A stretch of DNA of 64,000 nt, taken from Leuconostoc litchii. Its GTDB lineage: Bacteria; Bacillota; Bacilli; Lactobacillales; Lactobacillaceae. This document shows positions 1 to 64,000 of this stretch, piece by piece; positions within the stretch are counted from its first letter, which is position 1, and every line of letters starts with the position of its first letter. Location: NCBI RefSeq assembly GCF_008107645.1, contig NZ_SDGY01000001.1, positions 325,955-389,954 on the forward strand, read 5' to 3'. A program made the translations under genes and the position numbers. The notes under the pieces are model-generated. The model was given only the letters and a program-made list of their open reading frames with translations. It made no database searches and had not been told where the DNA came from.

Positions 1-129
1 ACTCCTGCAGTTTCGGAAAGTAAAGCAACATGGAATTATGGATATTTTGGGAATGGTGACTCGTCTGGATATAAAAACGAACCATACGCTGATTTTGCAA
101 AAGCAGACATAACATACATTGAAAATTAA
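1..129 (+). CDS. Phage tail protein, C-terminal fragment (5' end outside window)
   Basis: An open frame runs from base 1 to a TAA at 127-129 and encodes about 42 residues rich in Gly, Asn, Tyr and Asp, ending ADITYIEN. The next gene has its ribosome binding site overlapping this stop, so the two are translationally linked. Position just upstream of baseplate and lysis genes suggests a tail or baseplate protein. The visible part is too short to name a family. Confidence 0.6.
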   Translation, partial: TPAVSESKATWNYGYFGNGDSSGYKNEPYADFAKADITYIEN

Positions 130-139
130 GGAGGTAGAT

Positions 140-1870
140 ATGGCTTTTATACCAAAAACTTGGGTGCCACGCGATGAAGTTACATCAGAAAATTTGAACA
201 GAATAGAAAAAGGAATTGCTGAAGCAAATAATGGTATTTCTGCCACTGAAGCTAATACTTTTACAGAACAACAAACTTTTTCAAAAGGTGCTAAAGGGGA
301 TCTTATAGGAAACGCAGATACAGCGACAAAGTTAGAAGTACCTATTGTTATCAACGGTACTAATTTTGATGGATCGAGTAATTTAGAGATCCATGCTCCT
401 TCTATCAATACTTTGTTTGATAAGTATTCAAACAATTTTCATTTTCAAATGCCAGATGTTGGTTTTATGAATGACATTCAGTCGGCTTTTTATAGGGATG
501 GCTTGTGGCATTTATATTTTTTGTACAATGCTGATTCTCGCTTAGATTCAAATGGCAATCAGACGGGCGGTAACGGCACAGAATGGTATCATGTTACAAC
601 TACAGATTGGGTTAAATGGAATTACGAAGGGGTAGCCATTCATAAATACAAAACAAATTGGGGAGATGTAGCTACCGGAACTATATTTGAAGATGTTGGG
701 AACTACTTTGGTAAAGGTCAAAACACCTTAATTGCATTAGCAACGGGTTATGGTGGTGATAAAGGTCAAAATACCATGGCTTATTATTCGACAGATAACG
801 GATATAATTTTACAGCTTTACAAGCTGACCCTATATTAAAAAACGGGCAACCAGATGGAGCATATCCAGATTTTAGAGATCCATTTTTGTTCCATATAGA
901 TAATAAATGGGTCATGTATATGGCTGAAGGAGCTAAGTTTGGCGTATATGTTTCTGACAATCCAACTAGTGGTTATGCTTATAAAGGTTCATATAATGCA
1001 CCAAACAGCTTACTTGAATGCCCTAATTTGTTTGTAATGAATATTGATGGAGACAAAAATAATCAAAAATGGGTACTATTCTATGGCGGAAACGGTGGAG
1101 ATGAGACGTCAACAGGCACATTTGCATCTGTGGGTCATTTAGATACTAACTATGTATTTGTACCCGAACAAGAAAATATACGTATTGATAGAGGACCGGA
1201 CTTCTATGGTTCTAAAGTATTTGCAGATACTTCAGTATCAGATGTTAATGACCATGTGCTTTCAGTAGGTTGGGTAGGCAACTGGGGTTACTCAACAATG
1301 ATTCCTAATGATGGAAGAATGGGAAACGGCTCATTAACACGTTCAATTAAGTTACACAAAACTGATAATAATTATTGGTTTAGTAATGACATTTTAGGAA
1401 TTGTGCAGGATTATTTAGATAATCCCATTATAGGTAACAATCTAGCTTCTAATATAGCATTGCCGATGTTTAAAGGCGATGCTTTTTATTTCAAGTTAAG
1501 ATTGAAAGACATGAGCAATTATAAGGGTAAGGCAGGAGTGGAATTTTATGGAAACGGGTATGACACTGAGTTTACCTTTGACTTTAGTGCTATGACTTGT
1601 ACAGTCCATCGTTATTGCAGTGATTTCACGAAGAATGCCGCTTTTAGTAAAGACAGAGTATTTCCGATATTTATGTCGAATATGACTGATGTATGGCTTG
1701 AATTTTATGTTGATCGAACAACGATAGAGCACTTAACAGCAGATAGGCAAGTATATACTATGGCTAAATATCCACGTGGGCGAAGTCGAGAGAGAATAGC
1801 AATTACATCTTCAACTGATATTAAATTTGATTACGAATACTATCAGATTGTCAATGAAAGGAGGGACTAA
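140..1870 (+). CDS. Phage tail/baseplate protein with GH32-like fructan hydrolase domain
   Basis: 576 residues, starting at the ATG behind AAGGAGG (128-134). Residues 1-35 resemble the N-terminal attachment segment of phage structural proteins. About residues 53-80 contain a tail-fibre-like stretch (GDLIGNADTATKL, INGTNFDGSS). From about residue 100 on, the protein resembles glycoside hydrolase family 32. FMND carries the candidate nucleophile D112 (family motif WMNDPNG), FRDP carries D247 (RDP motif), and LECP carries E293, the candidate acid/base (EC motif). All three GH32 catalytic positions are kept, though the first motif reads NDIQ instead of NDPN. GH32 enzymes cleave fructans or sucrose. 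On a tail, the likely role is cutting levan or inulin-type exopolysaccharide to reach the cell. The substrate is inferred. Confidence 0.85.
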   Translation: MAFIPKTWVPRDEVTSENLNRIEKGIAEANNGISATEANTFTEQQTFSKGAKGDLIGNADTATKLEVPIVINGTNFDGSSNLEIHAPSINTLFDKYSNNFHFQMPDVGFMNDIQSAFYRDGLWHLYFLYNADSRLDSNGNQTGGNGTEWYHVTTTDWVKWNYEGVAIHKYKTNWGDVATGTIFEDVGNYFGKGQNTLIALATGYGGDKGQNTMAYYSTDNGYNFTALQADPILKNGQPDGAYPDFRDPFLFHIDNKWVMYMAEGAKFGVYVSDNPTSGYAYKGSYNAPNSLLECPNLFVMNIDGDKNNQKWVLFYGGNGGDETSTGTFASVGHLDTNYVFVPEQENIRIDRGPDFYGSKVFADTSVSDVNDHVLSVGWVGNWGYSTMIPNDGRMGNGSLTRSIKLHKTDNNYWFSNDILGIVQDYLDNPIIGNNLASNIALPMFKGDAFYFKLRLKDMSNYKGKAGVEFYGNGYDTEFTFDFSAMTCTVHRYCSDFTKNAAFSKDRVFPIFMSNMTDVWLEFYVDRTTIEHLTADRQVYTMAKYPRGRSRERIAITSSTDIKFDYEYYQIVNERRD

Positions 1871-2298
1871 TGGCTAATCAATCTTGCTATTATGTTTATA
1901 AAGAATCTAATATAAATAGTACCGAAAAGGCTATGAGACTAATTAATAATTCGGAATATTTTGGTGTACAAGATGGTAGTCCTTCCATTATCACAATTAA
2001 TGGTCCATGTTCTGTACAACCAAGTTGGACAATATTTCAAAATGGAAACGTAGTAGGTACTGACAAGTTTTTGTTAACAATAGCTAGTACGCAAAAGTTA
2101 ATTGTTAGTTCTCATCCAGAATCACAATACTCACGTCTTTACAATCAAGATGGAACATATGTAGATGTTTCTCAATTACAAGATTTTAGTAAAACTAATT
2201 TTGTACGTATACCAGTAGGTGAGTCGGTTGCATTATTTTATTTAGATAAAACAGCTGACGTTAATATTACTTTTAAAGAAGAAAGGTTATTAGTATGA
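1870..2298 (+). CDS. Hypothetical phage structural protein
   Basis: 142 residues. The ATG overlaps the preceding stop (TAATG) behind AAAGGAGGG. There is no signal peptide or membrane segment, and the sequence has the short beta-rich, Asn/Ser/Thr-rich look of small virion proteins. It sits between the GH32 tail protein and a baseplate-like protein and overlaps both neighbours, which implies tight co-translation and a role in the tail tip. I do not recognise the family. Confidence 0.6.
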
Positions 2299-3380
2299 GC
2301 CTATCATTACAAATAACTGTATTTAATGGTGATTACCTTACTATTAGAGGTACTTACCCGCTTTTATCATATGAGATACAGATGGATGCCTTGTCAAACG
2401 CAACTTCGACTTTTACAGTTGTCAAAAATTCTGCAATTGAAACAGGTGACTATGTTGCAGTAAAAAAGCCTAATACAGCAACAATTATGTATTATGGTCA
2501 GCTAACTACTGTTGATACAGATGATGCTACTGATATTATGACGTTGACAGCTAATTATATATGGAATGTTCTTAATGGTGACATTTTAGTGGGAAATAAG
2601 AGTGGTGATAGTTATGAAAGTCATCTGGTTAATTTGATGAAGAACTATTTCACTTCTACTGCCTCTACAAACGTTTTGAGTTACTCGCTATTTAGCACAA
2701 CTAGCACACCGTTTGCGGTTACTAGTTCGGATATTACGACCAGTAATTTTATTGATTATATGATCAGAGGATTTAAATTACATAATGTTATTTTTGACGT
2801 AACAGAGATTGGACAAGGAATGTTAAATGGCATTCCTTTTTATTATCCAAAAGTTACCGTTCATCAGGTAACTGATGTTTGGAATATCAAAAATGATATT
2901 TATGACTTTATCAATTGGAATGTTAGTGATAGTCGCTATCTTAGAGGATATAACAATGAGTTAAAAATAGTCGATAAGGACGGGACTAATATGGAAAATC
3001 CTTCTGTACTATCTACATATTGGTTACAAGCAGATGGCACTATTACTAATAAATTGAATGATAATGTTATAAAACCTACTCAGGTGCAACTATATTTATT
3101 TGATAAAACAGCTACTGATAATCCAACTTATGATTCTATTGCATCAAGTAATTTGTCAGGAAATACTTATAGCCATAGTATTCAATTCTCGACATCTTTT
3201 GATAATAATTTTTTACCATTATCAAAAATAAAGTTAGGGTTGCAATCAAATATTTACTACAACGGCAAACAATATAAATCAGTCTTGAGTGCTTATAGTT
3301 TGAGCAGCAGTAGTGACTTAATCAACTTAACATTTGGAAATCTGCGCTTTGGAAAGTCTGATTTATTCAGCACAACTTAA
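2295..3380 (+). CDS. Putative siphovirus baseplate/tail protein
   Basis: 361 residues, starting at an ATGA overlap with the preceding gene. The opening ([19 protein letters not shown], then GDYVAVKK and IMYYGQL) resembles the N-terminal domain of siphophage baseplate proteins of the Gp37-like type, which build a beta-barrel hub. No membrane segment or catalytic motif is visible. Its place between the tail enzyme and the likely receptor-binding protein supports a baseplate role. The family assignment is from memory of the sequence style and is only moderately secure. Confidence 0.55.
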
Positions 3381-3395
3381 GAAAGGAAACAACAT

Positions 3396-4214
3396 ATGAC
3401 AATGACAATGTACCAATCGGATAGAAACTTTGTTAGCCCAGCTAATGATGCAAGTCTCTATTCAGCAATGGTCAATGATACGAATGGTACTTTAAATAGG
3501 GGGAAAAAGCTTAATGTTACTGTAAATGGATTAACTGCAACAGTGGATACAGGGCAAGCGCTTATACAAGGACGATTAGTCGAAATACTTTCTGCAGAAT
3601 CAATTACATTACCTTCTAACACGAGCGGGAAGATAGTAGTTACCGTTGATTTAACAAAACAAAATGATGTGTCAGGGAATGCAGGCGATTCTAGCTATAG
3701 CGTTACTGTTAATCAAGCATATATATCTGTAATAACATCAGGAACAATTACACAAGATGATTTGAATAACGGTGGGTATATATATCAACTACCTATTGCT
3801 TCGTTTGTTTCAACAGCAACAACAGCGACAACTACTAATATTCAGAGTTTGTTTAGCGATACAGGCTGGTTACCACTTAGTTTGCCATCTGGAACAGGGA
3901 CTAATGGCGGTTCAGGGTGGGCGCAATATCGTGTTAAAAATAACATGATGATGATTAGTTTTTACAATATAAATTGTGTTAATAACGTTAATCATAATCA
4001 GATAGTAGTTATTCCAGAATCATTGCAACCAGTAGGTGATAATCTGAGATATTTTTCAATTCATAATTACAATGCTAATACGGGATACGCATATCCTGTC
4101 ATGGCTACAGTTCAGTCAAAAGGACACGGTGCAGTGGTTTACGGTATGTGGAATTACAGTGAAGTCGCAAATTTGACTGGTGCTACTGGCACAATTCAAT
4201 ACCCGATTGGATAA
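3396..4214 (+). CDS. Putative baseplate / receptor-binding protein
   Basis: 272 residues behind AGAAAGGAAAC. Residues 1-50 (FVSPANDASLYSAM, then LNVTVNGLTATVDTGQALI) resemble the N-terminal domain of lactic phage baseplate upper or receptor-binding proteins. About 50 residues of linker lead to a Gly/Asn/Tyr-rich C-terminal part (SGWAQYRVKNNMMMISFYN) like a phage tail-fibre head. It could contact the host saccharide directly. Naming is tentative and comes from position and sequence style. Confidence 0.55.
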   Translation: MTMTMYQSDRNFVSPANDASLYSAMVNDTNGTLNRGKKLNVTVNGLTATVDTGQALIQGRLVEILSAESITLPSNTSGKIVVTVDLTKQNDVSGNAGDSSYSVTVNQAYISVITSGTITQDDLNNGGYIYQLPIASFVSTATTATTTNIQSLFSDTGWLPLSLPSGTGTNGGSGWAQYRVKNNMMMISFYNINCVNNVNHNQIVVIPESLQPVGDNLRYFSIHNYNANTGYAYPVMATVQSKGHGAVVYGMWNYSEVANLTGATGTIQYPIG

Positions 4215-4223
4215 GGAGAACTG

Positions 4224-4580
4224 ATGAATAAAAGTACCACAACGTATTATCATGAGTCATTTAATGACGAAAATGGTATACAAGTAGCTAGTTTTTCAGC
4301 TCAATATAACGGTACTGTTAGTAACATTGCAGTATCTTTTAATACTATTGATAAATATTTGACTAACAAAGATGGATTTGATGAAGCATTGAACAACTTC
4401 ATTACTAGCATAAAAAAAGATATTGATCCGGTTATTAATGACAGTGATTTTCATTCGTCGAGTGTTTCAGAATCTGAATCAATTAGTATGAGCGAAACGA
4501 CTTCTGTTTCTAGTTCAGAATCTATAGTAACGAATGAATCCAAATCTTCAGTGAGCGAGAGTATAGTAACTAATTTATAA
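4224..4580 (+). CDS. Small phage protein with Ser-rich C-terminal tail
   Basis: 118 residues behind AAGGAG. Residues 1-72 are mixed alpha/beta without a known motif. From about residue 75 the sequence becomes Ser/Glu/Thr-rich with a repeated ESIVTN motif, like the serine-rich stretches of surface adhesins. There is no signal peptide. It lies between the baseplate genes and the lysis module and could be a virion decoration or tail accessory protein. Function unknown. Confidence 0.55.
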   Translation: MNKSTTTYYHESFNDENGIQVASFSAQYNGTVSNIAVSFNTIDKYLTNKDGFDEALNNFITSIKKDIDPVINDSDFHSSSVSESESISMSETTSVSSSESIVTNESKSSVSESIVTNL

Positions 4581-4593
4581 AGGAGGTGAATAA

Positions 4594-4818
4594 ATGCAAA
4601 TGCCACATGATTTGTTGAGTTGGCTAACAGTTGGGTCTATTCTTCTGGGTGGTTTGTGGTGGGTATTGAAGAATACCATTGTGAACTCAATCAATGGGTT
4701 GAGAACTGATATAGCTGGCTTAAAAAACGAGTTGAAAATATCTAATAGCATCACAGATAATCATGAGATACGGCTCACTAAATTGGAAACGTGGAAACAC
4801 GATAAATGGGAGGTTTAA
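4594..4818 (+). CDS. Small membrane protein, XhlA/holin-accessory-like
   Basis: 74 residues behind a strong AAGGAGGTG site. Residues 8-26 form one membrane helix (LLSWLTVGSILLGGLWWVL). The rest is a charged heptad-like coiled coil (GLRTDIAGLKNELKIS, then HEIRLTKLETWKHDKW). This layout fits XhlA-type proteins that lie beside holin and endolysin genes, although XhlA usually has the coil first. It probably belongs to the lysis module. The reversed layout leaves other roles open. Confidence 0.55.
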   Translation: MQMPHDLLSWLTVGSILLGGLWWVLKNTIVNSINGLRTDIAGLKNELKISNSITDNHEIRLTKLETWKHDKWEV

Positions 4819-4820
4819 AA

Positions 4821-5915
4821 TTGAATAAATTAAAACGATGGGTGATTGCTTCTATTGGAGCGGTTGCCTTTTTAGTTGCCATGGCTACGGGTGTGTCAGC
4901 TAATACATTAGGTATTGATGTGTCTAGTTACCAGGGCACAACTACAAGTTACTTCAACTCATTCAAGCAAGTTGGCGATAACTTTACAATGGTTAAGTTA
5001 GGTGGACGAGGAGGTGGTGAGGGTACTCATTATAGTAACCCTAGTGCTTACGCACAAATCCATAATGCTGATGCTGTTGGCATGCAAACGGGTGGCTACT
5101 TCTGGGCACAAGTAGGTGACTCAGTCAGTGAAGCTACTTATTCAGCTCAATTAGCCGTTCAGGATGCACAAAATGCAGGTCTGGCTAAAGGTTCATACAT
5201 CGCAATGGATTATGAAGCGGGTGCAGGTGCAAACAAAGCCAACAATACAACGGCTATTCTAGCTTTCATGGATCAAATTTACGCCTCTGGATACAAGCCA
5301 ATGTTTTATTCTGGTTACTACTACATGAACACGAATGTGGACTTATCAAGAGTGAATGCACGTTATCCTAATGCTTTGTGGGTGGCTTGGTATCTAACTA
5401 CAGCTCATCAATCAACACCACCTATGCAATACTTCCCTAATATGAGCAATGTGAAGATGTGGCAGTATGGCGATAACCACTTTGGCGTTGACGGCAACGT
5501 GATGGTTGTTGGTTCATTGGATAACAATACGCCAGCTGAAAAGGTAGCTTCAAAGGCGACACAATCAACTGCTGATACATCAACAACAACTTCAACGACA
5601 AAGTATGCAACATTCAGTGGTGTATATGTCGCTGATTACTGGACTAAGTACAATAACAAAATGTACGGTGTCAACATTGATATGAGTATCAAGCCTATCG
5701 ATTACAACAACTATATTCCTATTTCAGCTATGACATTGACTGATAAATATGGCAACAAGTTGCGTAACCAATATATCCAAGGTAACAATGGACGTATGGA
5801 ATACTTCACTTTGAACGGTAAGTACAAGGTAATTAGTCAAACTGCCACAACAGTCAATGTTGAAATTGGCGGTGAACCCGTTAGCATGATGAAGGCTTTT
5901 GCCACAATCAAATAA
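4821..5915 (+). CDS. Endolysin, GH25 muramidase with Sec signal peptide
   Basis: 364 residues. I place the start at TTG 4821, seven bases after TGGGAGGT. The in-frame ATG at 4806 overlaps that site. Residues 1-27 are a typical signal peptide (KRWVIASIGAVAFLVAMATG, cleavage after VSA). The GH25 domain follows: GIDVSSYQG near residue 32 and the catalytic DYE at D130/E132. After a Thr/Ser-rich linker around residue 260, a C-terminal domain of about 95 residues probably binds cell wall. GH25 lysozymes cut the MurNAc-GlcNAc bond. Signal-peptide endolysins are known in oenococcal phages, where the holin mainly triggers activity rather than export. Confidence 0.92.
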   Translation: MNKLKRWVIASIGAVAFLVAMATGVSANTLGIDVSSYQGTTTSYFNSFKQVGDNFTMVKLGGRGGGEGTHYSNPSAYAQIHNADAVGMQTGGYFWAQVGDSVSEATYSAQLAVQDAQNAGLAKGSYIAMDYEAGAGANKANNTTAILAFMDQIYASGYKPMFYSGYYYMNTNVDLSRVNARYPNALWVAWYLTTAHQSTPPMQYFPNMSNVKMWQYGDNHFGVDGNVMVVGSLDNNTPAEKVASKATQSTADTSTTTSTTKYATFSGVYVADYWTKYNNKMYGVNIDMSIKPIDYNNYIPISAMTLTDKYGNKLRNQYIQGNNGRMEYFTLNGKYKVISQTATTVNVEIGGEPVSMMKAFATIK

Positions 5916-5924
5916 GGAGAACAC

Positions 5925-6398
5925 ATGGACACAAATACAATTACTAAATTAATTACAACAATCGCTATTGCAGCTATTCCAATTATTGGTGCATATTTCA
6001 TCAAGGTGATTTTAGGAAACAAACAGGTTGTTAACCTGATTCAAGTGTTATCTCCGTTAGCAAAAGATGCCGTAGTGGCTATGCAGAAATTAGGTGTTAC
6101 TAATTATCTAGAAGGTGAAGCTAAGAAATCAGGAGCAGTTAAAATTGTTACTCAATCATTAACTGCTTTAGGTTTCTCTAACGCAGATAACAACTTAATC
6201 AAGAACGCAGTTGAAAAAGAATACGCGCTATTGATTAATGAGTTAGATCATACTTACCCTCAAATTACAGAGGAACAAGTTAAGGCGCAAGAACAAGCCG
6301 CTCAACAGCAAAGTGAATTAGCTAAGGCTGATGAGTTAGCCAAAGCACAACAAGCATTAGCTGATGCACAAGCGAAGGTTAATGCGTTGCAAAATTAA
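5925..6398 (+). CDS. Phage holin, LLH family
   Basis: 157 residues behind AAGGAG. One N-terminal membrane helix (about residues 8-30) is followed by a helical soluble domain with the LLH-family pattern (ALGFSNADNNLIKNAVEKEY around residue 88). The last 50 residues are Gln/Ala-rich coiled coil. LLH holins form the lysis pore or collapse the membrane potential at the end of phage growth. The gene follows the endolysin and is closed by the terminator at 6411. Confidence 0.85.
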   Translation: MDTNTITKLITTIAIAAIPIIGAYFIKVILGNKQVVNLIQVLSPLAKDAVVAMQKLGVTNYLEGEAKKSGAVKIVTQSLTALGFSNADNNLIKNAVEKEYALLINELDHTYPQITEEQVKAQEQAAQQQSELAKADELAKAQQALADAQAKVNALQN

Positions 6399-6410
6399 AT
6401 ATAATAAAAA

Positions 6411-6449
6411 CCCGCCCGACTGGATTATTTCTGGTTGGGCGGGTTTTTA
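6411..6449 (+). terminator. Rho-independent terminator of the phage late operon
   Basis: A 10-bp stem pairs 6411-6420 (CCCGCCCGAC) with 6434-6443 (GTTGGGCGGG) with one G-U pair, followed by TTTTTATTT. The loop flanks (ACTGGATTA, CTGGTTGG) recur in the terminator at 7941. Confidence 0.92.
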
Positions 6450-6496
6450 TTTATTGCGCTATAATGATTAGTAAAATAATTATTAGGAAAAAGTTT

Positions 6497-7306
6497 ATGA
6501 AGAGAATGACAAGGTGGACGTCGGAAACTCCAAGATTGATGGCTGTTGATGAATCAGGAACCTCAAGATTATATGATAACGAAGACGAACGGACAGAAGA
6601 AAACAGATGGATTGTTATTAGTGGTGCTATTTTTAGTCAGTCTGACAATGAATATAATATTGAGAAAATAATAAATCTAAAAAATAAATATTGGGATAAT
6701 GGAATGTTTCGCGGAGAAAGAGTTGTTTTTCATGGCAGAGAAATAAAGAAGGGGATCGGCGCGTTTTCAAAAAGAGTAATTGATAGAGATGCATTTATAG
6801 ACGACTTAAGCGTAGTGATATCGGAATTACAGTTTGAAGTAGCTAGCATTTGTATAGATAAACATAAACACTATGATAAATATTTTACGCCAAATAATCC
6901 GTATGTTTTGGCATATCAATTTCTTTTAGAACGATTTTGTATGACCTTGAAACCAAAAGAACACAGTAGTGTGCTCAATGAATCGAGAGGAAAAACAGAA
7001 GATAACAAACTATATAATTTGATTAAACCGTTTTTAGATGAAGGTGAACCGTACATAAGTGATCAAATACATCAAATTGATCATGTCTATTTTAATTCTA
7101 AATTGACATCAGATAAGAAAAAATCGCATTTCATGCTTGAAATTGCCGACCTATCATCATATACTTTACACAGGTATTTGAGAAATGATATTAGCACAAA
7201 ACTGTTTCAATCTTTCAGAAATAAGTATATAGGTGGTCACCCAATCAGAGGGCATAACTATAAAATATTTCCTAAAAGCTGTTATAAAAATTGGAGAATA
7301 GATTGA
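6497..7306 (+). CDS. DUF3800 protein, prophage cargo gene
   Basis: 269 residues. The ATG at 6497 is preceded by AGGAAA. The earlier ATG at 6464 falls inside a TATAAT (6460-6465) and is unlikely to be used. Family marks are LMAVDESGTS near the N-terminus, VVFHGREI, an NESRGKTED stretch in the middle, and FMLEIADLSSYTL near the C-terminus. DUF3800 proteins are thought to have an RNase H-like fold whose acidic residues (first Asp, ESRG Glu/Asp, IAD Asp) would bind metal. They are common in mobile elements and the function is not established. The gene overlaps the PemK/MazF-like gene (TGATG), so they are probably one unit. Confidence 0.8.
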   Translation: MKRMTRWTSETPRLMAVDESGTSRLYDNEDERTEENRWIVISGAIFSQSDNEYNIEKIINLKNKYWDNGMFRGERVVFHGREIKKGIGAFSKRVIDRDAFIDDLSVVISELQFEVASICIDKHKHYDKYFTPNNPYVLAYQFLLERFCMTLKPKEHSSVLNESRGKTEDNKLYNLIKPFLDEGEPYISDQIHQIDHVYFNSKLTSDKKKSHFMLEIADLSSYTLHRYLRNDISTKLFQSFRNKYIGGHPIRGHNYKIFPKSCYKNWRID

Positions 7307-7770
7307 TGAACGAGAGTGATAAAGTAAAGTCAATACGAGCGTGGAACAGAACTAAAATTAATAAACAAAAAGATTATGAATTCCATAGATATAGTCAAGA
7401 TCATAAGCGGGTTCATCAAGGGACAATCTATAATGTAAATTTTGGATCAAATTTAGGATATGAAATTGACAAACAAAGACCAGCTTTGGTTGTTTCAAAT
7501 GAAACTTATAATGAAATACCTAATGGGATGGCAGTAGTTGTTCCATTGACAAAGAATGTTCAGATTAAGGACGATGGAATTCCAGTGTTCGGCCATCATT
7601 TTATTCTCAAAAAAGAGATTTTTACTTTTTTAACATACGATTCAACACTTAAGATTGATCAAATTAGATCTGTGGCTAATAGAAGAATAGACTCGAATCA
7701 TCCTATCGGTGTTCTAGACGAAATTACTTTATCAAAGATTAAAAATAAAATCACTGATTTTTTTAGTTGA
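7306..7770 (+). CDS. PemK/MazF-family protein (toxin-like)
   Basis: 154 residues. The ATG overlaps the DUF3800 stop, with GGAG upstream. After a basic N-terminal arm of about 38 residues, the core starts GTIYNVNFGSNLGYEIDKQ then RPALVVSN. This is the MazF/PemK beta-barrel signature (G-x-I/V-x-x-V-x-F-G, then R-P-A-L-V). The VVVPLT strand and a late IDQIRSV strand also match. Family members are usually RNA-cleaving toxins neutralised by a small antitoxin. No MazE-like gene lies beside it, so DUF3800 is the only candidate partner. Confidence 0.82.
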   Translation: MNESDKVKSIRAWNRTKINKQKDYEFHRYSQDHKRVHQGTIYNVNFGSNLGYEIDKQRPALVVSNETYNEIPNGMAVVVPLTKNVQIKDDGIPVFGHHFILKKEIFTFLTYDSTLKIDQIRSVANRRIDSNHPIGVLDEITLSKIKNKITDFFS

Positions 7771-7772
7771 AA

Positions 7773-7801
7773 TTGCATTTATTATAATTGTATGCTATTA
7801 T
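7773..7801 (+). promoter_or_regulatory. Promoter of small RNA
   Basis: -35 TTGCAT (7773-7778), 17 bp, extended -10 TGCTATTAT with hexamer TATTAT at 7796-7801. The expected start near 7808 lies just before the first hairpin of the RNA below. Confidence 0.75.
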
Positions 7802-7807
7802 GTTTAT

Positions 7808-7908
7808 ATTATCTCGTGTATGCGAGAATCTGGTTCGGTTTTCCGAACGACGGAGCTGTGCTCCGAATGATGTGCTTTAATAGCACTGCCGGTTTTTGCC
7901 GGTTTTTT
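7808..7908 (+). ncRNA. Candidate stand-alone small RNA with five stem-loops
   Basis: About 100 nt with no convincing ORF. Stems: 7812-7816/7823-7827 (TCTCG/CGAGA), 7833-7838/7843-7848 (GTTCGG, TTTT loop), 7851-7856/7860-7865 (CGGAGC), 7872-7876/7882-7886 (GTGCT/AGCAC), and 7889-7892/7899-7902 (CCGG/CCGG) followed by six T. A good promoter precedes it and a U-run ends it, so it looks like an independent transcript. The 3' position next to a toxin-like gene is suggestive. I cannot match it to a named RNA family. Confidence 0.65.
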
Positions 7909-7940
7909 ATTTGCCCTAAACTCGCACAAGTGATGTCATA

Positions 7941-7976
7941 AAAAGCCAACTGGATTAAACTCTGGTTGGCTTTTTT
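7941..7976 (+). terminator. Rho-independent terminator
   Basis: A perfect 10-bp stem pairs AAAAGCCAAC (7941-7950) with GTTGGCTTTT (7965-7974), followed by more T. The loop resembles that of the terminator at 6411, suggesting duplication or shared origin. Confidence 0.85.
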
Positions 7977-7977
7977 A

Positions 7978-8060
7978 TTTGGGGAAAATTTGGGGACTTC
8001 CCATGAACTTTGTAGACTTTTATAAGGTATTAAATTCATTAAGATACCGTTATAACGGTT
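7978..8060 (+). other. Possible attachment-site region with integrase-like 3' remnant
   Basis: The frame from 7978 reads LFGENLGTSHELCRLL and stops at TAA. This resembles the extreme C-terminus of some phage integrases (Gly-Glu/Asp-Asn-Leu-Gly) but is too short to prove. Next come GGTAT (8026-8030) and ATACC (8044-8048) as inverted arms, and a perfect 12-bp palindrome CCGTTATAACGG (8047-8058). No tRNA gene is present. The position at the end of the phage genes fits attR. This is inference. Confidence 0.35.
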
Positions 8061-8160
8061 TATAAGCATTGAAAAAAATTTAAAGGGCGTTGAAACTGAG
8101 TATGAACAGAAGTTTATGGCTAAGGGTCAACCAATTTATAAGATTAAAGCTCACTTTTAG
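8056..8160 (+). pseudogene. Remnant ORF, C-terminal fragment
   Basis: A 34-codon open frame without a start codon ends FMAKGQPIYKIKAHF at TAG 8158-8160. The charged, ordinary composition suggests the 3' end of a disrupted gene, perhaps cut by the prophage junction. No family recognised. Confidence 0.35.
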
Positions 8161-8193
8161 AGCGACAAGGTTTACAGAGTATTATATAAACAA

Positions 8194-8227
8194 AAAACAA
8201 CGTCTGATTTAGGCGTTGTTTTTATTT
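8194..8227 (+). terminator. Rho-independent terminator
   Basis: Stem AAAACAACG (8194-8202) with CGTTGTTTT (8214-8222), then TATTTTT. It lies just after the remnant ORF, as expected for the end of a formerly intact gene. Confidence 0.8.
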
Positions 8228-8477
8228 TTAGAGCCATCTAGGACTTTAGAGTAAAAAACTAATGTGTTTTCCTCCTGTTTATGTTGTTTGAACATATACA
8301 TCTGTTAGTGTGAATATTTTTGAAACATATAAGCAAATAAAGTATCTTCAATCAATTATTAAACAAAAAACTAACGATTGCCTAGTGATTGCCATTGTAT
8401 TCTCAAATTAATGAAACTAAAATGTACATATGGTTTTCAATTTCTCATTTGCCATGAAAACCAAAACTCTAATCTTT
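8228..8477. other. Intergenic region with one strong inverted repeat
   Basis: No supportable gene. The only clear structure is a perfect 9-bp inverted repeat TGGTTTTCA (8431-8439) and TGAAAACCA (8454-8462), which together with the terminator at 8478 could form a short two-hairpin RNA. I found no convincing promoter for it. Confidence 0.4.
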
Positions 8478-8514
8478 GAACCGCGTGCTGCTTATGTCAT
8501 GTGGTTCTTTTTTT
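8478..8514 (+). terminator. Orphan Rho-independent terminator
   Basis: A 10-bp stem with two G-U pairs joins GAACCGCGTG (8478-8487) and CATGTGGTTC (8498-8507), followed by CTTTTTTT. No gene ends directly before it, so it may close a small RNA or be left over from a lost gene. Confidence 0.7.
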
Positions 8515-8535
8515 GTATTCAATTGGGATTGGTTA

Positions 8536-8563
8536 TTGCACAATGATTTAAATGTGATATCAT
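8536..8563 (+). promoter_or_regulatory. Promoter of RHH-SPFH-LURP operon
   Basis: -35 TTGCAC (8536-8541), 16 bp, extended -10 TGATATCAT (hexamer 8558-8563). Transcription should begin about 8570, the first base of the ATG, so the mRNA would be leaderless. Confidence 0.7.
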
Positions 8564-8569
8564 AAAGAT

Positions 8570-8917
8570 ATGGTTAAAAAGAAAAACATGAAGTCAGGCA
8601 ACATACCATTGAGGATTGATCCAGAGTTACATGAGTTTTTGGCCGAACGAGCAGCTCAGGAGGGACGATCGTTGAACAATTACATTACAAAACTACTGAT
8701 GGCTGATTATCAACCGCGTAATTTTGAGGATCGTCAATTTGTTGGGCAAGTGATTTCGGGAAAAGACATAGACATTAAAAGTGGTCTGGTTAATGTTTCT
8801 GGTATCTATTATCGCTATCTTATTGATAATAGTGCTGTTGCTAAAAGTGATGGAAATTATGTTATTCTTGAGGCAAACGGGAATATTTTGACATTACGAC
8901 AGATCATGAAAGATTAG
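8570..8917 (+). CDS. RHH (HicB/Arc-like) protein with NfeD-like C-terminal domain
   Basis: 115 residues. Residues 10-48 (GNIPLRIDPELHEFLAERAA then GRSLNNYITKLL) are a ribbon-helix-helix DNA-binding fold like the C-terminal domain of HicB. Residues about 57-115 (FVGQVISGKDIDIKSGLVNV, SGIYYRYLIDN, then a Gly-Asn-Ile-Leu-Thr-Leu ending) look like the small OB-fold of NfeD proteins. The next gene encodes an SPFH/stomatin protein, the classical NfeD partner, which supports this reading. There is no SD sequence and the ATG sits at the predicted transcript start. It may regulate its own operon or tether the SPFH protein to DNA. The OB-fold assignment is inference. Confidence 0.65.
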   Translation: MVKKKNMKSGNIPLRIDPELHEFLAERAAQEGRSLNNYITKLLMADYQPRNFEDRQFVGQVISGKDIDIKSGLVNVSGIYYRYLIDNSAVAKSDGNYVILEANGNILTLRQIMKD

Positions 8918-8929
8918 AGGGAGAGAAAT

Positions 8930-9745
8930 ATGTTGTTTTTTGCAATTGTTCCACAAAATAGTGCGGGTCTCGTGGAGACTTTAGGAAAATATCGTGCCAG
9001 GCGTGAGGCAGGGTTACATTTTTATGTGCCGCTCATTCAAAGAATTCGAAAAGTAAGTCTGGCTATGCGTCCACTGCGCTTACCAGATTATTCGGTGATT
9101 ACGGCTGACAATGCTGATATCAAAGCTAGTGTTACTTTGAACTATCATGTAACTAATGCTGTGAAATATATGTATGAAAATACTGATTCAGTTGAATCTA
9201 TGGCACAATTAGTACGGGGACATTTAAGAGATATCATTGGTCGTATGGAACTTAATGAGGCTTTGGGTTCAACTACCAAGATAAACGTTCAATTGGCTGA
9301 TGCTATTGGTGATTTAACAAATACGTACGGTATCAATGTGGATCGCATTAATATTGACGAGTTGCGTCCATCTGTTTCAATTCAAGAAGCGATGGATAAA
9401 CAATTAACGGCTGATCGTGAGCGCGTGGCTACTATTGCTAAGGCTGAAGGTGAGGCGCGTTCAATTGAATTAACAACGAAGGCTAAAAATGATGCATTAA
9501 TGGCTACTGCTAAAGCAGAAGCCGATGCCACAAAAACAAGAGCAGAAGCCGAAAAATATCGAATTGATACTGTTCAATCTGGTTTGGCCGGTGCAGATGA
9601 CAAGTATTTCCAGAACCAATCGATTAATGCATTTTCGACATTAGCAGAATCACCAGCAAACTTAGTTGTTGTAGATGGCAAAGAATTGGATAAATTAGGT
9701 CAGTTACCTGTCGCTGGTAAGTTGTTAGGAAAAGGTATTAAATGA
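8930..9745 (+). CDS. SPFH/Band 7 (stomatin-like) protein
   Basis: 271 residues behind GAGGGAGAG. Residues 1-12 are a short hydrophobic start (MLFFAIVPQNSAGLVETLGK) without a full membrane helix. The Band 7 domain spans about residues 6-170 (GKYRARREAGLHFYVPL, TADNADIKASVTLNYHV, MELNEALGSTTKIN). The coiled coil with EGEAR and AEADA repeats (about 165-215) is typical of stomatin oligomers. SPFH proteins scaffold membrane microdomains. The short N-terminus suggests hairpin or peripheral membrane attachment. The gene lies between the RHH-NfeD-like gene and a LURP-one gene. Confidence 0.85.
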   Translation: MLFFAIVPQNSAGLVETLGKYRARREAGLHFYVPLIQRIRKVSLAMRPLRLPDYSVITADNADIKASVTLNYHVTNAVKYMYENTDSVESMAQLVRGHLRDIIGRMELNEALGSTTKINVQLADAIGDLTNTYGINVDRINIDELRPSVSIQEAMDKQLTADRERVATIAKAEGEARSIELTTKAKNDALMATAKAEADATKTRAEAEKYRIDTVQSGLAGADDKYFQNQSINAFSTLAESPANLVVVDGKELDKLGQLPVAGKLLGKGIK

Positions 9746-10239
9746 AGAAGCTATTAATGAAGCAACACTTATTTTCGTTTAGTGAAAAATTTGATATTAC
9801 TGATGATAATGAGAATGTTCTTTATAATGTTTCTGGTAGTATGTTTAGCATCCCAAAATACTTTGATATATTCAACACACATGGTGTTGTTGTAGCGCAC
9901 TTATCACATGCGGTGTTCTCTTTTTTACCAAAATTCACTTTGGCAATCAGCGATTTTTCTGAAGAAGTGGAATTGGTGCAAAGATTTACTTTTTTAAGGC
10001 CGAAATTTGATATTGAAGGTCTTGGACTGCGTATTGACGGTGACGTATGGGATATGAATTTTACAATCATTAAAAATAATCGTAAGATTGGGTATGTTAA
10101 TCAACGTTGGCTAGCCATGTCAAGCACTTATGACATTAGTATTGAAGATGAGTCCTTAGAAACTGTGGTCGTGTCTTTAGTTGTGGCTATTGATTATATC
10201 AAAGCACAAAGGCATACTCATGTTAGTGCAACAAATTAA
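9742..10239 (+). CDS. LURP-one-related (Tubby C-like) protein
   Basis: 165 residues, ATGA overlap with the SPFH gene. The pattern of a short N-terminal basic strand, FSEKFDITDDNENVLYNVSG, then FTLRP-like and DGDVWDMNFTII strands fits the LURP-one-related family (Bacillus YxjI type), which folds as a 12-strand beta barrel around a hydrophobic helix and is thought to bind membrane lipids. Overlap with the SPFH gene suggests a joint membrane role. Function is not established. Confidence 0.7.
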   Translation: MKKLLMKQHLFSFSEKFDITDDNENVLYNVSGSMFSIPKYFDIFNTHGVVVAHLSHAVFSFLPKFTLAISDFSEEVELVQRFTFLRPKFDIEGLGLRIDGDVWDMNFTIIKNNRKIGYVNQRWLAMSSTYDISIEDESLETVVVSLVVAIDYIKAQRHTHVSATN

Positions 10240-10244
10240 GTAAG

Positions 10245-10270
10245 AAGCGGTAGCGATATCGTTTTTTTTT
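10245..10270 (+). terminator. Weak Rho-independent terminator
   Basis: A short stem pairs AAGCG (10245-10249) with CGTTT (10260-10264), followed by a long T-run (10262-10270). The T-run is convincing, the stem is marginal. Confidence 0.4.
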
Positions 10271-10290
10271 AATGATTTAAAAACAGTACA

Positions 10291-10299
10291 TGATATAAT
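10291..10299 (+). promoter_or_regulatory. Extended -10 promoter of coaBC
   Basis: TGATATAAT with hexamer 10294-10299 and no good -35. The start would fall about 10305-10307, at the coaBC ATG, so the mRNA is probably leaderless. Confidence 0.65.
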
Positions 10300-10306
10300 T
10301 AGTAAC

Positions 10307-11512
10307 ATGAATGATTTCTATAAAAATAAAAATATACTTGTCATTGTAACTGGTGGCATTGCTGCCTATAAGGCTGCAACATTAGTTCGTGAATTGATTA
10401 AAAATGAGGCACGTGTTCGTGTGGGTATGACTGTAACCGCCCAAGAATTTATTACATCACGAACGTTTGCTGTTTTGTCTCACCATGAAGTCTTAACTGA
10501 TCTTTTTCAAGCAAATGAAGCAGAGGTGATGCATATTGAATGGGCTAAATGGGCTGATATTATTTTTGTTGTCCCAGCAACAGCTAACATGGTAGGGAAA
10601 CTTGCTCAGGGTATTATTGATGATGCTGTAACTTCAACAATTATTGCCTCTTCTGCTGAAAAAGTTATTGCCCCAGCGATGAATGATGTCATGCTCAATG
10701 CCCCTGCAATGATTCGTAACCTTCACACGTTAAAAAGTGATGACTGGCTTGTTATTGAACCGGATATAGGTTTTTTAGCTGAAGGTTATGATGCACAAGG
10801 ACGTTTACCTGAACCCTTAGAAATCATAAACCAAGCGGCTATTCGATTGCAGGCGCGTATTGGTAGATTGGCTGGTCGAAAGATTGTCATAACTGCTGGG
10901 GGAACACGTGAAGCACTTGATCCAGTAAGATATTTGACGAATCGTTCATCGGGTAAAATGGGCTTTGCTTTAGCCCAAGCTGCTGTAGAATTAGGTGCCG
11001 ACGTTGTTCTTGTGACAACAAATAGCCGTTACAAAATTTATGGTGTGCGTGAAGTTTTAGTTTCATCAACACGTGATATGCATGCAGCAGTTTTGCATGA
11101 ATTTGATAATGCTGATGTCTTTATCGGTGCAGCAGCCGTTTCCGACTATCGTCCTGTAGAAGCGGCAAAAGATAAAATTAAGAAAAAATCTGGTGAGAAT
11201 TTGACCATTAAATTGATGCAAAATCCTGATATTTTAGCTGAAGTTGGTCGTCATAAAACAATGAAACAACTAGTCGTAGGATTTGCTGCCGAAACACAAA
11301 ATGTTCTTGAATATGCTCGTAAAAAATTAATTCAAAAAAATGCGGATATGTTAGTCGCTAATGATGTGAGTACTACAAATAGTGGATTTGATTCCGAGAA
11401 CAATCGTGTAACTATTTTATCTCGAGATGAGGACCCTGAAATAATTTCCTTATCTCCTAAAATAGCTATTGCTAGAAGTATTATGGATAAGATAGCCAAA
11501 AAACTCGCATAA
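10307..11512 (+). CDS. coaBC: Bifunctional phosphopantothenoylcysteine decarboxylase/synthetase
   Basis: 401 residues. Coenzyme A synthesis: CoaB joins phosphopantothenate and Cys, CoaC decarboxylates the product with FMN. The N-terminal flavoprotein half has VTGGIAAYKA, the substrate motif PAMNDVML and GRLPEP. The C-terminal half has AGGTREALDPVRYLTNRSSG, NPDIL, VGFAAET and KNADMLVAND. The lid segment reads GFLAEGYDAQGRL, with Glu where E. coli Dfp has the conserved Cys158. There is no SD sequence upstream and the ATG sits at the predicted transcript start, fitting leaderless initiation. Confidence 0.96.
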   Translation: MNDFYKNKNILVIVTGGIAAYKAATLVRELIKNEARVRVGMTVTAQEFITSRTFAVLSHHEVLTDLFQANEAEVMHIEWAKWADIIFVVPATANMVGKLAQGIIDDAVTSTIIASSAEKVIAPAMNDVMLNAPAMIRNLHTLKSDDWLVIEPDIGFLAEGYDAQGRLPEPLEIINQAAIRLQARIGRLAGRKIVITAGGTREALDPVRYLTNRSSGKMGFALAQAAVELGADVVLVTTNSRYKIYGVREVLVSSTRDMHAAVLHEFDNADVFIGAAAVSDYRPVEAAKDKIKKKSGENLTIKLMQNPDILAEVGRHKTMKQLVVGFAAETQNVLEYARKKLIQKNADMLVANDVSTTNSGFDSENNRVTILSRDEDPEIISLSPKIAIARSIMDKIAKKLA

Positions 11513-11524
11513 GTTTTTTTTTTA

Positions 11525-11533
11525 TGCTAGAAT
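11525..11533 (+). promoter_or_regulatory. Extended -10 promoter for the DUF2187-argS region
   Basis: TGCTAGAAT with hexamer TAGAAT at 11528-11533; start expected near 11540. The T-box beginning in the next gene needs a promoter upstream of 11820, and this is the nearest good one I see. Confidence 0.5.
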
Positions 11534-11566
11534 TAACTGTTAATTAACCTTAAAATGGAGGCAAAC

Positions 11567-11836
11567 ATGGCAGAAGAAGTAGAAGAAAATACCTCTGGAT
11601 TTAATCTTGGAGATGTTTTATTAGCACCAGCTTATGGTAATTTAGAAAAACCTTTCACGGGACAAGTTGAAAAAATCTATGAAAATTCATTGTTAGTTGA
11701 GATTACAGAAAATGATCCAGCAGATCAACCAGCAGTGAATGAAATGAATCACCGAGCGGTAGTTCGTATGGACGAAGTGGAAGTGATTAAACACGGTCCA
11801 GCACCTGAGAAAAAAATAAGTGACGAAGATAAGTAA
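11567..11836 (+). CDS. DUF2187 family protein
   Basis: 89 residues. The ATG at 11567 follows GGAGG; the ATG at 11555 overlaps that site and is not used. Residues 8-65 match the Lactobacillales DUF2187 pattern (FNLGDVLLAPAYGNLEKPFTG, VEKIYENSLLVEI, HRAVVRMDEVEVI), a small KOW/SH3-like barrel of unknown role. The 3' end is unusual: its final codons and TAA also form the 5' strand of the argS T-box stem I. Confidence 0.8.
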   Translation: MAEEVEENTSGFNLGDVLLAPAYGNLEKPFTGQVEKIYENSLLVEITENDPADQPAVNEMNHRAVVRMDEVEVIKHGPAPEKKISDEDK

Positions 11837-12010
11837 AGATGTTTCTAAACTATGATTAAGCAAGCTTGAGTTGATGGAAGTCAAGCCATAGTTGAAACGG
11901 CGCATACTTTGAGTCCTAAGTAAATAGATTTGAGTGGCGAAAGCTATTAGAGTGGTACCGCGGGCATAGCTCGTCTCTTTGTTGTTATCTAACAAGAGGC
12001 GAGCTTATTT
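11820..12010 (+). promoter_or_regulatory. T-box leader of argS, specifier CGC (Arg)
   Basis: Stem I begins inside the DUF2187 frame (GACGAAGATAAGTA, 11822-11835). AAGTA (11831-11835) pairs with TACTT (11905-11909), GTTTC (11841-11845) with GAAAC (11894-11898), and the 3' specifier loop between them holds CGC (11901-11903) followed by A. The T-box core TGGTACCGCG lies at 11953-11962. The terminator pairs 11969-11983 with 11991-12004, then TTATTTATTTT. Uncharged tRNA-Arg should prevent termination. Confidence 0.9.
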
Positions 12011-12112
12011 ATTTTGAGTGAATATTATTTCACGAATACGGTATAATAAGAATATCGAATTTTTATTGTATTTTAAAATTAAAAATTGATATAAACATCA
12101 AAAGGAAAAAAG

Positions 12113-13804
12113 ATGGTAGATAATATACAAATAGTTGATGCACTGAAAGCAGTGCTGACTGATTTAACAGTAGAACAAATTTCTGAAAAATTAGAGGCAC
12201 CAAAATCATCAGATCTTGGTGATGTGGCCTTTCCAACATTTACGTTAGCAAAAATAATGCATAAAGCACCGCAACAAATTGCGGCTGATATTGTTGCAAC
12301 TATTGATCAAAGTGGCTTTGAAAAAGTAGTTGCAACGGGTCCATATATTAACTTTTTCTTAGATAAAGAAGCAACATCAAATAAAGTATTAAAGACAGTT
12401 TTTGATCTTGAGAGTGCCTATGGAGATAATCTTGATGGACAAGGAACGAAAATTACCATTGATATGTCAAGCCCAAATATTGCCAAGCCAATGTCGATGG
12501 GGCACTTACGTTCAACAGTTATTGGTAATGCTTTAGCCAATATTACCGCTAAAAATGGTTATGAGCCAGTAAAAATTAATCATTTAGGAGATTGGGGTAC
12601 GCAGTTTGGTAAGTTAATTTATGCATACAAAACCTGGGGTTCAGAACAAGAAGTTAAATCCGATCCTATAGCCACTTTGTTGAAGTACTATGTTGAATTT
12701 CATGAAAAAGCCAAAGAAGATGAGTCGTTAAACGATGAAGGTCGAGCTTGGTTTAAGAAACTTGAAGATGGTGATCGAGAAGCACATGAATTGTGGCAAT
12801 GGTTTCGAGCTGAATCTCTTAAAGAATTTTCAGAAATTTATGATCGTTTAGACATTGACTTCGATTCATTTAATGGAGAAGCTTTTTATAATGATAAAAT
12901 GGAGAAAGTTATTGATATTCTCGAAGAGAAAAACCTTTTAGTTGCATCTCAAGGTGCTCAAATTGTTGATTTGAGCGATATCAATCAAAATCTAACGCCC
13001 GCGATGATTAAACGTTCTGATGGTGCTACTCTATATATGACTCGTGACTTGGCAGCAGCTATTTATCGAAAAGAAAAGTATAATTTTGCAAAGTCGCTAT
13101 ATGTTGTTGGTGGTGAACAGCGTGAACATTTTGTTCAGATGAAAGCCGTATTGTCGCTTATGGGATTTGAATGGGCCAATGATATCGAGCATATTGCCTT
13201 TGGATTAATTACATTTAATGGCAAAAAGATGTCAACACGTAAAGGTGATGTTGTCCTACTCAAAGATGTCTTGGATGATGCACATGAGTTAGCTTTGAAA
13301 CAAATTCAAGAAAAGAATCCGTCATTGGACAACAAGGATTTGGTGGCTGAGCAAGTCGGTGCTGGTGCTGTTGTTTTTCACGATTTGATGAATGATCGTA
13401 CAAACAATTTTGATTTCAATTTAGAAGAAGTTGTTCGTTTTGAAGGTGACACTGGTCCATACGTGCAATATACAAATGCTCGTGCCAAATCAATATTACG
13501 TAAGTCATCAATCCAATTAACAAGTGAGCAACTGAACTTGAGTGATGCACAAACTTGGGATATTATTACAATTCTAAATAACTTTCCATCAACTATTCAG
13601 CGTGCTTGGCAACAACGTGAAGCAAGTATTATTGCTAAGTATTCGTTGAATTTATCGCGTGCTTTTAACAAATATTATGCTAACTCAAAAATATTAGTTG
13701 AAGACAATCAGTTGAATGCTCGTCTGGTTTTGGTTAAATCAGTATCTATTGTCTTAACAGAATGTTTACGCTTATTAGGTGTGAAAGCACCCGAAGAAAT
13801 GTAG
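12113..13804 (+). CDS. argS: Arginyl-tRNA synthetase
   Basis: 563 residues behind AAAGGAAAAAAG. It charges tRNA-Arg. An N-terminal Arg-tRNA-synthetase domain (about residues 1-90) precedes the class I catalytic core with SPNIAKPMSMGHLRST (HIGH-like motif) and GKKMSTRKGD (KMSKS-like). The C-terminal DALR anticodon-binding domain starts about residue 440. Length is usual. It follows the Arg T-box and precedes argR, coupling arginine charging with arginine regulation. Confidence 0.98.
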   Translation: MVDNIQIVDALKAVLTDLTVEQISEKLEAPKSSDLGDVAFPTFTLAKIMHKAPQQIAADIVATIDQSGFEKVVATGPYINFFLDKEATSNKVLKTVFDLESAYGDNLDGQGTKITIDMSSPNIAKPMSMGHLRSTVIGNALANITAKNGYEPVKINHLGDWGTQFGKLIYAYKTWGSEQEVKSDPIATLLKYYVEFHEKAKEDESLNDEGRAWFKKLEDGDREAHELWQWFRAESLKEFSEIYDRLDIDFDSFNGEAFYNDKMEKVIDILEEKNLLVASQGAQIVDLSDINQNLTPAMIKRSDGATLYMTRDLAAAIYRKEKYNFAKSLYVVGGEQREHFVQMKAVLSLMGFEWANDIEHIAFGLITFNGKKMSTRKGDVVLLKDVLDDAHELALKQIQEKNPSLDNKDLVAEQVGAGAVVFHDLMNDRTNNFDFNLEEVVRFEGDTGPYVQYTNARAKSILRKSSIQLTSEQLNLSDAQTWDIITILNNFPSTIQRAWQQREASIIAKYSLNLSRAFNKYYANSKILVEDNQLNARLVLVKSVSIVLTECLRLLGVKAPEEM

Positions 13805-13909
13805 TGTGTGGTGTACAAACGACTAGACTGTTAAAATGGTGCATAGAACTATGACATTTTGAATACTGCTTTTAAATTGTCAGTGCACCATGACACAAAG
13901 GAGAAATCA

Positions 13910-14380
13910 ATGATTTCAAAACAAGAGAGGCAAAAACTTATTTTGGAAATTATTCAAAATAATGATATTGCTAGTCAGGAAGAGTTGCTTGCGCAACTTG
14001 TTAATCGTGGTGTGGAAACAACTCAAACGACTATTTCACGCGATATTCGAGCCATGAATATTATTCGCCAAAAAAGTGATAACGGTCAACTAAGATACCA
14101 ACAATTAAACAACATAGTGGAACCTGTGCAAAGTACGGTAACAACAAATGCTGTTGATGAGGCCATAAAAGAATATGCCTCATTTGTGACGCATGTAGAG
14201 TTTTTAACAATTATTCAAACAACAGATGGTAGTGGTAATTCAGTTGCTGGTATTATTGATGATGCTAATTTACCTGAAGTAATTACCACTTTAGCAGGTT
14301 TTAATACAATTTATGTTACCAGTAAAAATGAATCTGATGCAGCAAAACTAGCTAATCATTGGGCGGAACTGATAGGTTAA
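13910..14380 (+). CDS. argR: Arginine repressor
   Basis: 156 residues. The start is ATG 13910 behind AAGGAGA; an in-frame upstream TTG has no such site. A winged-helix DNA-binding domain (residues 1-70, QEELLAQLVNRGVETTQTTI then SRDIRAM) is followed by the hexamerisation and arginine-binding domain with GSGNSVAGIIDD. It represses arginine biosynthesis or activates catabolism when arginine is bound. An 8-bp inverted repeat flanks the upstream region (13836-13843, 13884-13891). Confidence 0.95.
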   Translation: MISKQERQKLILEIIQNNDIASQEELLAQLVNRGVETTQTTISRDIRAMNIIRQKSDNGQLRYQQLNNIVEPVQSTVTTNAVDEAIKEYASFVTHVEFLTIIQTTDGSGNSVAGIIDDANLPEVITTLAGFNTIYVTSKNESDAAKLANHWAELIG

Positions 14381-14383
14381 TGA

Positions 14384-16441
14384 ATGAAGTGGTTAAAAGC
14401 AATAAGTCAAAACATATGGAGTAAATTAGGGCCAATTTGGCATCGTTGGCAATTTGGGCGACTCTTAATTATTTTATTTTTAACGATATTTTTGGTAACA
14501 AGCGCTTATTTAGTAATTTTGGCTAAAACATCAAATGTTAAAAATCTAGAGGCAACTTTGTCACAAACAACAACTGTGTATGATGATCAAGGTGAAAAAG
14601 CTGGTGAATTATATTCACAAAAAGGGACTTATGTTTCGTATAATAAGATATCGCAAAATATGCGTGATGCGGTTTTATCAATAGAAGATCGTAACTTTTA
14701 TCATGAATATGGATTCTCAGTAAAAGGAATTGCTCGAGCTGCTGTATTATTAGTTAAAAATAAATTAACAGGATCCAATACGATTTCTGGTGGTGGTTCA
14801 ACCTTAACGCAACAGTTAGTTAAAAATGCTTACCTATCACAGGAACAAACATTTACTAGAAAAGCCAAAGAAATATTTTTGGCTATGCAAGTTGAACAAG
14901 ATTATACAAAAAATGAAATCTTTACAATGTATTTGAATAATGCTTGGTTTGGTCATGGTGTGTGGGGTGTTGAAGATGCATCGCAAAAGTATTTTGGCGT
15001 TCATGCTAGTGAGTTAACAACTTCTCAAGCGGCAACATTAGCTGGTATGTTAACAAGTCCTGCTAAGTTTAATCCAATTGATCATCCAGCTGCTTCCACG
15101 GCACGACGCAATCTTGTTTTAACAACGATGGTTGAAAACAAAAAAATAACATCTGCTCAGGGAGCAACCGCTAAAGCAACTACTGATACTTTAAATGATA
15201 CTTATGATGATTCTGGTAATTATAAATATCCATGGTATTTTGATTCAGTTATTAATGAAGCGATTAATACCTATGGTCTAACTGAAAATGATGTCATGAA
15301 TCGTGGATACAAGATTTATACTACGTTAAATCAGGAAGACCAGTCAAACCTACAAACAGACTTTAATAATTCTGCGTTATTTAATTATGTCAATGACGCC
15401 CAGGCCGCCTCAATTGTTTTAAATGCAAAAACTGGTGGTGTTTTAGCTGTTGTAGGTGGCCGTGAATCAACGCATACATTCCGTGGGTTTAACCGTGCTA
15501 ACCAATCACAATTACAACCAGGATCGGCCATTAAGCCTATGGTAGTATATGCACCAGCTTTACAGCGTGGGTATAGTATTAATTCCAAACTACCTAATCA
15601 GTCTACTAGTTTTGGAACTAATAATTACACGCCTAATAATGCAATGAACGTTGAAACGGCAGATGTGCCAATGTATTCAGCTTTAGAACATTCATATAAC
15701 ATTCCGGCAGTTTATTTGCTTAATAAAATGGGTGTTGAAGTTGGCTACAAGAGTGGCATTAAGTTTGGGTTGCCATTGTCAACCAAGGATAAAAATTTGT
15801 CTCTTGCATTAGGTGGTTTGACAAAAGGGGTTTCACCGCAACAAATGGCACAAGCATACACGGCTTTTGCGAATGGCGGTGTGATGAGCGACGCACACTA
15901 TATTACAAAGATTGTCGATGCCAGCGGCAAAGTAATTGTTAGCACTCCTAAAGCTAAACAGACACAAGTTATTAGTAGTAAGGTTGCTAACAATATGACA
16001 CGTATGATGCTTGGTACTTATACAGATGGGACAGGAGTAGGCTCTGCACCATCGGGTTATACAATAGCTGGTAAAACAGGTACAACTGAAAATCCTAATA
16101 GTACAGATAATGCTACATCATCAAAAGATTCTTGGGCGATGGCCTATACAAAGGATATAGTACAAGCTACTTGGATGGGACTCGAAGGAAATAATACAGG
16201 ATCTTTGCCGCTGGGATTAACTTCTACAATGGGTCCATTAGTTAAGACATCGTTGGAACAAATTTTACCCAATACCGATCAAACTAAATTTACAGTGACA
16301 AATCCCAACACTACATCAACTAATAGTCAAAGTAATGACTTGTGGAGTACTATTCAAGATGACTTTAATACTGGTGTTGATAAAGCAGTTGATGGTGCTG
16401 GACAGCTTTGGAATAGTGTTAAAGGCTTATTTGGTAATTAA
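14384..16441 (+). CDS. pbp1A: Class A penicillin-binding protein (PBP1A)
   Basis: 685 residues. A membrane anchor lies near residues 25-47. The GT51 glycosyltransferase domain has E101 in SIEDRNFYHEYGF and the GGSTLTQQLVKN motif. The transpeptidase domain has S381-A-I-K384, S437-Y-N and K564-T-G-T. The C-terminal tail is Asn/Ser-rich. It polymerises and cross-links peptidoglycan outside the membrane. The start lies 3 bases after argR. Confidence 0.95.
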   Translation: MKWLKAISQNIWSKLGPIWHRWQFGRLLIILFLTIFLVTSAYLVILAKTSNVKNLEATLSQTTTVYDDQGEKAGELYSQKGTYVSYNKISQNMRDAVLSIEDRNFYHEYGFSVKGIARAAVLLVKNKLTGSNTISGGGSTLTQQLVKNAYLSQEQTFTRKAKEIFLAMQVEQDYTKNEIFTMYLNNAWFGHGVWGVEDASQKYFGVHASELTTSQAATLAGMLTSPAKFNPIDHPAASTARRNLVLTTMVENKKITSAQGATAKATTDTLNDTYDDSGNYKYPWYFDSVINEAINTYGLTENDVMNRGYKIYTTLNQEDQSNLQTDFNNSALFNYVNDAQAASIVLNAKTGGVLAVVGGRESTHTFRGFNRANQSQLQPGSAIKPMVVYAPALQRGYSINSKLPNQSTSFGTNNYTPNNAMNVETADVPMYSALEHSYNIPAVYLLNKMGVEVGYKSGIKFGLPLSTKDKNLSLALGGLTKGVSPQQMAQAYTAFANGGVMSDAHYITKIVDASGKVIVSTPKAKQTQVISSKVANNMTRMMLGTYTDGTGVGSAPSGYTIAGKTGTTENPNSTDNATSSKDSWAMAYTKDIVQATWMGLEGNNTGSLPLGLTSTMGPLVKTSLEQILPNTDQTKFTVTNPNTTSTNSQSNDLWSTIQDDFNTGVDKAVDGAGQLWNSVKGLFGN

Positions 16442-16546
16442 CCTTATTTTATTTCATCACTTATGTATGATATGATTCAGTAGTAAATGTTTTGTGAAAT
16501 TTGATGGCTTCAAAAGTTGATTTAGATTATAAAAAGGAAAAATAAA

Positions 16547-16900
16547 ATGACAGTAAATATTTATGATAACGCGAATGAAATGGCAAATGTGTTGACCGAA
16601 ACACAACAATATACTGTATGGCAAAATGCCTTTAATGAAGTTCAAGATGATGCGGAATCCAAAGAATTATTTAGTTCATTCCAAAAAATTCAGATGGCAG
16701 TGCAACAAATGATGCAAAATCAGCAACAGCCAAAGCCAGAACAAGAAAAAGCGTGGGATGACGTTGCTAAGAAAGTGCAACAAAATGCTAAAATTACTAG
16801 TTTGATGGAAGCTGAACAATCTTTGAATACGCTGTTGACGGAATTAAATGACATTGTTACGAAACCTGTCGCTACAGCTTACTCAAAGTTACAAAGCTAA
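16547..16900 (+). CDS. YlbF/YmcA family protein
   Basis: 117 residues behind AAAAAGGAAAAA. Residues 1-110 are helical, rich in Gln and Met (SFQKIQMAVQQMMQNQQQ), and match the YlbF/YmcA (DUF964) family. In Bacillus, members form a complex that affects RNase Y activity and competence. Here it is monocistronic, closed by the terminator at 16908. Confidence 0.9.
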   Translation: MTVNIYDNANEMANVLTETQQYTVWQNAFNEVQDDAESKELFSSFQKIQMAVQQMMQNQQQPKPEQEKAWDDVAKKVQQNAKITSLMEAEQSLNTLLTELNDIVTKPVATAYSKLQS

Positions 16901-16907
16901 AAAAAAT

Positions 16908-16938
16908 ATCACCGACAGACATTCTGTTGGTGATTTTG
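16908..16938 (+). terminator. Rho-independent terminator after ylbF-like gene
   Basis: A 12-bp stem with one G-U pair: ATCACCGACAGA (16908-16919) with TCTGTTGGTGAT (16923-16934), 3-base loop, then TTTT. Confidence 0.88.
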
Positions 16939-16959
16939 TGTAAAGGAAGGCAGTGCTTT

Positions 16960-17577
16960 ATGAAATTTTTTAAGGAATGGGTTGTGCCAATTGCAAGTAC
17001 AATGATTATTGTCGTACTTATTCGCTCATTTTTGTTTACTTTCGTGACTGTTAGTGGACCTTCGATGCAACCGAACTTACAAGACAAAGAAAAAGTTATT
17101 TTGAATAAAATTGCCACCTATAGACGTGGAGATGTTATTGTTTTTAATGCAAAAAATGAAGACCCTCGCTATAGAGCCGGTGACGATAAATATGTAAAAC
17201 GTATCATTGGTCTTCCTGGAGACACAGTTGAGTATAAATCCTCCAATCTATATGTCAATGGTAAAAAAGTTAATCAAAGCTTCATTAGTTTAAGTGAACG
17301 CAGTCAAGGAACTGAAATGTCCTTTGGAAACACCTGGACATTGAAAACATTATCTTCCGGCACTTTATGGCAAAAAAAAGATCGTAATCATACAACGGTT
17401 CCAAAAGGAACATATTTTGTAATGGGAGATCATCGATCTGTATCGAATGACGGACGTTATTTTGGATTTATTGACAAGAATCATGTCATCGGTAAGGTAG
17501 TTGTGCCGTTTTGGAACAGTGATAGCACTGCAAAGAAAAATGTTAACCAAGGTAGCAACAATTTTTTTAGCAAGTAA
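16960..17577 (+). CDS. lepB: Signal peptidase I
   Basis: 205 residues. ATG 16960 lies 9 bases after AAAGGAAGG. One N-terminal membrane anchor (residues 10-30) precedes the catalytic S35 (SGPSMQP) and K80 (YVKRIIGLPGDTVE), with the box E motif GDHRSVSNDGR. It removes signal peptides from Sec exports and would probably act on the PBP- and endolysin-type secretome. The site lies between two terminators or attenuators, so it is probably transcribed alone. Confidence 0.96.
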   Translation: MKFFKEWVVPIASTMIIVVLIRSFLFTFVTVSGPSMQPNLQDKEKVILNKIATYRRGDVIVFNAKNEDPRYRAGDDKYVKRIIGLPGDTVEYKSSNLYVNGKKVNQSFISLSERSQGTEMSFGNTWTLKTLSSGTLWQKKDRNHTTVPKGTYFVMGDHRSVSNDGRYFGFIDKNHVIGKVVVPFWNSDSTAKKNVNQGSNNFFSK

Positions 17578-17581
17578 ATTG

Positions 17582-17610
17582 TTGCATTAGTTTTAAAAAA
17601 ATGCTATGAT
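17582..17610 (+). promoter_or_regulatory. pyr operon promoter
   Basis: -35 TTGCAT (17582-17587), 17 bp, extended -10 TGCTATGAT (hexamer 17605-17610). The start near 17617 places the PyrR element in the leader. Confidence 0.8.
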
Positions 17611-17630
17611 GATTATCAATAAAATAAAAC

Positions 17631-17742
17631 CTTTAATCAGGTCCAGAGAGACCTGCAAGGATTTAGATACTTTAGGTAAAGTGTATACTTTTGCCCTCAT
17701 TTTCTAGAACCAAGCGGTCAACTCTGTCCGCTTGGTTTTTTG
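17631..17742 (+). promoter_or_regulatory. PyrR-binding transcription attenuator
   Basis: The anti-antiterminator hairpin CAGGTC (17638-17643) and GACCTG (17650-17655) carries the PyrR recognition sequence CCAGAGAG. The terminator pairs AACCAAGCGG (17708-17717) with CCGCTTGGTT (17728-17737), then TTTT. In Bacillus, UMP-bound PyrR stabilises the first hairpin and so favours termination. No pyrR gene is present in this window. Confidence 0.92.
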
Positions 17743-17758
17743 TATAAAGAAGGGTAAT

Positions 17759-18652
17759 ATGCGTAATTATTTGAATATAAATGCAATTAGTAAAAACGAT
17801 GTGCTACACTTAATAAAACGTGCAATAGCGTTAAAATCAGGTGATCAGCCTAAAACAAAATCGCTAACAGCAATAAATTTATTTTTTGAAAATTCAACAC
17901 GAACGCATAGTAGTTTTCAAATGGCGGAAAATTATCTCAATTGGAAACAAATCCAAATTAATCCATTAACAAGTTCAATGACTAAAGGTGAAAGTTTAAC
18001 TGATACATTAAAAACATTAAAAGCAATAGGTGTGGATGTAGCAGTAATCAGGCACTCTCAAAATGCATGGTATGAAAATGTTTTGAAACATCAAGGTCAC
18101 GCCATTCCACAGCTTGTTAATGCAGGTGATGGCAGTGGACAGCATCCTTCCCAGAGTTTGCTAGATCTTGTAACAATATATCAAGAATTTGGTCACTTTG
18201 AAGGATTGAAAGTTAGGATAATCGGTGACTTAGCACATTCAAGAGTTGCACGGTCAAATGCCGAAATTTTAAAAAGTTTAGGCGCAACATTAACGTTTAG
18301 CGGACCAATTGACTGGCAACCAAGTAATTTTTATACATTTGGCGAACATGTTGAGGTTGATGAAAATTGGTCAGAGCAAGATGTGGTTATGTTTCTTAGA
18401 GTTCAGCATGAAAGAATTACGCAAACAGAAAATCAAAATTTTTCGTCAAAAAAATATCATGAATGCTATGGATTAACGGATAAGAGATACGCAAATCTTA
18501 AGCAGCAAGCAATTATTATGCACCCTGCGCCAGTTAATCGTGATGTTGAAATAGCTGATCACTTGGTCGAAGCGCCAAAATCACGAATTTTTGAGCAGAT
18601 GACCAATGGTGTATATGCACGAATGGCCATTCTAGAGTACGTAACGGAGTAA
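17759..18652 (+). CDS. pyrB: Aspartate carbamoyltransferase catalytic subunit
   Basis: 297 residues, ATG 17759 behind AGAAGGG. It joins carbamoyl phosphate and aspartate. The carbamoyl phosphate motif NSTRTHSSF lies near residue 49, HPSQSLLD near residue 128, and HPAPVNRD near residue 258. It is the first gene of the operon after the PyrR attenuator and lies 4 bases before pyrC. Confidence 0.97.
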   Translation: MRNYLNINAISKNDVLHLIKRAIALKSGDQPKTKSLTAINLFFENSTRTHSSFQMAENYLNWKQIQINPLTSSMTKGESLTDTLKTLKAIGVDVAVIRHSQNAWYENVLKHQGHAIPQLVNAGDGSGQHPSQSLLDLVTIYQEFGHFEGLKVRIIGDLAHSRVARSNAEILKSLGATLTFSGPIDWQPSNFYTFGEHVEVDENWSEQDVVMFLRVQHERITQTENQNFSSKKYHECYGLTDKRYANLKQQAIIMHPAPVNRDVEIADHLVEAPKSRIFEQMTNGVYARMAILEYVTE

Positions 18653-18656
18653 ACAA

Positions 18657-19934
18657 ATGCAACTTATTAAAAATGCCCAAATTTTATTAGAAAATCAATT
18701 AATTACAAAAGATGTATTAATTGATCAAGGAAAAATCAATAAGGTTTCTGACCATATTGATTATGCAAATGCTGAAGTATTTGAAGCAAATGGTTTGTTT
18801 TTGTCAGCTGGTTTAATTGATGTTCATGTTCACTTTCGTGAGCCAGGGTATGAATATAAGGAAACGATTAGAAGCGGTTCACAAGCAGCAGCAAGAGGTG
18901 GATTTACTACTGTAATTGCAATGCCTAATTTAAATCCAGTTCCTGATAGTGAAGAAAAAATTAATGCCCAAATTTTATTGAATAAAGCAAATGGTTTAGT
19001 GCATATTGAACAATACGGTGCGCTTTCAAATGGATTAACATCTACACATGTCACAAATATCGAAGGCATGTCAAATGCTGGTGCTAAGGCTTTTACAAAT
19101 GATGGGAAGGGTGTACAAACAGCAGATACAATGCTTCAAGCTATGATTGCTGCCAAGCATGTTAATAAACCTCTTGCCGCCCATTTAGAAGATAATACAT
19201 TAATTCATAGTGGTGTAATGAATGCTGGCCAAATTGCTGAAAGGCTAGCATTACCTGGCATTACAGGATTAGCAGAAAGTACACAGTTGGCTCGTGATTT
19301 AGTATTAGCACGTGCGACAGGTGTTCACTATCATGTGGCGCATATTTCTACTAAAGAATCCGTTAGTTTAGTTCGTATGGCTAAAAAAGAGGGTGTTCAT
19401 GTTACTGCAGAGGTGTCACCGCACCACTTGCTATTGTCGGAAGAAAGCATTCTGTTGGATAATGCCATGTTTAAAATGAATCCGCCATTACGGTCACAAC
19501 AAGATCGTGAAGCTGTAGTTGCTGCGCTGCTGGATGGTACGATTGACATGGTAGCAACAGATCATGCACCTCATGGAGAAGAAGAAAAGCAGCAATCATT
19601 TCTTGAAGCACCATTTGGGATTACAGGTATTGAAACAAGCTTTCAATTGCTGTATACGCATTTTGTAAAGACGGGCATTATGACCCTTAAAACACTGCTT
19701 GAAAGAATGATTGATGCACCAGCAACAGCATTTCAACTAGAAGCACCAACTGCAGTTGTCGAAGGCGCAAGGGCAGATTTAGCTTTGTTTGACTTAGAGA
19801 ACGAGTATGAAATAGAAACAAATGAGTTTGCTTCCAAAGGTAAAAATTCGCCGTTTGTTGGTTGGAAAGTTTATGGTAAAACAATAGCAACTTGGGTTGA
19901 CGGAAAAATTGTATATAAGGACAACGTAAAATGA
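18657..19934 (+). CDS. pyrC: Dihydroorotase
   Basis: 425 residues, class I type. It cyclises carbamoyl aspartate to dihydroorotate. Metal ligands sit in [10 protein letters not shown] (near residue 57) and in ATDHAPHG (near residue 300); HISTKESV and EVSPHHLLL are also present. The 4-base overlap with carA (ATGA) indicates translational coupling. Confidence 0.97.
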
Positions 19935-21016
19935 AAAAACGCTACTTATTATTAGAAAATGGCTCAGTATACGAAGGTGAGGCATTTGGGGCAAACATTG
20001 ATATGATGGCCGAATTAGTTTTTAACACGGGCATGTCAGGCTATCAAGAATCAATTACAGATTTATCTTATCGAGGTGAAATCATTGTTTTCACTTATCC
20101 CTTGATTGGAAATTATGGAATTAATCGTGATGACTTTGAAAGTTTGCGACCAGCTGCATCGGCAATTGTTGTACATGAAATTGCACGGCGTCCAAGTAAT
20201 TGGCGTAAAATGATGAGCTTACCGGAATGGGCAGAAAAAACTGGTATGCCAGGTATCACAGGTGTAGATACTCGTGCGTTAACAAAGGAATTACGTCAGC
20301 AAGGTACAATGAAAGCGGCCCTCGTTGATGAAATCACAGATGAAGTTCGGAATGCATTACAGCATTTTGAACCATCAAAAACGCTGGTTAAAGACGCCAC
20401 AACAAAAACACAGTATCAAAATCCGACCGATGGTGTGTCAATTGCTCTCATTGATTTTGGGTTAAAAAACTCCATTTTGCGTTCGCTAGCCAAACGAGGC
20501 GTTAATGTAATGGTTTTTCCAGCTGACGTGGATGCTCAAACAGTTCTTGCTGCTAATCCAGATGGAATTTTATTGTCAAATGGACCTGGTGATCCGAAGG
20601 ATGCTATGTACGCAATTCCAACTATTAAAGAATTACAAAACCATTTACCGTTGATGGGAATTTGTTTTGGACATCAATTATTTGCTATCGCTAATGGTGC
20701 TGAAACATACAAAATGAAGTTCGGACATCGTGGTTTTAATCATGCTGTGCGTACGTTAGCAAAGTCAAGGTTAGACTTCACGTCACAAAATCATGGTTAT
20801 GCAGTAAGTCGTGAAAGTTTAGCAAATACTGATTTAGTTATAACACATGAAGAAATTAATGATCTAACTATTGAAGGTTTACGATTGAAGGGATATCATG
20901 CATTTTCTGTTCAGTTCCATCCAGATGCTGCACCGGGTCCTCATGACGCAGAATATTTATTTGATGAATTTTTGGACATGATTACTGATTCAAAGAAGGA
21001 GATTACAAATGCCTAA
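19931..21016 (+). CDS. carA: Carbamoyl-phosphate synthase small subunit
   Basis: 361 residues. The N-terminal CPSase domain includes [17 protein letters not shown] and [11 protein letters not shown]. The C-terminal glutaminase carries the nucleophile Cys in [10 protein letters not shown] and the [10 protein letters not shown] region. It supplies ammonia to CarB. Its place inside the pyr operon suggests the pyrimidine-dedicated pair; an arginine-linked copy could exist elsewhere. Confidence 0.97.
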
Positions 21017-24000
21017 ACGTCAAGACATTAGTAAAATATTGGTGATTGGTTCTGGACCAATTGTTATTGGTCAAGCGGCTGAATTCGATTATTCGGGTAC
21101 GCAAGCAGCGCTGTCTTTAAAAGAGGAAGGATACCATGTTATTCTAGTCAATTCAAATCCGGCTACTATAATGACGGATGCTGAGATTGCTGATAAAGTT
21201 TATATTGAACCTTTATCAATTGATTTTATTGAGCGCATATTGCGTAAAGAACGTCCAGATGCAATTTTACCAACATTGGGTGGTCAAACTGGATTAAATA
21301 TGGCTAAAGATCTTTCAGAAGCCGGTATTTTGGATGAATTAGATATTGAATTGCTTGGCACAAAGCTTTCTGCAATTGAAGAGGCAGAAGATCGTGAAGA
21401 ATTCAAGGCACTAATGGAACGTTTGAATGAGCCAATTCCTGAATCTATTATTGCAACAACGCTAGAAGAATCGCTTAATTTTGCGGATACACACGGTTAT
21501 CCTGTTATTGTACGTCCTGCTTATACACTGGGTGGAACTGGTGGTGGAATTGCAAATACACATGAAGAACTTTCAGAAATTACTGCTAATGGTCTAGAGC
21601 TGTCTCCTGTGACACAGGTACTTATTGAGCGTTCAATTGCTGGCTATAAAGAAATTGAATTTGAAGTCATGCGTGATGCTAACGATAATGCATTGGTTGT
21701 GGCTTCTATGGAAAACTTTGATCCAGTTGGTATCCATACCGGTGATTCTATTGTTACGGCACCAGTACAGACCCTTTCTGATCGTGAATTACAAATGATG
21801 CGCGATGCAGCTCTGAAAATTATTCGTGCACTTAAAATTGAAGGTGGCGTTAATATTCAAATGGCGCTTGATCCAAGTTCATACAAGTATTACATTATTG
21901 AGGTGAACCCTAGAGTAAGTCGTTCCTCTGCACTGGCTTCAAAAGCTACTGGTTATCCAATTGCTAAAATGGCAGCTAAAATAGCTGTTGGTTTAACACT
22001 TGATGAAATCATTAATCCAGTTACTGGAACAACTAAAGCAGAATTTGAACCAGCTTTAGACTATGTCGTATTCAAAATTCCACGTTGGCCATTTGATAAG
22101 TTTGCAACTGCGGATCGCCGATTAGGTACACAAATGAAGGCCACTGGTGAAGTAATGGCTATTGGCCGTAATATGGAAGAGGCAATGCTAAAGGCAGTGC
22201 GCTCATTGGAAATTGGGGCTGTTGGGCTAGATGATATTACTTATGCCGAATTTTCTGACGAGGAACTACTAAATGAATTGATGCCAGCTCGTGATGATCG
22301 CTTGTTTATGATTGCTGATCTGTTACGTCGAGGAGTATCAATTGAAACAATTCACGCAAAGACTTTAATTGATGAATTTTTCTTAGATAAAGTGCTTCAT
22401 GTCATTGAAATTGAACAAGACCTTGCAAAATATATCAATGACATTGAACATCTAACTTATGCTAAAAAGAATGGTTTTGCTGACGAAACAATTGCCAAAA
22501 TTTGGGGTACAACGGCTGAAAAAATTCGTTCAATACGTCAAAATGAACAAATTACACCCGTTTATAAAATGGTAGATACTGTTGCGGCAGAATTCAAATC
22601 ATCAACCCCATACTACTACGCAACGTATGAACAAGAAAATGAATCAGTTATTAGCACTAAAAAGTCTGTATTAGTCCTTGGCTCTGGACCAATCCGTATT
22701 GGACAGGGAGTCGAATTTGATTATGCAACTGTCCATGCAGTTAAGGCTATTCAAAGAGCTGGATATGAAGCCATTATTATGAATTCAAATCCAGAAACTG
22801 TATCTACTGATTTTTCAATCTCTGATAAATTATATTTTGAGCCATTAACCCTAGAAGATGTTTTGAATGTTGTTGATTTAGAAAATCCAGTTGGTGTGGT
22901 TGTTCAGTTTGGTGGTCAGACAGCTATTAACTTAGCTAAACCACTATCTGATAACGGTGTAGAAATTTTGGGCACAACTGTTGATGATTTGAATCGTGCT
23001 GAGGATCGCGAGGCGTTTGATCAAGTCATTAAAGAGCTTAATTTGCCACAACCAGTAGGAAAAACTGCCACAACAGTTGATGGTGCGTTAGCTGCTGCAC
23101 AAGAAATTGGTTACCCAGTCTTAATACGGCCATCGTATGTTTTAGGTGGTCGAGCAATGGAAATCGTGTCTTCAGATAATGAACTGCAAGATTACATGCA
23201 AAGAGCTGTGAAAGTTTCTAATGATCATCCTGTTTTGATAGATTCATACTTGGTTGGTCAAGAAGCAGAAGTTGACGTTCTGTCTGACGGTGAAACAGCT
23301 GTGATTCCTGGTATTATGGAGCATATTGAACGTGCCGGGGTCCATTCAGGGGATTCCATGTCTGTTTACCCACCACAATATTTGTCTCAAAAAGTACAGG
23401 ATGAGATGGTGCAGGCTTCCATTAATTTAGCAAAATCTATGAACACTGTTGGTTTAATGAACGTTCAATTTGTTATTCATGAAAATACGGCATACGTTAT
23501 TGAAGTCAATCCACGTGCTTCCCGTACGGTACCTTTCATATCAAAGGTAACGCATTTACCATTAGCACAATTAGCAACACGTGTGATGCTAGGAGAGAAA
23601 TTATCTGATATGGGACTGGAAACAGGGCTTATTCCTAATGATGACATGGTTCATGTCAAAGCACCAATTTTCTCCTTCACAAAATTACCTGATGTTGATT
23701 CATTGCTTGGACCAGAAATGAAATCTACTGGTGAAGTCATGGGATCAGATAGCACTCTATCAAAGGCGTTGTATAAAGCGTTTATTGCTTCTAATATTAA
23801 AGTACCACGCTATGGTAATGTATTGTTTACAGTTGCTGATGATGACAAAGATGAAGCACTTGAGTTAGCCAAAAGATTTAACGATTTAGGATTTGCTTTA
23901 TTTGCAACAGCAGGAACAGGAGCCTATTTAGCTGAAAATAACTTACCTGTTGAAATACTAGATAAAATTTCAGAATCGGAAAACAACGCAGTCGCTGCGT

Positions 24001-24188
24001 TACGTCAACAAAGAGTACAAGTGCTAATTAACACAACTCAGGCTGATGATCGTGCAGAAAGTGATGGACGTCTTATACGAAATGCAGCTATTGAGAACGC
24101 TGTACCTTTGTTTACGGCATTAGATACAGTTAATGCCTTCTTAGAAGTATTGGAATCACGAAGTTTCACTGTAAAAGAAATGAGATAA
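21009..24188 (+). CDS. carB: Carbamoyl-phosphate synthase large subunit
   Basis: 1059 residues, the full family length, overlapping carA by 8 bases. Two ATP-grasp halves repeat: [17 protein letters not shown] near residue 13 and [16 protein letters not shown] near residue 560, with [18 protein letters not shown] and [12 protein letters not shown]. The C-terminal allosteric MGS-like domain begins near residue 930. Confidence 0.98.
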
Positions 24189-24230
24189 TTAATTTAAATG
24201 AGCTTCGGCTTATGTACATAGGAGTGTATA

Positions 24231-24926
24231 ATGACTGAAAAGCCAGTATTTATTGCTTTAGATTTTCCAGATGCAGAGAGTACAAGGGGATTTTTGAAAC
24301 CATTTTCAAAGTTAACTGAACGTCCGGCGCTAAAGGTTGGTATGGAGCTGTTTTATAGTGAGGGACCAGACTTTGTGCTAGAGCTTAAAAGAGCTGGCTA
24401 TACCATCTTTTTAGATTTGAAACTTTATGATATTCCAAATACCGTTGGTCACACTGTTGCTAGGATTGCAAGATTAAATGTCGACTATTTAACAATTCAC
24501 GCAATCGGTGGGGAAAAGATGCTAGCAGCGGCAGTGGCTAACAAAGGAGAATCACTAAAATTGTTAGCAGTCACCCAACTTACGTCACTTTCTGAAAATG
24601 AAATACGTGAAACACAGCTTACATCAGCTACAATTGCAGAAAGTGTCACACATTTGGCCAAAATAGCTTATGAAATAGGCGTAGATGGTACAATAAGTTC
24701 TGCTTTGGAAGCTGATTTAATTAGAAAACATACATCTGATCAATTTTTACGTATTACTCCTGGCATTCGTTTGTCTGGTGATGGAGTTGGCGACCAAACA
24801 CGTGTGACGACGCCCCAAAAAGCTAAAATAATTGGTGCTACAGGGTTAGTAGTAGGTAGGTCTATTACTCAAGCTGAAAATCCGTTGGCAGCCTACCAAC
24901 AGGTCATGAAAGAATGGAGAGATTAA
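24231..24926 (+). CDS. pyrF: Orotidine 5'-phosphate decarboxylase
   Basis: 231 residues, behind AGGAGTG. DLKLYDIPNTV carries the catalytic Asp/Lys array and RITPGIRL the phosphate-binding region. It makes UMP from OMP. The preceding 42-base gap contains a small UUCG tetraloop hairpin (24195-24208). No dihydroorotate dehydrogenase gene lies between carB and pyrF, unlike in many Lactobacillales. Confidence 0.97.
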   Translation: MTEKPVFIALDFPDAESTRGFLKPFSKLTERPALKVGMELFYSEGPDFVLELKRAGYTIFLDLKLYDIPNTVGHTVARIARLNVDYLTIHAIGGEKMLAAAVANKGESLKLLAVTQLTSLSENEIRETQLTSATIAESVTHLAKIAYEIGVDGTISSALEADLIRKHTSDQFLRITPGIRLSGDGVGDQTRVTTPQKAKIIGATGLVVGRSITQAENPLAAYQQVMKEWRD

Positions 24927-25559
24927 ATGATTGATTATAAGCAGCAAGTTGCTAATGATTTACTTGAAATTGGTGCTGTAAAATTTTCACCAACAGCCCC
25001 ATTCACTTGGGCTTCTGGTATTCAAAGTCCGATATACACTGATAATCGAATGACAATTGGTTTTCCAGATGTTCGTCAAAATATTTACAAGGGATTATCT
25101 AATTTAATAACGGAAACATATGGTGATGTCGAAATCATTGGTGGTGTTGCTACGGCAGGAATTCCTCATGCAGCATGGGTAGCTGAAGCATTAAATAAGC
25201 CGATGATTTATGTTAGATCAAAACCAAAGGATCACGGAGCAGGTCGTCAAACCGAAGGTGCGTTTGTAAAAAATCGTAAAGTTGTTTTGATTGATGACCT
25301 AATTTCAACTGGTGGGTCTGTATTAGGTGCTGTTGAAGCTATACGTAAAGAAGGCGGCGAAGTTGTTGGTGTAGTATCTATATTTTCCTATGAGCTACCG
25401 GATGGTGTTAATAATTTTAAGAAAGCTGGTTTGACTTTCAGATCCTTGACAACCTATTCACAATTAATTGAAACCGCTGTTTTACGGGGAGATCTAGATA
25501 AATCACAAATTGAAACATTGCAAAATTGGAAGCAAGATCCTGCTTCTTGGCATGCATAA
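24927..25559 (+). CDS. pyrE: Orotate phosphoribosyltransferase
   Basis: 210 residues, starting immediately after pyrF stop. It converts orotate and PRPP to OMP. The PRPP loop VVLIDDLISTGGS lies near residue 115, with RSKPKDHGAGRQTEG upstream. It is the last gene of the operon and is followed by a strong terminator. Confidence 0.97.
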   Translation: MIDYKQQVANDLLEIGAVKFSPTAPFTWASGIQSPIYTDNRMTIGFPDVRQNIYKGLSNLITETYGDVEIIGGVATAGIPHAAWVAEALNKPMIYVRSKPKDHGAGRQTEGAFVKNRKVVLIDDLISTGGSVLGAVEAIRKEGGEVVGVVSIFSYELPDGVNNFKKAGLTFRSLTTYSQLIETAVLRGDLDKSQIETLQNWKQDPASWHA

Positions 25560-25561
25560 AC

Positions 25562-25595
25562 AAAAAACCTTATCAATAATTTGATAAGGTTTTTT
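25562..25595. terminator. Bidirectional terminator between pyrE and lexA
   Basis: A perfect 15-bp stem pairs AAAAAACCTTATCAA (25562-25576) with TTGATAAGGTTTTTT (25581-25595), loop TAAT. A-tracts and T-tracts on either side let it serve both converging genes. Confidence 0.93.
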
Positions 25596-25597
25596 GT

Positions 25598-26236
25598 TTA
25601 ATAAATAGCGTCACGGTACAAACCAATAACTTTTCCCAAAATTGATACATTTTTCAAAATAATTGGTGACATACTGTTGTTTTCTGGTTGTAGTCTATAG
25701 TGATCAGCTTCACGGAAGAAACGTTTTACAGTGGCTTCGTCACTATCATTCATTGCCACAACTACGTCGCCGTTATCAGCGTTATCTTGTTTGCGAACAA
25801 TAACTTTGTCACCATCTAAGATACCGATATTAATCATTGAGTCGCCGTGAACATTTAGCATGAATAAATCTCCGTCAAACTGCATTAAGTTATCAGGAAT
25901 AGGGAAGAACTCTGTTGCTTCTTCCTCAACAGCTAAAATTGGGGCTCCTGCTGTTACAACACCAAGAACTGGTATTTTTCCAGGAGTTGTTGATATACCA
26001 AGTATTTCAAGACCAACGTCAGTAACTTCTATAGCACGCGCTCTGGGTTTTGAAGCATCTTTTAAGAGATACCCTTTTTTAACTAGTCGTTCAATATGTC
26101 CATGAATAGTTGAAGACGAAGACAAACCTACTGCTTCACCGATTTCACGAACAGTGGGTGGATAACCATTAGCCGATTGTGCTTCGTGAATAAATCTTAG
26201 CACCTGTATTTGTTTGCTTTCTTGTGTAATTGCCAT
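25598..26236 (-). CDS. lexA: LexA repressor (SOS)
   Basis: 212 residues. The start complement of 26234-26236 (MAITQESKQ) follows AGGAAA; an upstream in-frame Met would place the promoter inside the gene. The N-terminal winged helix (residues 1-65, [18 protein letters not shown]) binds SOS boxes. The self-cleavage site is A96-G97, with S133 (GDSM) and K171 as the catalytic dyad. It represses DNA-damage genes until RecA filament triggers cleavage. An SOS-box-like site overlaps its own promoter, so it is probably autoregulated. Confidence 0.97.
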
Positions 26237-26270
26237 GATGGGTTTCCTATGTGTTAAATTTACTATCACT

Positions 26271-26310
26271 AGTATAACGAAAAAACACGAACAAATCAAA
26301 CGTTTGTTCG
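26271..26310 (-). promoter_or_regulatory. lexA promoter with LexA operator
   Basis: Reading on the - strand: -35 TTGATT (complement 26294-26299), 17 bp, -10 TATACT (complement 26271-26276). The operator-like CAAACGTTTGTTCG (26297-26310) agrees with the Gram-positive SOS box CGAACRNRYGTTYG at 12 of 14 positions and overlaps the -35. Confidence 0.78.
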
Positions 26311-26442
26311 TCATTTATTTTAATGTTTATTTTAATTTAGGTAAAAAATAAAAATTTTGATCATCTATTTTTCAAAAATAATTGAATTGATTGAATTAAA
26401 ATGTTAACTATTCAAGTTATTATAGCGGGGGGTTGCTGCCTG

Positions 26443-26451
26443 TGATATAAT
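26443..26451 (+). promoter_or_regulatory. Extended -10 promoter of yneF
   Basis: TGATATAAT with hexamer 26446-26451; no clear -35. Start about 26458, leaving a short leader with AAGGAGA for yneF. Confidence 0.65.
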
Positions 26452-26483
26452 AACTATCAGACATTTTATTAAGGAGAATATGC

Positions 26484-26720
26484 ATGATTAGCACATGGCT
26501 AGCAATTTTAATTGCAGTATTAGCTTTGGTTATTGGTTTGGTCGGCGGCTTTTTCTTAGCACGTAATTCAATGAAGAATTATCTTGCAAAAAATCCACCA
26601 ATTTCAGAAGAAATGATGAAATCAATGATGATGTCAATGGGACAAAAGCCATCTCAAAAGAAGTTGAACCAAATGATGGCTCAAATGAAGCAACAAAGCG
26701 CCAATTCGCAAAAAAAATAA
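26484..26720 (+). CDS. yneF: YneF family protein (UPF0154)
   Basis: 78 residues behind AAGGAGAAT. One N-terminal membrane helix (residues 4-26, [17 protein letters not shown]) and a Met/Lys/Gln-rich cytoplasmic tail ([13 protein letters not shown]) match UPF0154. Widespread in Firmicutes and of unknown function. It converges with plsC on a shared terminator. Confidence 0.92.
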
Positions 26721-26740
26721 GCCAGTTGGCTTATTTTTTT
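26711..26740. terminator. Bidirectional terminator between yneF and plsC
   Basis: A 13-bp stem, AAAAAAATAAGCC (26711-26723) with GGCTTATTTTTTT (26728-26740), loop AGTT. It overlaps the last codons of both converging genes. Confidence 0.9.
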
Positions 26741-27369
26741 TCTAAACGCTTAGGGTCTATATATTGCCAAGTGGGATCAATCTCGGCATCTAATTCTTCA
26801 AACGCACGTTGCATTTGTTCTGTATATTTTGTAATATTTTCCTTATTTAATCGATCCTTACGATTAATTATAATAGGAGTTCCAAAGTTAACCGTGGTAT
26901 TATTACGTTTAAAAAGTTGACTAAACTTAACTGGTCCTTGATATACAGCTGGAACAATTGTTTTCCCAGCCATACGAGCAATTAAAATCGAACCTGATTT
27001 TAAGTCATCACTGTGTCTAGATCCTGAAGGGAACATAATCAGTGAGCGATTACCTTCTTTCAGCTCACGAACTGGTATTTTTATAACACTAGGACCAACA
27101 TTTTCGCGGTCAACAGGGAAAGCACCGGCTGACTTAATTAACCAAGCCAAAGGTTTGAATTTAAATAATTCAATTTTTGCCATGAAAATAAAATGCTTTG
27201 GATAGGCAGCTACTGCATACCAAACTGGATCCCACCATGTACGGTGTGGGCCCACTAGGACATAGTTATCTTCTTGTGGTAATCTGCTGCGATGCATATA
27301 TTTAATACGGCCTGTTACGACCCAAATAATTGATACAGCAATGCTTCGTAGAAAATCATAAAATTTCAT
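26731..27369 (-). CDS. plsC: 1-acyl-sn-glycerol-3-phosphate acyltransferase
   Basis: 212 residues. It makes phosphatidic acid from lysophosphatidic acid at the membrane. The catalytic PHRTWWDP (H-x4-D) lies near residue 42, and FPSGSRHSDD near residue 108 corresponds to the FPEGTRS motif. N-terminal residues 1-20 are hydrophobic (FLRSIAVSIIWVV). It is divergent from the trmN6-like gene. Confidence 0.93.
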   Translation of the reverse strand: MKFYDFLRSIAVSIIWVVTGRIKYMHRSRLPQEDNYVLVGPHRTWWDPVWYAVAAYPKHFIFMAKIELFKFKPLAWLIKSAGAFPVDRENVGPSVIKIPVRELKEGNRSLIMFPSGSRHSDDLKSGSILIARMAGKTIVPAVYQGPVKFSQLFKRNNTTVNFGTPIIINRKDRLNKENITKYTEQMQRAFEELDAEIDPTWQYIDPKRLEKK

Positions 27370-27429
27370 CTGTATTTACCTCATAAATAAAATCATTTCA
27401 ATTTTACAGATAAAAAGAAAGAAACGCAA

Positions 27430-28194
27430 ATGACAAAACCTATTCTCAAACCAAATGAACGTATTGATGGCTTGCCATCACAAAATATTAATATTATCCA
27501 AAATCCAGACATGTTTTCTTATTCATTAGATGCTATTCTGTTAGCACATTTTGCTGGAGTAAAAGGTAAAGGACATGGATTGACCGTTGACCTTGGTTCC
27601 GGGACTGGTGCAGTGGGATTATTTTATACACCAAAAGTTAGTGGACAAGTAAAGTTAGTTGAAATACAACCCGAATTGGCTGAAATGGCAAAAAGAAGCA
27701 TTAACTTAAATGACTTAGCTGATAGAGTTACAGTGATTCAATCAGACATGAAAGCCATTTTTGACGAAATAAAACCTGGTTCTGTTGAAACGGTTTTAAC
27801 CAATCCACCTTACTTTCCTATTAATGAATCCACGAAGACGAATATTGATGAGCATTATGAGATTGCTCGACATGAATTGATGATTAATTTACCAGAGTTA
27901 GCACAGATCACAAATAAATTGCTGAAAAATAATGGCAAAGTATACATGGTACACCGCCCAGAAAGATTGGCTGATATTTTTTCTGCTTTTGCTATGCGAA
28001 AATTGATGATTAAGAGAGTACAGTTTGTATATGGGAAACCAAACCGTGAGGCCAATATGGTTTTAATAGAAGCAATTAAAAGTGGTAAATCAGGTGGTGT
28101 ACGTATCATGCCTCCACTTACTGCTTATACTGAATCTAATGAATATACCCCAGAAGTTCAGGAAATTCTTTACGGTAAAGCGTGGGAAAAATGA
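27430..28194 (+). CDS. tRNA1(Val) adenine-N6 methyltransferase-like
   Basis: 254 residues. SAM-binding DLGSGTGAVG lies near residue 55, and the N6-adenine catalytic motif NPPYFP near residue 121. This matches the YabB/TrmN6 family, which methylates A37 of tRNA in E. coli. In Bacillus the yabB gene is also followed by a GIY-YIG gene (yazA), as here, which supports the assignment. The stop overlaps the next start. Confidence 0.9.
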   Translation: MTKPILKPNERIDGLPSQNINIIQNPDMFSYSLDAILLAHFAGVKGKGHGLTVDLGSGTGAVGLFYTPKVSGQVKLVEIQPELAEMAKRSINLNDLADRVTVIQSDMKAIFDEIKPGSVETVLTNPPYFPINESTKTNIDEHYEIARHELMINLPELAQITNKLLKNNGKVYMVHRPERLADIFSAFAMRKLMIKRVQFVYGKPNREANMVLIEAIKSGKSGGVRIMPPLTAYTESNEYTPEVQEILYGKAWEK

Positions 28195-28463
28195 AACTGT
28201 ATTATTTTTATGTGTTATTCACAGCTGATGGTTATTTTTATGGTGGCTTTACTGATGATGTACAGCGGCGTTTGAAAACCCATGAAGCTGGCAAAGGTGC
28301 AAAATTTACTCGAGTAAAGTCTCGACACCCTTTAAAATTAATTTATTCGGAAAAATTTACAACAAAAAGTGAAGCATTAAAAGCCGAAGCAAGTTTTAAA
28401 AAGTTAAAACGAGCATATAAGGAGCGTTATCTATTAGATCATAACGTTCCTAAAATTTGGTAA
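28191..28463 (+). CDS. GIY-YIG nuclease family protein (UPF0213)
   Basis: 90 residues. The ATG at 28191 overlaps the previous stop. The motif pair YYFYVLFTADGYFYGGFT replaces GIY and YIG (FYV, FYG), with R29-R30 and a late E in KAEASFKKLK. Small single-domain members (YhbQ/YazA) are suspected DNA-repair nucleases. It is partner of the upstream methyltransferase. Confidence 0.93.
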   Translation: MKLYYFYVLFTADGYFYGGFTDDVQRRLKTHEAGKGAKFTRVKSRHPLKLIYSEKFTTKSEALKAEASFKKLKRAYKERYLLDHNVPKIW

Positions 28464-28468
28464 AGCGC

Positions 28469-28497
28469 TTGTCATTGAGAAATAAATGTAGTATAGT
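28469..28497 (+). promoter_or_regulatory. rpsB promoter
   Basis: -35 TTGTCA (28469-28474), 17 bp, -10 TATAGT (28492-28497). Start about 28504, which gives a leader of roughly 104 nt before rpsB. Confidence 0.75.
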
Positions 28498-28503
28498 ATT
28501 ATA

Positions 28504-28607
28504 TGTTGTGAAAACAGCAAATACACACGATAAATGAGAACACGTAGGTGCAGAAATGTCAGCGTGAACCACGAATTTATCGGCGGAAAAACCTAGGAGG
28601 CCATATT
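28504..28607 (+). promoter_or_regulatory. Structured rpsB leader (possible S2 autoregulation)
   Basis: The 5' leader folds with CGATAAAT (28528-28535) pairing ATTTATCG (28575-28582) and an inner CACG (28541-28544) with CGTG (28563-28566). The structure ends near the TAGGAGG site. Ribosomal proteins often regulate their own operons through such elements. Identity with a known rpsB leader family is not shown. Confidence 0.5.
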
Positions 28608-29384
28608 ATGGCAGTTATTTCAATGAAAGAACTCCTCGAAGCAGGAGTACACTTCGGTCACCAAACACGTCGTTGGGACCCAAAGATGGATGAATATATC
28701 TTTACAGAACGTAATGGTATCCATATCATCGATTTACAAAAAACAGTTAAGCTGGTTGATGAAGCGTATAACTTCATTCGTAATGCTTCTACAGACGGTG
28801 CTAACGTATTGTTTGTTGGCACAAAAAAGCAAGCTTCAGATGCTATTGCTGAAGAAGCAGCGCGTGCTGGTCAATATTACATCAACCACCGTTGGTTGGG
28901 TGGTACGTTGACAAACTGGAATACTATCAAGACACGTATCCAACGTTTGAAGGACTTGCAAGCAATGGCCGAAGACGGTACATTTGAGCAATTGCCTAAG
29001 AAAGAAGTTGTTTTGTTAAACAAGCAACGTGAAAAGTTGGAAAAGTTCTTAGGTGGTATTCAAGATATGCCAGGTTTGCCAGACGTATTATTTGTTGTTG
29101 ATCCTAAGAAGGAAGAAATTGCCGTCAAGGAAGCAAACATGTTGAACATCCCAGTTGTTGCTATGATTGATACTAATGCTAACCCAGATGTAGTTGATGT
29201 TAAGATCCCTGCTAATGATGATGCTATTCGTGCTGTGCGTTTAATTACTTCAAAGATTGCTGATGCTGTTATCGAAGGCCGTCAAGGTCAAGATTCAGCA
29301 CCTGAAGATGCTTTCGTTGAAGGTGACGAAAACACAGAATCAATTGAAGAAATTGCCAACATTGTTGAAGAAGGCAATAACTAA
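28608..29384 (+). CDS. rpsB: 30S ribosomal protein S2
   Basis: 258 residues, ATG behind TAGGAGG. The S2 signatures are [18 protein letters not shown] near residue 10 and [17 protein letters not shown] near residue 180. The tail is acidic. The operon continues with tsf after an intervening hairpin. Confidence 0.98.
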
Positions 29385-29400
29385 TTAATTTTATTCTATA

Positions 29401-29446
29401 AATACCGTTCCTAGCGGACCTGTTCGGGACGCGGAATGGTATTTTA
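29401..29446 (+). terminator. Terminator/attenuator between rpsB and tsf
   Basis: AATACCGTTCC (29401-29411) with GGAATGGTATT (29433-29443), one G-U pair, then TTTT. It may reduce rather than stop transcription into tsf, which has its own promoter. Confidence 0.8.
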
Positions 29447-29449
29447 ATA

Positions 29450-29458
29450 TGTTATAAT
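29450..29458 (+). promoter_or_regulatory. tsf extended -10 promoter
   Basis: TGTTATAAT with hexamer TATAAT (29453-29458), followed by a 35-base leader with GAGGAG before tsf. Confidence 0.65.
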
Positions 29459-29493
29459 AAAAATACTAAAAACTATTTTAGAGGAGCAATATA

Positions 29494-30369
29494 ATGGCAA
29501 TTACTGCTGCACAAGTAAAGGAATTACGTGACAAGACATCTGTTGGTATGATGGATGCAAAGAAAGCTTTGGTCGAAGCTGAAGGTGATTTAGATAAAGC
29601 GATTGATTTATTGCGTGAAAAAGGTATGGCAAAAGCTGCCAAGAAGGGTGATCGTGTTGCTGCTGAAGGTATGACTGCAGTTGCTATTAAAGGAAACCGT
29701 GCAGCAATTATCGAATTGAACTCAGAAACTGATTTCGTTGCTGGCAATGCTGAATTTAATGAATTGCTTCATGCGGTTGCAAACACAATCGTTGAGTTTG
29801 CTCCTGTAGATGTTGAAGCAGCTTTGGCGCTTGAAGTTCAAGAAGGTCAAACTTTGAACGAAAAGATCATTGGTACAACTCAAATTACTGGTGAAAAAAT
29901 TACTTTACGTCGTTTCTCTGTTGTTGAAAAGTCAGATGCTGAAAACTTTGGTTCATATTCTCACTTGGCAGGTTCAATTTCAGCTTTGGTTGTGGTTGAC
30001 GGTGCTTCAGAAGAAGCTGCTAAAGATATTGCTATGCATGTTGCTGCTATTGCACCACAGTATGTTTCTGATGATCAAGTGCCTGCTGATGTTATTGCCA
30101 AAGAAAAGGAAGTTCAATTAGCTTCTGAAGATTTGAATGGTAAGCCTGATAATATTAAGGAACGTATGGTTGAAGGACGTATCAAGAAGTTCTTAGCCGA
30201 GATCTCATTATTAGATCAAGCCTTCGTTAAAAATGGTGATCAAACTGTTGCGCAATTTATTACTTCACAGAATGGATCAGTTAAGTCATTTGTTCGTTAC
30301 CAAGTAGGTGATGGTATTGAAAAGCAAGTAACTGATTTAGCAGAAGAAGTTGCAAAGCAATTAGGATAA
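29494..30369 (+). CDS. tsf: Elongation factor Ts
   Basis: 291 residues behind [26 protein letters not shown] and the [13 protein letters not shown] motif are signature regions. It is the guanine nucleotide exchange factor of EF-Tu. Paired with rpsB as in most bacteria. Confidence 0.98.
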
Positions 30370-30436
30370 AAATTAAAGTTGCTTGTTGAGTGATAAAATT
30401 ATTATCATAATTTTATCAGAAATTCAGTTAGTTATT

Positions 30437-30471
30437 AAAGCGCACTATCATGACATGGTGCACTTTTTTTT
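30437..30471 (+). terminator. Rho-independent terminator after tsf
   Basis: A 9-bp stem with one mismatch, AAAGCGCAC (30437-30445) with GTGCACTTT (30458-30466), then a run of eight T. Confidence 0.75.
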
Positions 30472-30527
30472 CGGAATTTTTTGCAAATCTTTGATATACT
30501 TGTATAAGCAAATAAAAGAGGTTAAAC

Positions 30528-31253
30528 ATGACTGATATTAAGTATAAACGCGTTTTGATGAAGCTCTCTGGTGAAGCATTGGCGGGAGAAAAGGGTCAAG
30601 GTATTGATCTCGAAACAGTTTCTGCCATTGCCGAGGAATTAAAAGAAGTTCACGACTTGGGGACACAAATCGCTATTGTTGTGGGCGGCGGTAATTTGTG
30701 GCGTGGGGAACCTGCTTCAAAAATTGGTATGGAGCGCTCTCGCGCTGATTATACTGGTATGCTTGGAACAACGATGAATGCATTGGTATTGCAAGATTCG
30801 CTAGAACGTGCTGGTGTGCAAACACGTGTGCAAACAGCTATCACAATGCAACAAATTGCTGAACCTTACATACGTGGTCGTGCTATTCGTCATTTGGAAA
30901 AGGGACGAATTGTTATTTTTGCAGCAGGAACAGGATCACCATATTTCTCAACAGATACAACAGCTGCGCTACGCGCTAATGAAATTAATGCTGACGCGAT
31001 TTTGATGGGTAAAAATGGTGTCGATGGTATCTATGATTCAGATCCAAACAAAAATGCTAATGCAGTTAAATTTACTGAATTGACACACCTTGAAATTTTG
31101 AAAAAGGGTTTGAAAGTAATGGATTCCACAGCTAGTTCACTTTCTATGGATAACAATATGCCACTGGTAGTCTTTAATCTTAATACACCAGGTAATTTAA
31201 AGCGTGTTGTTCTTGGAGAAGAAATTGGAACAACAGTAACAGGAGAAAAATAA
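30528..31253 (+). CDS. pyrH: UMP kinase
   Basis: 241 residues behind [16 protein letters not shown] and [10 protein letters not shown] are the amino-acid kinase motifs, with [14 protein letters not shown] near residue 143. It makes UDP from UMP; the hexamer is allosterically controlled by GTP and UTP. An extended -10 TGATATACT lies at 30492-30500. The stop shares a base with the frr start. Confidence 0.97.
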
Positions 31254-31798
31254 TGACTTTTGATTTGACAAATGCTAAAGATCGTATGAAAGGTGCGCAA
31301 GAAGCGCTTCAACGTGAATTAGCTAACATTAGAACAGGGCGTGCAAACCCAAATATTTTGAATCGAGTAGAGGTGGAGTATTATGGAGCCATGACACCAC
31401 TTAATCAAGTGGCTTCTATATCTGTGCCAGAAGCACGAATTTTGCTGATAACACCATTCGATAAAAGTGCATTAGAAGCTATTGTACATGCTATTAATGT
31501 TTCAGATTTAGGCTTAAATCCTGCTTCCGATGGTAATATCGTCCGCTTAGCCATTCCGCAAATGACGGAAGAACGTCGTAAAGAGTTAGCTAAAGAAGTG
31601 AAGGCTGAGGCTGAAAAAGCCAAAGTTTCAGTTCGTAATGTTCGTCGTGATATTATGGATGACATCAAAAAAGATAAAGAAATGCCTGAAGATGATGCTC
31701 GTAAGGCGGAAGATCAGACGCAGAAGTTAACAGATGAAAATATCAAAGCAATTGACGAAATAGCGGCTGAGAAAGAAAAAGAGTTGTTGACAATTTGA
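31253..31798 (+). CDS. frr: Ribosome recycling factor
   Basis: 181 residues. IRTGRANPNILNRVEVEYYG and ISVPEARILLITPFD are signature regions. It releases ribosomes after termination together with EF-G. Coupled to pyrH; no uppS follows here. Confidence 0.97.
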   Translation: MTFDLTNAKDRMKGAQEALQRELANIRTGRANPNILNRVEVEYYGAMTPLNQVASISVPEARILLITPFDKSALEAIVHAINVSDLGLNPASDGNIVRLAIPQMTEERRKELAKEVKAEAEKAKVSVRNVRRDIMDDIKKDKEMPEDDARKAEDQTQKLTDENIKAIDEIAAEKEKELLTI

Positions 31799-31827
31799 TT
31801 TTTATGTTATGTTGATATTAATTTTTG

Positions 31828-31857
31828 GGCTTGGGTTTAAATTACCAGGTCTTTTTT
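31828..31857 (+). terminator. Rho-independent terminator after frr
   Basis: GGCTTGG (31828-31834) with CCAGGTC (31845-31851), two wobble pairs, then TTTTTT. Confidence 0.7.
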
Positions 31858-31873
31858 AATTAGGAGAGGGAAC

Positions 31874-32992
31874 TTGGCGAGGAGATACTTGAGATATTGG
31901 CGAGAAGCATTTGATTTTCACAGTGGTGCATATCGATTAGATTATTGGTGGGTAAGTGCGATCAATACGCTTATTTTAGCAAGTATTTTGTTTGTATCTA
32001 TCGTATGTTTGAATTCTTGGACACTAGCAAGTAAGTTAACAAAAACATTTAGCCTATTAGTAGCTATACCGAACTTGTCTTTGTTTGTTAGGCGTTTGCG
32101 TGATACAGGTTTCCCACCACAAACTGTAATGTTTGTGCTCCTGAGTCCTACACTTTTAGGCGTTAGTGTGGGTCTCATAGCCATGTTTCATTTAATTGTG
32201 TTACTGCCGGTTGCGCCTTTAATATATATCGGGTGGATTATTTTCTTACTTTCAAGGCGCTCTGCCTATTGGACACCTAGTTTAAATAAAATGCAAAAAT
32301 TATATTTTGTAGCTGGATTTTTCATTATTCTTTCTGTGTCGAGTTGTTTTTATGCTATAACAATGAAACACACTGCGCAGACAACTCAAAATTATATAGG
32401 TCAATTGTTACATGAACGGCATACTAGTAATCAAAAGAATGCAAAATTATCAGAATATGATATTACAAAAAATAAATCTAGTTATTCCAGTAGCGATATA
32501 GCAACTGCTTCGGCTGAAAATAAGCCAGAATCAATACCTGAAAAAGATGTCGCAAATGTTTCTGATGATTCGTCTACTACGGCGTATCGAGGTTTATCAG
32601 AAAATACACTCGGTGATTCTGATTTTGGTTATTTCAAAGTTCGTGGTGTTTGGAAACAAGATACTACTTCTTTGCAGTGGTGGCAATCTCAACAAAATGT
32701 TATGATTTCGACAAGTACGGTTGGACAGGGTTGGGGTGTTGATTTTCCAAGTTTTAATTTTAAAAAAATCGAAGGACAAAGCCATTTTTCGTTAAATCAA
32801 CTAGGGAACATACAAGTCACACGTATAGATGGTTCTTATCGAGATGTTGCATCAGACAATATGAAATCAATGGCCTATTTAGAATGGCACATGCCAGATG
32901 GCCATATTCGATTGATGTATTTAATTTCACCCTCGCGAGCACTATTAAACTTGATTATTAAAACTTTTTCGGAAACATTTCAAATAATCTAA
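31874..32992 (+). CDS. DUF805 membrane protein with extra C-terminal domain
   Basis: 372 residues with a TTG start behind TAGGAGAGGG. Residues 1-135 match DUF805 (FHSGAYRLDYWWVSAINTLI, RRLRDTGFPPQTV), with about four membrane helices; a further helix lies near residue 145. A low-complexity Ser/Lys linker (about 180-235) leads to a C-terminal domain of about 130 residues that I do not recognise (FKVRGVWKQDTTSLQWW, WHMPDGHIRLMYLISPSR). It could be extracellular. No operon partner. Confidence 0.75.
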   Translation: MARRYLRYWREAFDFHSGAYRLDYWWVSAINTLILASILFVSIVCLNSWTLASKLTKTFSLLVAIPNLSLFVRRLRDTGFPPQTVMFVLLSPTLLGVSVGLIAMFHLIVLLPVAPLIYIGWIIFLLSRRSAYWTPSLNKMQKLYFVAGFFIILSVSSCFYAITMKHTAQTTQNYIGQLLHERHTSNQKNAKLSEYDITKNKSSYSSSDIATASAENKPESIPEKDVANVSDDSSTTAYRGLSENTLGDSDFGYFKVRGVWKQDTTSLQWWQSQQNVMISTSTVGQGWGVDFPSFNFKKIEGQSHFSLNQLGNIQVTRIDGSYRDVASDNMKSMAYLEWHMPDGHIRLMYLISPSRALLNLIIKTFSETFQII

Positions 32993-33005
32993 TGTGATAT
33001 TTTAC

Positions 33006-33034
33006 TTGACGATTTGCTGGGGAGAGTGCATAAT
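33006..33034 (+). promoter_or_regulatory. glyQS promoter
   Basis: -35 TTGACG (33006-33011), 17 bp, -10 CATAAT (33029-33034), start about 33041. The transcript would begin just before the T-box. Confidence 0.7.
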
Positions 33035-33040
33035 ATCATT

Positions 33041-33190
33041 ATTGAGTTTTGTTCGTGATGAAACCAAGTGGCGTTGGTGGAATGGACAAACAATCGAGTG
33101 TCGAGTTTTGTAACTCGGAAATCAGGTGGAACCGCGCGTAAGCGTCCTGATGTCAATCGTTTTGGCATTGAGACGTTTATGCGTTTTTGT
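33041..33190 (+). promoter_or_regulatory. T-box leader of glyQS with shortened stem I
   Basis: The T-box core AGGTGGAACCGCGCG lies at 33124-33138. The antiterminator is ATCAGG (33121-33126) with CCTGAT (33146-33151), and stem III is CGAGTT (33102-33107) with AACTCG (33112-33117). A terminator-like stem, CGTCCTGATGTCAA (33143-33156) with the segment ending GAGACG at 33175, competes with it. Upstream, ACCAA (33063-33067) and TTGGT (33074-33078) close a loop GTGGCG that carries the Gly codon GGC (33070-33072). Only about 50 nt precede stem III, much shorter than the usual stem I. Confidence 0.85.
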
Positions 33191-33232
33191 GTCGATATAA
33201 ATCTCTACTGAAAAAATAAAGGAAAAACAACG

Positions 33233-34174
33233 ATGACGGATAAAAAATTGTCTCTACAAGATATCATCTTGACGCTACAACAATACTGGGCTAAGCAAGG
33301 TGCCAATTTAATGCAAGCCTATGACAACGAGGTCGGTGCGGGCACGCAATCGCCTTATACTTTCTTGCGCGCAAATGGCCCAGAACCTTGGAATGCCGCC
33401 TATGTGCAGCCTTCACGTCGACCAGCTGATGGTCGATATGGTGATAATCCCAATCGCTTATTTCAACATCACCAATTTCAAGTTGTGATGAAGCCTTCCC
33501 CGGAGAATATTCAAGAACTTTATTTAGGTTCATTAGAAGCTCTTGGAATCAAGCCATTAGAACATGATATTCGCTTTGTTGAAGATAACTGGGAAAATCC
33601 TTCTATGGGTGCTGCTGGTATTGGCTGGGAAGTCTGGCTTGATGGCATGGAAGTGACACAATTTACCTATTTCCAACAAGTAGGTGGAATAGAAGTTGAT
33701 TCAGTTACAGCTGAAGTAACCTATGGTCTTGAACGTCTGGCTTCATATATTCAAGATGTTCCCACGGTTTATGATTTGGAGTGGGGTAACGGCGTGCTGT
33801 ATGGTGATATTTTCAAAGAACCAGAATATGAACATTCAACATATGCTTTTGAAAAGTCAGATCAACATATGCTATTACGTCATTTTGACGAGTTTGAAGC
33901 AGAAGCCACACGTTTGTTAGATTTAGGACTAGTTCATCCTGCCTATGATTATATTTTGAAGTCTTCACATACCTTTAACTTATTAGATGCTCGTGGTACG
34001 GTTTCTGTGACGGAACGTGCTGGGTATCTGCATCGTATTCGTACTATGGCGCGCAAAGTATCCAAGGTATTTATCGAAGAGCGTGCAAAATTGGGATTCC
34101 CATTACTGAAAGACCATGATTTACGCAAGAAGTATTTGGGTGAAAATGGTAAATATACCAAAGAAAATGCCTAA
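33233..34174 (+). CDS. glyQ: Glycyl-tRNA synthetase alpha subunit
   Basis: 313 residues, the catalytic subunit of the alpha2beta2 class II enzyme. [40 protein letters not shown] and [20 protein letters not shown] are signature segments. It is expressed behind the Gly T-box with glyS 36 bases downstream. Confidence 0.98.
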
Positions 34175-34210
34175 TAACAACTATCTAAAATCACTACTGG
34201 AGAATAAATA

Positions 34211-36265
34211 ATGTCAACATTTTTATTAGAAATTGGTCTTGAAGAAGTACCTGCACACTTAGTAACTAGTTCAGAAGGTCAATTGATTGAACGGACTAAA
34301 AAGTTTTTAACTGAACACAGACTAACAGTAGGCGCTGTAAAGCCTTATTCAACACCTCGTCGGTTAGCAATTCAATTGACGGATGTTGCTGCAGAATCAA
34401 AAAGTTTAAGTGAAGAAAAGCGAGGACCTTCGATTGATCGAGCAAAAGATGATGCGGGGCAATGGACTAAAGCGGCTTTAGGTTTTGCTCGTGGTCAAGG
34501 CGCCACACCAGAAGATTTTGAAACAAGAGATGGTTATGTTTGGCTAACAAAACATACTGAAGGCGTTCCTGCCAAAGATATTTTAGCTAAGATTGGCGAT
34601 GAAGTTGTTTCAGAAATGAAATTTTCAACTTACATGAAATGGGCTAACAATTCTTTTCAATATGTAAGGCCAATTCGTTGGTTAGTTGCTTTGCTCGACA
34701 AAGAAGTCGTTGACTTTAATGTGTTAGATGTCCAAACAGGGCGGTTTACGCGGGGCCATCGTTTCTTATCTAATGAACATGTTGAAATTCCTGCTGCAAT
34801 TGAGTATGTACAAACACTAAAGTCAGCCAACGTGATTGTTGATGCTGATGAGCGTAAGCATGAAATTAGTTCGCAATTAACAACTATCGCCAAAGAACAT
34901 GATTGGGTGTTGGCGCTAGATTCTGACGCTGCACAAGATTTATTAGAGGAAGTTAACAATATTGTGGAATGGCCAACTGCATTTTCAGGTGGCTTTGATG
35001 AAAAATATTTGGAAATTCCTGACGAAGTACTAATCACTTCGATGCGTGAACATCAACGCTTTTTCTTTGTTAAAAATAACGAGGGTGATTTATTACCCTA
35101 CTTCTTGTCGGTTCGTAATGGTAATCAAGAACATTTGGACAACGTTATTGCTGGTAATGAAAAAGTATTAGTTGCTCGTCTTGAGGATGCTGAATTTTTC
35201 TATAAAGAAGATCAAACTAAATCAATTAATGATTATATGGAGAAGGTTAAAAAGCTTGTTTTTCATGAAAAAATTGGTACAGTTTACGAACACATGCAAA
35301 GAACAGGTGCTTTAGCCAAATCATTAGCTCAATTACTGCAATTTAATGACAAGCAGATAGCCGATGTAACACGTGTGTCAGATATTTATAAATTTGATTT
35401 GATGACGGGCATGGTTGGTGAGTTTGATGAATTACAAGGTGTTATGGGTGAACAATACGCAAAACTTTTCGGTGAAAATGATGCTGTGGCTACTGCGATC
35501 AAAGAACATTATATGCCAACTTCAGCAACTGGTGAGATTGCGCAATCTGATATTGGTGCTGTTCTAGCTATTGCTGATAAATTAGATGCTATTGTCACTT
35601 TCTTTGCTGCTGGTCTAATTCCAAGTGGGTCAAATGATCCTTATGGTTTACGTCGCGCGGCTACAGGTATTGTTAGAACATTGCAAGATAAACAATGGCA
35701 CATTGCGTTGGAACCCTTGTTAAGGCAGTTTATTGAACTACAAGGCACAGTTGCTAAGGTCGAAGTTGCAGTAGTACTAGACTTTATATTAGATCGTGTA
35801 AGAAAGTTGACACTAGATGTTGGTATCCGTCAAGACTTAGTAATGGCTGGGATTAATCGTGCAGGAAGTGTTGATATTGTTTATATTGTGGACCGCATTA
35901 AAACATTAGCAACACATAGTGAAGATGATAATTTCCGTGATGTGGTAGAGGCATTAACTCGTGTAGATCGTTTGGCAGTTAAGCAAGTAACTAATGATAA
36001 GGTTAATCCGGCGCTATTTGAAAACAACGCTGAAACGGAACTGTATCAAGCAACAGATTTATTTAAAGTAGACTATCTAGTAGGCCGATCAGAAGAGCTT
36101 TATCAAGCCTTAGCCAAATTACAAAAACCAATTGCGAGATATTTTGAAGAAACAATGGTTAACTCTGAAAATGATGATGTTAAAAATAATCGTTATGCAC
36201 AATTAAACGTCATTCATCGTTTAATTAATAAATTAGGTGACTTGGAGCAAATTGTTATTAAATAA
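34211..36265 (+). CDS. glyS: Glycyl-tRNA synthetase beta subunit
   Basis: 684 residues, behind GGAGAA. FLLEIGLEEVPAHLV opens the family-typical N-terminus. SNDPYGLRRAATGI near residue 475 and the C-terminal anticodon-binding DALR domain also match. It binds tRNA-Gly. Confidence 0.98.
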   Translation: MSTFLLEIGLEEVPAHLVTSSEGQLIERTKKFLTEHRLTVGAVKPYSTPRRLAIQLTDVAAESKSLSEEKRGPSIDRAKDDAGQWTKAALGFARGQGATPEDFETRDGYVWLTKHTEGVPAKDILAKIGDEVVSEMKFSTYMKWANNSFQYVRPIRWLVALLDKEVVDFNVLDVQTGRFTRGHRFLSNEHVEIPAAIEYVQTLKSANVIVDADERKHEISSQLTTIAKEHDWVLALDSDAAQDLLEEVNNIVEWPTAFSGGFDEKYLEIPDEVLITSMREHQRFFFVKNNEGDLLPYFLSVRNGNQEHLDNVIAGNEKVLVARLEDAEFFYKEDQTKSINDYMEKVKKLVFHEKIGTVYEHMQRTGALAKSLAQLLQFNDKQIADVTRVSDIYKFDLMTGMVGEFDELQGVMGEQYAKLFGENDAVATAIKEHYMPTSATGEIAQSDIGAVLAIADKLDAIVTFFAAGLIPSGSNDPYGLRRAATGIVRTLQDKQWHIALEPLLRQFIELQGTVAKVEVAVVLDFILDRVRKLTLDVGIRQDLVMAGINRAGSVDIVYIVDRIKTLATHSEDDNFRDVVEALTRVDRLAVKQVTNDKVNPALFENNAETELYQATDLFKVDYLVGRSEELYQALAKLQKPIARYFEETMVNSENDDVKNNRYAQLNVIHRLINKLGDLEQIVIK

Positions 36266-36300
36266 TTTGAAAAATGTTAATAGAAAGTAGGAAAATAACT

Positions 36301-37350
36301 ATGTTGAATATTGCTTATATTGGTTTTGGAAAGAGTACTAATCGGTACCATTTACCTTATTTAAAATTAAGGCAAGACAAGTTCAATATAGCTCGTGTTG
36401 TTACACCTACTCTTGGTAAGAGAGCCGAGGAACAAGCAGCTTTGGAAGCTGAAGGCACAATATTTTCAACTGAAATTGACGATATCATACAAGACCAAAC
36501 TATTGATTTGGTGGTGGTTGTTACACCATCTGATAAACATTATCAGATAACTAAACAACTCTTATTGGCAGGAAAAAATGTTATGGTTGATAAGCCAATG
36601 GCCACTAGTGAGATTGAGGCTCGTGACTTGGTGAACTTAGCTTATGATAAAGGACTATTCTTGATGCCGTTTCAAAGTCGCCGTTTTGACAGTGATTTTT
36701 TGACTGTGCAACGTGTGATTAAAAATGGCTATCTGGGCCGATTAGTTGATCTTGAGGTTCATATGGATCATTACAGGCCTAATGATGGAAAAGAACTCGG
36801 GACATCCGTTGAAGGCTCACTTTTTGATCATGGTGTGCATCTTGTTGATCAAATCATTAGTCTGTTTGGCATGCCCAACATTGCAACCTACGACTTGCGA
36901 GCCACGAGAATATTGAACAGTCCCGTTGATGATCAAATGGAAATTAATCTTTTTTATCCGAAAGCATTTAAGGCGACATTGCAAACGACAGAGTTAGCTG
37001 CTATTCAGTACCCAAAATGGCAGTTACGTGGTACCCATGGTACATTTGTTAAATATGAAGTTGATGAGCAAGAAAATGATTTGAAAACTGGTATTATGCC
37101 AGGAGAGGCGCGATTTGGTGTTGACACACCGCAACATTATGGACACTTAGTTTATTACAATCAAAGTGGTGATCGTATTGAGAAATTTATTCCTAGTATT
37201 CAGGGAGATTATGGGCGAGTATATGATTCAGTTTACAATACGCTAGTTAAGGGGACACCTAAACTGGTATCAGATGAGCAGATGCTTTCTGTTATGAAAA
37301 TTCTTTCGGCTGGTGTGAAAGAAAACGGACCACATGTGATTAAATTTTAG
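36301..37350 (+). CDS. Gfo/Idh/MocA family oxidoreductase
   Basis: 349 residues; ATG 36301 behind GTAGGAAAA. The Rossmann fold starts IAYIGFGKSTNRYHLPYL, with DLVVVVTPSDKHY, then MVDKPMATSE containing the catalytic Lys of the EKP-type motif, and GSLFDHGVHLVDQI. Members reduce or oxidise sugars or inositol with NAD(P)H; closest in style to YhhX/YdgJ types. Substrate unknown. Confidence 0.9.
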   Translation: MLNIAYIGFGKSTNRYHLPYLKLRQDKFNIARVVTPTLGKRAEEQAALEAEGTIFSTEIDDIIQDQTIDLVVVVTPSDKHYQITKQLLLAGKNVMVDKPMATSEIEARDLVNLAYDKGLFLMPFQSRRFDSDFLTVQRVIKNGYLGRLVDLEVHMDHYRPNDGKELGTSVEGSLFDHGVHLVDQIISLFGMPNIATYDLRATRILNSPVDDQMEINLFYPKAFKATLQTTELAAIQYPKWQLRGTHGTFVKYEVDEQENDLKTGIMPGEARFGVDTPQHYGHLVYYNQSGDRIEKFIPSIQGDYGRVYDSVYNTLVKGTPKLVSDEQMLSVMKILSAGVKENGPHVIKF

Positions 37351-37352
37351 AA

Positions 37353-37387
37353 AAAAAGGAACTTAGTGATAGCTGAGTTCCTTTTTC
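37353..37387 (+). terminator. Rho-independent terminator
   Basis: AAAAAGGAACT (37353-37363) with AGTTCCTTTTT (37376-37386), then C. It closes the oxidoreductase gene. Confidence 0.92.
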
Positions 37388-37500
37388 AATGAGTAAAATA
37401 TCCCAGAATTTTTTCTACTGAAATATCATTTATGATAAGTAATCACAGGCTTTATGGTAGAATTGAATAGAGATAAAATTGAAAGAAAAAATGCCAACTT

Positions 37501-39354
37501 ATGACAGAATTAGATTTAAATGAACTAAAAAACAGACAAAAGCATATACGTAATTTTTCAATTGTTGCACACATCGATCATGGGAAATCAACTATAGCGG
37601 ACCGTATTTTGGAACAGACACATACTGTCGCTGAACGTGATATGCAAAATCAATTGCTCGATACAATGGATTTGGAACGTGAGCGTGGTATTACAATTAA
37701 GTTGAATGCTGTTGAAGTACACTACGATGCGCATGATGGTGAAACGTATATTTTTCATTTGATTGATACGCCTGGACACGTTGATTTTTCTTACGAAGTT
37801 TCCCGTGCTTTAGCTGCTGCTGAAGGAGCAATACTTGTTGTAGATGCGTCACAAGGAGTTGAAGCACAAACTTTAGCCAACGTGTACTTAGCGCTGGATA
37901 ATGATTTAGAGATTTTACCAGTAATCAATAAAATCGATTTACCAGCTGCTGATGCTGAAAAAGTGCGGACAGAAATTGAAGATGTCATTGGAATTGATGC
38001 ATCTGATGCAGTATTAGCATCCGCAAAAAAAGGTATAGGGATTCCTGAACTACTAGAGAAAATAGTGACCGATTTACCGGCACCAGAAGGTGATATTGAT
38101 GCACCTTTAAGAGCCTTAATTTTTGATTCAGCTTATGATGCTTATCGCGGTGTGGTTGTTAATATGCGTGTGCGGGAAGGTATTGTAAAACCTGGTGATA
38201 AAGTTCGTATGATGAATACTGGTGCTGAATATGAGGTGACAGAAGTTGGGGTGATGTCACCTGATGCACAAAAACGTGATTATTTAATGGCTGGAGATGT
38301 TGGGTATCTTACTGCAGCCATTAAAGATATTCATACTACTCACTCAGGAGATACAATTACACTAGTTAATAATCCAGCAAGTGAGCCGTTACCGGGCTAT
38401 AAGCCAATGACACCGATGGTCTATTCTGGTTTGTATCCGTCCGACAATGCCAAATATACGGATCTTCGTGAAGCACTGGAGAAGCTACAGTTAAATGATG
38501 CCGCGCTAACTTTTGAGCCAGAAACCTCTCAAGCACTGGGATTTGGATATCGCGTTGGCTTTCTTGGATTACTTCATATGGATGTTATTCAGGAACGATT
38601 AGAACGTGAGTTTGACTTAGATTTGGTAACGACAGCACCTTCTGTTACTTATCGTGTTGTGACGAATGATGATGAAACAGTTGAAATAGAAAATCCTTCT
38701 GAAATGCCTGAAGCATCAAAAGTGAAGTATATTGAAGAACCCTATGTTTATGCGCAAATTATGGTTCCAAATGACTATGTTGGTGCGGTAATGGAACTCG
38801 CGCAACGTAAGCGTGGTGAGTTTGATACGATGGAATATTTGGATGAAACACGTGTTAATGTTAAATACTATATGCCACTGTCAGAAATTATATTTAATTT
38901 CTTTGATAAATTAAAATCAAGCACGCGTGGCTATGCGTCACTAGACTATGAACTATCTACATATCGTCAATCTGACTTGGTTAAGATTGATATTCTATTG
39001 AATAGCGAAAAAGTTGATGCTTTAAGTTTCATTGTTCACCGTGATTTTGCGGCTGAACGTGGCCGAGTAATTACTTCTAAATTAAAGGAAATTATTCCTC
39101 GTCAGAATTTTGAGATACCTGTCCAGGCGGCTATTGGTTCGAAAATATTAGCTCGTACCAATATCAAAGCTTATCGAAAAGATGTCACTGCAAAAATTCA
39201 TACAGGTGATCCAGACAGACGTGCAAAGCTACTTGATAAGCAAAAGCGAGGGAAAGCACGTATGAAATCTGTCGGTTCCGTTGATGTGCCACAAGCAGCC
39301 TTTATGGCTGTGCTTAAAACAGAGGACGATGCGCAATATGCTCGAGGAAACTAA
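37501..39354 (+). CDS. lepA: Elongation factor 4 (LepA)
   Basis: 617 residues. GTPase motifs are [13 protein letters not shown] (residues about 22-34), [25 protein letters not shown] and NKIDLPAAD. The C-terminal LepA domain includes [13 protein letters not shown]. It back-translocates or remodels stalled ribosomes. Only a weak SD precedes the ATG. Confidence 0.98.
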
Positions 39355-40135
39355 TAAAAAGAAAAAGCAATCTAGATTGGCACGTAATTTGTCAACACAA
39401 GCAAAAAAAACAGATTATAAAATAGTTTTTTTTGCGCTTTTATCAGTCTTGATTATGGTGATAGTTATCAGTATAACTGTGGCTAGAATTGTTTTTAATT
39501 TTGATGGTATTTCTCAAAAATCTCGTGTAAAGGCTTTGCATCGAGATGCTCCGGTTGCCTTACAATTTGGATTAACTGGACATTCAAACTATAAAAGTAC
39601 TCAAACTATCGTTAGTCTGACAAACAATGAATGGCAAAATGAAATCGCTACTAGCGTTGAAAAAGCTTGGGAAAGTGGTGGTCAGATTGCTGATTCAGTT
39701 ACATTTGATGGTCATAAGTATGAAAAGAAAGCAGTGATTAACCAGTTGTCACAAAGGTATCTTCGTACTATAAAATATGATCGTAACTATAAAATTTTAG
39801 AGGTAACTTATGATCGATACCATAATGCAAAAGTTAGGTATCGTGTTGTACCTGTCAATTTGCCAGCTGCCCAAAAGAAGGTGCAACGACAAGTTGAAAA
39901 GCAATTACAAACGAAGTCGGAGCAGGCTGCTAAGTTATCTTCTGATCAACTGCGTTTAGTAGAGTATGCCATGATTGCTAATAATTGGGATAATGTTTTA
40001 AAAAATAAGATACCAACCGCAACTGCTAAAGTAATGACAATGCCCATGCTGTATGAACACAAAAATTTCCGACCAAGTTATAAAGTATCGAAGCAAACGC
40101 TAAATAATATTTTGAATAGTGGGTTATCAGAATGA
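39338..40135 (+). CDS. Hypothetical membrane-anchored protein
   Basis: 265 residues from ATG 39338, overlapping the lepA end; ATG 39329 is the alternative. A basic N-terminus ([11 protein letters not shown]) is followed by one membrane helix (about residues 30-52), leaving a large extracellular domain of mixed alpha/beta type ([38 protein letters not shown]). No family recognised. It may belong to an operon with the following reductase, whose start overlaps its stop. Confidence 0.65.
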
Positions 40136-41199
40136 ACTTATTAGATAAAATTAAAAATATTTGGCCTTTTGGCCAAAATCATAAAATGCGTGCCATTGGA
40201 TTTGAACATTCATTAACAATTGACACACCTAATGTCTTTATTGAGAAAGAAATTTTACGACCACAACCGAGTAAAAATGAATTATTGGTTAAAGTTTTAG
40301 CCAGTTCAGTCAATCCTGTCGACACTAAGATGAGAGCTAACTATGCTAATGATGGAGAGTTTCGTATTTTAGGATTTGATGCAGTAGGTGTAGTCATTGA
40401 GGTTGGCCAAAATGTATCTCGCTTTAGTGTAGGAGATAAAGTTTATTATGCTGGTTCTCAACTAGAAGCTGGTTCTGATGCAGAATTTCAGGTGGTCCAT
40501 GAAGAGTTAGTAGGTCATGCGCCTTCATTACTGAAAAATGAAGAAATTGCTGCAATGCCTTTAACATCAATTACGGCATATGAAATTCTAAACGAAGCCT
40601 TAGGATATGAACTTAAAGAAAATAGCGCAGTAGGGCATACTATTTTAATTCTGAATGGTGCAGGTGGTGTTGGATCTGTGTTAATACAGCTTGCGAAGTA
40701 CGTCGGTATGACAGTTATTACTACTGCCTCTCGTACCGAATCTGTAACTTGGGTGAAATCACTAGGTGCTGATTTTATATTAGATTATCATCAAGATTTG
40801 GGTGAACAACTACGTAAGATTCAACATCCAAAGGTAGATAATATTGCTATTTTACAGGATACGAACTATTATTGGTCGCTTGTGTTAGCAGCTATTAAGC
40901 CTTTTGGTAGAATAGCATCAATTGTTGAAACAACTAAACCTATTGACATGGGGCCATTAAAAAATATAGGGGCTCAGTTTAATTGGGTATTCATGTTTGC
41001 AAAAGGAAACTATGGTGTGAACATGCAGATTCAAGGTAATGCATTAGATCAGGTGGCTTTTCTTCTTGACAATAACAAAATAAAGACAACATTAACCAAA
41101 ACATATTATGGATTGACTGTTGATAATATCCGAGCGGCTACAAAAGATGTTGAAACGAATCGGATGATCGGAAAAGTTGTGGTGAAGTATGACGAATAA
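40132..41199 (+). CDS. MDR-family NADPH:quinone/zinc-type alcohol dehydrogenase
   Basis: 355 residues. The GroES-like N-terminal domain starts near MRAIGFEHSLTI (residue 19; ATG 40186 is an alternative start), and includes SSVNPVDTKMRANYAN and DAVGVVIEVGQNVSRFSVGD. The Rossmann domain has ILNGAGGVGSVLIQLAKYVG near residue 177. Catalytic zinc ligands are not evident, so it is probably a quinone oxidoreductase-like member. Overlaps the prmA start by 11 bases. Confidence 0.88.
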   Translation: MNLLDKIKNIWPFGQNHKMRAIGFEHSLTIDTPNVFIEKEILRPQPSKNELLVKVLASSVNPVDTKMRANYANDGEFRILGFDAVGVVIEVGQNVSRFSVGDKVYYAGSQLEAGSDAEFQVVHEELVGHAPSLLKNEEIAAMPLTSITAYEILNEALGYELKENSAVGHTILILNGAGGVGSVLIQLAKYVGMTVITTASRTESVTWVKSLGADFILDYHQDLGEQLRKIQHPKVDNIAILQDTNYYWSLVLAAIKPFGRIASIVETTKPIDMGPLKNIGAQFNWVFMFAKGNYGVNMQIQGNALDQVAFLLDNNKIKTTLTKTYYGLTVDNIRAATKDVETNRMIGKVVVKYDE

Positions 41200-42079
41200 T
41201 AATTGGCAAGCTGTTACTGTCTCGACGAATGTTGAAGCAATTGAAGCAGTTGCAGATATCTTAATGACAGTGGGCGCTGATGGTGTGGCAATAATTGATG
41301 ATAGTTTCCCAGCAAAGGTTACAGCCTATTATGAGGATAATTCAAAGTTGCCTGAAACTGTTAAAAATATTCAAAATTCAGTTAAGCAGTTGGCAAAGTT
41401 CAATATTGATGCACAACCAGCTACTATTGACTTAAATGGTGTTTCACAGTCAGATTGGGAAAATAATTGGAAATCATACTATCATACGACGCGAATTACT
41501 AGGCATTTCACAATAGTACCTTCGTGGGAGAATTTTGTACCATGTCAGAAAGACGAATATCCGATTATTATGGATCCTAAATTATCATTTGGTACAGGAA
41601 TTCACGAAACAACTCGTTTGATGATTCAAGCATTAGAAGTGGTTACTCGTGGTAATGAAAGCATGATAGATGTTGGAACAGGGTCAGGAGTTCTATCAGT
41701 GGCGGCAAAACAGCTTGGTGTCGCTGATATTTTAGCGACAGATATAGACGAGATGGCAGTTAGTGTTGCTAAAGAAAATTTGGCCTTAAATCCAATTGCC
41801 AACGATGTTTCAGTTGTGGTCAGTGATTTGTTAGCCAAAGTTTCTATTGAACAACCTGTAGATTTGATTGTTGCAAATATTTTGGCAGATGTGATTGAGA
41901 GACTTATTCCACAAACTTGGACTCTTTTAAAACCAAATGGTTATTTTTTAGTTTCAGGAATTTATGATGCGATTGCTAAACCCATTGAACAACAATTAAA
42001 GCAGGCTGGTTATACAATATTTCAACATACTATAATGGGCGATTGGCATGCATTCATTGCAAAAAAGGAATGTGACTAA
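41189..42079 (+). CDS. prmA: Ribosomal protein L11 methyltransferase
   Basis: 296 residues. LSFGTGIHETTRLMIQALE and DVGTGSGVLSVAA form the SAM-binding core, with VANILADVIERL as the catalytic region. It trimethylates L11. Coupled to rsmE by TAATG, as in many Firmicutes. Confidence 0.97.
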   Translation: MTNNNWQAVTVSTNVEAIEAVADILMTVGADGVAIIDDSFPAKVTAYYEDNSKLPETVKNIQNSVKQLAKFNIDAQPATIDLNGVSQSDWENNWKSYYHTTRITRHFTIVPSWENFVPCQKDEYPIIMDPKLSFGTGIHETTRLMIQALEVVTRGNESMIDVGTGSGVLSVAAKQLGVADILATDIDEMAVSVAKENLALNPIANDVSVVVSDLLAKVSIEQPVDLIVANILADVIERLIPQTWTLLKPNGYFLVSGIYDAIAKPIEQQLKQAGYTIFQHTIMGDWHAFIAKKECD

Positions 42080-42816
42080 TGCAACGTTATTTTTTAAATA
42101 AGCCCATAATTGATACGATTAAATTAAAAGCTGGTAATGATATTTTCAATCATTTTGGTAAGGTCTTGAGAGCTAAAGTTGGTTCCAAAGCTGAATTTGT
42201 TAGTGATTCGTTAGAAATTTTTGTCGGTGAAGTGGTTTCTGTAGATTCAGAAACTATTAATATTAATGTTATTAATCAGTATCACTCAGATGTCGAATTA
42301 CCGGTTCAAGTAACCTTAGTAGTGTCACCATTAAAAAATGATCGCTCAGATTGGTTTATTCAAAAAGCGACCGAACTAGGTGTAAACAAAATTATTTTTA
42401 CGTCAATGAAACGGACTGTGGTCGATTGGCAAAAACAACAAGATAAAAAGTTAAAAAGGTTTAAAAAGATTGCCCAAGCTGCTGCTGAGCAGGCACATCG
42501 CTTAATTATTCCAAGCATCGAATTTTTAACTTGGCAAGAAATGTTACTAAGTCCAAAACATACGGGCATTGTTGCTTGGGAAGAATCGGCTCGCGATGGC
42601 GAAACATCTATGCTCATTAAAGCTGTTTCAGAGGTGCCGTCAGATGAAATATTCATGGTTGTCTTTGGCCCTGAAGGTGGACTGACTGAGACTGAGGTTG
42701 ATAAATTACAAATACACGGTTTTTCACTAGCTGGGCTAGGGCCTCGAATATTACGTGCAGAGACAGCCCCACTATATACTATGTCAGCTATCAGTGTATT
42801 GCGTGAATTGCGATAA
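42079..42816 (+). CDS. rsmE: 16S rRNA m3U1498 methyltransferase
   Basis: 245 residues. SPLKNDRSDWFIQKATELGV, AAEQAHRLIIP, GPEGGLTETEVD and LGPRILRAETAP are the RsmE signature segments; it has a SPOUT knot fold. It follows prmA with overlapping start and stop. Confidence 0.97.
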   Translation: MQRYFLNKPIIDTIKLKAGNDIFNHFGKVLRAKVGSKAEFVSDSLEIFVGEVVSVDSETININVINQYHSDVELPVQVTLVVSPLKNDRSDWFIQKATELGVNKIIFTSMKRTVVDWQKQQDKKLKRFKKIAQAAAEQAHRLIIPSIEFLTWQEMLLSPKHTGIVAWEESARDGETSMLIKAVSEVPSDEIFMVVFGPEGGLTETEVDKLQIHGFSLAGLGPRILRAETAPLYTMSAISVLRELR

Positions 42817-42864
42817 TTAGCTATAATATAATAAGTAAATGAGATAATTGTAGGTGGTGAAGTG

Positions 42865-43260
42865 ATGCTAAAGATATTCAAAAAATACTACGGGTATCAG
42901 TGGCTAGGAGCGATTATATGTGGCCTACTATTACCATTTATTGGTAGACTACTAGGAATGAGTGGTTTGCATAAAGTGATATGGTTTTACTTAGTGATTA
43001 ACGGGTTGTATACATTGTATTTAGGATATAGTATACGAAGACGTGGTCTATCACCATTTATCATGCTTGCTTTACCTGTCATTTTTTCTGGTATTTCAAC
43101 ATTAGCACTGCATCTAGTATCTCGTCAATATGGTTTTTATTTCGGACTAATGTATATTGTATTGAGTTTGTTTACCTTTTTTGGTGATACACGTGATGAC
43201 CCTGATGAAAATCAAATTCCTGTGGAAAATGGTTTTCGTGATTTGAATAGTAATGTTTAA
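42865..43260 (+). CDS. Hypothetical small membrane protein
   Basis: 131 residues. I choose ATG 42865 behind TAGGTGGTGAAG; GTG 42862 is adjacent. Four membrane helices are suggested (about residues 12-30, 38-58, 66-86, 90-108), and the C-terminal 25 residues are acidic and soluble (DTRDDPDENQ). No family recognised. It has no operon partner; two terminators follow. Confidence 0.65.
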   Translation: MLKIFKKYYGYQWLGAIICGLLLPFIGRLLGMSGLHKVIWFYLVINGLYTLYLGYSIRRRGLSPFIMLALPVIFSGISTLALHLVSRQYGFYFGLMYIVLSLFTFFGDTRDDPDENQIPVENGFRDLNSNV

Positions 43261-43263
43261 TAA

Positions 43264-43309
43264 AATAAACACAGGACAGTAGTTTGACGCTGTGACTTGT
43301 GTTTATTGT
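43264..43309 (+). terminator. Hairpin after membrane protein gene
   Basis: AATAAACACA (43264-43273) with TGTGTTTATT (43298-43307), loop of 24 with an inner GACAG/CTGT pairing. The U-run is weak. Confidence 0.6.
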
Positions 43310-43320
43310 CGAGATTATCT

Positions 43321-43350
43321 AGAAAAAGTGCGATTTATCGCACTTTTTCT
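43321..43350. terminator. Strong bidirectional-type terminator
   Basis: A perfect 13-bp stem pairs AGAAAAAGTGCGA (43321-43333) with TCGCACTTTTTCT (43338-43350), loop TTTA. Confidence 0.9.
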
Positions 43351-43462
43351 GTTACACTGGTATAAGGTATTTTACATATTTGTTGGATAGTAGCTGTTTT
43401 ATCTTCATAATTGTTGATGTATGGTGATACTATTTTACATTTTTTAATTGGAGGATTTTACA

Positions 43463-45085
43463 TTGATTACAGTTTCAGACATGGGTTTTAGTTTCTCTGG
43501 ACCTAAAATTTATCAGGAAGTTAACTTGAAATTAACACCTGGTAATACATATGGGATTATTGGCGCTAACGGTGCTGGAAAATCAACGTTTTTAAAGTTA
43601 TTGCAAGGAGAGTTACAGCCATCGGAAGGTATAATTTCCATTGGTGATGGCGAACGAATGTCGTCTTTGCAACAAGACCACTTTGCTTTTGACAAATTCA
43701 CGGTGTTGGACACTGTTATTCAAGGTCATAAGCGTCTATATGAAGTTAAGACTGAAATGGATGCAATTTATGCCAAGCCTGATTTTAATGATGAGGATGG
43801 TGTTCGTGTCGCTGATTTGGGTGCCGAATTCGAAGAATTAGATGGTTGGAATGCTGAAGTAGAAGCGGGACAACTGTTAAGTAAATTAGGTATCAATGAT
43901 GATGTTTATGATACGTTAATGGGCGAATTAACTGAAAATGACAAAGTAAAGGTGTTATTGGCTCAGGTGTTGTTTGGTAACCCCGATATCTTGATTTTAG
44001 ATGAGCCGACGAACGGATTAGACGTTCAAACAATTAACTGGTTAGAGGATTTCTTGGCTGATTTTCAAAACTTAGTAATTGTTGTGTCACATGATCGCCA
44101 TTTCTTGAATGCTGTTTCAACACATATTTTGGACGTCGATTTTGGTAAAATCACACAATTTGTTGGTAACTATGATTTTTGGCGTGAATCTTCTGAGTTA
44201 GCACAACGTTTGGCTTCTCAGCAAAATTCTAAAAAAGAAGAACAAATTAAGCAATTACAAGAGTTCGTTGCACGTTTTTCGGCAAATGCGTCTAAATCAA
44301 AACAAGCTACTGCTCGAAAAAAGCAGTTGGATAAAATAACATTAGATGATATTAAGCCTTCTTCACGTAAGTATCCTTTTATTAGTTTTCCTATTAATCG
44401 AGAGCTTGGAAACGATATGGTTCGTGTTGAAAATATTTCAAAAACCATTGATGGCGAGAAAGTACTAGACAATATATCTTTTATTGGACGTCCAAACGAT
44501 AAGATTGCTATTTTGTCGCGTTCAGATCTGGCAACAACAACTTTGATGCAAATTATAGCTGGCACGCTAGAACCAGATGAAGGTACTGTGACTTGGGGTG
44601 TAACAACGTCCCAATCGTATATTGCGAAAGATTTGAATGACAATTTTGAAAATCAAGATCTAACCATTTTAGACTGGCTACGTGACTTTGCAGAAGAAGA
44701 TCAAAAAGACAACACTAGTCTTCGAGGTATGCTTGGGCAAATGTTATTCCGTGGTGATGATTCATTAAAGCAAATCAATGTGTTGTCTGGTGGTGAAAAG
44801 GTTCGTATTGTATTAGCAAAGATGATGCTATTAAAAGCAAATGTACTATTGATGGATGATCCAACAAATCATCTCGATCTTGAGTCAATTCAATCATTGA
44901 ACGATGCTGTTATTGCATTTAAGGGTTCAATAATTATGACATCACACGATCATGAGTTTTTGGCAACAACAGCTAACCATATTGTTGAAGTTTCTTCAAA
45001 AGGTGTTGTGGATCGCGTTGACACAACATATGATGAATTTATTAATAATGAAAGCATTCAAAATAAAGTTGATGAACTTTACTAA
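43463..45085 (+). CDS. ABC-F family ATPase (YkpA/YbiT-like)
   Basis: 540 residues with a TTG start at 43463, seven bases after TTGGAGGA. Two ATP-binding cassettes: Walker A GANGAGKST near residue 34, Walker B DILILDEPTNGLD near residue 176, and a second cassette with LSGGEKVRIVLAK near residue 440 and VLLMDDPTNHLDLESIQ near residue 465. A linker between them is rich in charged helices. The first signature (LTENDKVKVLLAQ) and second Walker A (RSDLATTTL) are degenerate. ABC-F proteins act on ribosomes. It is probably a housekeeping translation factor, not a resistance protein. Confidence 0.9.
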   Translation: MITVSDMGFSFSGPKIYQEVNLKLTPGNTYGIIGANGAGKSTFLKLLQGELQPSEGIISIGDGERMSSLQQDHFAFDKFTVLDTVIQGHKRLYEVKTEMDAIYAKPDFNDEDGVRVADLGAEFEELDGWNAEVEAGQLLSKLGINDDVYDTLMGELTENDKVKVLLAQVLFGNPDILILDEPTNGLDVQTINWLEDFLADFQNLVIVVSHDRHFLNAVSTHILDVDFGKITQFVGNYDFWRESSELAQRLASQQNSKKEEQIKQLQEFVARFSANASKSKQATARKKQLDKITLDDIKPSSRKYPFISFPINRELGNDMVRVENISKTIDGEKVLDNISFIGRPNDKIAILSRSDLATTTLMQIIAGTLEPDEGTVTWGVTTSQSYIAKDLNDNFENQDLTILDWLRDFAEEDQKDNTSLRGMLGQMLFRGDDSLKQINVLSGGEKVRIVLAKMMLLKANVLLMDDPTNHLDLESIQSLNDAVIAFKGSIIMTSHDHEFLATTANHIVEVSSKGVVDRVDTTYDEFINNESIQNKVDELY

Positions 45086-45213
45086 GCATCAATTAAAATA
45101 AAAATCGATTTAGTGAGCTATTACAAAAGCGCGCGCTGATATAGTGTGAATTTTGAACTGGCTGTTTACTAACTCGATTTTTCTGTTTGAAATATTGTGT
45201 TGGAGGAATTGTA

Positions 45214-46371
45214 ATGACTATTGGAATTGATAAATTATCATTTTATACATCCGAATATGTATTAGATTTAGTTGATCTAGCGCAAAAGCGTGGTGATGAT
45301 CCTGATAAATATACTATTGGTATTGGACAAGATAAACAAGCAGTTATTCCGAATTATGAAGATGTTGTTACCATGGGTGCCAACGCTGCCGTTCAAATTG
45401 TTGAAGAAGATGATCGCAAAAATATCGACATGATTATTTTTGCAACTGAATCTGGTATAGATAATTCTAAATCTAGTGCATTATATGTTCAAAAATTACT
45501 GAAACTATCTGAATTTTCAAGAACAATTGAAATTAAGCAGGCGTGTTATGCAGGAACCTACGGGGTAATGCAGGCGAGAGACTATGTCGCAACACACCCG
45601 GATAAACGTGTATTAGTTATCGCATCAGATATTGCAAGATATGGTTTAGGAACACCGGGAGAAGTTACTCAAGGTGGTGGTGCTATTGCCATGATTATTG
45701 CAAAGAATCCTAAAATAGCAGCTATCAATCCTGATTCTGTGTATATGAGTCAAGATGTTGCTGATTTTTGGCGACCAATTGATCGTTCTGAGGCTATTGT
45801 CGATGGACATCTATCGACAGACATTTACAAAGAGATGTTTTTGACATTATGGAAACGTTATCAGCAACAGACGGGTTATGTGCTTGACGACTTTTTGGGA
45901 TTTGCCTTTCACTTGCCATATACAAAAATGGGTAAAAAAGCATTTAGCCAAATCATAAATGAGGCTAACGAATCACGCCAAGAATTATTGTCGGAAAATT
46001 TGATAGCAAGCCAAAAATTCAGTCGTGATGTAGGTAATTTGTACACTGGATCAGTGTATTTGAGTTTGCTATCGCTATTAACTTATGGTCAGGAATTAGC
46101 AGGCGGCGACCGACTTGCGATTTTTAGTTATGGATCTGGTGCAGAAGCTGAGCTGTATTCAATAACTTTACAAGAAAATTTTCATGAGTATGTGCTGGGA
46201 AATGTTATTGAAAAAAAATTAGCTAAACGCATCAAAGTATCAGTTGATGAGTATGAAAAAATATTTAGTGATCAACTTTATGATTCTCATAGAAACGTTA
46301 CTTCTGATTTTAAAAACAAAGAATATTTTGAGTTTTTAGGTTGGAAAAATGGTGAGAGACAATATAACTAA
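45214..46371 (+). CDS. mvaS: Hydroxymethylglutaryl-CoA synthase
   Basis: 385 residues, start behind TTGGAGGA. The active-site C111 lies in IEIKQACYAGTYGVM, and FHLPYTKMGKKAF supplies the catalytic His. It makes HMG-CoA for the mevalonate pathway to isoprenoids, the route used in lactic acid bacteria. Other mevalonate genes are not in the window. A strong terminator follows. Confidence 0.97.
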   Translation: MTIGIDKLSFYTSEYVLDLVDLAQKRGDDPDKYTIGIGQDKQAVIPNYEDVVTMGANAAVQIVEEDDRKNIDMIIFATESGIDNSKSSALYVQKLLKLSEFSRTIEIKQACYAGTYGVMQARDYVATHPDKRVLVIASDIARYGLGTPGEVTQGGGAIAMIIAKNPKIAAINPDSVYMSQDVADFWRPIDRSEAIVDGHLSTDIYKEMFLTLWKRYQQQTGYVLDDFLGFAFHLPYTKMGKKAFSQIINEANESRQELLSENLIASQKFSRDVGNLYTGSVYLSLLSLLTYGQELAGGDRLAIFSYGSGAEAELYSITLQENFHEYVLGNVIEKKLAKRIKVSVDEYEKIFSDQLYDSHRNVTSDFKNKEYFEFLGWKNGERQYN

Positions 46372-46407
46372 AAAATGAAGAGATGCCTAGGCATCTCTTC
46401 ATTTTGT
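46372..46407. terminator. Bidirectional terminator between mvaS and the - strand gene
   Basis: Perfect 16-bp stem: AAAATGAAGAGATGCC (46372-46387) with GGCATCTCTTCATTTT (46390-46405). It overlaps the last codons of the converging gene. Confidence 0.93.
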
Positions 46408-47031
46408 GATAGAACTAATTTCTTGACCATCCTTAGCGGAAAATAGTACTTTATTACTGTCATTAACTCCCATAAGTTCAAAAGTGTAGCCAGATTTAAA
46501 TGATTTGTTAATATTTTTTGATGTTTCAATCAGCGAGTTGGTAAAATCAGACCAATGTGCTTCTTCGGCAAGGCTAGGGTCATTTTCTATTTGAGAAATT
46601 GATTGAGCTAATTCGGAACCACTATATATTTTGAGTTGGAAAGTTTTGGTATCAGAAATGAAACTTACATCACCGATCTTATTATAGGCTGTATCAAGTT
46701 TTTGAGTAAGCTCTTTTTCCTGTAAACTAAGTTTGGCTTGTTGTTGTTTGGTTGTAATATCTGATATTTCAGTTGTATTGTTATTTTTTAAATTTGAGGA
46801 TGATTGATTTTTTGAGTTCGTATTGTTTTGTAAACTAGAATTTGCAACATTTTTTTTCTGAATTTTTTGTATTGCTGCTGGTAATTGTAGGCCAGAAATA
46901 ATAGTGCCACTAACACATAGCAGTGTAAATATTAACGGTACGATGAAAGTGCCATATCGTTGCTTATTTTGTATAGTAAATCCGACTAGCAATATACTCA
47001 ATAGAAATAAAATTATAAAGATAAATATCAT
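46399..47031 (-). CDS. Hypothetical membrane protein with extracellular domain
   Basis: 210 residues, start complement of 47029-47031 behind GGGGGATT. Two N-terminal membrane helices (about residues 2-18 and 29-50) are followed by an Asn/Ser-rich linker (about 60-90) and a Lys/Glu-rich helical domain of about 110 residues, probably outside the cell. No family recognised. The leader carries a terminator-like hairpin (47065-47121), suggesting attenuation. Confidence 0.6.
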   Translation of the reverse strand: MIFIFIILFLLSILLVGFTIQNKQRYGTFIVPLIFTLLCVSGTIISGLQLPAAIQKIQKKNVANSSLQNNTNSKNQSSSNLKNNNTTEISDITTKQQQAKLSLQEKELTQKLDTAYNKIGDVSFISDTKTFQLKIYSGSELAQSISQIENDPSLAEEAHWSDFTNSLIETSKNINKSFKSGYTFELMGVNDSNKVLFSAKDGQEISSITK

Positions 47032-47061
47032 TATCTTAATCCCCCGCTATTTATATAAATG

Positions 47062-47123
47062 AAAAAGCACTTAACCGATGAAGCGTGTCTCGGCACACAT
47101 CACCATAATAGTTAAGCGCTTGC
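47062..47123 (-). promoter_or_regulatory. Attenuator-like leader of the - strand gene
   Basis: On the - strand the transcript would start near 47123. Its first structure pairs AAGCGCTTAAC (complement 47111-47121) with GTTAAGTGCTT (complement 47065-47075), one A-C mismatch, over a 35-nt inner region with GTGT/ACAC pairing, and ends with a short U-run (complement 47062-47066). This lies about 30 nt before the SD. It could be a riboswitch or attenuator. I cannot name a ligand. Confidence 0.5.
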
Positions 47124-47129
47124 AAGAAT

Positions 47130-47158
47130 ATTATATCTAAAATGTAGTCGCGTTTCAA
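47130..47158 (-). promoter_or_regulatory. Promoter on - strand
   Basis: -35 TTGAAA (complement 47153-47158), 17 bp, -10 TATAAT (complement 47130-47135). Confidence 0.8.
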
Positions 47159-47295
47159 GTAAAAAAGTAAGAGATAAATAATAATATAACTAGTGGAGCT
47201 ATATTGTTAAACATGCTTTTTTGTTTGATGATGACTGATTATGTCTATATAAAGATATGTTATACTGAAATTATTAAATATTATTGGAGTTAAAA

Positions 47296-47739
47296 ATGAC
47301 AAAAAAAGTTTACCTTGCGAGTCCATTTTTCGATGAAGAACAAATTGACCGTGTTGAGCGTGTTGAAAAAGCCTTAGAAGCTAATAAAACCTTAGGCGCT
47401 GTATTTTCACCACGTAAACATCAGCATGAAGAGTTTGAAATGTTTGGTCCAGAATGGCGTGTTGCAACATATAATGGCGATGTTGAAGCAATTAACGAGG
47501 CTGACGTCATGGTTGCTGTGATCGATTATGTTGGGCAAGAAGTTGATCCTGGGACGGCTTGGGAATTTGGTTATGCTGCAGCCAAAAATATACCAGTTAT
47601 TGTTGTAAAAGAGAAGACTGGTCCTGTGAATTTGATGATGGGAATGCCTTTAACAGCCTATATTACAGAAATTTCTGACTTAGAAACATATGATTTTGAC
47701 AATACCCCTAGAATCGAATTTAGTGGTGAAATTTTTTAA
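47296..47739 (+). CDS. Nucleoside 2-deoxyribosyltransferase
   Basis: 147 residues, ATG 47296 behind TTGGAG. VYLASPFFDEEQ opens the Rossmann-like core, and VAVIDYVGQEVDPGTAWEFG carries the catalytic Glu of the family. It swaps bases between deoxynucleosides in purine/pyrimidine salvage, an activity well known in lactobacilli. Monocistronic. Confidence 0.93.
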   Translation: MTKKVYLASPFFDEEQIDRVERVEKALEANKTLGAVFSPRKHQHEEFEMFGPEWRVATYNGDVEAINEADVMVAVIDYVGQEVDPGTAWEFGYAAAKNIPVIVVKEKTGPVNLMMGMPLTAYITEISDLETYDFDNTPRIEFSGEIF

Positions 47740-47840
47740 AAATGAAGAGCATGGTTATTATTTTAACTAATTAAGTGACTAAAATAATGACGTGCTTTTG
47801 CTTATTAATCAGTTTTGAGTAGTGATAATTATTTCATAGG

Positions 47841-47882
47841 ACGAATAAATACCATTGTTGTTCGATAATTATTCGTTTTTTT
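47841..47882 (+). terminator. Rho-independent terminator
   Basis: ACGAATAA (47841-47848) with TTATTCGT (47869-47876), then seven T. It precedes the ACT-domain gene. Confidence 0.7.
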
Positions 47883-47940
47883 GAATATTTCGTACAATAA
47901 TTTGGTATAATGTTAACAGTAAATTTAATGGAGAGATTGT

Positions 47941-48219
47941 ATGACAATGAGTAAAGCGGTTGTAACAGTTGTTGGTAAAGATAAGCCAGGCATTATTGCA
48001 GGAGTTTCTAAAACGTTAGCTGAACATAACATCAATATCTTGGATGTTTCACAAACAATAATGGGCGATATTTTTACAATGAGTATGCTGGTTAGTTTAG
48101 AAGAACTAGAAGGTCAATTTAATGCATTGCAAGATGATTTAAATACACTAGGGGAAAGTCTCGGTGTTACGATACATACGCAACGTGAAGAAATTTTTGA
48201 TGCAATGAGTAAAGTGTAA
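47941..48219 (+). CDS. ACT-domain protein (UPF0237, GcvR-like)
   Basis: 92 residues; the ATG at 47947 is an alternative. [20 protein letters not shown] is the ACT ligand-binding signature and [11 protein letters not shown]-like [11 protein letters not shown] the second strand. ACT domains bind amino acids. The gene is paired with UPF0210 next to it, a pairing conserved across Firmicutes. Confidence 0.93.
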
Positions 48220-48250
48220 AAAAACTTTTATTGAACCAGCTGGAGAAGTC

Positions 48251-49594
48251 ATGGAAACTAAGCAAATACAAGAAACAATTAATATGGTCGAAGAGGAGCA
48301 TTTAGATATTCGTACAATCACGATGGGTATCTCGTTGCTTGACACAGTCGCAGGGGATCCACAGCAGACTGCAAAAAATATTTATAATAAAGTTACAACT
48401 TATGCTAAAAATTTGATTAAAGTTGCTGAACAAATTGAACGTGAATATGGTATTCCAATTACAAATAAGCGTATTAGTGTGACACCGATTGCACTTATTG
48501 CTGGACATGCAACACCGGATGATATGCTGTACTATGCCCATGCCTTAGATGATGCAGCCAAGGCGGTTGGCGTGGACTTTATTGGTGGTTACTCAGCATT
48601 AGTGCAAAAAGGTTTTGCTAATGGTGATCTTGCATTAATTAAATCATTACCGCGTGCTTTGACAGAAACGGATTTGGTAATGTCGAGTGTCAATATCGGA
48701 TCAACTAAAGCAGGTATTAACTTGGATGCTATTAAGTTAATGGGTGAAACTGTTAAAGGAATTTCTGAAAAGTCAGACACAGCGAATGCTAAATTAGTTA
48801 TTTTTGCAAATGCTGTTGAGGATAATCCTTTTATGGCTGGTGCCTTTCATGGTGTTAGCGAAGCTGATGTTGTGATTAATGTTGGTGTTTCAGGTCCCGG
48901 CGTTGTGAAACGTGCTTTGGAAAAAGTAAAAGGTGAATCAATTCAAGTTGTTGCTGATACAGTTAAAAAGACAGCTTTTAAAATTACACGTGTTGGTCAA
49001 ATGGTTGGTGCATTGGCTGCAGAGAGACTAGGTGTAGAGTTTGGAATAGTTGATCTGAGCTTGGCTCCTACACCTGCTCGAGGTGACTCAGTAGCTGAAG
49101 TATTAGAAGAAATAGGTCTTGAACAAGTCGGTACACATGGTACAACAGCAGCATTGATGTTATTGAATGATGCTGTTAAAAAAGGTGGTGTTATGGCTTC
49201 TCAGCGTGTCGGTGGTCTATCTGGTGCATTTATTCCAGTATCAGAAGATGCGGGAATGATTGATGCTGCAAAAGCTGGTACGCTAACATTATCGAAGCTA
49301 GAAGCTATGACTGCCGTATGTTCTGTTGGACTTGATATGATTGCAATTCCTGGCGACACTAGCGCCACAACAATTAGCGCAATGATTGCAGATGAAGCAG
49401 CTATTGGCGTTCAAAATAACAAAACTACTGCTGTTCGTATTTTACCAACATTAGGTACAAAAGTTGGTGATATGGTTGATTATGGTGGTTTGTTAGGAAC
49501 TGCTCCTGTTATGCCAGTTGTTGAAAAGTCCAGTGCCGACTTTATCAATCGAGGAGGGCACATTCCTGCACCAATTCATTCATTCAAAAATTAG
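48251..49594 (+). CDS. UPF0210/PFL family protein
   Basis: 447 residues, full length of the DUF711/UPF0210 family. [20 protein letters not shown] opens it, with [17 protein letters not shown] and [21 protein letters not shown] inside. The function is unproven; structures resemble a pyruvate formate-lyase-like barrel. It is co-transcribed with the ACT-domain regulator. Confidence 0.92.
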
Positions 49595-49600
49595 TAAAAA

Positions 49601-49632
49601 AAGCCGTGATGATTATTATCACGGCTTCTTTA
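49601..49632 (+). terminator. Rho-independent terminator
   Basis: AAGCCGTGAT (49601-49610) with ATCACGGCTT (49618-49627), then CTTT. It closes the UPF0210 gene. Confidence 0.85.
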
Positions 49633-50073
49633 TTGTGTTTTTTGAGAATGGTGTACGTGAGTTTCAGTAATTGGGGTTTGATTTGTCGAGATAGCCTTTG
49701 AAAACATAATTGCTATATATGTCAATAAAATTAAAATAATTACAGCAACTAAAATTCGGAGTGGATGGTAGAAAAAATTTTTGATATGATTTGAAATACT
49801 AAAATGAGATTTTTTTGGTGCGTCACTTTCCGTAATGGCGGCTTCAAGAGCATAAGCAAAACTATCCATATCAACTGCTTTTGGTGTTGCCTCATACGGT
49901 ACAATAGAAATTTCACGAGTTTTTGCTGGTTTAGCAATTTGATGACTTCTATTATCGCGATTTTTTAAGACATTTGTTCGGAAATTAGCAATACTTAGTA
50001 GTGCCTTGTTTTGTAGTTTTGTTACGCTTTCACGTAATTGCTCTATTGGGCTATATACGGGTACTTTCATATT
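49630..50073 (-). CDS. Hypothetical protein with one C-terminal membrane helix
   Basis: 147 residues; the start complement of 50071-50073 follows GGAG (an upstream in-frame Met at 50091 would overlap that site). Residues 1-95 are soluble and basic. Residues about 107-127 form one membrane helix (ILVAVIILILLTYIAIM). A His-rich tail ends the protein. No family recognised. It converges with UPF0210. Confidence 0.6.
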   Translation of the reverse strand, partial: NMKVPVYSPIEQLRESVTKLQNKALLSIANFRTNVLKNRDNRSHQIAKPAKTREISIVPYEATPKAVDMDSFAYALEAAITESDAPKKSHFSISNHIKNFFYHPLRILVAVIILILLTYIAIMFSKAISTNQTPITETHVHHSQKTQ

Positions 50074-50199
50074 TAATCTCCATATCTTCAACGTTAATTG
50101 TTAGGTACTAGCTTTACTATACGACATTTATCATCGAAATTGGGTGAGTTTATATGATTGCAAACAAATTTAATTCTTCTTAATCTTTTCAATGCATAG

Positions 50200-50205
50200 T
50201 ATAAT
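50200..50205 (+). promoter_or_regulatory. -10 element of xer gene
   Basis: TATAAT (50200-50205), no clear -35. Start expected about 50212, the gene's first base, so the mRNA may be leaderless. Confidence 0.5.
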
Positions 50206-50211
50206 TAAAGT

Positions 50212-51114
50212 ATGGCAATACAAGAAGAACAACTTTATCATGATTATTTACAATCCGAGCGACAATATTCGGTACAAACTTTGAAAGCCTATTTGACCGA
50301 CATTGCTGAATTTAAAAATTACTTAATGAGTAATGGTGGGTTTACAACATTTAGTGAGGTGCAAATTTTAGATGTTCGTGTTTATTTAAGTGATTTGTAT
50401 GAGCAGAAATTAGCTCGTACAACTATTTCTAGGAAAATTAGTAGTATGCGGATGTTTTATCAATTTTTAATTACAAATAAATTTGCTGCTGATAATCCTT
50501 TTGATAATGTGTCGCTTAAAAAGCATCAAAATCAGTTACCAGAGTTTTTTTATGAGGATGAGATACGTGAATTGTTTGATGTAGCTTACAATCAAGAAGA
50601 TCGTTTCTGGGAACGAAATGCAGCTTTATTAGAATTTTTGTATGCAACGGGGGCACGAGTGTCTGAAATTGCGGGATTAGAATTATCCCAATTAGATTTC
50701 TCTCAGCGGTTGGTCTTGATTCATGGTAAGGGGAATAAAGATCGTTATGTACCTTTTGGACATTTTGCTGAAGATATCATGAAAAAATATATAAATGATT
50801 TGCGGGCTTCACTAACTATGAAGCAGAATCACGAATTTGTTTTTGTCAATCATCGTGGAGAAAAAATTACCACTGCGGGCATTACATACATTCTCAATCA
50901 ATTAATGAAACGTTCGACATTAACAGGAAAGATTTATCCTCATATGTTGCGCCATACTTTTGCTACCCACTTAATGAACCGAGGCGCAGATATGCGGACT
51001 GTGCAGGAATTATTAGGCCATGTTAATCTTTCTACAACGCAAATGTACACACACGTCACTCGTGAAAGTTTGCAGGAAAATTATCGGAATTTTTTTCCAC
51101 GTGCTACTGAGTAA
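50212..51114 (+). CDS. xerC: Tyrosine recombinase, XerC-like
   Basis: 300 residues. The N-terminal SAM-like core-binding domain (about 1-95) precedes the catalytic domain with Arg in LYATGARVSEIAG, HMLRHTFATHLM (H-x-x-R), LLGHVNLSTTQMYTHV (His, Tyr nucleophile). It resolves chromosome dimers at dif with XerD. The exact XerC/XerD subtype is inferred. There is no SD upstream, and the ATG follows a TATAAT by six bases. Confidence 0.9.
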   Translation: MAIQEEQLYHDYLQSERQYSVQTLKAYLTDIAEFKNYLMSNGGFTTFSEVQILDVRVYLSDLYEQKLARTTISRKISSMRMFYQFLITNKFAADNPFDNVSLKKHQNQLPEFFYEDEIRELFDVAYNQEDRFWERNAALLEFLYATGARVSEIAGLELSQLDFSQRLVLIHGKGNKDRYVPFGHFAEDIMKKYINDLRASLTMKQNHEFVFVNHRGEKITTAGITYILNQLMKRSTLTGKIYPHMLRHTFATHLMNRGADMRTVQELLGHVNLSTTQMYTHVTRESLQENYRNFFPRATE

Positions 51115-51165
51115 CCGGTTACAAAATTAGTTTATCAAGCGCTTCACAAATCCACAAAAAGATAG

Positions 51166-51171
51166 TAAAAT
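51166..51171 (+). promoter_or_regulatory. -10-like element of epimerase gene
   Basis: TAAAAT (51166-51171), seven bases before the ATG at 51179. As with neighbouring genes there is no room for an SD, so this may also be leaderless. Confidence 0.4.
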
Positions 51172-51178
51172 AAAGACT

Positions 51179-52057
51179 ATGATAACCCTAGAAAATGAAC
51201 ATCTCATCGTAAAAATTAATCCAGAAGGTGCTGAACTAACAAGTGTTTGGCATAAAGAAGCTGAAATAGAATATATTTGGACAGGCGATCCTAAATATTG
51301 GGGTCGTCATGCTTCTAATTTGTTCCCTATTGTTGGACGTCTACGTGGCGATCAGTTTAGAGTGGCAGGCGAAACATATTATATGAATCAGCATGGTTTT
51401 GCACGTAACATGCTATTTGATGTTGTGGAACAAAGTGAAAATAAAGCCGTTTTTCGAATTGTCGACACGGAATCAACACATCGTGTGTATCCATTTAAAT
51501 TTCAATTTGATATTAGTTATGAATTAGAGGATGACGATACACTGCATATTGCATATATCGTTCATAATCCAGATAAAGAAGAAACATTATTCTTCAGTGT
51601 TGGTGGGCATCCTGCTTTTAATTTGCCATTAGACGGTGGAAAATTCTCAGATTATTACTTATCAATTGAGCCAGAAAAGGTATATGATCGTGTACGTTTA
51701 GTTGGGCCATACTCCAATCCTAACCATCCGACACCATTTAATGCTAGCATTCCATTACGTTTACGCCAAGAAGATTATCATGATGATGCGATTATTTTGA
51801 AGCTTGATCGACAAAAAACATCATTTTTATTGGCTCGTTTGGCTAACCAACATGGATTGCGTATGACATTAGATAATGCACAATTTATTGGTGTTTGGAC
51901 ACCGGCAGGTAAGCAGGCACCATTTATAGCTCTTGAACCATGGTGGGGATTGGCTGACACAGTAGACGCAACAGGCAACTTTAAAGAAAAGTTTGGTTCG
52001 AATGTTTTGGCTGCTGGCGATACATTCAATGGCACGTATAGTTTGCGATTCTTTTAA
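51179..52057 (+). CDS. Aldose 1-epimerase family protein
   Basis: 292 residues. NEHLIVKINPEGAELTSVWH, YWGRHASNLFPIVGRLRG and FFSVGGHPAFNLPL (His motif) match the galactose mutarotase-like superfamily, YeaD/LacX-type. It interconverts sugar anomers. Substrate unknown. No SD is seen upstream. Confidence 0.88.
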   Translation: MITLENEHLIVKINPEGAELTSVWHKEAEIEYIWTGDPKYWGRHASNLFPIVGRLRGDQFRVAGETYYMNQHGFARNMLFDVVEQSENKAVFRIVDTESTHRVYPFKFQFDISYELEDDDTLHIAYIVHNPDKEETLFFSVGGHPAFNLPLDGGKFSDYYLSIEPEKVYDRVRLVGPYSNPNHPTPFNASIPLRLRQEDYHDDAIILKLDRQKTSFLLARLANQHGLRMTLDNAQFIGVWTPAGKQAPFIALEPWWGLADTVDATGNFKEKFGSNVLAAGDTFNGTYSLRFF

Positions 52058-52062
52058 TCGAT

Positions 52063-52097
52063 AAAAAACATTGATATTTTAATACCAATGTTTTTTT
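52063..52097 (+). terminator. Rho-independent terminator
   Basis: AAAAAACATTG (52063-52073) with CAATGTTTTTT (52086-52096), then T. It closes the epimerase gene. Confidence 0.88.
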
Positions 52098-52140
52098 ATT
52101 AGAATTATGAATTTTATGTTGCTTTTTCTATCATAATGTT

Positions 52141-52470
52141 TTAAACTGGGTTTAACATAAAAACGTCATAAACCGTTGAGACGGAGATCAAACCATGTGT
52201 GCACGTACAGGGAGTCCTTGTTACTGGAAGTAGGGCCGAACGCAACATGGCAAATGGACCGTTGAGGGTTGGTTGAACGAGAGAAATCTTCAGTACTGCC
52301 AAACGTGAGATCTACGTAAGTGATCAGGTTATTGTTAGATAACTGTTGAGACGCGTTTTAATTCGAGTGGTTTTTTTTAGCTACCATTTGACTTGGACGA
52401 AATCAGGTGGCACCGCGGGAAACCGTCCTGAAATTTTTGCAAAAGCAAATTTTTCAGGACGGTTTTTTAT
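52141..52470 (+). promoter_or_regulatory. T-box leader of the trp operon, specifier TGG (Trp)
   Basis: The T-box core TGGCACCGCGG lies at 52408-52418. Stem I spans about 52171-52272: CCATGT (52193-52198) pairs with ACATGG (52245-52250), and the specifier loop holds TGG (52255-52257) followed by A. The terminator pairs 52421-52440 with 52445-52464 around an AAAA loop, then TTTT. Uncharged tRNA-Trp should relieve termination upstream of trpB. Confidence 0.93.
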
Positions 52471-52498
52471 TTGCTTAAAAAAGAAAAGGGGAAAAAGA

Positions 52499-53686
52499 AT
52501 GACAAAAAAAGGATACTATGGTGAGTACGGCGGACAATTTGTTCCAGAATTGTTAATGCCGGCAATTAATGAGGTTACAGAAGCATTTGATAAATATAAA
52601 GATGATTTAACCTTTAAAAGGGAATTGAAAGATTTATTTGATAATTATGCAAATCGACCATCAATGTTATATTATGCGAAAAATATGTCTAAAGATTTGG
52701 GCGGAGCGCAAATTTATTTAAAAAGAGAAGATTTGAATCATACAGGGGCACATAAAATTAACAATGTATTAGGTCAGGCTTTAATTGCTAAACGCATGGG
52801 TAAAACGCGATTAATTGCTGAAACAGGTGCTGGACAACATGGTGTGGCAACAGCCACAGCTGCCGCTTTGTTTGGTATGGAAGCTGAAATATTTATGGGA
52901 AAGGAAGATACCGAACGGCAAGCGTTAAATGTTTATCGTATGGAATTACTTGGTGCCAAGGTGCACGCAGTTACAACAGGAACTCAAGTTCTAAAAGATG
53001 CTGTTAATGCTACATTTCAAGATTGGACTAAAAGAATTGATGATACATTTTATGTACTTGGTTCAGCGGTTGGACCATATCCATTTCCAGAAATGGTTAA
53101 ATATTTCCAATCAATTATTAGTGAAGAAGCCAGAAGCCAATTCTTAGAGATGACAGGAAGATTGCCAGATGCAGTTCTCGCCGCAGTTGGAGGAGGATCT
53201 AATGCGATTGGTGCATTTGCTAAATTTATTGACGATTCAGAAGTTGAATTAATAGGTATTGAGGCTGCCGGTAAAGGTGTCAATACCCAGCAAACAGCAG
53301 CGACAATGGCACTTGGAACAAAAGGGATTTTCCATGGTATGAAATCGCAATTCTTACAGTCTACTGATGGACAAATTGATCCTGTTTATAGTATTTCTGC
53401 AGGATTAGATTACCCTGGTATTGGACCGGAACACGTTTATTTAAAAGAGATTAACCGTGCAAAATATGTACCAATTACAGATGATGAAGCAGTAGCTGCA
53501 TTTGAATATATTGCAAAAACTGAAGGTATTGTCGCTGCAATTGAGAGTTCTCATGCTGTAGCATATGCTATGAAAATCGCACCAAAAATGAGAAAAGATC
53601 AGCAAATTATGGTTAATTTAAGTGGACGTGGTGATAAAGATGTTGCTGCTATTGCTCGATACAAAGGAGTAAATATTCATGAGTAA
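52499..53686 (+). CDS. trpB: Tryptophan synthase beta chain
   Basis: 395 residues. The ATG at 52499 follows AGAAAAGGGGAAAAAG. The PLP lysine lies in [14 protein letters not shown], and [12 protein letters not shown] is the phosphate-binding loop. It joins indole and serine. It leads the operon, directly behind the Trp T-box. In most Firmicutes trpE leads. Confidence 0.98.
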
Positions 53687-54704
53687 TATTCAAAAAGCAT
53701 TGTCAAAATTAATCAAATTACAGGATTTGAGTGCTGAGAATGCGTTTCAGGTAATGGACGACATTATGGACGGAAAAGTTTCTGATCCAGAAATTTCTGC
53801 CTATTTAATGGGATTAGCGGTTAAGAAAGAATCGGTTTCCGAAATTGTTGGTTCTGCAAGAGCTATGATTGCACATGCAACAAAGATTGAGCCAGCTTTC
53901 GATGCAATAGACATTGTTGGTACTGGTGGTGATCTGTCGGGCACCTTTAATATTTCAACAACAGCAAGTTTTATAGTTGCTGCAGCTGGGGTTCCAGTTG
54001 TTAAACATGGTAACCGTGCAGCTAGCTCTAAATCAGGCACAGCAGATGCACTAGAAGCACTTGAGGTTATGATTGATTTGAAACCTGAGCAAGCTACTAG
54101 TGTTTTATCTCAAGCTGGTCAAACGTTTTTATTTGCACGTTCGTATCATCCAGCTATGAAGTACGTGGGTTCAATTCGAAAGACCTTAGGAGTTCGAACG
54201 ATATTTAATATTTTAGGACCGCTAACAAATCCTACACGACCTCAAACAATGTTGGTCGGGGTATATTCCAAAGAACTATTAGTGCCGTTAGCAAAAGTAT
54301 TTTCCGAGCTAGGGGTCAGAAAAGCGATATTAGTTCATGGTCAAGACGGATTGGATGAAGTAACGTTAACGACGAAAACAGATTTAGTCGTACTAACTGA
54401 TGGTCAAATAAAAGAGAAAATTTTTGACCCAACAGATTATGGTTTTGATTTTGTCTCTATTCAAACATTACGTGGTGGTACGCCAGTTGAAAATGCGAAA
54501 ATAACACATAATATTTTGTCAGGAGTTATCACGGGACCGATGAAAAATATTGTGATTTTAAATGCTGCAATGGCATTATTGATAGCTGAAAAATCAGTAA
54601 CAATTCGTGATGCTATCAAATTGGCTGAACATATATTGGATAGTGGGAAAGCACTAAAGCAATTAGAATTATTACAACAAGTGACTAAGGAAGTGACACC
54701 ATGA
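53679..54704 (+). CDS. trpD: Anthranilate phosphoribosyltransferase
   Basis: 341 residues, overlapping trpB by 8 bases. [18 protein letters not shown] is the PRPP site (usual GTGGDG). [20 protein letters not shown] and GPLTNPTRP also match. It transfers PRPP ribose to anthranilate. Confidence 0.96.
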
Positions 54705-55489
54705 TACTAGATGATTTGGTCAATGCTACACAACAAAATATGTTGAAAAGACGAGAGAAAAAATCACTTAATAGCTTGAAAAAAGAAGTTAACAATATAC
54801 CCAGTTCAAATACTTTTTCTTTTGAAAAAAATTTGAATCAGTCTAATATTTCTATAATTGCCGAAATTAAACAAGCCTCACCCTCAAAGGGACAAATTGT
54901 GTCTCCTGAAAAGTTCAATTATCAGCAAATTGCTGATGATTACAAAAATGCTGGTGTTGATGCAATCAGTGTTTTGACAGAGGAAAGTTACTTTAAAGGT
55001 TCGCTTGGTATTTTGACAGATGTTGCTGCTAGAAATGATATCCCAACACTTCGTAAAGATTTTATAATTGATCCGTATATGATTTATGAAGCTAAGGTGG
55101 CAGGGGCACAAATTATTTTGTTAATTGTCGCAATTCTAACTGATGATAAACTAGGCGAGTACTTATCTTTGGCGGATAAATTAGGACTTTCAGTCATTGT
55201 TGAGGCACATAACGATGAGGAAATTAAACGAGCAGTGAGTGCAAGGGCACGAATTATTGGTGTTAATAATCGAAATTTGAAAAATTTTACTGTAGATTTT
55301 AATAATACGATTCGTTTACGCAAGCTAGTGCCTGCTGATATACTCTTCATTTCGGAATCAGGAATAAAAAATCGGACAGATGTAGAGACCTTGGAACAGA
55401 ATGGTGTGAATGGTATTTTAGTTGGTGAAACTTTCATGCGAGCTACAGATAAAATAGCAAAAATTAATCAATTAAGAGGTCATGAATGA
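54701..55489 (+). CDS. trpC: Indole-3-glycerol phosphate synthase
   Basis: 262 residues with ATGA overlaps on both sides. [40 protein letters not shown] and [10 protein letters not shown] are family motifs. It is a TIM barrel that closes the indole ring. Confidence 0.97.
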
Positions 55490-56061
55490 CACGAATTAAG
55501 TTGTGTGGCAATTTTCATTTACAAGATGTTGATTACTTAAATGAAGTTAAACCAGATTTAGCTGGTATTATTTTGGTTCCAAATCGGCGTCGGTCGGTAA
55601 CTTTCGAATTAGCAAAAGAAATGCGGGATAGGTTGAATATAGACATTCCCTTAGTGGGCGTATTTTCTAACCAAAAAACCAGTGAAATTCTAGCTTACAA
55701 AAATATTATTCAAGTAGCTCAATTACATGGTCAAGAAAATGAGCAACAGGTTTATGAAATTCAAAATTCTGGCTTGCCGGTTATTAAGGTTATGAAGCCA
55801 AACGGTCAACATCAAACATGTGCTATAAAACGTATGATTGACGCAGGCGCTGGCACAGGGAAAACGTTTGATTGGCAAGGTTTTAAATCTAATGAACCCT
55901 TAGATTTTCTTGCTGGTGGTTTAACAACACAGAATTTACAGAGAGCAATTTCTCTGTTGAATCCTAAAACGGTTGATATTAGTTCAGGATCAGAAGTTAA
56001 TGGTATAAAAAACATAGAAAAGATGCGAGAGTTAGTGCGTATAGCAAGGAGTAATAAATGA
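55486..56061 (+). CDS. trpF: Phosphoribosylanthranilate isomerase
   Basis: 191 residues. The N-terminal KLCGN carries the catalytic Cys, GVFSNQKTSEI follows, and FLAGGLTTQNLQ and VDISSGSEVNGIKN complete the barrel. It is shorter than many TrpF but all motifs are present. Overlaps trpA by ATGA. Confidence 0.95.
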   Translation: MTRIKLCGNFHLQDVDYLNEVKPDLAGIILVPNRRRSVTFELAKEMRDRLNIDIPLVGVFSNQKTSEILAYKNIIQVAQLHGQENEQQVYEIQNSGLPVIKVMKPNGQHQTCAIKRMIDAGAGTGKTFDWQGFKSNEPLDFLAGGLTTQNLQRAISLLNPKTVDISSGSEVNGIKNIEKMRELVRIARSNK

Positions 56062-56834
56062 ATGAAATTACACAAGCATTAAAAAATAAAAATGCCTTTA
56101 TTGGATTTGCTGTTGCCGGATATCCTAATTTTGAAAAAAGCGCAAAATACATAGTTGATATGGCAAATGCTGGTGCGGATTTAATTGAAATTGGTATAGC
56201 TTTCAGTGATCCTAGTGCAGATGGACCAACAATAATGAATGCTGATCAAAAAGTACTGGAAAATGGCTCAAAAACGGAGGATGTGTTTAGATTAATTACT
56301 GAGATTCGTAAGGACACCAATGTGCCTTTAGTATTTCTGACTTACACCAATCCAGTTTTTAAATACGGCTATGAAAAATTTTTGAGTAAAATGAAATCTT
56401 TGGATGTTCAGGGAATCATTATGCCAGATATGCCTTTAGAAGAACAAGAAGCATTTATAAATATTGCGCAACAATACGGGCGTGCATTTATTCAACTAGT
56501 GACATTACAATCCGGCAATCGATTGCCTAAAATTGTGTCACATGCCTCCGGATTTATTTATGTAGTTAGTTCTTTAGGCATAACTGGATCACGACACAAA
56601 TTATCTAATGAAGCAAATGAAATTGTCACTAGAATAAAAGAATTGACAGATATTCCAGTTGCGGTTGGATTTGGTATTAATACTTATGATCAAGCTAAAT
56701 TATTCTCCTCTGCAGATGCGATTATAGTTGGCTCTGCACTTGTAAAAATAATTGAAGAACATCCTGATGATGCTACGACATATCTCACTGAATTTATTCA
56801 AAAAATGAAAGGAGCACGCAATGCGACAAATTAA
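56058..56834 (+). CDS. trpA: Tryptophan synthase alpha chain
   Basis: 258 residues. ADLIEIGIAFSDPSADGP holds the catalytic Glu (near residue 44), and Asp in MPDMPLEE. GFGINTYDQAKLFSSADAII is the phosphate-binding region. It is separated from trpB by three genes here. Overlaps trpE by 14 bases. Confidence 0.97.
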   Translation: MNEITQALKNKNAFIGFAVAGYPNFEKSAKYIVDMANAGADLIEIGIAFSDPSADGPTIMNADQKVLENGSKTEDVFRLITEIRKDTNVPLVFLTYTNPVFKYGYEKFLSKMKSLDVQGIIMPDMPLEEQEAFINIAQQYGRAFIQLVTLQSGNRLPKIVSHASGFIYVVSSLGITGSRHKLSNEANEIVTRIKELTDIPVAVGFGINTYDQAKLFSSADAIIVGSALVKIIEEHPDDATTYLTEFIQKMKGARNATN

Positions 56835-58185
56835 AACGATTGATGCGGACACGTTAACCGTTATTAGTGCCTATTTTCGATTACGCGGAGAACGTAGCTT
56901 TCTTTTAGAGTCAGTACCGACTGATAGTGAAAAATCTCGCTATTCAATTATTGCGCTCGATCCGGTACATGAGTTTAGCACAGTTGGCCATTCGGTAACA
57001 ATTGATGGACAAACTACTGAATGCAAAGATCCATTAATGTCTTTACAAGATTTGGTAGTTACAGAAGATGAATGTTTAGAGGAATTGCCCTTTCAAGGTG
57101 GTGCTATTGGTTACGTAGGCTTCGATACGATAGCTGTGTATGAAAAATTAAAAAATCAGCCTGAAAATGATCTGGGTATGCCAGACAGTCATCTGTTTTT
57201 GTATGAAACGTTTGTTATTTTTGATCATCAGCAGGAAAAAATACAAATCGTCGTTGATAATGTTTATTCTGGGCGTGAAAACTTGGATGAAATCGTTACT
57301 ATCCTTGAAAATAAGTTAAAACTACCGGTTGCTGATGAACTTGTATCTGTACAACTACACGATTTAAAACCAAAATCAAATGTGACACCAGATCAGTTCA
57401 AAACGATGGTCAACCGCACAAAAAAACTAATTCAAGATGGTGATATGTTTCAAATGGTGCCATCTCAAAGATTTAGTTTTACTTTTGAAGATAAGCCGTT
57501 TGATTTTTATAGGCAATTACGGCGAACTAATCCATCGCCTTACATGTACTACATGGATTATGGTGAGTATCAAATAATTGGTTCGTCTCCTGAAAGTTTG
57601 GTCACTGTTCGTGGTAAAACCGTAACGACTAACCCTATTGCTGGCACTAGAAAAAGAGGACAAACAGCTAAAGAGGACATTGCAGTTGCCAAAGAATTGA
57701 AAAATAATGAAAAAGAACTTGCTGAACATCGTATGTTAGTTGATTTAGGTCGTAATGATCTTGGAAAAATTTCTGAATATGGTAGTGTTAAAGTTACTAC
57801 ACTGCTGGAAATTCAAAAATATCGTTACATTATGCATTTGGTCTCTGAAGTTAGTGGTCGATTACGTGAACACACGCCTGCGATTGAGGCTCTAAAAGCT
57901 ACTTTACCGGCTGGAACAGTTAGTGGTGCGCCAAAATTACGGGCATTACAACGTATTTATGAAATGGAATCAGTAAAGCGGGGTGTTTATGCAGGGGCAA
58001 TTGGTTACTTATCTCGTGACAACCAAATGGATTTTGCAATTGCTATTCGAACAATGATTGTCAAAAATAAAAAAGGATATGTACAAGCTGGAGCGGGTAT
58101 CGTGTATGATTCTACAGCAGAAAATGAGTATCAAGAAACATTGAATAAAGCCAAAGCATTGCTAAAATTAGGAGGAGACAGATGA
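56821..58185 (+). CDS. trpE: Anthranilate synthase component I
   Basis: 454 residues. The LLES feedback motif is present in SFLLESVPTDSEKSRYS. The chorismate-binding core has SSPESLVTVRG, NPIAGTRKRG and GGAIGYVGFD. It is usually inhibited by tryptophan. Overlaps trpG by 4 bases. Confidence 0.97.
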   Translation: MRQIKTIDADTLTVISAYFRLRGERSFLLESVPTDSEKSRYSIIALDPVHEFSTVGHSVTIDGQTTECKDPLMSLQDLVVTEDECLEELPFQGGAIGYVGFDTIAVYEKLKNQPENDLGMPDSHLFLYETFVIFDHQQEKIQIVVDNVYSGRENLDEIVTILENKLKLPVADELVSVQLHDLKPKSNVTPDQFKTMVNRTKKLIQDGDMFQMVPSQRFSFTFEDKPFDFYRQLRRTNPSPYMYYMDYGEYQIIGSSPESLVTVRGKTVTTNPIAGTRKRGQTAKEDIAVAKELKNNEKELAEHRMLVDLGRNDLGKISEYGSVKVTTLLEIQKYRYIMHLVSEVSGRLREHTPAIEALKATLPAGTVSGAPKLRALQRIYEMESVKRGVYAGAIGYLSRDNQMDFAIAIRTMIVKNKKGYVQAGAGIVYDSTAENEYQETLNKAKALLKLGGDR

Positions 58186-58763
58186 TTTTATTAGTGGATA
58201 ATTATGATTCTTTTACCTATAATTTAGCACAAATTATTGGCACCAAAACGTCATTAGTTGTCTTGAGAAATGATGATGAACGACTTTATACAATTGCTAA
58301 CCGTGCAAATGGTATTATTTTTTCGCCAGGTCCTGGAAAACCTAATCAAGCTGGTGAGATGGAAAATATGATTCGACATTTTGCTTATACGAAACCAATG
58401 TTAGGTATTTGTCTAGGGCATCAGGCTATCGGAGAAGTTTTTGGTGGACAAGTTCAGCATGCGTCTGTGGTTCGACATGGTAAGGTTTCAAAAATGGTTA
58501 ATGTTTGTTCTTCTCCATTACTGAGTGAAGATATGGTGCAAATTATGCGTTATCATTCACTGATTCTGGATAAACAAAAGTTTCCTAAAAACTTTGAAGT
58601 AACAGGAATTTCTGCAGATGACAACGAAGTGATGGCTATGCAACATGAGTCATTGCCTATCTATGGGTTTCAGTTTCACCCAGAATCAATTGGTACGCCA
58701 ATGGGAACAGCAATGATTGAAAAATTCATTGCTCTAACCGAGTGTTTAGCTATAAATAATTAA
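58182..58763 (+). CDS. trpG: Anthranilate synthase component II (glutamine amidotransferase)
   Basis: 193 residues. MILLVDNYDSFTYNL and the nucleophile Cys in GICLGHQAIGE are typical, with His/Glu in FQFHPESIGTPMG. It supplies ammonia to TrpE. It may also serve PabB. It ends the trp operon. Confidence 0.96.
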   Translation: MILLVDNYDSFTYNLAQIIGTKTSLVVLRNDDERLYTIANRANGIIFSPGPGKPNQAGEMENMIRHFAYTKPMLGICLGHQAIGEVFGGQVQHASVVRHGKVSKMVNVCSSPLLSEDMVQIMRYHSLILDKQKFPKNFEVTGISADDNEVMAMQHESLPIYGFQFHPESIGTPMGTAMIEKFIALTECLAINN

Positions 58764-58804
58764 TGAGTGTTTAATGATGTAATATAGTTTATTTTAATAA
58801 ACTG

Positions 58805-58833
58805 TTGACATTTATAATAAATAATTGTATAGT
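58805..58833 (+). promoter_or_regulatory. Promoter of the aromatic (tkt-aro) operon
   Basis: Consensus -35 TTGACA (58805-58810), 17 bp, -10 TATAGT (58828-58833), start about 58840. It lies 20 bases before the leader peptide start codon. Confidence 0.85.
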
Positions 58834-58839
58834 TGATTA

Positions 58840-59090
58840 CATCAAATAAGAATGAGAAAAATTATGAACAACAAAGTCTTGAAAAATAATAGTTATTATT
58901 ACTTCTGGTTTATGTAGAACCGTCGCTAAGTGCGTCGGTTACGACGCACTTAGCGACCAGAAGCTTTTCAAGGTTGAGTTACTAAGTGTCAATATTAAAC
59001 ACTTAGTAGCTTTTTATTTTTTCGGAATGAAATTTCCTGTTAAATCGTACTAAGTGTTTACTCACTTAGTACGATTTTTATTTAAGGAGA
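58840..59090 (+). promoter_or_regulatory. Aromatic amino acid attenuator with three hairpins of interchangeable arms
   Basis: H1 is a perfect 16-bp stem GTCGCTAAGTGCGTCG (58922-58937) with its complement 58942-58957, with no U-run. H2 pairs TACTAAGTGT (58980-58989) with ACACTTAGTA (58999-59008), then GCTTTTTATTTTTT. H3 pairs AAATCGTACTAAGTG (59042-59056) with CACTTAGTACGATTT (59063-59077), then TT. Every hairpin has CTAAGTG on its 5' arm and CACTTAG on its 3' arm, so the arms can swap partners. The Tyr-Phe-Trp codon segment CTTCTGGT (58902-58909) can pair with ACCAGAAG (58956-58963) around H1. H2 and H3 are terminator-like. A mechanism follows in the findings. Confidence 0.85.
58864..58917 (+). 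CDS. Leader peptide rich in aromatic residues
   Basis: A 17-codon ORF: MNNKVLKNNSYYYFWFM then TAG. Three Tyr, Phe, Trp and Phe lie consecutively (codons 11-16, bases 58894-58911), directly upstream of the attenuator hairpins. This is how classical leader peptides such as those of trp and phe operons sense aminoacyl-tRNA supply. The SD is weak (AATGAGAAAA before ATG). Translation is inferred. Confidence 0.82.
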   Translation: MNNKVLKNNSYYYFWFM

Positions 59091-59095
59091 ATCTC

Positions 59096-61021
59096 ATGAT
59101 AACGACAACACCACTAGCAACAAAAGCAATTCAATCGTTGCGACTGTTATCCAATCAGATAATCAGTCATGCTGGATCTGGTCATCCAGGAATCGCATTA
59201 GGTGCGGCACCGATTTTGTACGAATTATACGCTAATCAGCTTAATGTCGATCCTAAAAATCCTCATGAACCTAATCGAGACCGTTTTGTATTATCCGCCG
59301 GACATGGTGCCGCATTACTTTATGCAACATTATATGCTGCAGGTTTTAATTTAACTTCTAAGGATTTATCAGAATTTCGACAACCTCATTCAAAAACACC
59401 AGGACATCCAGAAGTTGGTGTGACGCCCGGTGTTGAAGCCACAACCGGCCCTCTAGGTCAAGGATTGGGTATGGCTGTGGGCATGGCTATGGCTGAAGAA
59501 AAATTACATCAACAATTTCCAACAGTTATACATCATTTTACTTACGCTTTGGTCGGTGATGGTGATTTGATGGAAGGTGTGAGTCATGAAGTAGCTTCTC
59601 TAGCAGGGCAGCAACGTCTCAGTAAGCTAATTGTGCTGTATGATGATAATGCTGTTAGCCTTGATGGTGCAAAAGAACGTTCTGATACTTCTGATAATCT
59701 GGCACGATTTGCGAGTTATGGTTGGGATATACGTAAGGTTGAAAATGGCAATAATTTAGAGGCGATTCATGATGCTATTGAAAATGCCAAGTTATCTCCT
59801 GAACCAACATTAATTGCTGTAAAAAGCATTATTGGTGACTTTGGGCCATTTGCAGGAACAAATAAAGCTCATGGAACGCCATTAACTGACCAACAGTTAG
59901 TAGATTTATCAGAAATGTTGGCAGTTAAAGTTACGAACTTTGAGCTACCTAGTGATGTGTTGGAAGATATCCGCATTAAGATAATGGCACGATTGGCTAA
60001 TCGTGTGCAGCCAACGGAAGAGGAGTTAGGAAACTATTTTGAGTTTACAAGGAAAAAAGATTTTTCGATACCACAATTGACGACTGAAATTAAGTCACAA
60101 GCAGGTCGAAAAATTTCAAAGTATGTATTGCAAAACTTTGCACAACAATTACCGAATTTATGGGGTGGTTCAGCGGATTTGGTAGCATCAACTAATGCAG
60201 AAATTGTTCAGTCACCTTTGTTCAACAATGATGATCGTTCAGGTAGAAACATTGCCTTTGGAGTCCGTGAGTTTGGTATGGGATCCGTCATGAACGGTAT
60301 TGCCTTACATGGTGGAACAACAATATTTGGCGCTACATTTTTAGCTTTTTCAGACTATATGAAAGCAGCTATTCGTTTAAGTGCATTACAACACGTACCG
60401 GTCATTTATGTTTTTACGCACGATAGTGTTACTGTTGGAGAAGATGGACCAACGCATCAGCCAGTTGAGCAATTAATGGGATTGCGAATGATACCTGGTA
60501 TTGATGTCTTACGTCCGGGAACTGCAGAAGAAATAGCTCATGCATGGCATCAAGCGCTTACGTCGATTGATCGACCAACCGTTTTGATATTAAGCCGAGG
60601 TGCAATTGGTCCTCAGGGAAATGATGCGCAAGCGGAATTAGCGATACAAAGGGGTGCAGTGCAATTAAGACAGAATAATGATGCTAAGATTAACTTAATT
60701 GCAACAGGGTCAGAAGTACAATTGGCCCAAAAAGTGAGTGAATTGTTATCCGTACCGTCAAATATTATATCTATTCCTAATTTGTCGCGATTTAGTGCAT
60801 TAGAAAAAAGTGAGAGGCATAAAATCATTCCTCAAGAAACAGCCAAAAATGTAATAATAGAGGCAGGAACAACATTAGGTTGGCAAGGTATCGCTGGTGA
60901 TGAAGGGATGATTCTGGGTATTGATGAATTTGGGATGAGCGCAGTGGCAGCAAATATATTTGATGAAATTGGGTTTACTGCAGAAAGTATAGTTCATCGC
61001 ATTACACGGGAGCTATTATGA
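59096..61021 (+). CDS. tkt: Transketolase
   Basis: 641 residues, ATG 59096 behind AAGGAGA. HAGSGHPGIALGAAPILYEL and LVGDGDLMEGVSHE bind TPP and metal, and HDSVTVGEDGPTHQPVEQL is the transketolase C-terminal signature. It makes erythrose 4-phosphate (or reverses). As head of the aro operon, behind the aromatic leader, it probably supplies erythrose 4-phosphate for DAHP. Heterofermentative lactic bacteria use phosphoketolase for the main flux, so a dedicated transketolase fits. Confidence 0.95.
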   Translation: MITTTPLATKAIQSLRLLSNQIISHAGSGHPGIALGAAPILYELYANQLNVDPKNPHEPNRDRFVLSAGHGAALLYATLYAAGFNLTSKDLSEFRQPHSKTPGHPEVGVTPGVEATTGPLGQGLGMAVGMAMAEEKLHQQFPTVIHHFTYALVGDGDLMEGVSHEVASLAGQQRLSKLIVLYDDNAVSLDGAKERSDTSDNLARFASYGWDIRKVENGNNLEAIHDAIENAKLSPEPTLIAVKSIIGDFGPFAGTNKAHGTPLTDQQLVDLSEMLAVKVTNFELPSDVLEDIRIKIMARLANRVQPTEEELGNYFEFTRKKDFSIPQLTTEIKSQAGRKISKYVLQNFAQQLPNLWGGSADLVASTNAEIVQSPLFNNDDRSGRNIAFGVREFGMGSVMNGIALHGGTTIFGATFLAFSDYMKAAIRLSALQHVPVIYVFTHDSVTVGEDGPTHQPVEQLMGLRMIPGIDVLRPGTAEEIAHAWHQALTSIDRPTVLILSRGAIGPQGNDAQAELAIQRGAVQLRQNNDAKINLIATGSEVQLAQKVSELLSVPSNIISIPNLSRFSALEKSERHKIIPQETAKNVIIEAGTTLGWQGIAGDEGMILGIDEFGMSAVAANIFDEIGFTAESIVHRITRELL

Positions 61022-61842
61022 CATTATATGGACTAATAGCTCATCCAGCTGGACACTCACGATCACCGCTGATGCAAAATAAAATGATTGATAAATATAA
61101 TATTGATGCTCATTATCATGCATTTGATGTTTTACCTGAACAATTAGAACATGCTGTTAAAGGATTGAGGGCATTACATGTAGGTGGCTTTAATGTATCT
61201 ACTCCGTTCAAAAACAATATCATTAAATATCTGGATGAAATATCTCCAATAGCTGAACAACTGCAAGCTGTAAATACTGTTAAGAATGTTCAAGGTCGTC
61301 TTATTGGCACTAATACTGATGGAGATGGCTTTTGGCAAAGTATTAATTCACGACAACCGAAAGAAACGGTCGTTATATTTGGTACCGGTGGTGCAGCAAG
61401 AGCTGTCATTGCAACGGCTAAGCAATACGGTGTTAGAAAATTAATTGTATTTAATCGTGTTCATAGCGATTGGTGGGCACGGCAGCAAGAAATTAGCCGA
61501 TTAACTAATGGTGGGGGATATCTTGAAGATTTAGCCAACAACCATGAGTTGACTGAAGCGTTGAAACAGGCAGACATGTTAATCAACGCTACAACTGTGG
61601 GCATGAATGATTCTCGAACACTTCTTACGGATTATCAAGTATCATTATTACCACAGCATGCATTAGTTGTTGATATGATTTACCGTAATCAACAAACAAC
61701 AATGCTGAAATCTGCCAATCAACGTGGATTATTAACTTTAAACGGTTTACCTATGTTAGTAAATCAAGGCGCATTGAGCTTTGAATATTGGTTTAACAAG
61801 TTAGCTGATAGAAAACTAATGATGAAAGAAATTGAGGAATAA
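61018..61842 (+). CDS. aroE: Shikimate dehydrogenase
   Basis: 274 residues, ATGA overlap with tkt. NVSTPFKNNIIKYLD carries the catalytic Lys and GTNTDGDGFW the Asp. The NADP fold starts VVIFGTGGAARAVIATA. It reduces dehydroshikimate. Confidence 0.96.
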   Translation: MTLYGLIAHPAGHSRSPLMQNKMIDKYNIDAHYHAFDVLPEQLEHAVKGLRALHVGGFNVSTPFKNNIIKYLDEISPIAEQLQAVNTVKNVQGRLIGTNTDGDGFWQSINSRQPKETVVIFGTGGAARAVIATAKQYGVRKLIVFNRVHSDWWARQQEISRLTNGGGYLEDLANNHELTEALKQADMLINATTVGMNDSRTLLTDYQVSLLPQHALVVDMIYRNQQTTMLKSANQRGLLTLNGLPMLVNQGALSFEYWFNKLADRKLMMKEIEE

Positions 61843-61845
61843 AAC

Positions 61846-62838
61846 ATGATTATTATCGCAAAAACAAATAAAGATGCAGAACAAATTGCAGCAAAATTAA
61901 ATACAAACAATCCTATTAAACCAGTGTTTGTTCATGACAACCGTGTAGCGCTAGCTGGTGTAAAAAGTTTGCCAGAAAACGAATTGAGAAATATTTCACA
62001 AATGATTGTTGATGTAATCACAAACCATCATTCGGCTATTAAATCATCACGTGAATTCCATCCAGAGGATACAATTATTACAACTAAACATAGCACAATT
62101 GGTGGTGGTAATTTTGTTTTCATGGCTGGCCCTGACTCCATTGAATCTCCTGATCATGTTAAAGAGATGGGTGAAGATGTTAAAATGGCTGGTGCAACGA
62201 TTTTGCGTGGAGGGGCTTTCAAACCGCGTACATCCCCATACTCGTTCCAAGGAAATGGTGAAGATGGATTAAAGGCTCATCGTGCGGCGGCTGACGCATT
62301 ACAAATGGATATGGTAACAGAAATCTTAGATACACGCGATGTTGACTTGGTGGACTCATACACAGATATTTTCCAAGTTGGTACGCGTAACATGCAAAAT
62401 TTTGCATTACTTAAGGCACTTGGCAAAAAAAATAAGCCCGTTGTGTTGAAGCGAGGAATGTCAGCTACAATTGATGACTTACTGAATGCAGCAGAGTATA
62501 TTACTGCTGGTGGTAATGACCAAATTATTTTGATGGAACGTGGTATTCGCACATACGACAATAAGTACACACGTAACACACTTGATGTATCAGCTATTCC
62601 AGTATTACAGTCTCTAACTCATTATCCAGTGGTTGCGGATGCTTCACATGCGGCGGGTGTGTCTAAGTTTGTTGAACCACTGGCTTTAGCAGCGATTGCT
62701 GCTGGCGCACAAGGTTTAATGACTGAAATACATGATGATCCGGCACATGCGTTTGTTGATGGTGCACAGGCATTGACACCTGAGCAATTTAAACAACTAG
62801 CAGAGAAAGTAAATAAGGTTCGTGAGGCAATAAAATGA
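61846..62838 (+). CDS. aroF: DAHP synthase, class I-beta type
   Basis: 330 residues. An N-terminal ferredoxin-like (FL) domain of about 70 residues is followed by the barrel with AGPDSIESPDHV, ILRGGAFKPRTSPYSFQG, QVGTRNMQNF, KRGMSATIDDLLN and ERGIRTYDNKYTRNTLD. H268, E294 and D305 sit at the metal-ligand positions, but D97 replaces the ligand Cys (Cys102 in T. maritima). This is the first step of the shikimate pathway, erythrose 4-phosphate plus PEP. The FL domain usually confers feedback inhibition by Tyr or Phe. The symbol follows the enzyme role, not a proven isoform. Confidence 0.93.
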   Translation: MIIIAKTNKDAEQIAAKLNTNNPIKPVFVHDNRVALAGVKSLPENELRNISQMIVDVITNHHSAIKSSREFHPEDTIITTKHSTIGGGNFVFMAGPDSIESPDHVKEMGEDVKMAGATILRGGAFKPRTSPYSFQGNGEDGLKAHRAAADALQMDMVTEILDTRDVDLVDSYTDIFQVGTRNMQNFALLKALGKKNKPVVLKRGMSATIDDLLNAAEYITAGGNDQIILMERGIRTYDNKYTRNTLDVSAIPVLQSLTHYPVVADASHAAGVSKFVEPLALAAIAAGAQGLMTEIHDDPAHAFVDGAQALTPEQFKQLAEKVNKVREAIK

Positions 62839-63899
62839 GCACAATTACAGTTGATTTGGCGACAAAAAAATATGATGTGAAGATTGACAACACCTTACAC
62901 ACTCGTATAGGTCAAGAAATTTCTGCAGTTTGGTCAACACGTAAAATTGTGTTATTAACCGACAATAATGTTGGGCCTTTGTATTTAGAAGACACATCAA
63001 GACAATTGCGTGATAAAGGGTTTGATGTACTGGAACTGGTAGTTCCAGCGGGTGAACAATCTAAATCATTATCAGTTGCAGGTGACTTGATTGGTAAAAT
63101 GGCCAGCGCTGGATTTACTCGTGGTGATGGGCTTATTGCCTTGGGGGGAGGTGTAATTGGTGATTTGGGTGGTGTGGTTGCATCTCTATATATGAGAGGT
63201 ATTGCCTTTATTCAGATTGCGACGTCTCTAACTGCTCAAGTTGATTCATCAGTTGGTGGTAAAACTGCTGTGAATTTGGGTGATACCAAGAACATTGCTG
63301 GTTCCTTTTATCAACCAGATTTAGATCTAGTTGATGTAACATATTTGGATACTTTGACTGATCGCGACTTAGTCGAAGGATATGCAGAAGTTGTAAAAAC
63401 ATCGGCTTTGTCTGATCAAAACTTTTTTGAATTTACCGGTCAAATTAAATCGATTTCAGATATACGTGAACACGCCCAGGAACTCTCACAAAGAGCCATT
63501 GCGTACAAAGCAAGAGTAGTTATGGCAGATGAAAAAGAAGCTGGCGAACGACAGTTTTTGAATTTTGGTCATACTTTCGGTCACGCAATTGAACTATTGG
63601 CTCACGGTGAGTTGCGGCATGGCGAGGCTGTTGCAATTGGGATGGTTGCCATTAGTAGCCGTTTTGAACAAAATGGTATAATGCCTAAAGGGATGACTGA
63701 TGAATTATTAAGTCGATTAGAAGCTGTTGGCTTACCAACACAATCCGAATTTATAGGTACGACGCATTTTTTTGATCGCTTGATTAATGATAAAAAAAAT
63801 CATGGGGGCGTTTTGAATTTAGTTGCGTTAGAGAGCATTGGAAATCCAGTTATTGTGAAGAAAAAAATTGCCGATATGCCGGCATTTATGGAGAATTAA
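62835..63899 (+). CDS. aroB: 3-dehydroquinate synthase
   Basis: 354 residues, ATGA overlap. [19 protein letters not shown] binds [20 protein letters not shown] and [12 protein letters not shown] contain the metal and catalytic residues. It cyclises DAHP to 3-dehydroquinate. Confidence 0.97.
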
Positions 63900-63900
63900 T

Positions 63901-64000
63901 ATGAGATATGTTACTGCTGGCGAGAGCCATGGACCTGAAGAAATTGCTGTTATTGAAGGTATTCCTGCCGGATTAACTATTAGTCAAGAGGATGTTAATG
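63901..64000 (+). CDS. aroC: Chorismate synthase, N-terminal part (3' end outside window)
   Basis: The visible 33 residues open [19 protein letters not shown], the standard chorismate synthase N-terminal motif (AGESHGP with the active-site His). The start is 1 base after the aroB stop. It continues the operon beyond the window. Confidence 0.95.

Follow-up and report, generated by a model that had tools for sequence, protein, structure and literature searches.

Transcription of tkt and the aro genes of Leuconostoc litchii is very probably controlled by ribosome-mediated attenuation in the leader in front of them, which would respond to the charging of tRNAs for Tyr, Phe and Trp and so regulate the common aromatic pathway; a hairpin right after the stop codon of the leader ORF (Hx) would be the trigger. 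The sequence analyzed here, ‘the window’, is a stretch of 64,000 nucleotides. The 332 bp between trpG, which ends at 58763, and tkt contain in 5′ to 3′ order a promoter, a 17-codon ORF, hairpin H1 and two terminator hairpins, H2 and H3, whose 5′ and 3′ arms are called A1 to A3 and B1 to B3 (Table 1). In comparisons between genomes, the leader is conserved, helices P1, Hx and H1 covary, and B1:A2 and B2:A3 are complementary in a lineage-specific manner.

An earlier note on this DNA had described the 17-codon ORF ending in YYYFWFM, a perfect 16-bp H1, terminators H2 and H3, and the motif CTAAGTG or CACTTAG in all six arms. The observation is real, as all these elements are in the sequence, including one copy of the motif in each arm and a U tract after each terminator hairpin. 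Its proposal of a ribosome-mediated attenuator controlling tkt-aro has gained support from the conservation of the leader, P1 covariation, cross-pairing of the arms and the aromatic genes downstream. What the note had missed is hairpin Hx and the long-range helix P0.

Table 1 Features of the tkt leader and its surroundings, in positions of the window
Feature	Position	Strand	Basis or remark
trp T-box	52167-52433	+	RF00230
Promoter TTGACA-17-TATAGT	58805-58833	+	11 of 12 consensus matches
Leader ORF, MNNKVLKNNSYYYFWFM and stop	58864-58917	+	sequence; 17 codons
P0 5′ strand CTTGAAAA	58878-58885	+	inside leader codons; 8 bp, perfect, with TTTTCAAG at 58965-58972
Tyr codons of leader	58894-58902	+	sequence
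P1 5′ strand CTTCTGG	58902-58908	+	over Tyr-Phe-Trp codons; pairs with CCAGAAG at 58957-58963
Phe codon of leader	58903-58905	+	sequence
Trp codon of leader	58906-58908	+	sequence
Last Phe codon of leader	58909-58911	+	sequence
Stop codon of leader	58915-58917	+	sequence
Hx, AACCG-U-CGC / GCG-U-CGGUU	58918-58940	+	−12.2 kcal/mol
H1 (A1 58922-58937, B1 58942-58957)	58922-58957	+	16 bp, perfect
3′ strands of P1 and P0; B1:A2 antiterminator loop	58957-58972	+	pairing
H2 terminator (A2 58976-58989, B2 58999-59012, U tract to 59022)	58976-59022	+	−16.2 kcal/mol
H3 terminator (A3 59042-59056, B3 59063-59077, U tract)	59042-59083	+	−19.8 kcal/mol
tkt, transketolase, first operon gene	59096-61021	+	TIGR00232, E = 1.5e-199, 664.6 bits (slightly under cut-off of 682.25)
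aroE, shikimate dehydrogenase	61018-61842	+	TIGR00507 over cut-off
DAHP synthase	61846-62838	+	TIGR01361 over cut-off
aroB, 3-dehydroquinate synthase	62835-63899	+	TIGR01357 over cut-off

The promoter, called consensus in the earlier note, is present, though the site alone provides no evidence, because three promoter-like sites were found in the 601 bases scanned and 3.1 are expected by chance. Similar TTGACA..TATA motifs are seen by eye ahead of the leader in upstream sequences of other Leuconostoc. Ahead of the first gene, H2 and H3 are intrinsic terminators; a simple terminator scan listed H3 and not H2. The leader RNA folds at −87 kcal/mol vs a shuffled mean of −43.7 (z = −9.7). CTAAGTG/CACTTAG has nine copies in the 64-kb window, where 6.1 are expected by chance, and six of the nine lie in these 144 bases; this clustering in the arms, with the comparative data, rules out a chance origin of the repeated heptamer. 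Between H2 and H3, at 59022-59041, is a small hairpin whose sequence varies in relatives by eye (GGAA..UUCC, CAG..CUG, CCGCCG..CGGCGG) and which would sit in the B2:A3 loop.

Of 19 Leuconostoc genomes, 18 have a tkt match, and the leader lies upstream of it in all 17 loci holding upstream sequence, in a sample drawn by tkt and not by the leader. Covariance model R1 finds the element in 18 of the 19 genomes; the sole genome without it, G003, has a tkt that starts at a contig edge. Two Convivina species and one Lactobacillaceae MAG also carry the leader, and in these the arms of H1 change together at some positions, as judged by eye. In G015, where no tkt match was found, the leader is directly before aroE, as it is in Convivina (L026, L032, L052). 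Alignment A1 was made without L018 (G004), whose leader resembles that of L009, and alignment A2 used 15 of the 19 available leaders. An Erysipelotrichaceae locus (L031) was rejected as a chance match to the peptide pattern, since it has none of the hairpins and a different gene.

The peptide ends in Y(Y/F)YFWFM at all 17 Leuconostoc tkt loci with upstream sequence; the window has NNSYYYFWFM, and the end reads YFYFWFM in L007, YFYFWFI in G015 and YYYFWFM otherwise. The earlier note had suggested comparing leader codons and arms among relatives, and the aromatic run is indeed kept at these loci and in further relatives. A short ORF carrying codons for the amino acids that it would sense, putatively translated, is thus shared by the 17 loci and the relatives. 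An alternative in-frame ATG at 58852 would add four codons, but it is not conserved in alignment A1.

Outside the close relatives, R1 made 19 weak matches. Matches that weak need a leader ORF to count, because reverse-strand matches of R1 on its own loci are equally strong (E of 5.6e-4 to 0.02). An aromatic leader ORF was present in 15 of the 19; L076, L077, L079 and L085, which have terminators only, were rejected. Model R2, built from 14 of the 15 and containing no Leuconostoc, Convivina or MAG sequence, matched 97 of 397 Lactobacillaceae genomes in 19 of 40 genera (E up to 0.05) and recovered the Leuconostoc leaders. The 94 of these 97 genomes that were read (all except G129, G174 and G245) all have an aromatic leader ORF. 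Across the order, R2 matched 13 of 395 Lactobacillales genomes, one of them outside Lactobacillaceae, and R3, built from 35 diverse elements, matched 36 of the 395 (E up to 0.02), of which 17 are outside Lactobacillaceae. Among these 17, all 12 that were read have an aromatic leader, including L125, which was in the model. Second elements were also seen: diverged ones in two genomes (L163, L164), one before an aroE-like gene in G163 besides that before DAHP synthase, and one before an MFS-like gene in G025 besides that before tkt. In L165 (G181, C7), the leader peptide is kept while Hx and H1 are unrecognizable, and this element is possibly decaying or rewired.

Among 83 elements, 73 follow the Trp-leader rule, and the other 10 are, by eye, aromatic without Trp or have a longer tail. 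The first gene behind the 73 is a tkt homolog in 30, DAHP synthase in 21, aroE in 19 and aroB in 1, the remaining two being aroC (L102) and an aminotransferase (L086). Other elements precede aminotransferases, or an MFS transporter (L136, with L137 and L164 alike by eye), or substrate-binding proteins of TrpX-type ABC systems, which match NF041285 below cut-off in L167 and L175 and are assigned by eye in the others. Shorter elements with fewer hairpins stand before aminotransferases in L086 and L141-L143, their leaders ending in YYFWFFQN or FWFFHKHL. Before substrate-binding proteins, L125, L167, L170, L171, L175 and L177 have leaders without Trp codons, ending in YYYFSFFR or YFYSYFR. These Trp-less codon runs suggest Tyr/Phe rather than Trp control, and if true, such endings would mark the TrpX-type transporters as Tyr/Phe, not Trp, systems. 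DAHP synthase scores over cut-off in 78 Lactobacillaceae genomes, 43 with an R2 match and 35 without; therefore, the element is one of several solutions. R2 matches also occur in genomes without DAHP synthase over cut-off (e.g., G074, G135 and G158).

Covariation supports both the long-range pairing and the proposed trigger. CTTCTGGT (58902-58909) is complementary to ACCAGAAG (58956-58963), so that the pairing between the Phe-Trp codons and a segment after H1, noticed earlier, is borne out as P1, which covaries. For 14 cores from outside Leuconostoc, collected with a model that has P1 and H1 but no Hx, RNAalifold returned unprompted P1 and the hairpin right after the stop codon, with double changes at 10 of 22 pairs. 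The first paired base of Hx is at most 4 nt from the first stop-codon base in 67 of 71 elements from 15 genera (L086 and L165 left out), and all 7 pairs of P1 can form in 66 of 71.

On 35 aligned cores, 97.5% of P1 cells are paired, and all 7 of its pairs show double changes; for Hx the figures are 79.6% and 7 of 10 pairs, and for H1 79.6% and 9 of 12. Most of these cores had been selected with R2, a model that contains P1 and Hx and not H1, so the counts lean to P1 and Hx. RNAalifold on the 35 cores returned P1 only; Hx and H1 were set by hand from L103 and then counted. Sliding by 1-3 columns lowers the paired fraction of P1 with Hx from 87.2% to 36-46%, and that of H1 from 79.6% to 27-49%. 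Hx and H1, which have bases in common, are thus each supported as helices. Hx is built from the 5′ arm of H1, and because its 3′ strand consists of the last bases of A1 and the H1 loop, Hx and H1 are mutually exclusive. Judged by eye, Convivina has a different complementary pair, ACCTCA / TGAGGT, in place of P0, and in L020 P0 is altered. Two other pairings were rejected by eye: a small hairpin GGUUU..GAACC over the stop codon has only 3 bp in some relatives, and for the freed CCAGAAGCUUUUC segment pairing directly with H2, nothing conserved was seen.

With leaders aligned on Trp and L165 left out, positions −4 to 0 are aromatic in 68, 57, 70, 72 and 72 of 72, position +1 in 53, and each of the six positions 5′ of the run in at most 1; the leader rule, which requires Trp, an aromatic residue at −1 and three of five aromatic, fixes −1 and 0 and biases −2 to −4, leaving +1 and the sharp upstream edge unbiased. 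The middle codons of P1 vary (TAT, TAC, TTC, TTT), and the pairing partner varies with them, a pattern that fits selection on aromatic codons plus pairing.

Conservation is also found before the aromatic run, with Asn at −6 in 59 of 72 leaders and Arg or Ser at −5 in 60 of 72. These residues would suit a nascent-peptide arrest of the known TnaC type, in which the YYYFWFM chain, on binding a free aromatic amino acid, would halt its own ribosome at the stop codon. Against this, Phe/Tyr/Ser swaps are frequent among the leaders, some of which lack Trp altogether; the nucleotide conservation of the codons is explained by P1, and arrest at the stop would favor H1 and termination. We regard peptide arrest as highly improbable.

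Cross-pairing of the arms was examined in the 50 of 71 elements in which a hairpin-plus-U rule, blind to other pairings, located both terminators. The 21 elements without H2 by this rule were left out here and in mask folding (L106 is without H2), as were L086 and L165. The B1:A2 duplex has −13.3 kcal/mol with its own partner, −9.7 with a partner from another genus and −6.3 with a shuffled one; for B2:A3 the values are −14.7, −9.8 and −6.7. When each of 13 genera was represented by one element, 1 of 20,000 permutations was as good, for either pair alike. Own partners are better than cross-genus ones in 10 of 13 genera for B1:A2 (not g3, g20 and g24) and in 13 of 13 for B2:A3. For B1:A3, a pair outside the proposal, there is no such excess (own −7.3, cross-genus −8.1 kcal/mol). 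In several genera, B1:A2 has a C-A mismatch at a constant place (CUGUG-C-GACC : GGUC-A-CACAG; CACUUAG-C-GAC : GUC-A-CUAAGUG), and in L002/L003, B2 is CACCTAG by eye, a perfect match to A3 (CTAGGTG) and a mismatch to A2.

Thus, the register shift of the earlier note, H1 3′ arm with H2 5′ arm and H2 3′ arm with H3 5′ arm, holds as a lineage-specific complementarity, and the comparison of arms that it had called for finds their sequences differing between genera while cross-pairing persists. By these comparisons, a mutually exclusive antiterminator is conserved by covariation. The heptamer common to three hairpins could also be read as a repeated terminator or a protein binding site, with an incidental leader ORF and no translation-dependent switch. 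Against this, the arms differ between genera while their cross-pairing persists, and the aromatic ORF is equally placed in 83 elements (73 by rule, 10 by eye), though most of these elements were found with models that include the codon stretch. A protein site or bare terminator repeat is hardly credible.

We infer ribosome stalling, an order of folding and a response to amino acids as follows. Upon starvation, a ribosome stalled on the aromatic codons would cover the 5′ strands of P0 and P1, not the bases past the stop codon. A1 would then fold on itself into Hx once it is made, leaving B1 without its partner; B1 would pair with A2 and then B2 with A3, so that both terminators would be undone in a cascade and the polymerase would read through into tkt-aro. 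In the fed state, a ribosome at the stop codon would cover the 5′ strand of Hx and melt it, the rest of A1 would pair with B1 as H1, and H2 and H3 would form and terminate. When the leader is untranslated or the ribosome is released, P0 and P1 would tie the leader codons to the bases that follow B1, enclosing H1, and transcription would terminate. The earlier note had left the order of states unclear, since a ribosome at the stop codon would also reach the 5′ arm of H1. That gap would be filled by Hx, which had gone unnoticed.

This order was modeled by equilibrium folding of transcripts truncated behind A2, in which no base under the ribosome (A-site codon −18 to +12) was allowed to pair. B1 prefers A2 over A1 in 23 of 50 elements with a Tyr stall, 19 of 50 with a Trp stall, 12 of 50 with no ribosome and 3 of 50 with a ribosome at the stop. 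When Hx pairs are penalized, the preference is left in 1 of 50. When A2 is swapped in from another genus, switching occurs in 114 of 400 cases (28%) vs 46% with the own A2. Among 16 Leuconostoc leaders, 7 switch under the Tyr stall and none under a stall at Phe16, the last Phe. In these in silico foldings, ribosome position shifts the structure in the expected direction in 23 of 50 elements; at equilibrium, the window species is not among them.

An attenuator could be conceived without Hx, in which nothing but the shared heptamers counts and B1 is freed by a ribosome on the 5′ arm of H1, giving read-through on completed translation and not on stalling. A ribosome at the stop (58915) would reach about 58927, covering the first bases of A1, and L010 leans that way under the stop mask, with B1 at 0.43 with A2 vs 0.39 with A1. 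Biosynthetic genes, however, would then be controlled with the wrong sign, B1 prefers A2 to A1 under the stop mask in no more than 3 of the 50 elements, and the covariation of Hx would be unexplained. A switch of this kind is very unlikely, and we keep Hx as the probable trigger.

In energy terms, few cases are less favorable than the window species, and this is a main weakness of the model. Under the Tyr stall, H1 is favored over Hx with B1:A2 by 8.0 kcal/mol in the window, 8.3 in L008 and 5.9 in L010; in all three, H1 has no bulge. In the window, B1 stays with A1 under every mask at equilibrium, because its H1 lacks the bulge present in most relatives. Since H1 is unusually strong, a switch in the window species would have to be kinetic according to the model. 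Direct-path barriers in the window, as approximate estimates, are 8.7 kcal/mol for Hx to H1, 2.6 for Hx to B1:A2 and 10.9 for B1:A2 to H1. The barrier from Hx to H1 is above that from Hx to B1:A2; therefore, a kinetic switch on the transcription time scale is possible.

The same energetics raise an alternative, that the attenuator is built as proposed but unresponsive in the window species, being nearly a constitutive terminator because H1 became a perfect 16-bp hairpin there. B1 remaining with A1 under every mask agrees with it; the order of the barriers speaks against it, as does the fact that leader, arms and promoter are intact in the window species. Such a loss of response is unlikely. 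For the element at large, we lean, with some reserve, toward an undescribed, order-wide class of leader-peptide attenuators that forms an aromatic amino acid regulon of biosynthesis, aminotransferase and transport genes in Lactobacillales, in which the stop-codon hairpin reports the ribosome and one decision cancels two terminators.

To judge from this element, many Lactobacillales may have their common aromatic pathway wired to translation instead of a T-box, with one leader reading three amino acids. The codon content of a leader would predict what the downstream transporter or enzyme responds to. Because the arms are rewritten between genera while the pairing logic is kept, the elements offer a natural data set for co-transcriptional folding. 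The interest lies in the breadth of the element and in its three-amino-acid input in an order dominated by T-boxes.

T-boxes are the standard amino acid sensors of Lactobacillales, and aromatic regulons in low-GC Gram-positives were reportedly described by Panina et al. in 2003. Like the T-box leader (RF00230), the present element would provide amino-acid-responsive control, and would do so in the same gene neighborhood. The trp genes 5′ of the tkt leader are under a T-box, as the earlier note had said (E = 5.6e-13). This T-box is clear by E value, yet was missed in the scan at the Rfam gathering score (65.8 bits vs 93). A search of 52000-59200 with RF00230 (E up to 5) matched the trp leader alone, not the tkt leader. 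At the gathering score, no Rfam 15 family, the leu-phe leader included if Rfam has one, falls on the element in the window and 13 loci, and the sole match inside the element at E up to 5, mir-276 (E = 2.6), was taken as chance. Elsewhere in the window, a PyrR binding site at 17626-17743 (+) matches RF00515 with 60.2 bits, over the gathering score.

The His-leader attenuators of Firmicutes are a parallel case of control by leader peptides in a phylum where T-boxes dominate. In the parts consulted, these are reported for three lineages including the B. cereus group and Erysipelotrichales, with Lactobacillales his genes described as T-box controlled; unlike the present element, they respond to histidine only (PMC9413887). 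The uORFC-13-1 motif, upstream of aroF (DAHP synthase), has a candidate uORF with at least one Phe codon and a terminator. In the section on it, it differs from the present element in being confined to Acholeplasma and environmental DNA and in having a U run and one further stem, and Tyr or Trp codons are unmentioned there (PMC8632094). In the main text of a regulon paper on lactic acid bacteria, ‘attenuat-’, ‘leader peptide’, ‘T-box’ and ‘aromatic’ are absent (PMC3616900), as are ‘Leuconostoc’ and ‘leader peptide’ from the consulted text of a T-box survey (PMC2494555). No prior description of the element was found in the open-access literature. The mechanism is most likely ribosome-mediated attenuation in a variant form, with Hx as the trigger.

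The closest relatives in logic are two classical attenuators. The his operon attenuator of enterobacteria consists of six segments, A-F, in a chain of mutually exclusive hairpins, the first segment overlapping the regulatory codons. The tkt leader likewise has three tandem hairpins with shifted alternative pairs, and blocking the first hairpin would shift every partner by one. Unlike in the his type, A1 starts at 58922, 5 nt past the last base of the stop codon, and the codons pair with the 3′ strand of P1; a separate trigger hairpin, Hx, is made from A1 at the stop codon; two terminators stand in series, and three amino acids would be read. In the trp and pheA attenuators, leader codons pair with a downstream segment, and a terminator competes with an antiterminator. 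P1 and the competing arms resemble this, whereas here an extra hairpin lies between the P1 strands, Tyr, Phe and Trp would be read together, and the targets are the genes of the common pathway and, in relatives, transporters and aminotransferases.
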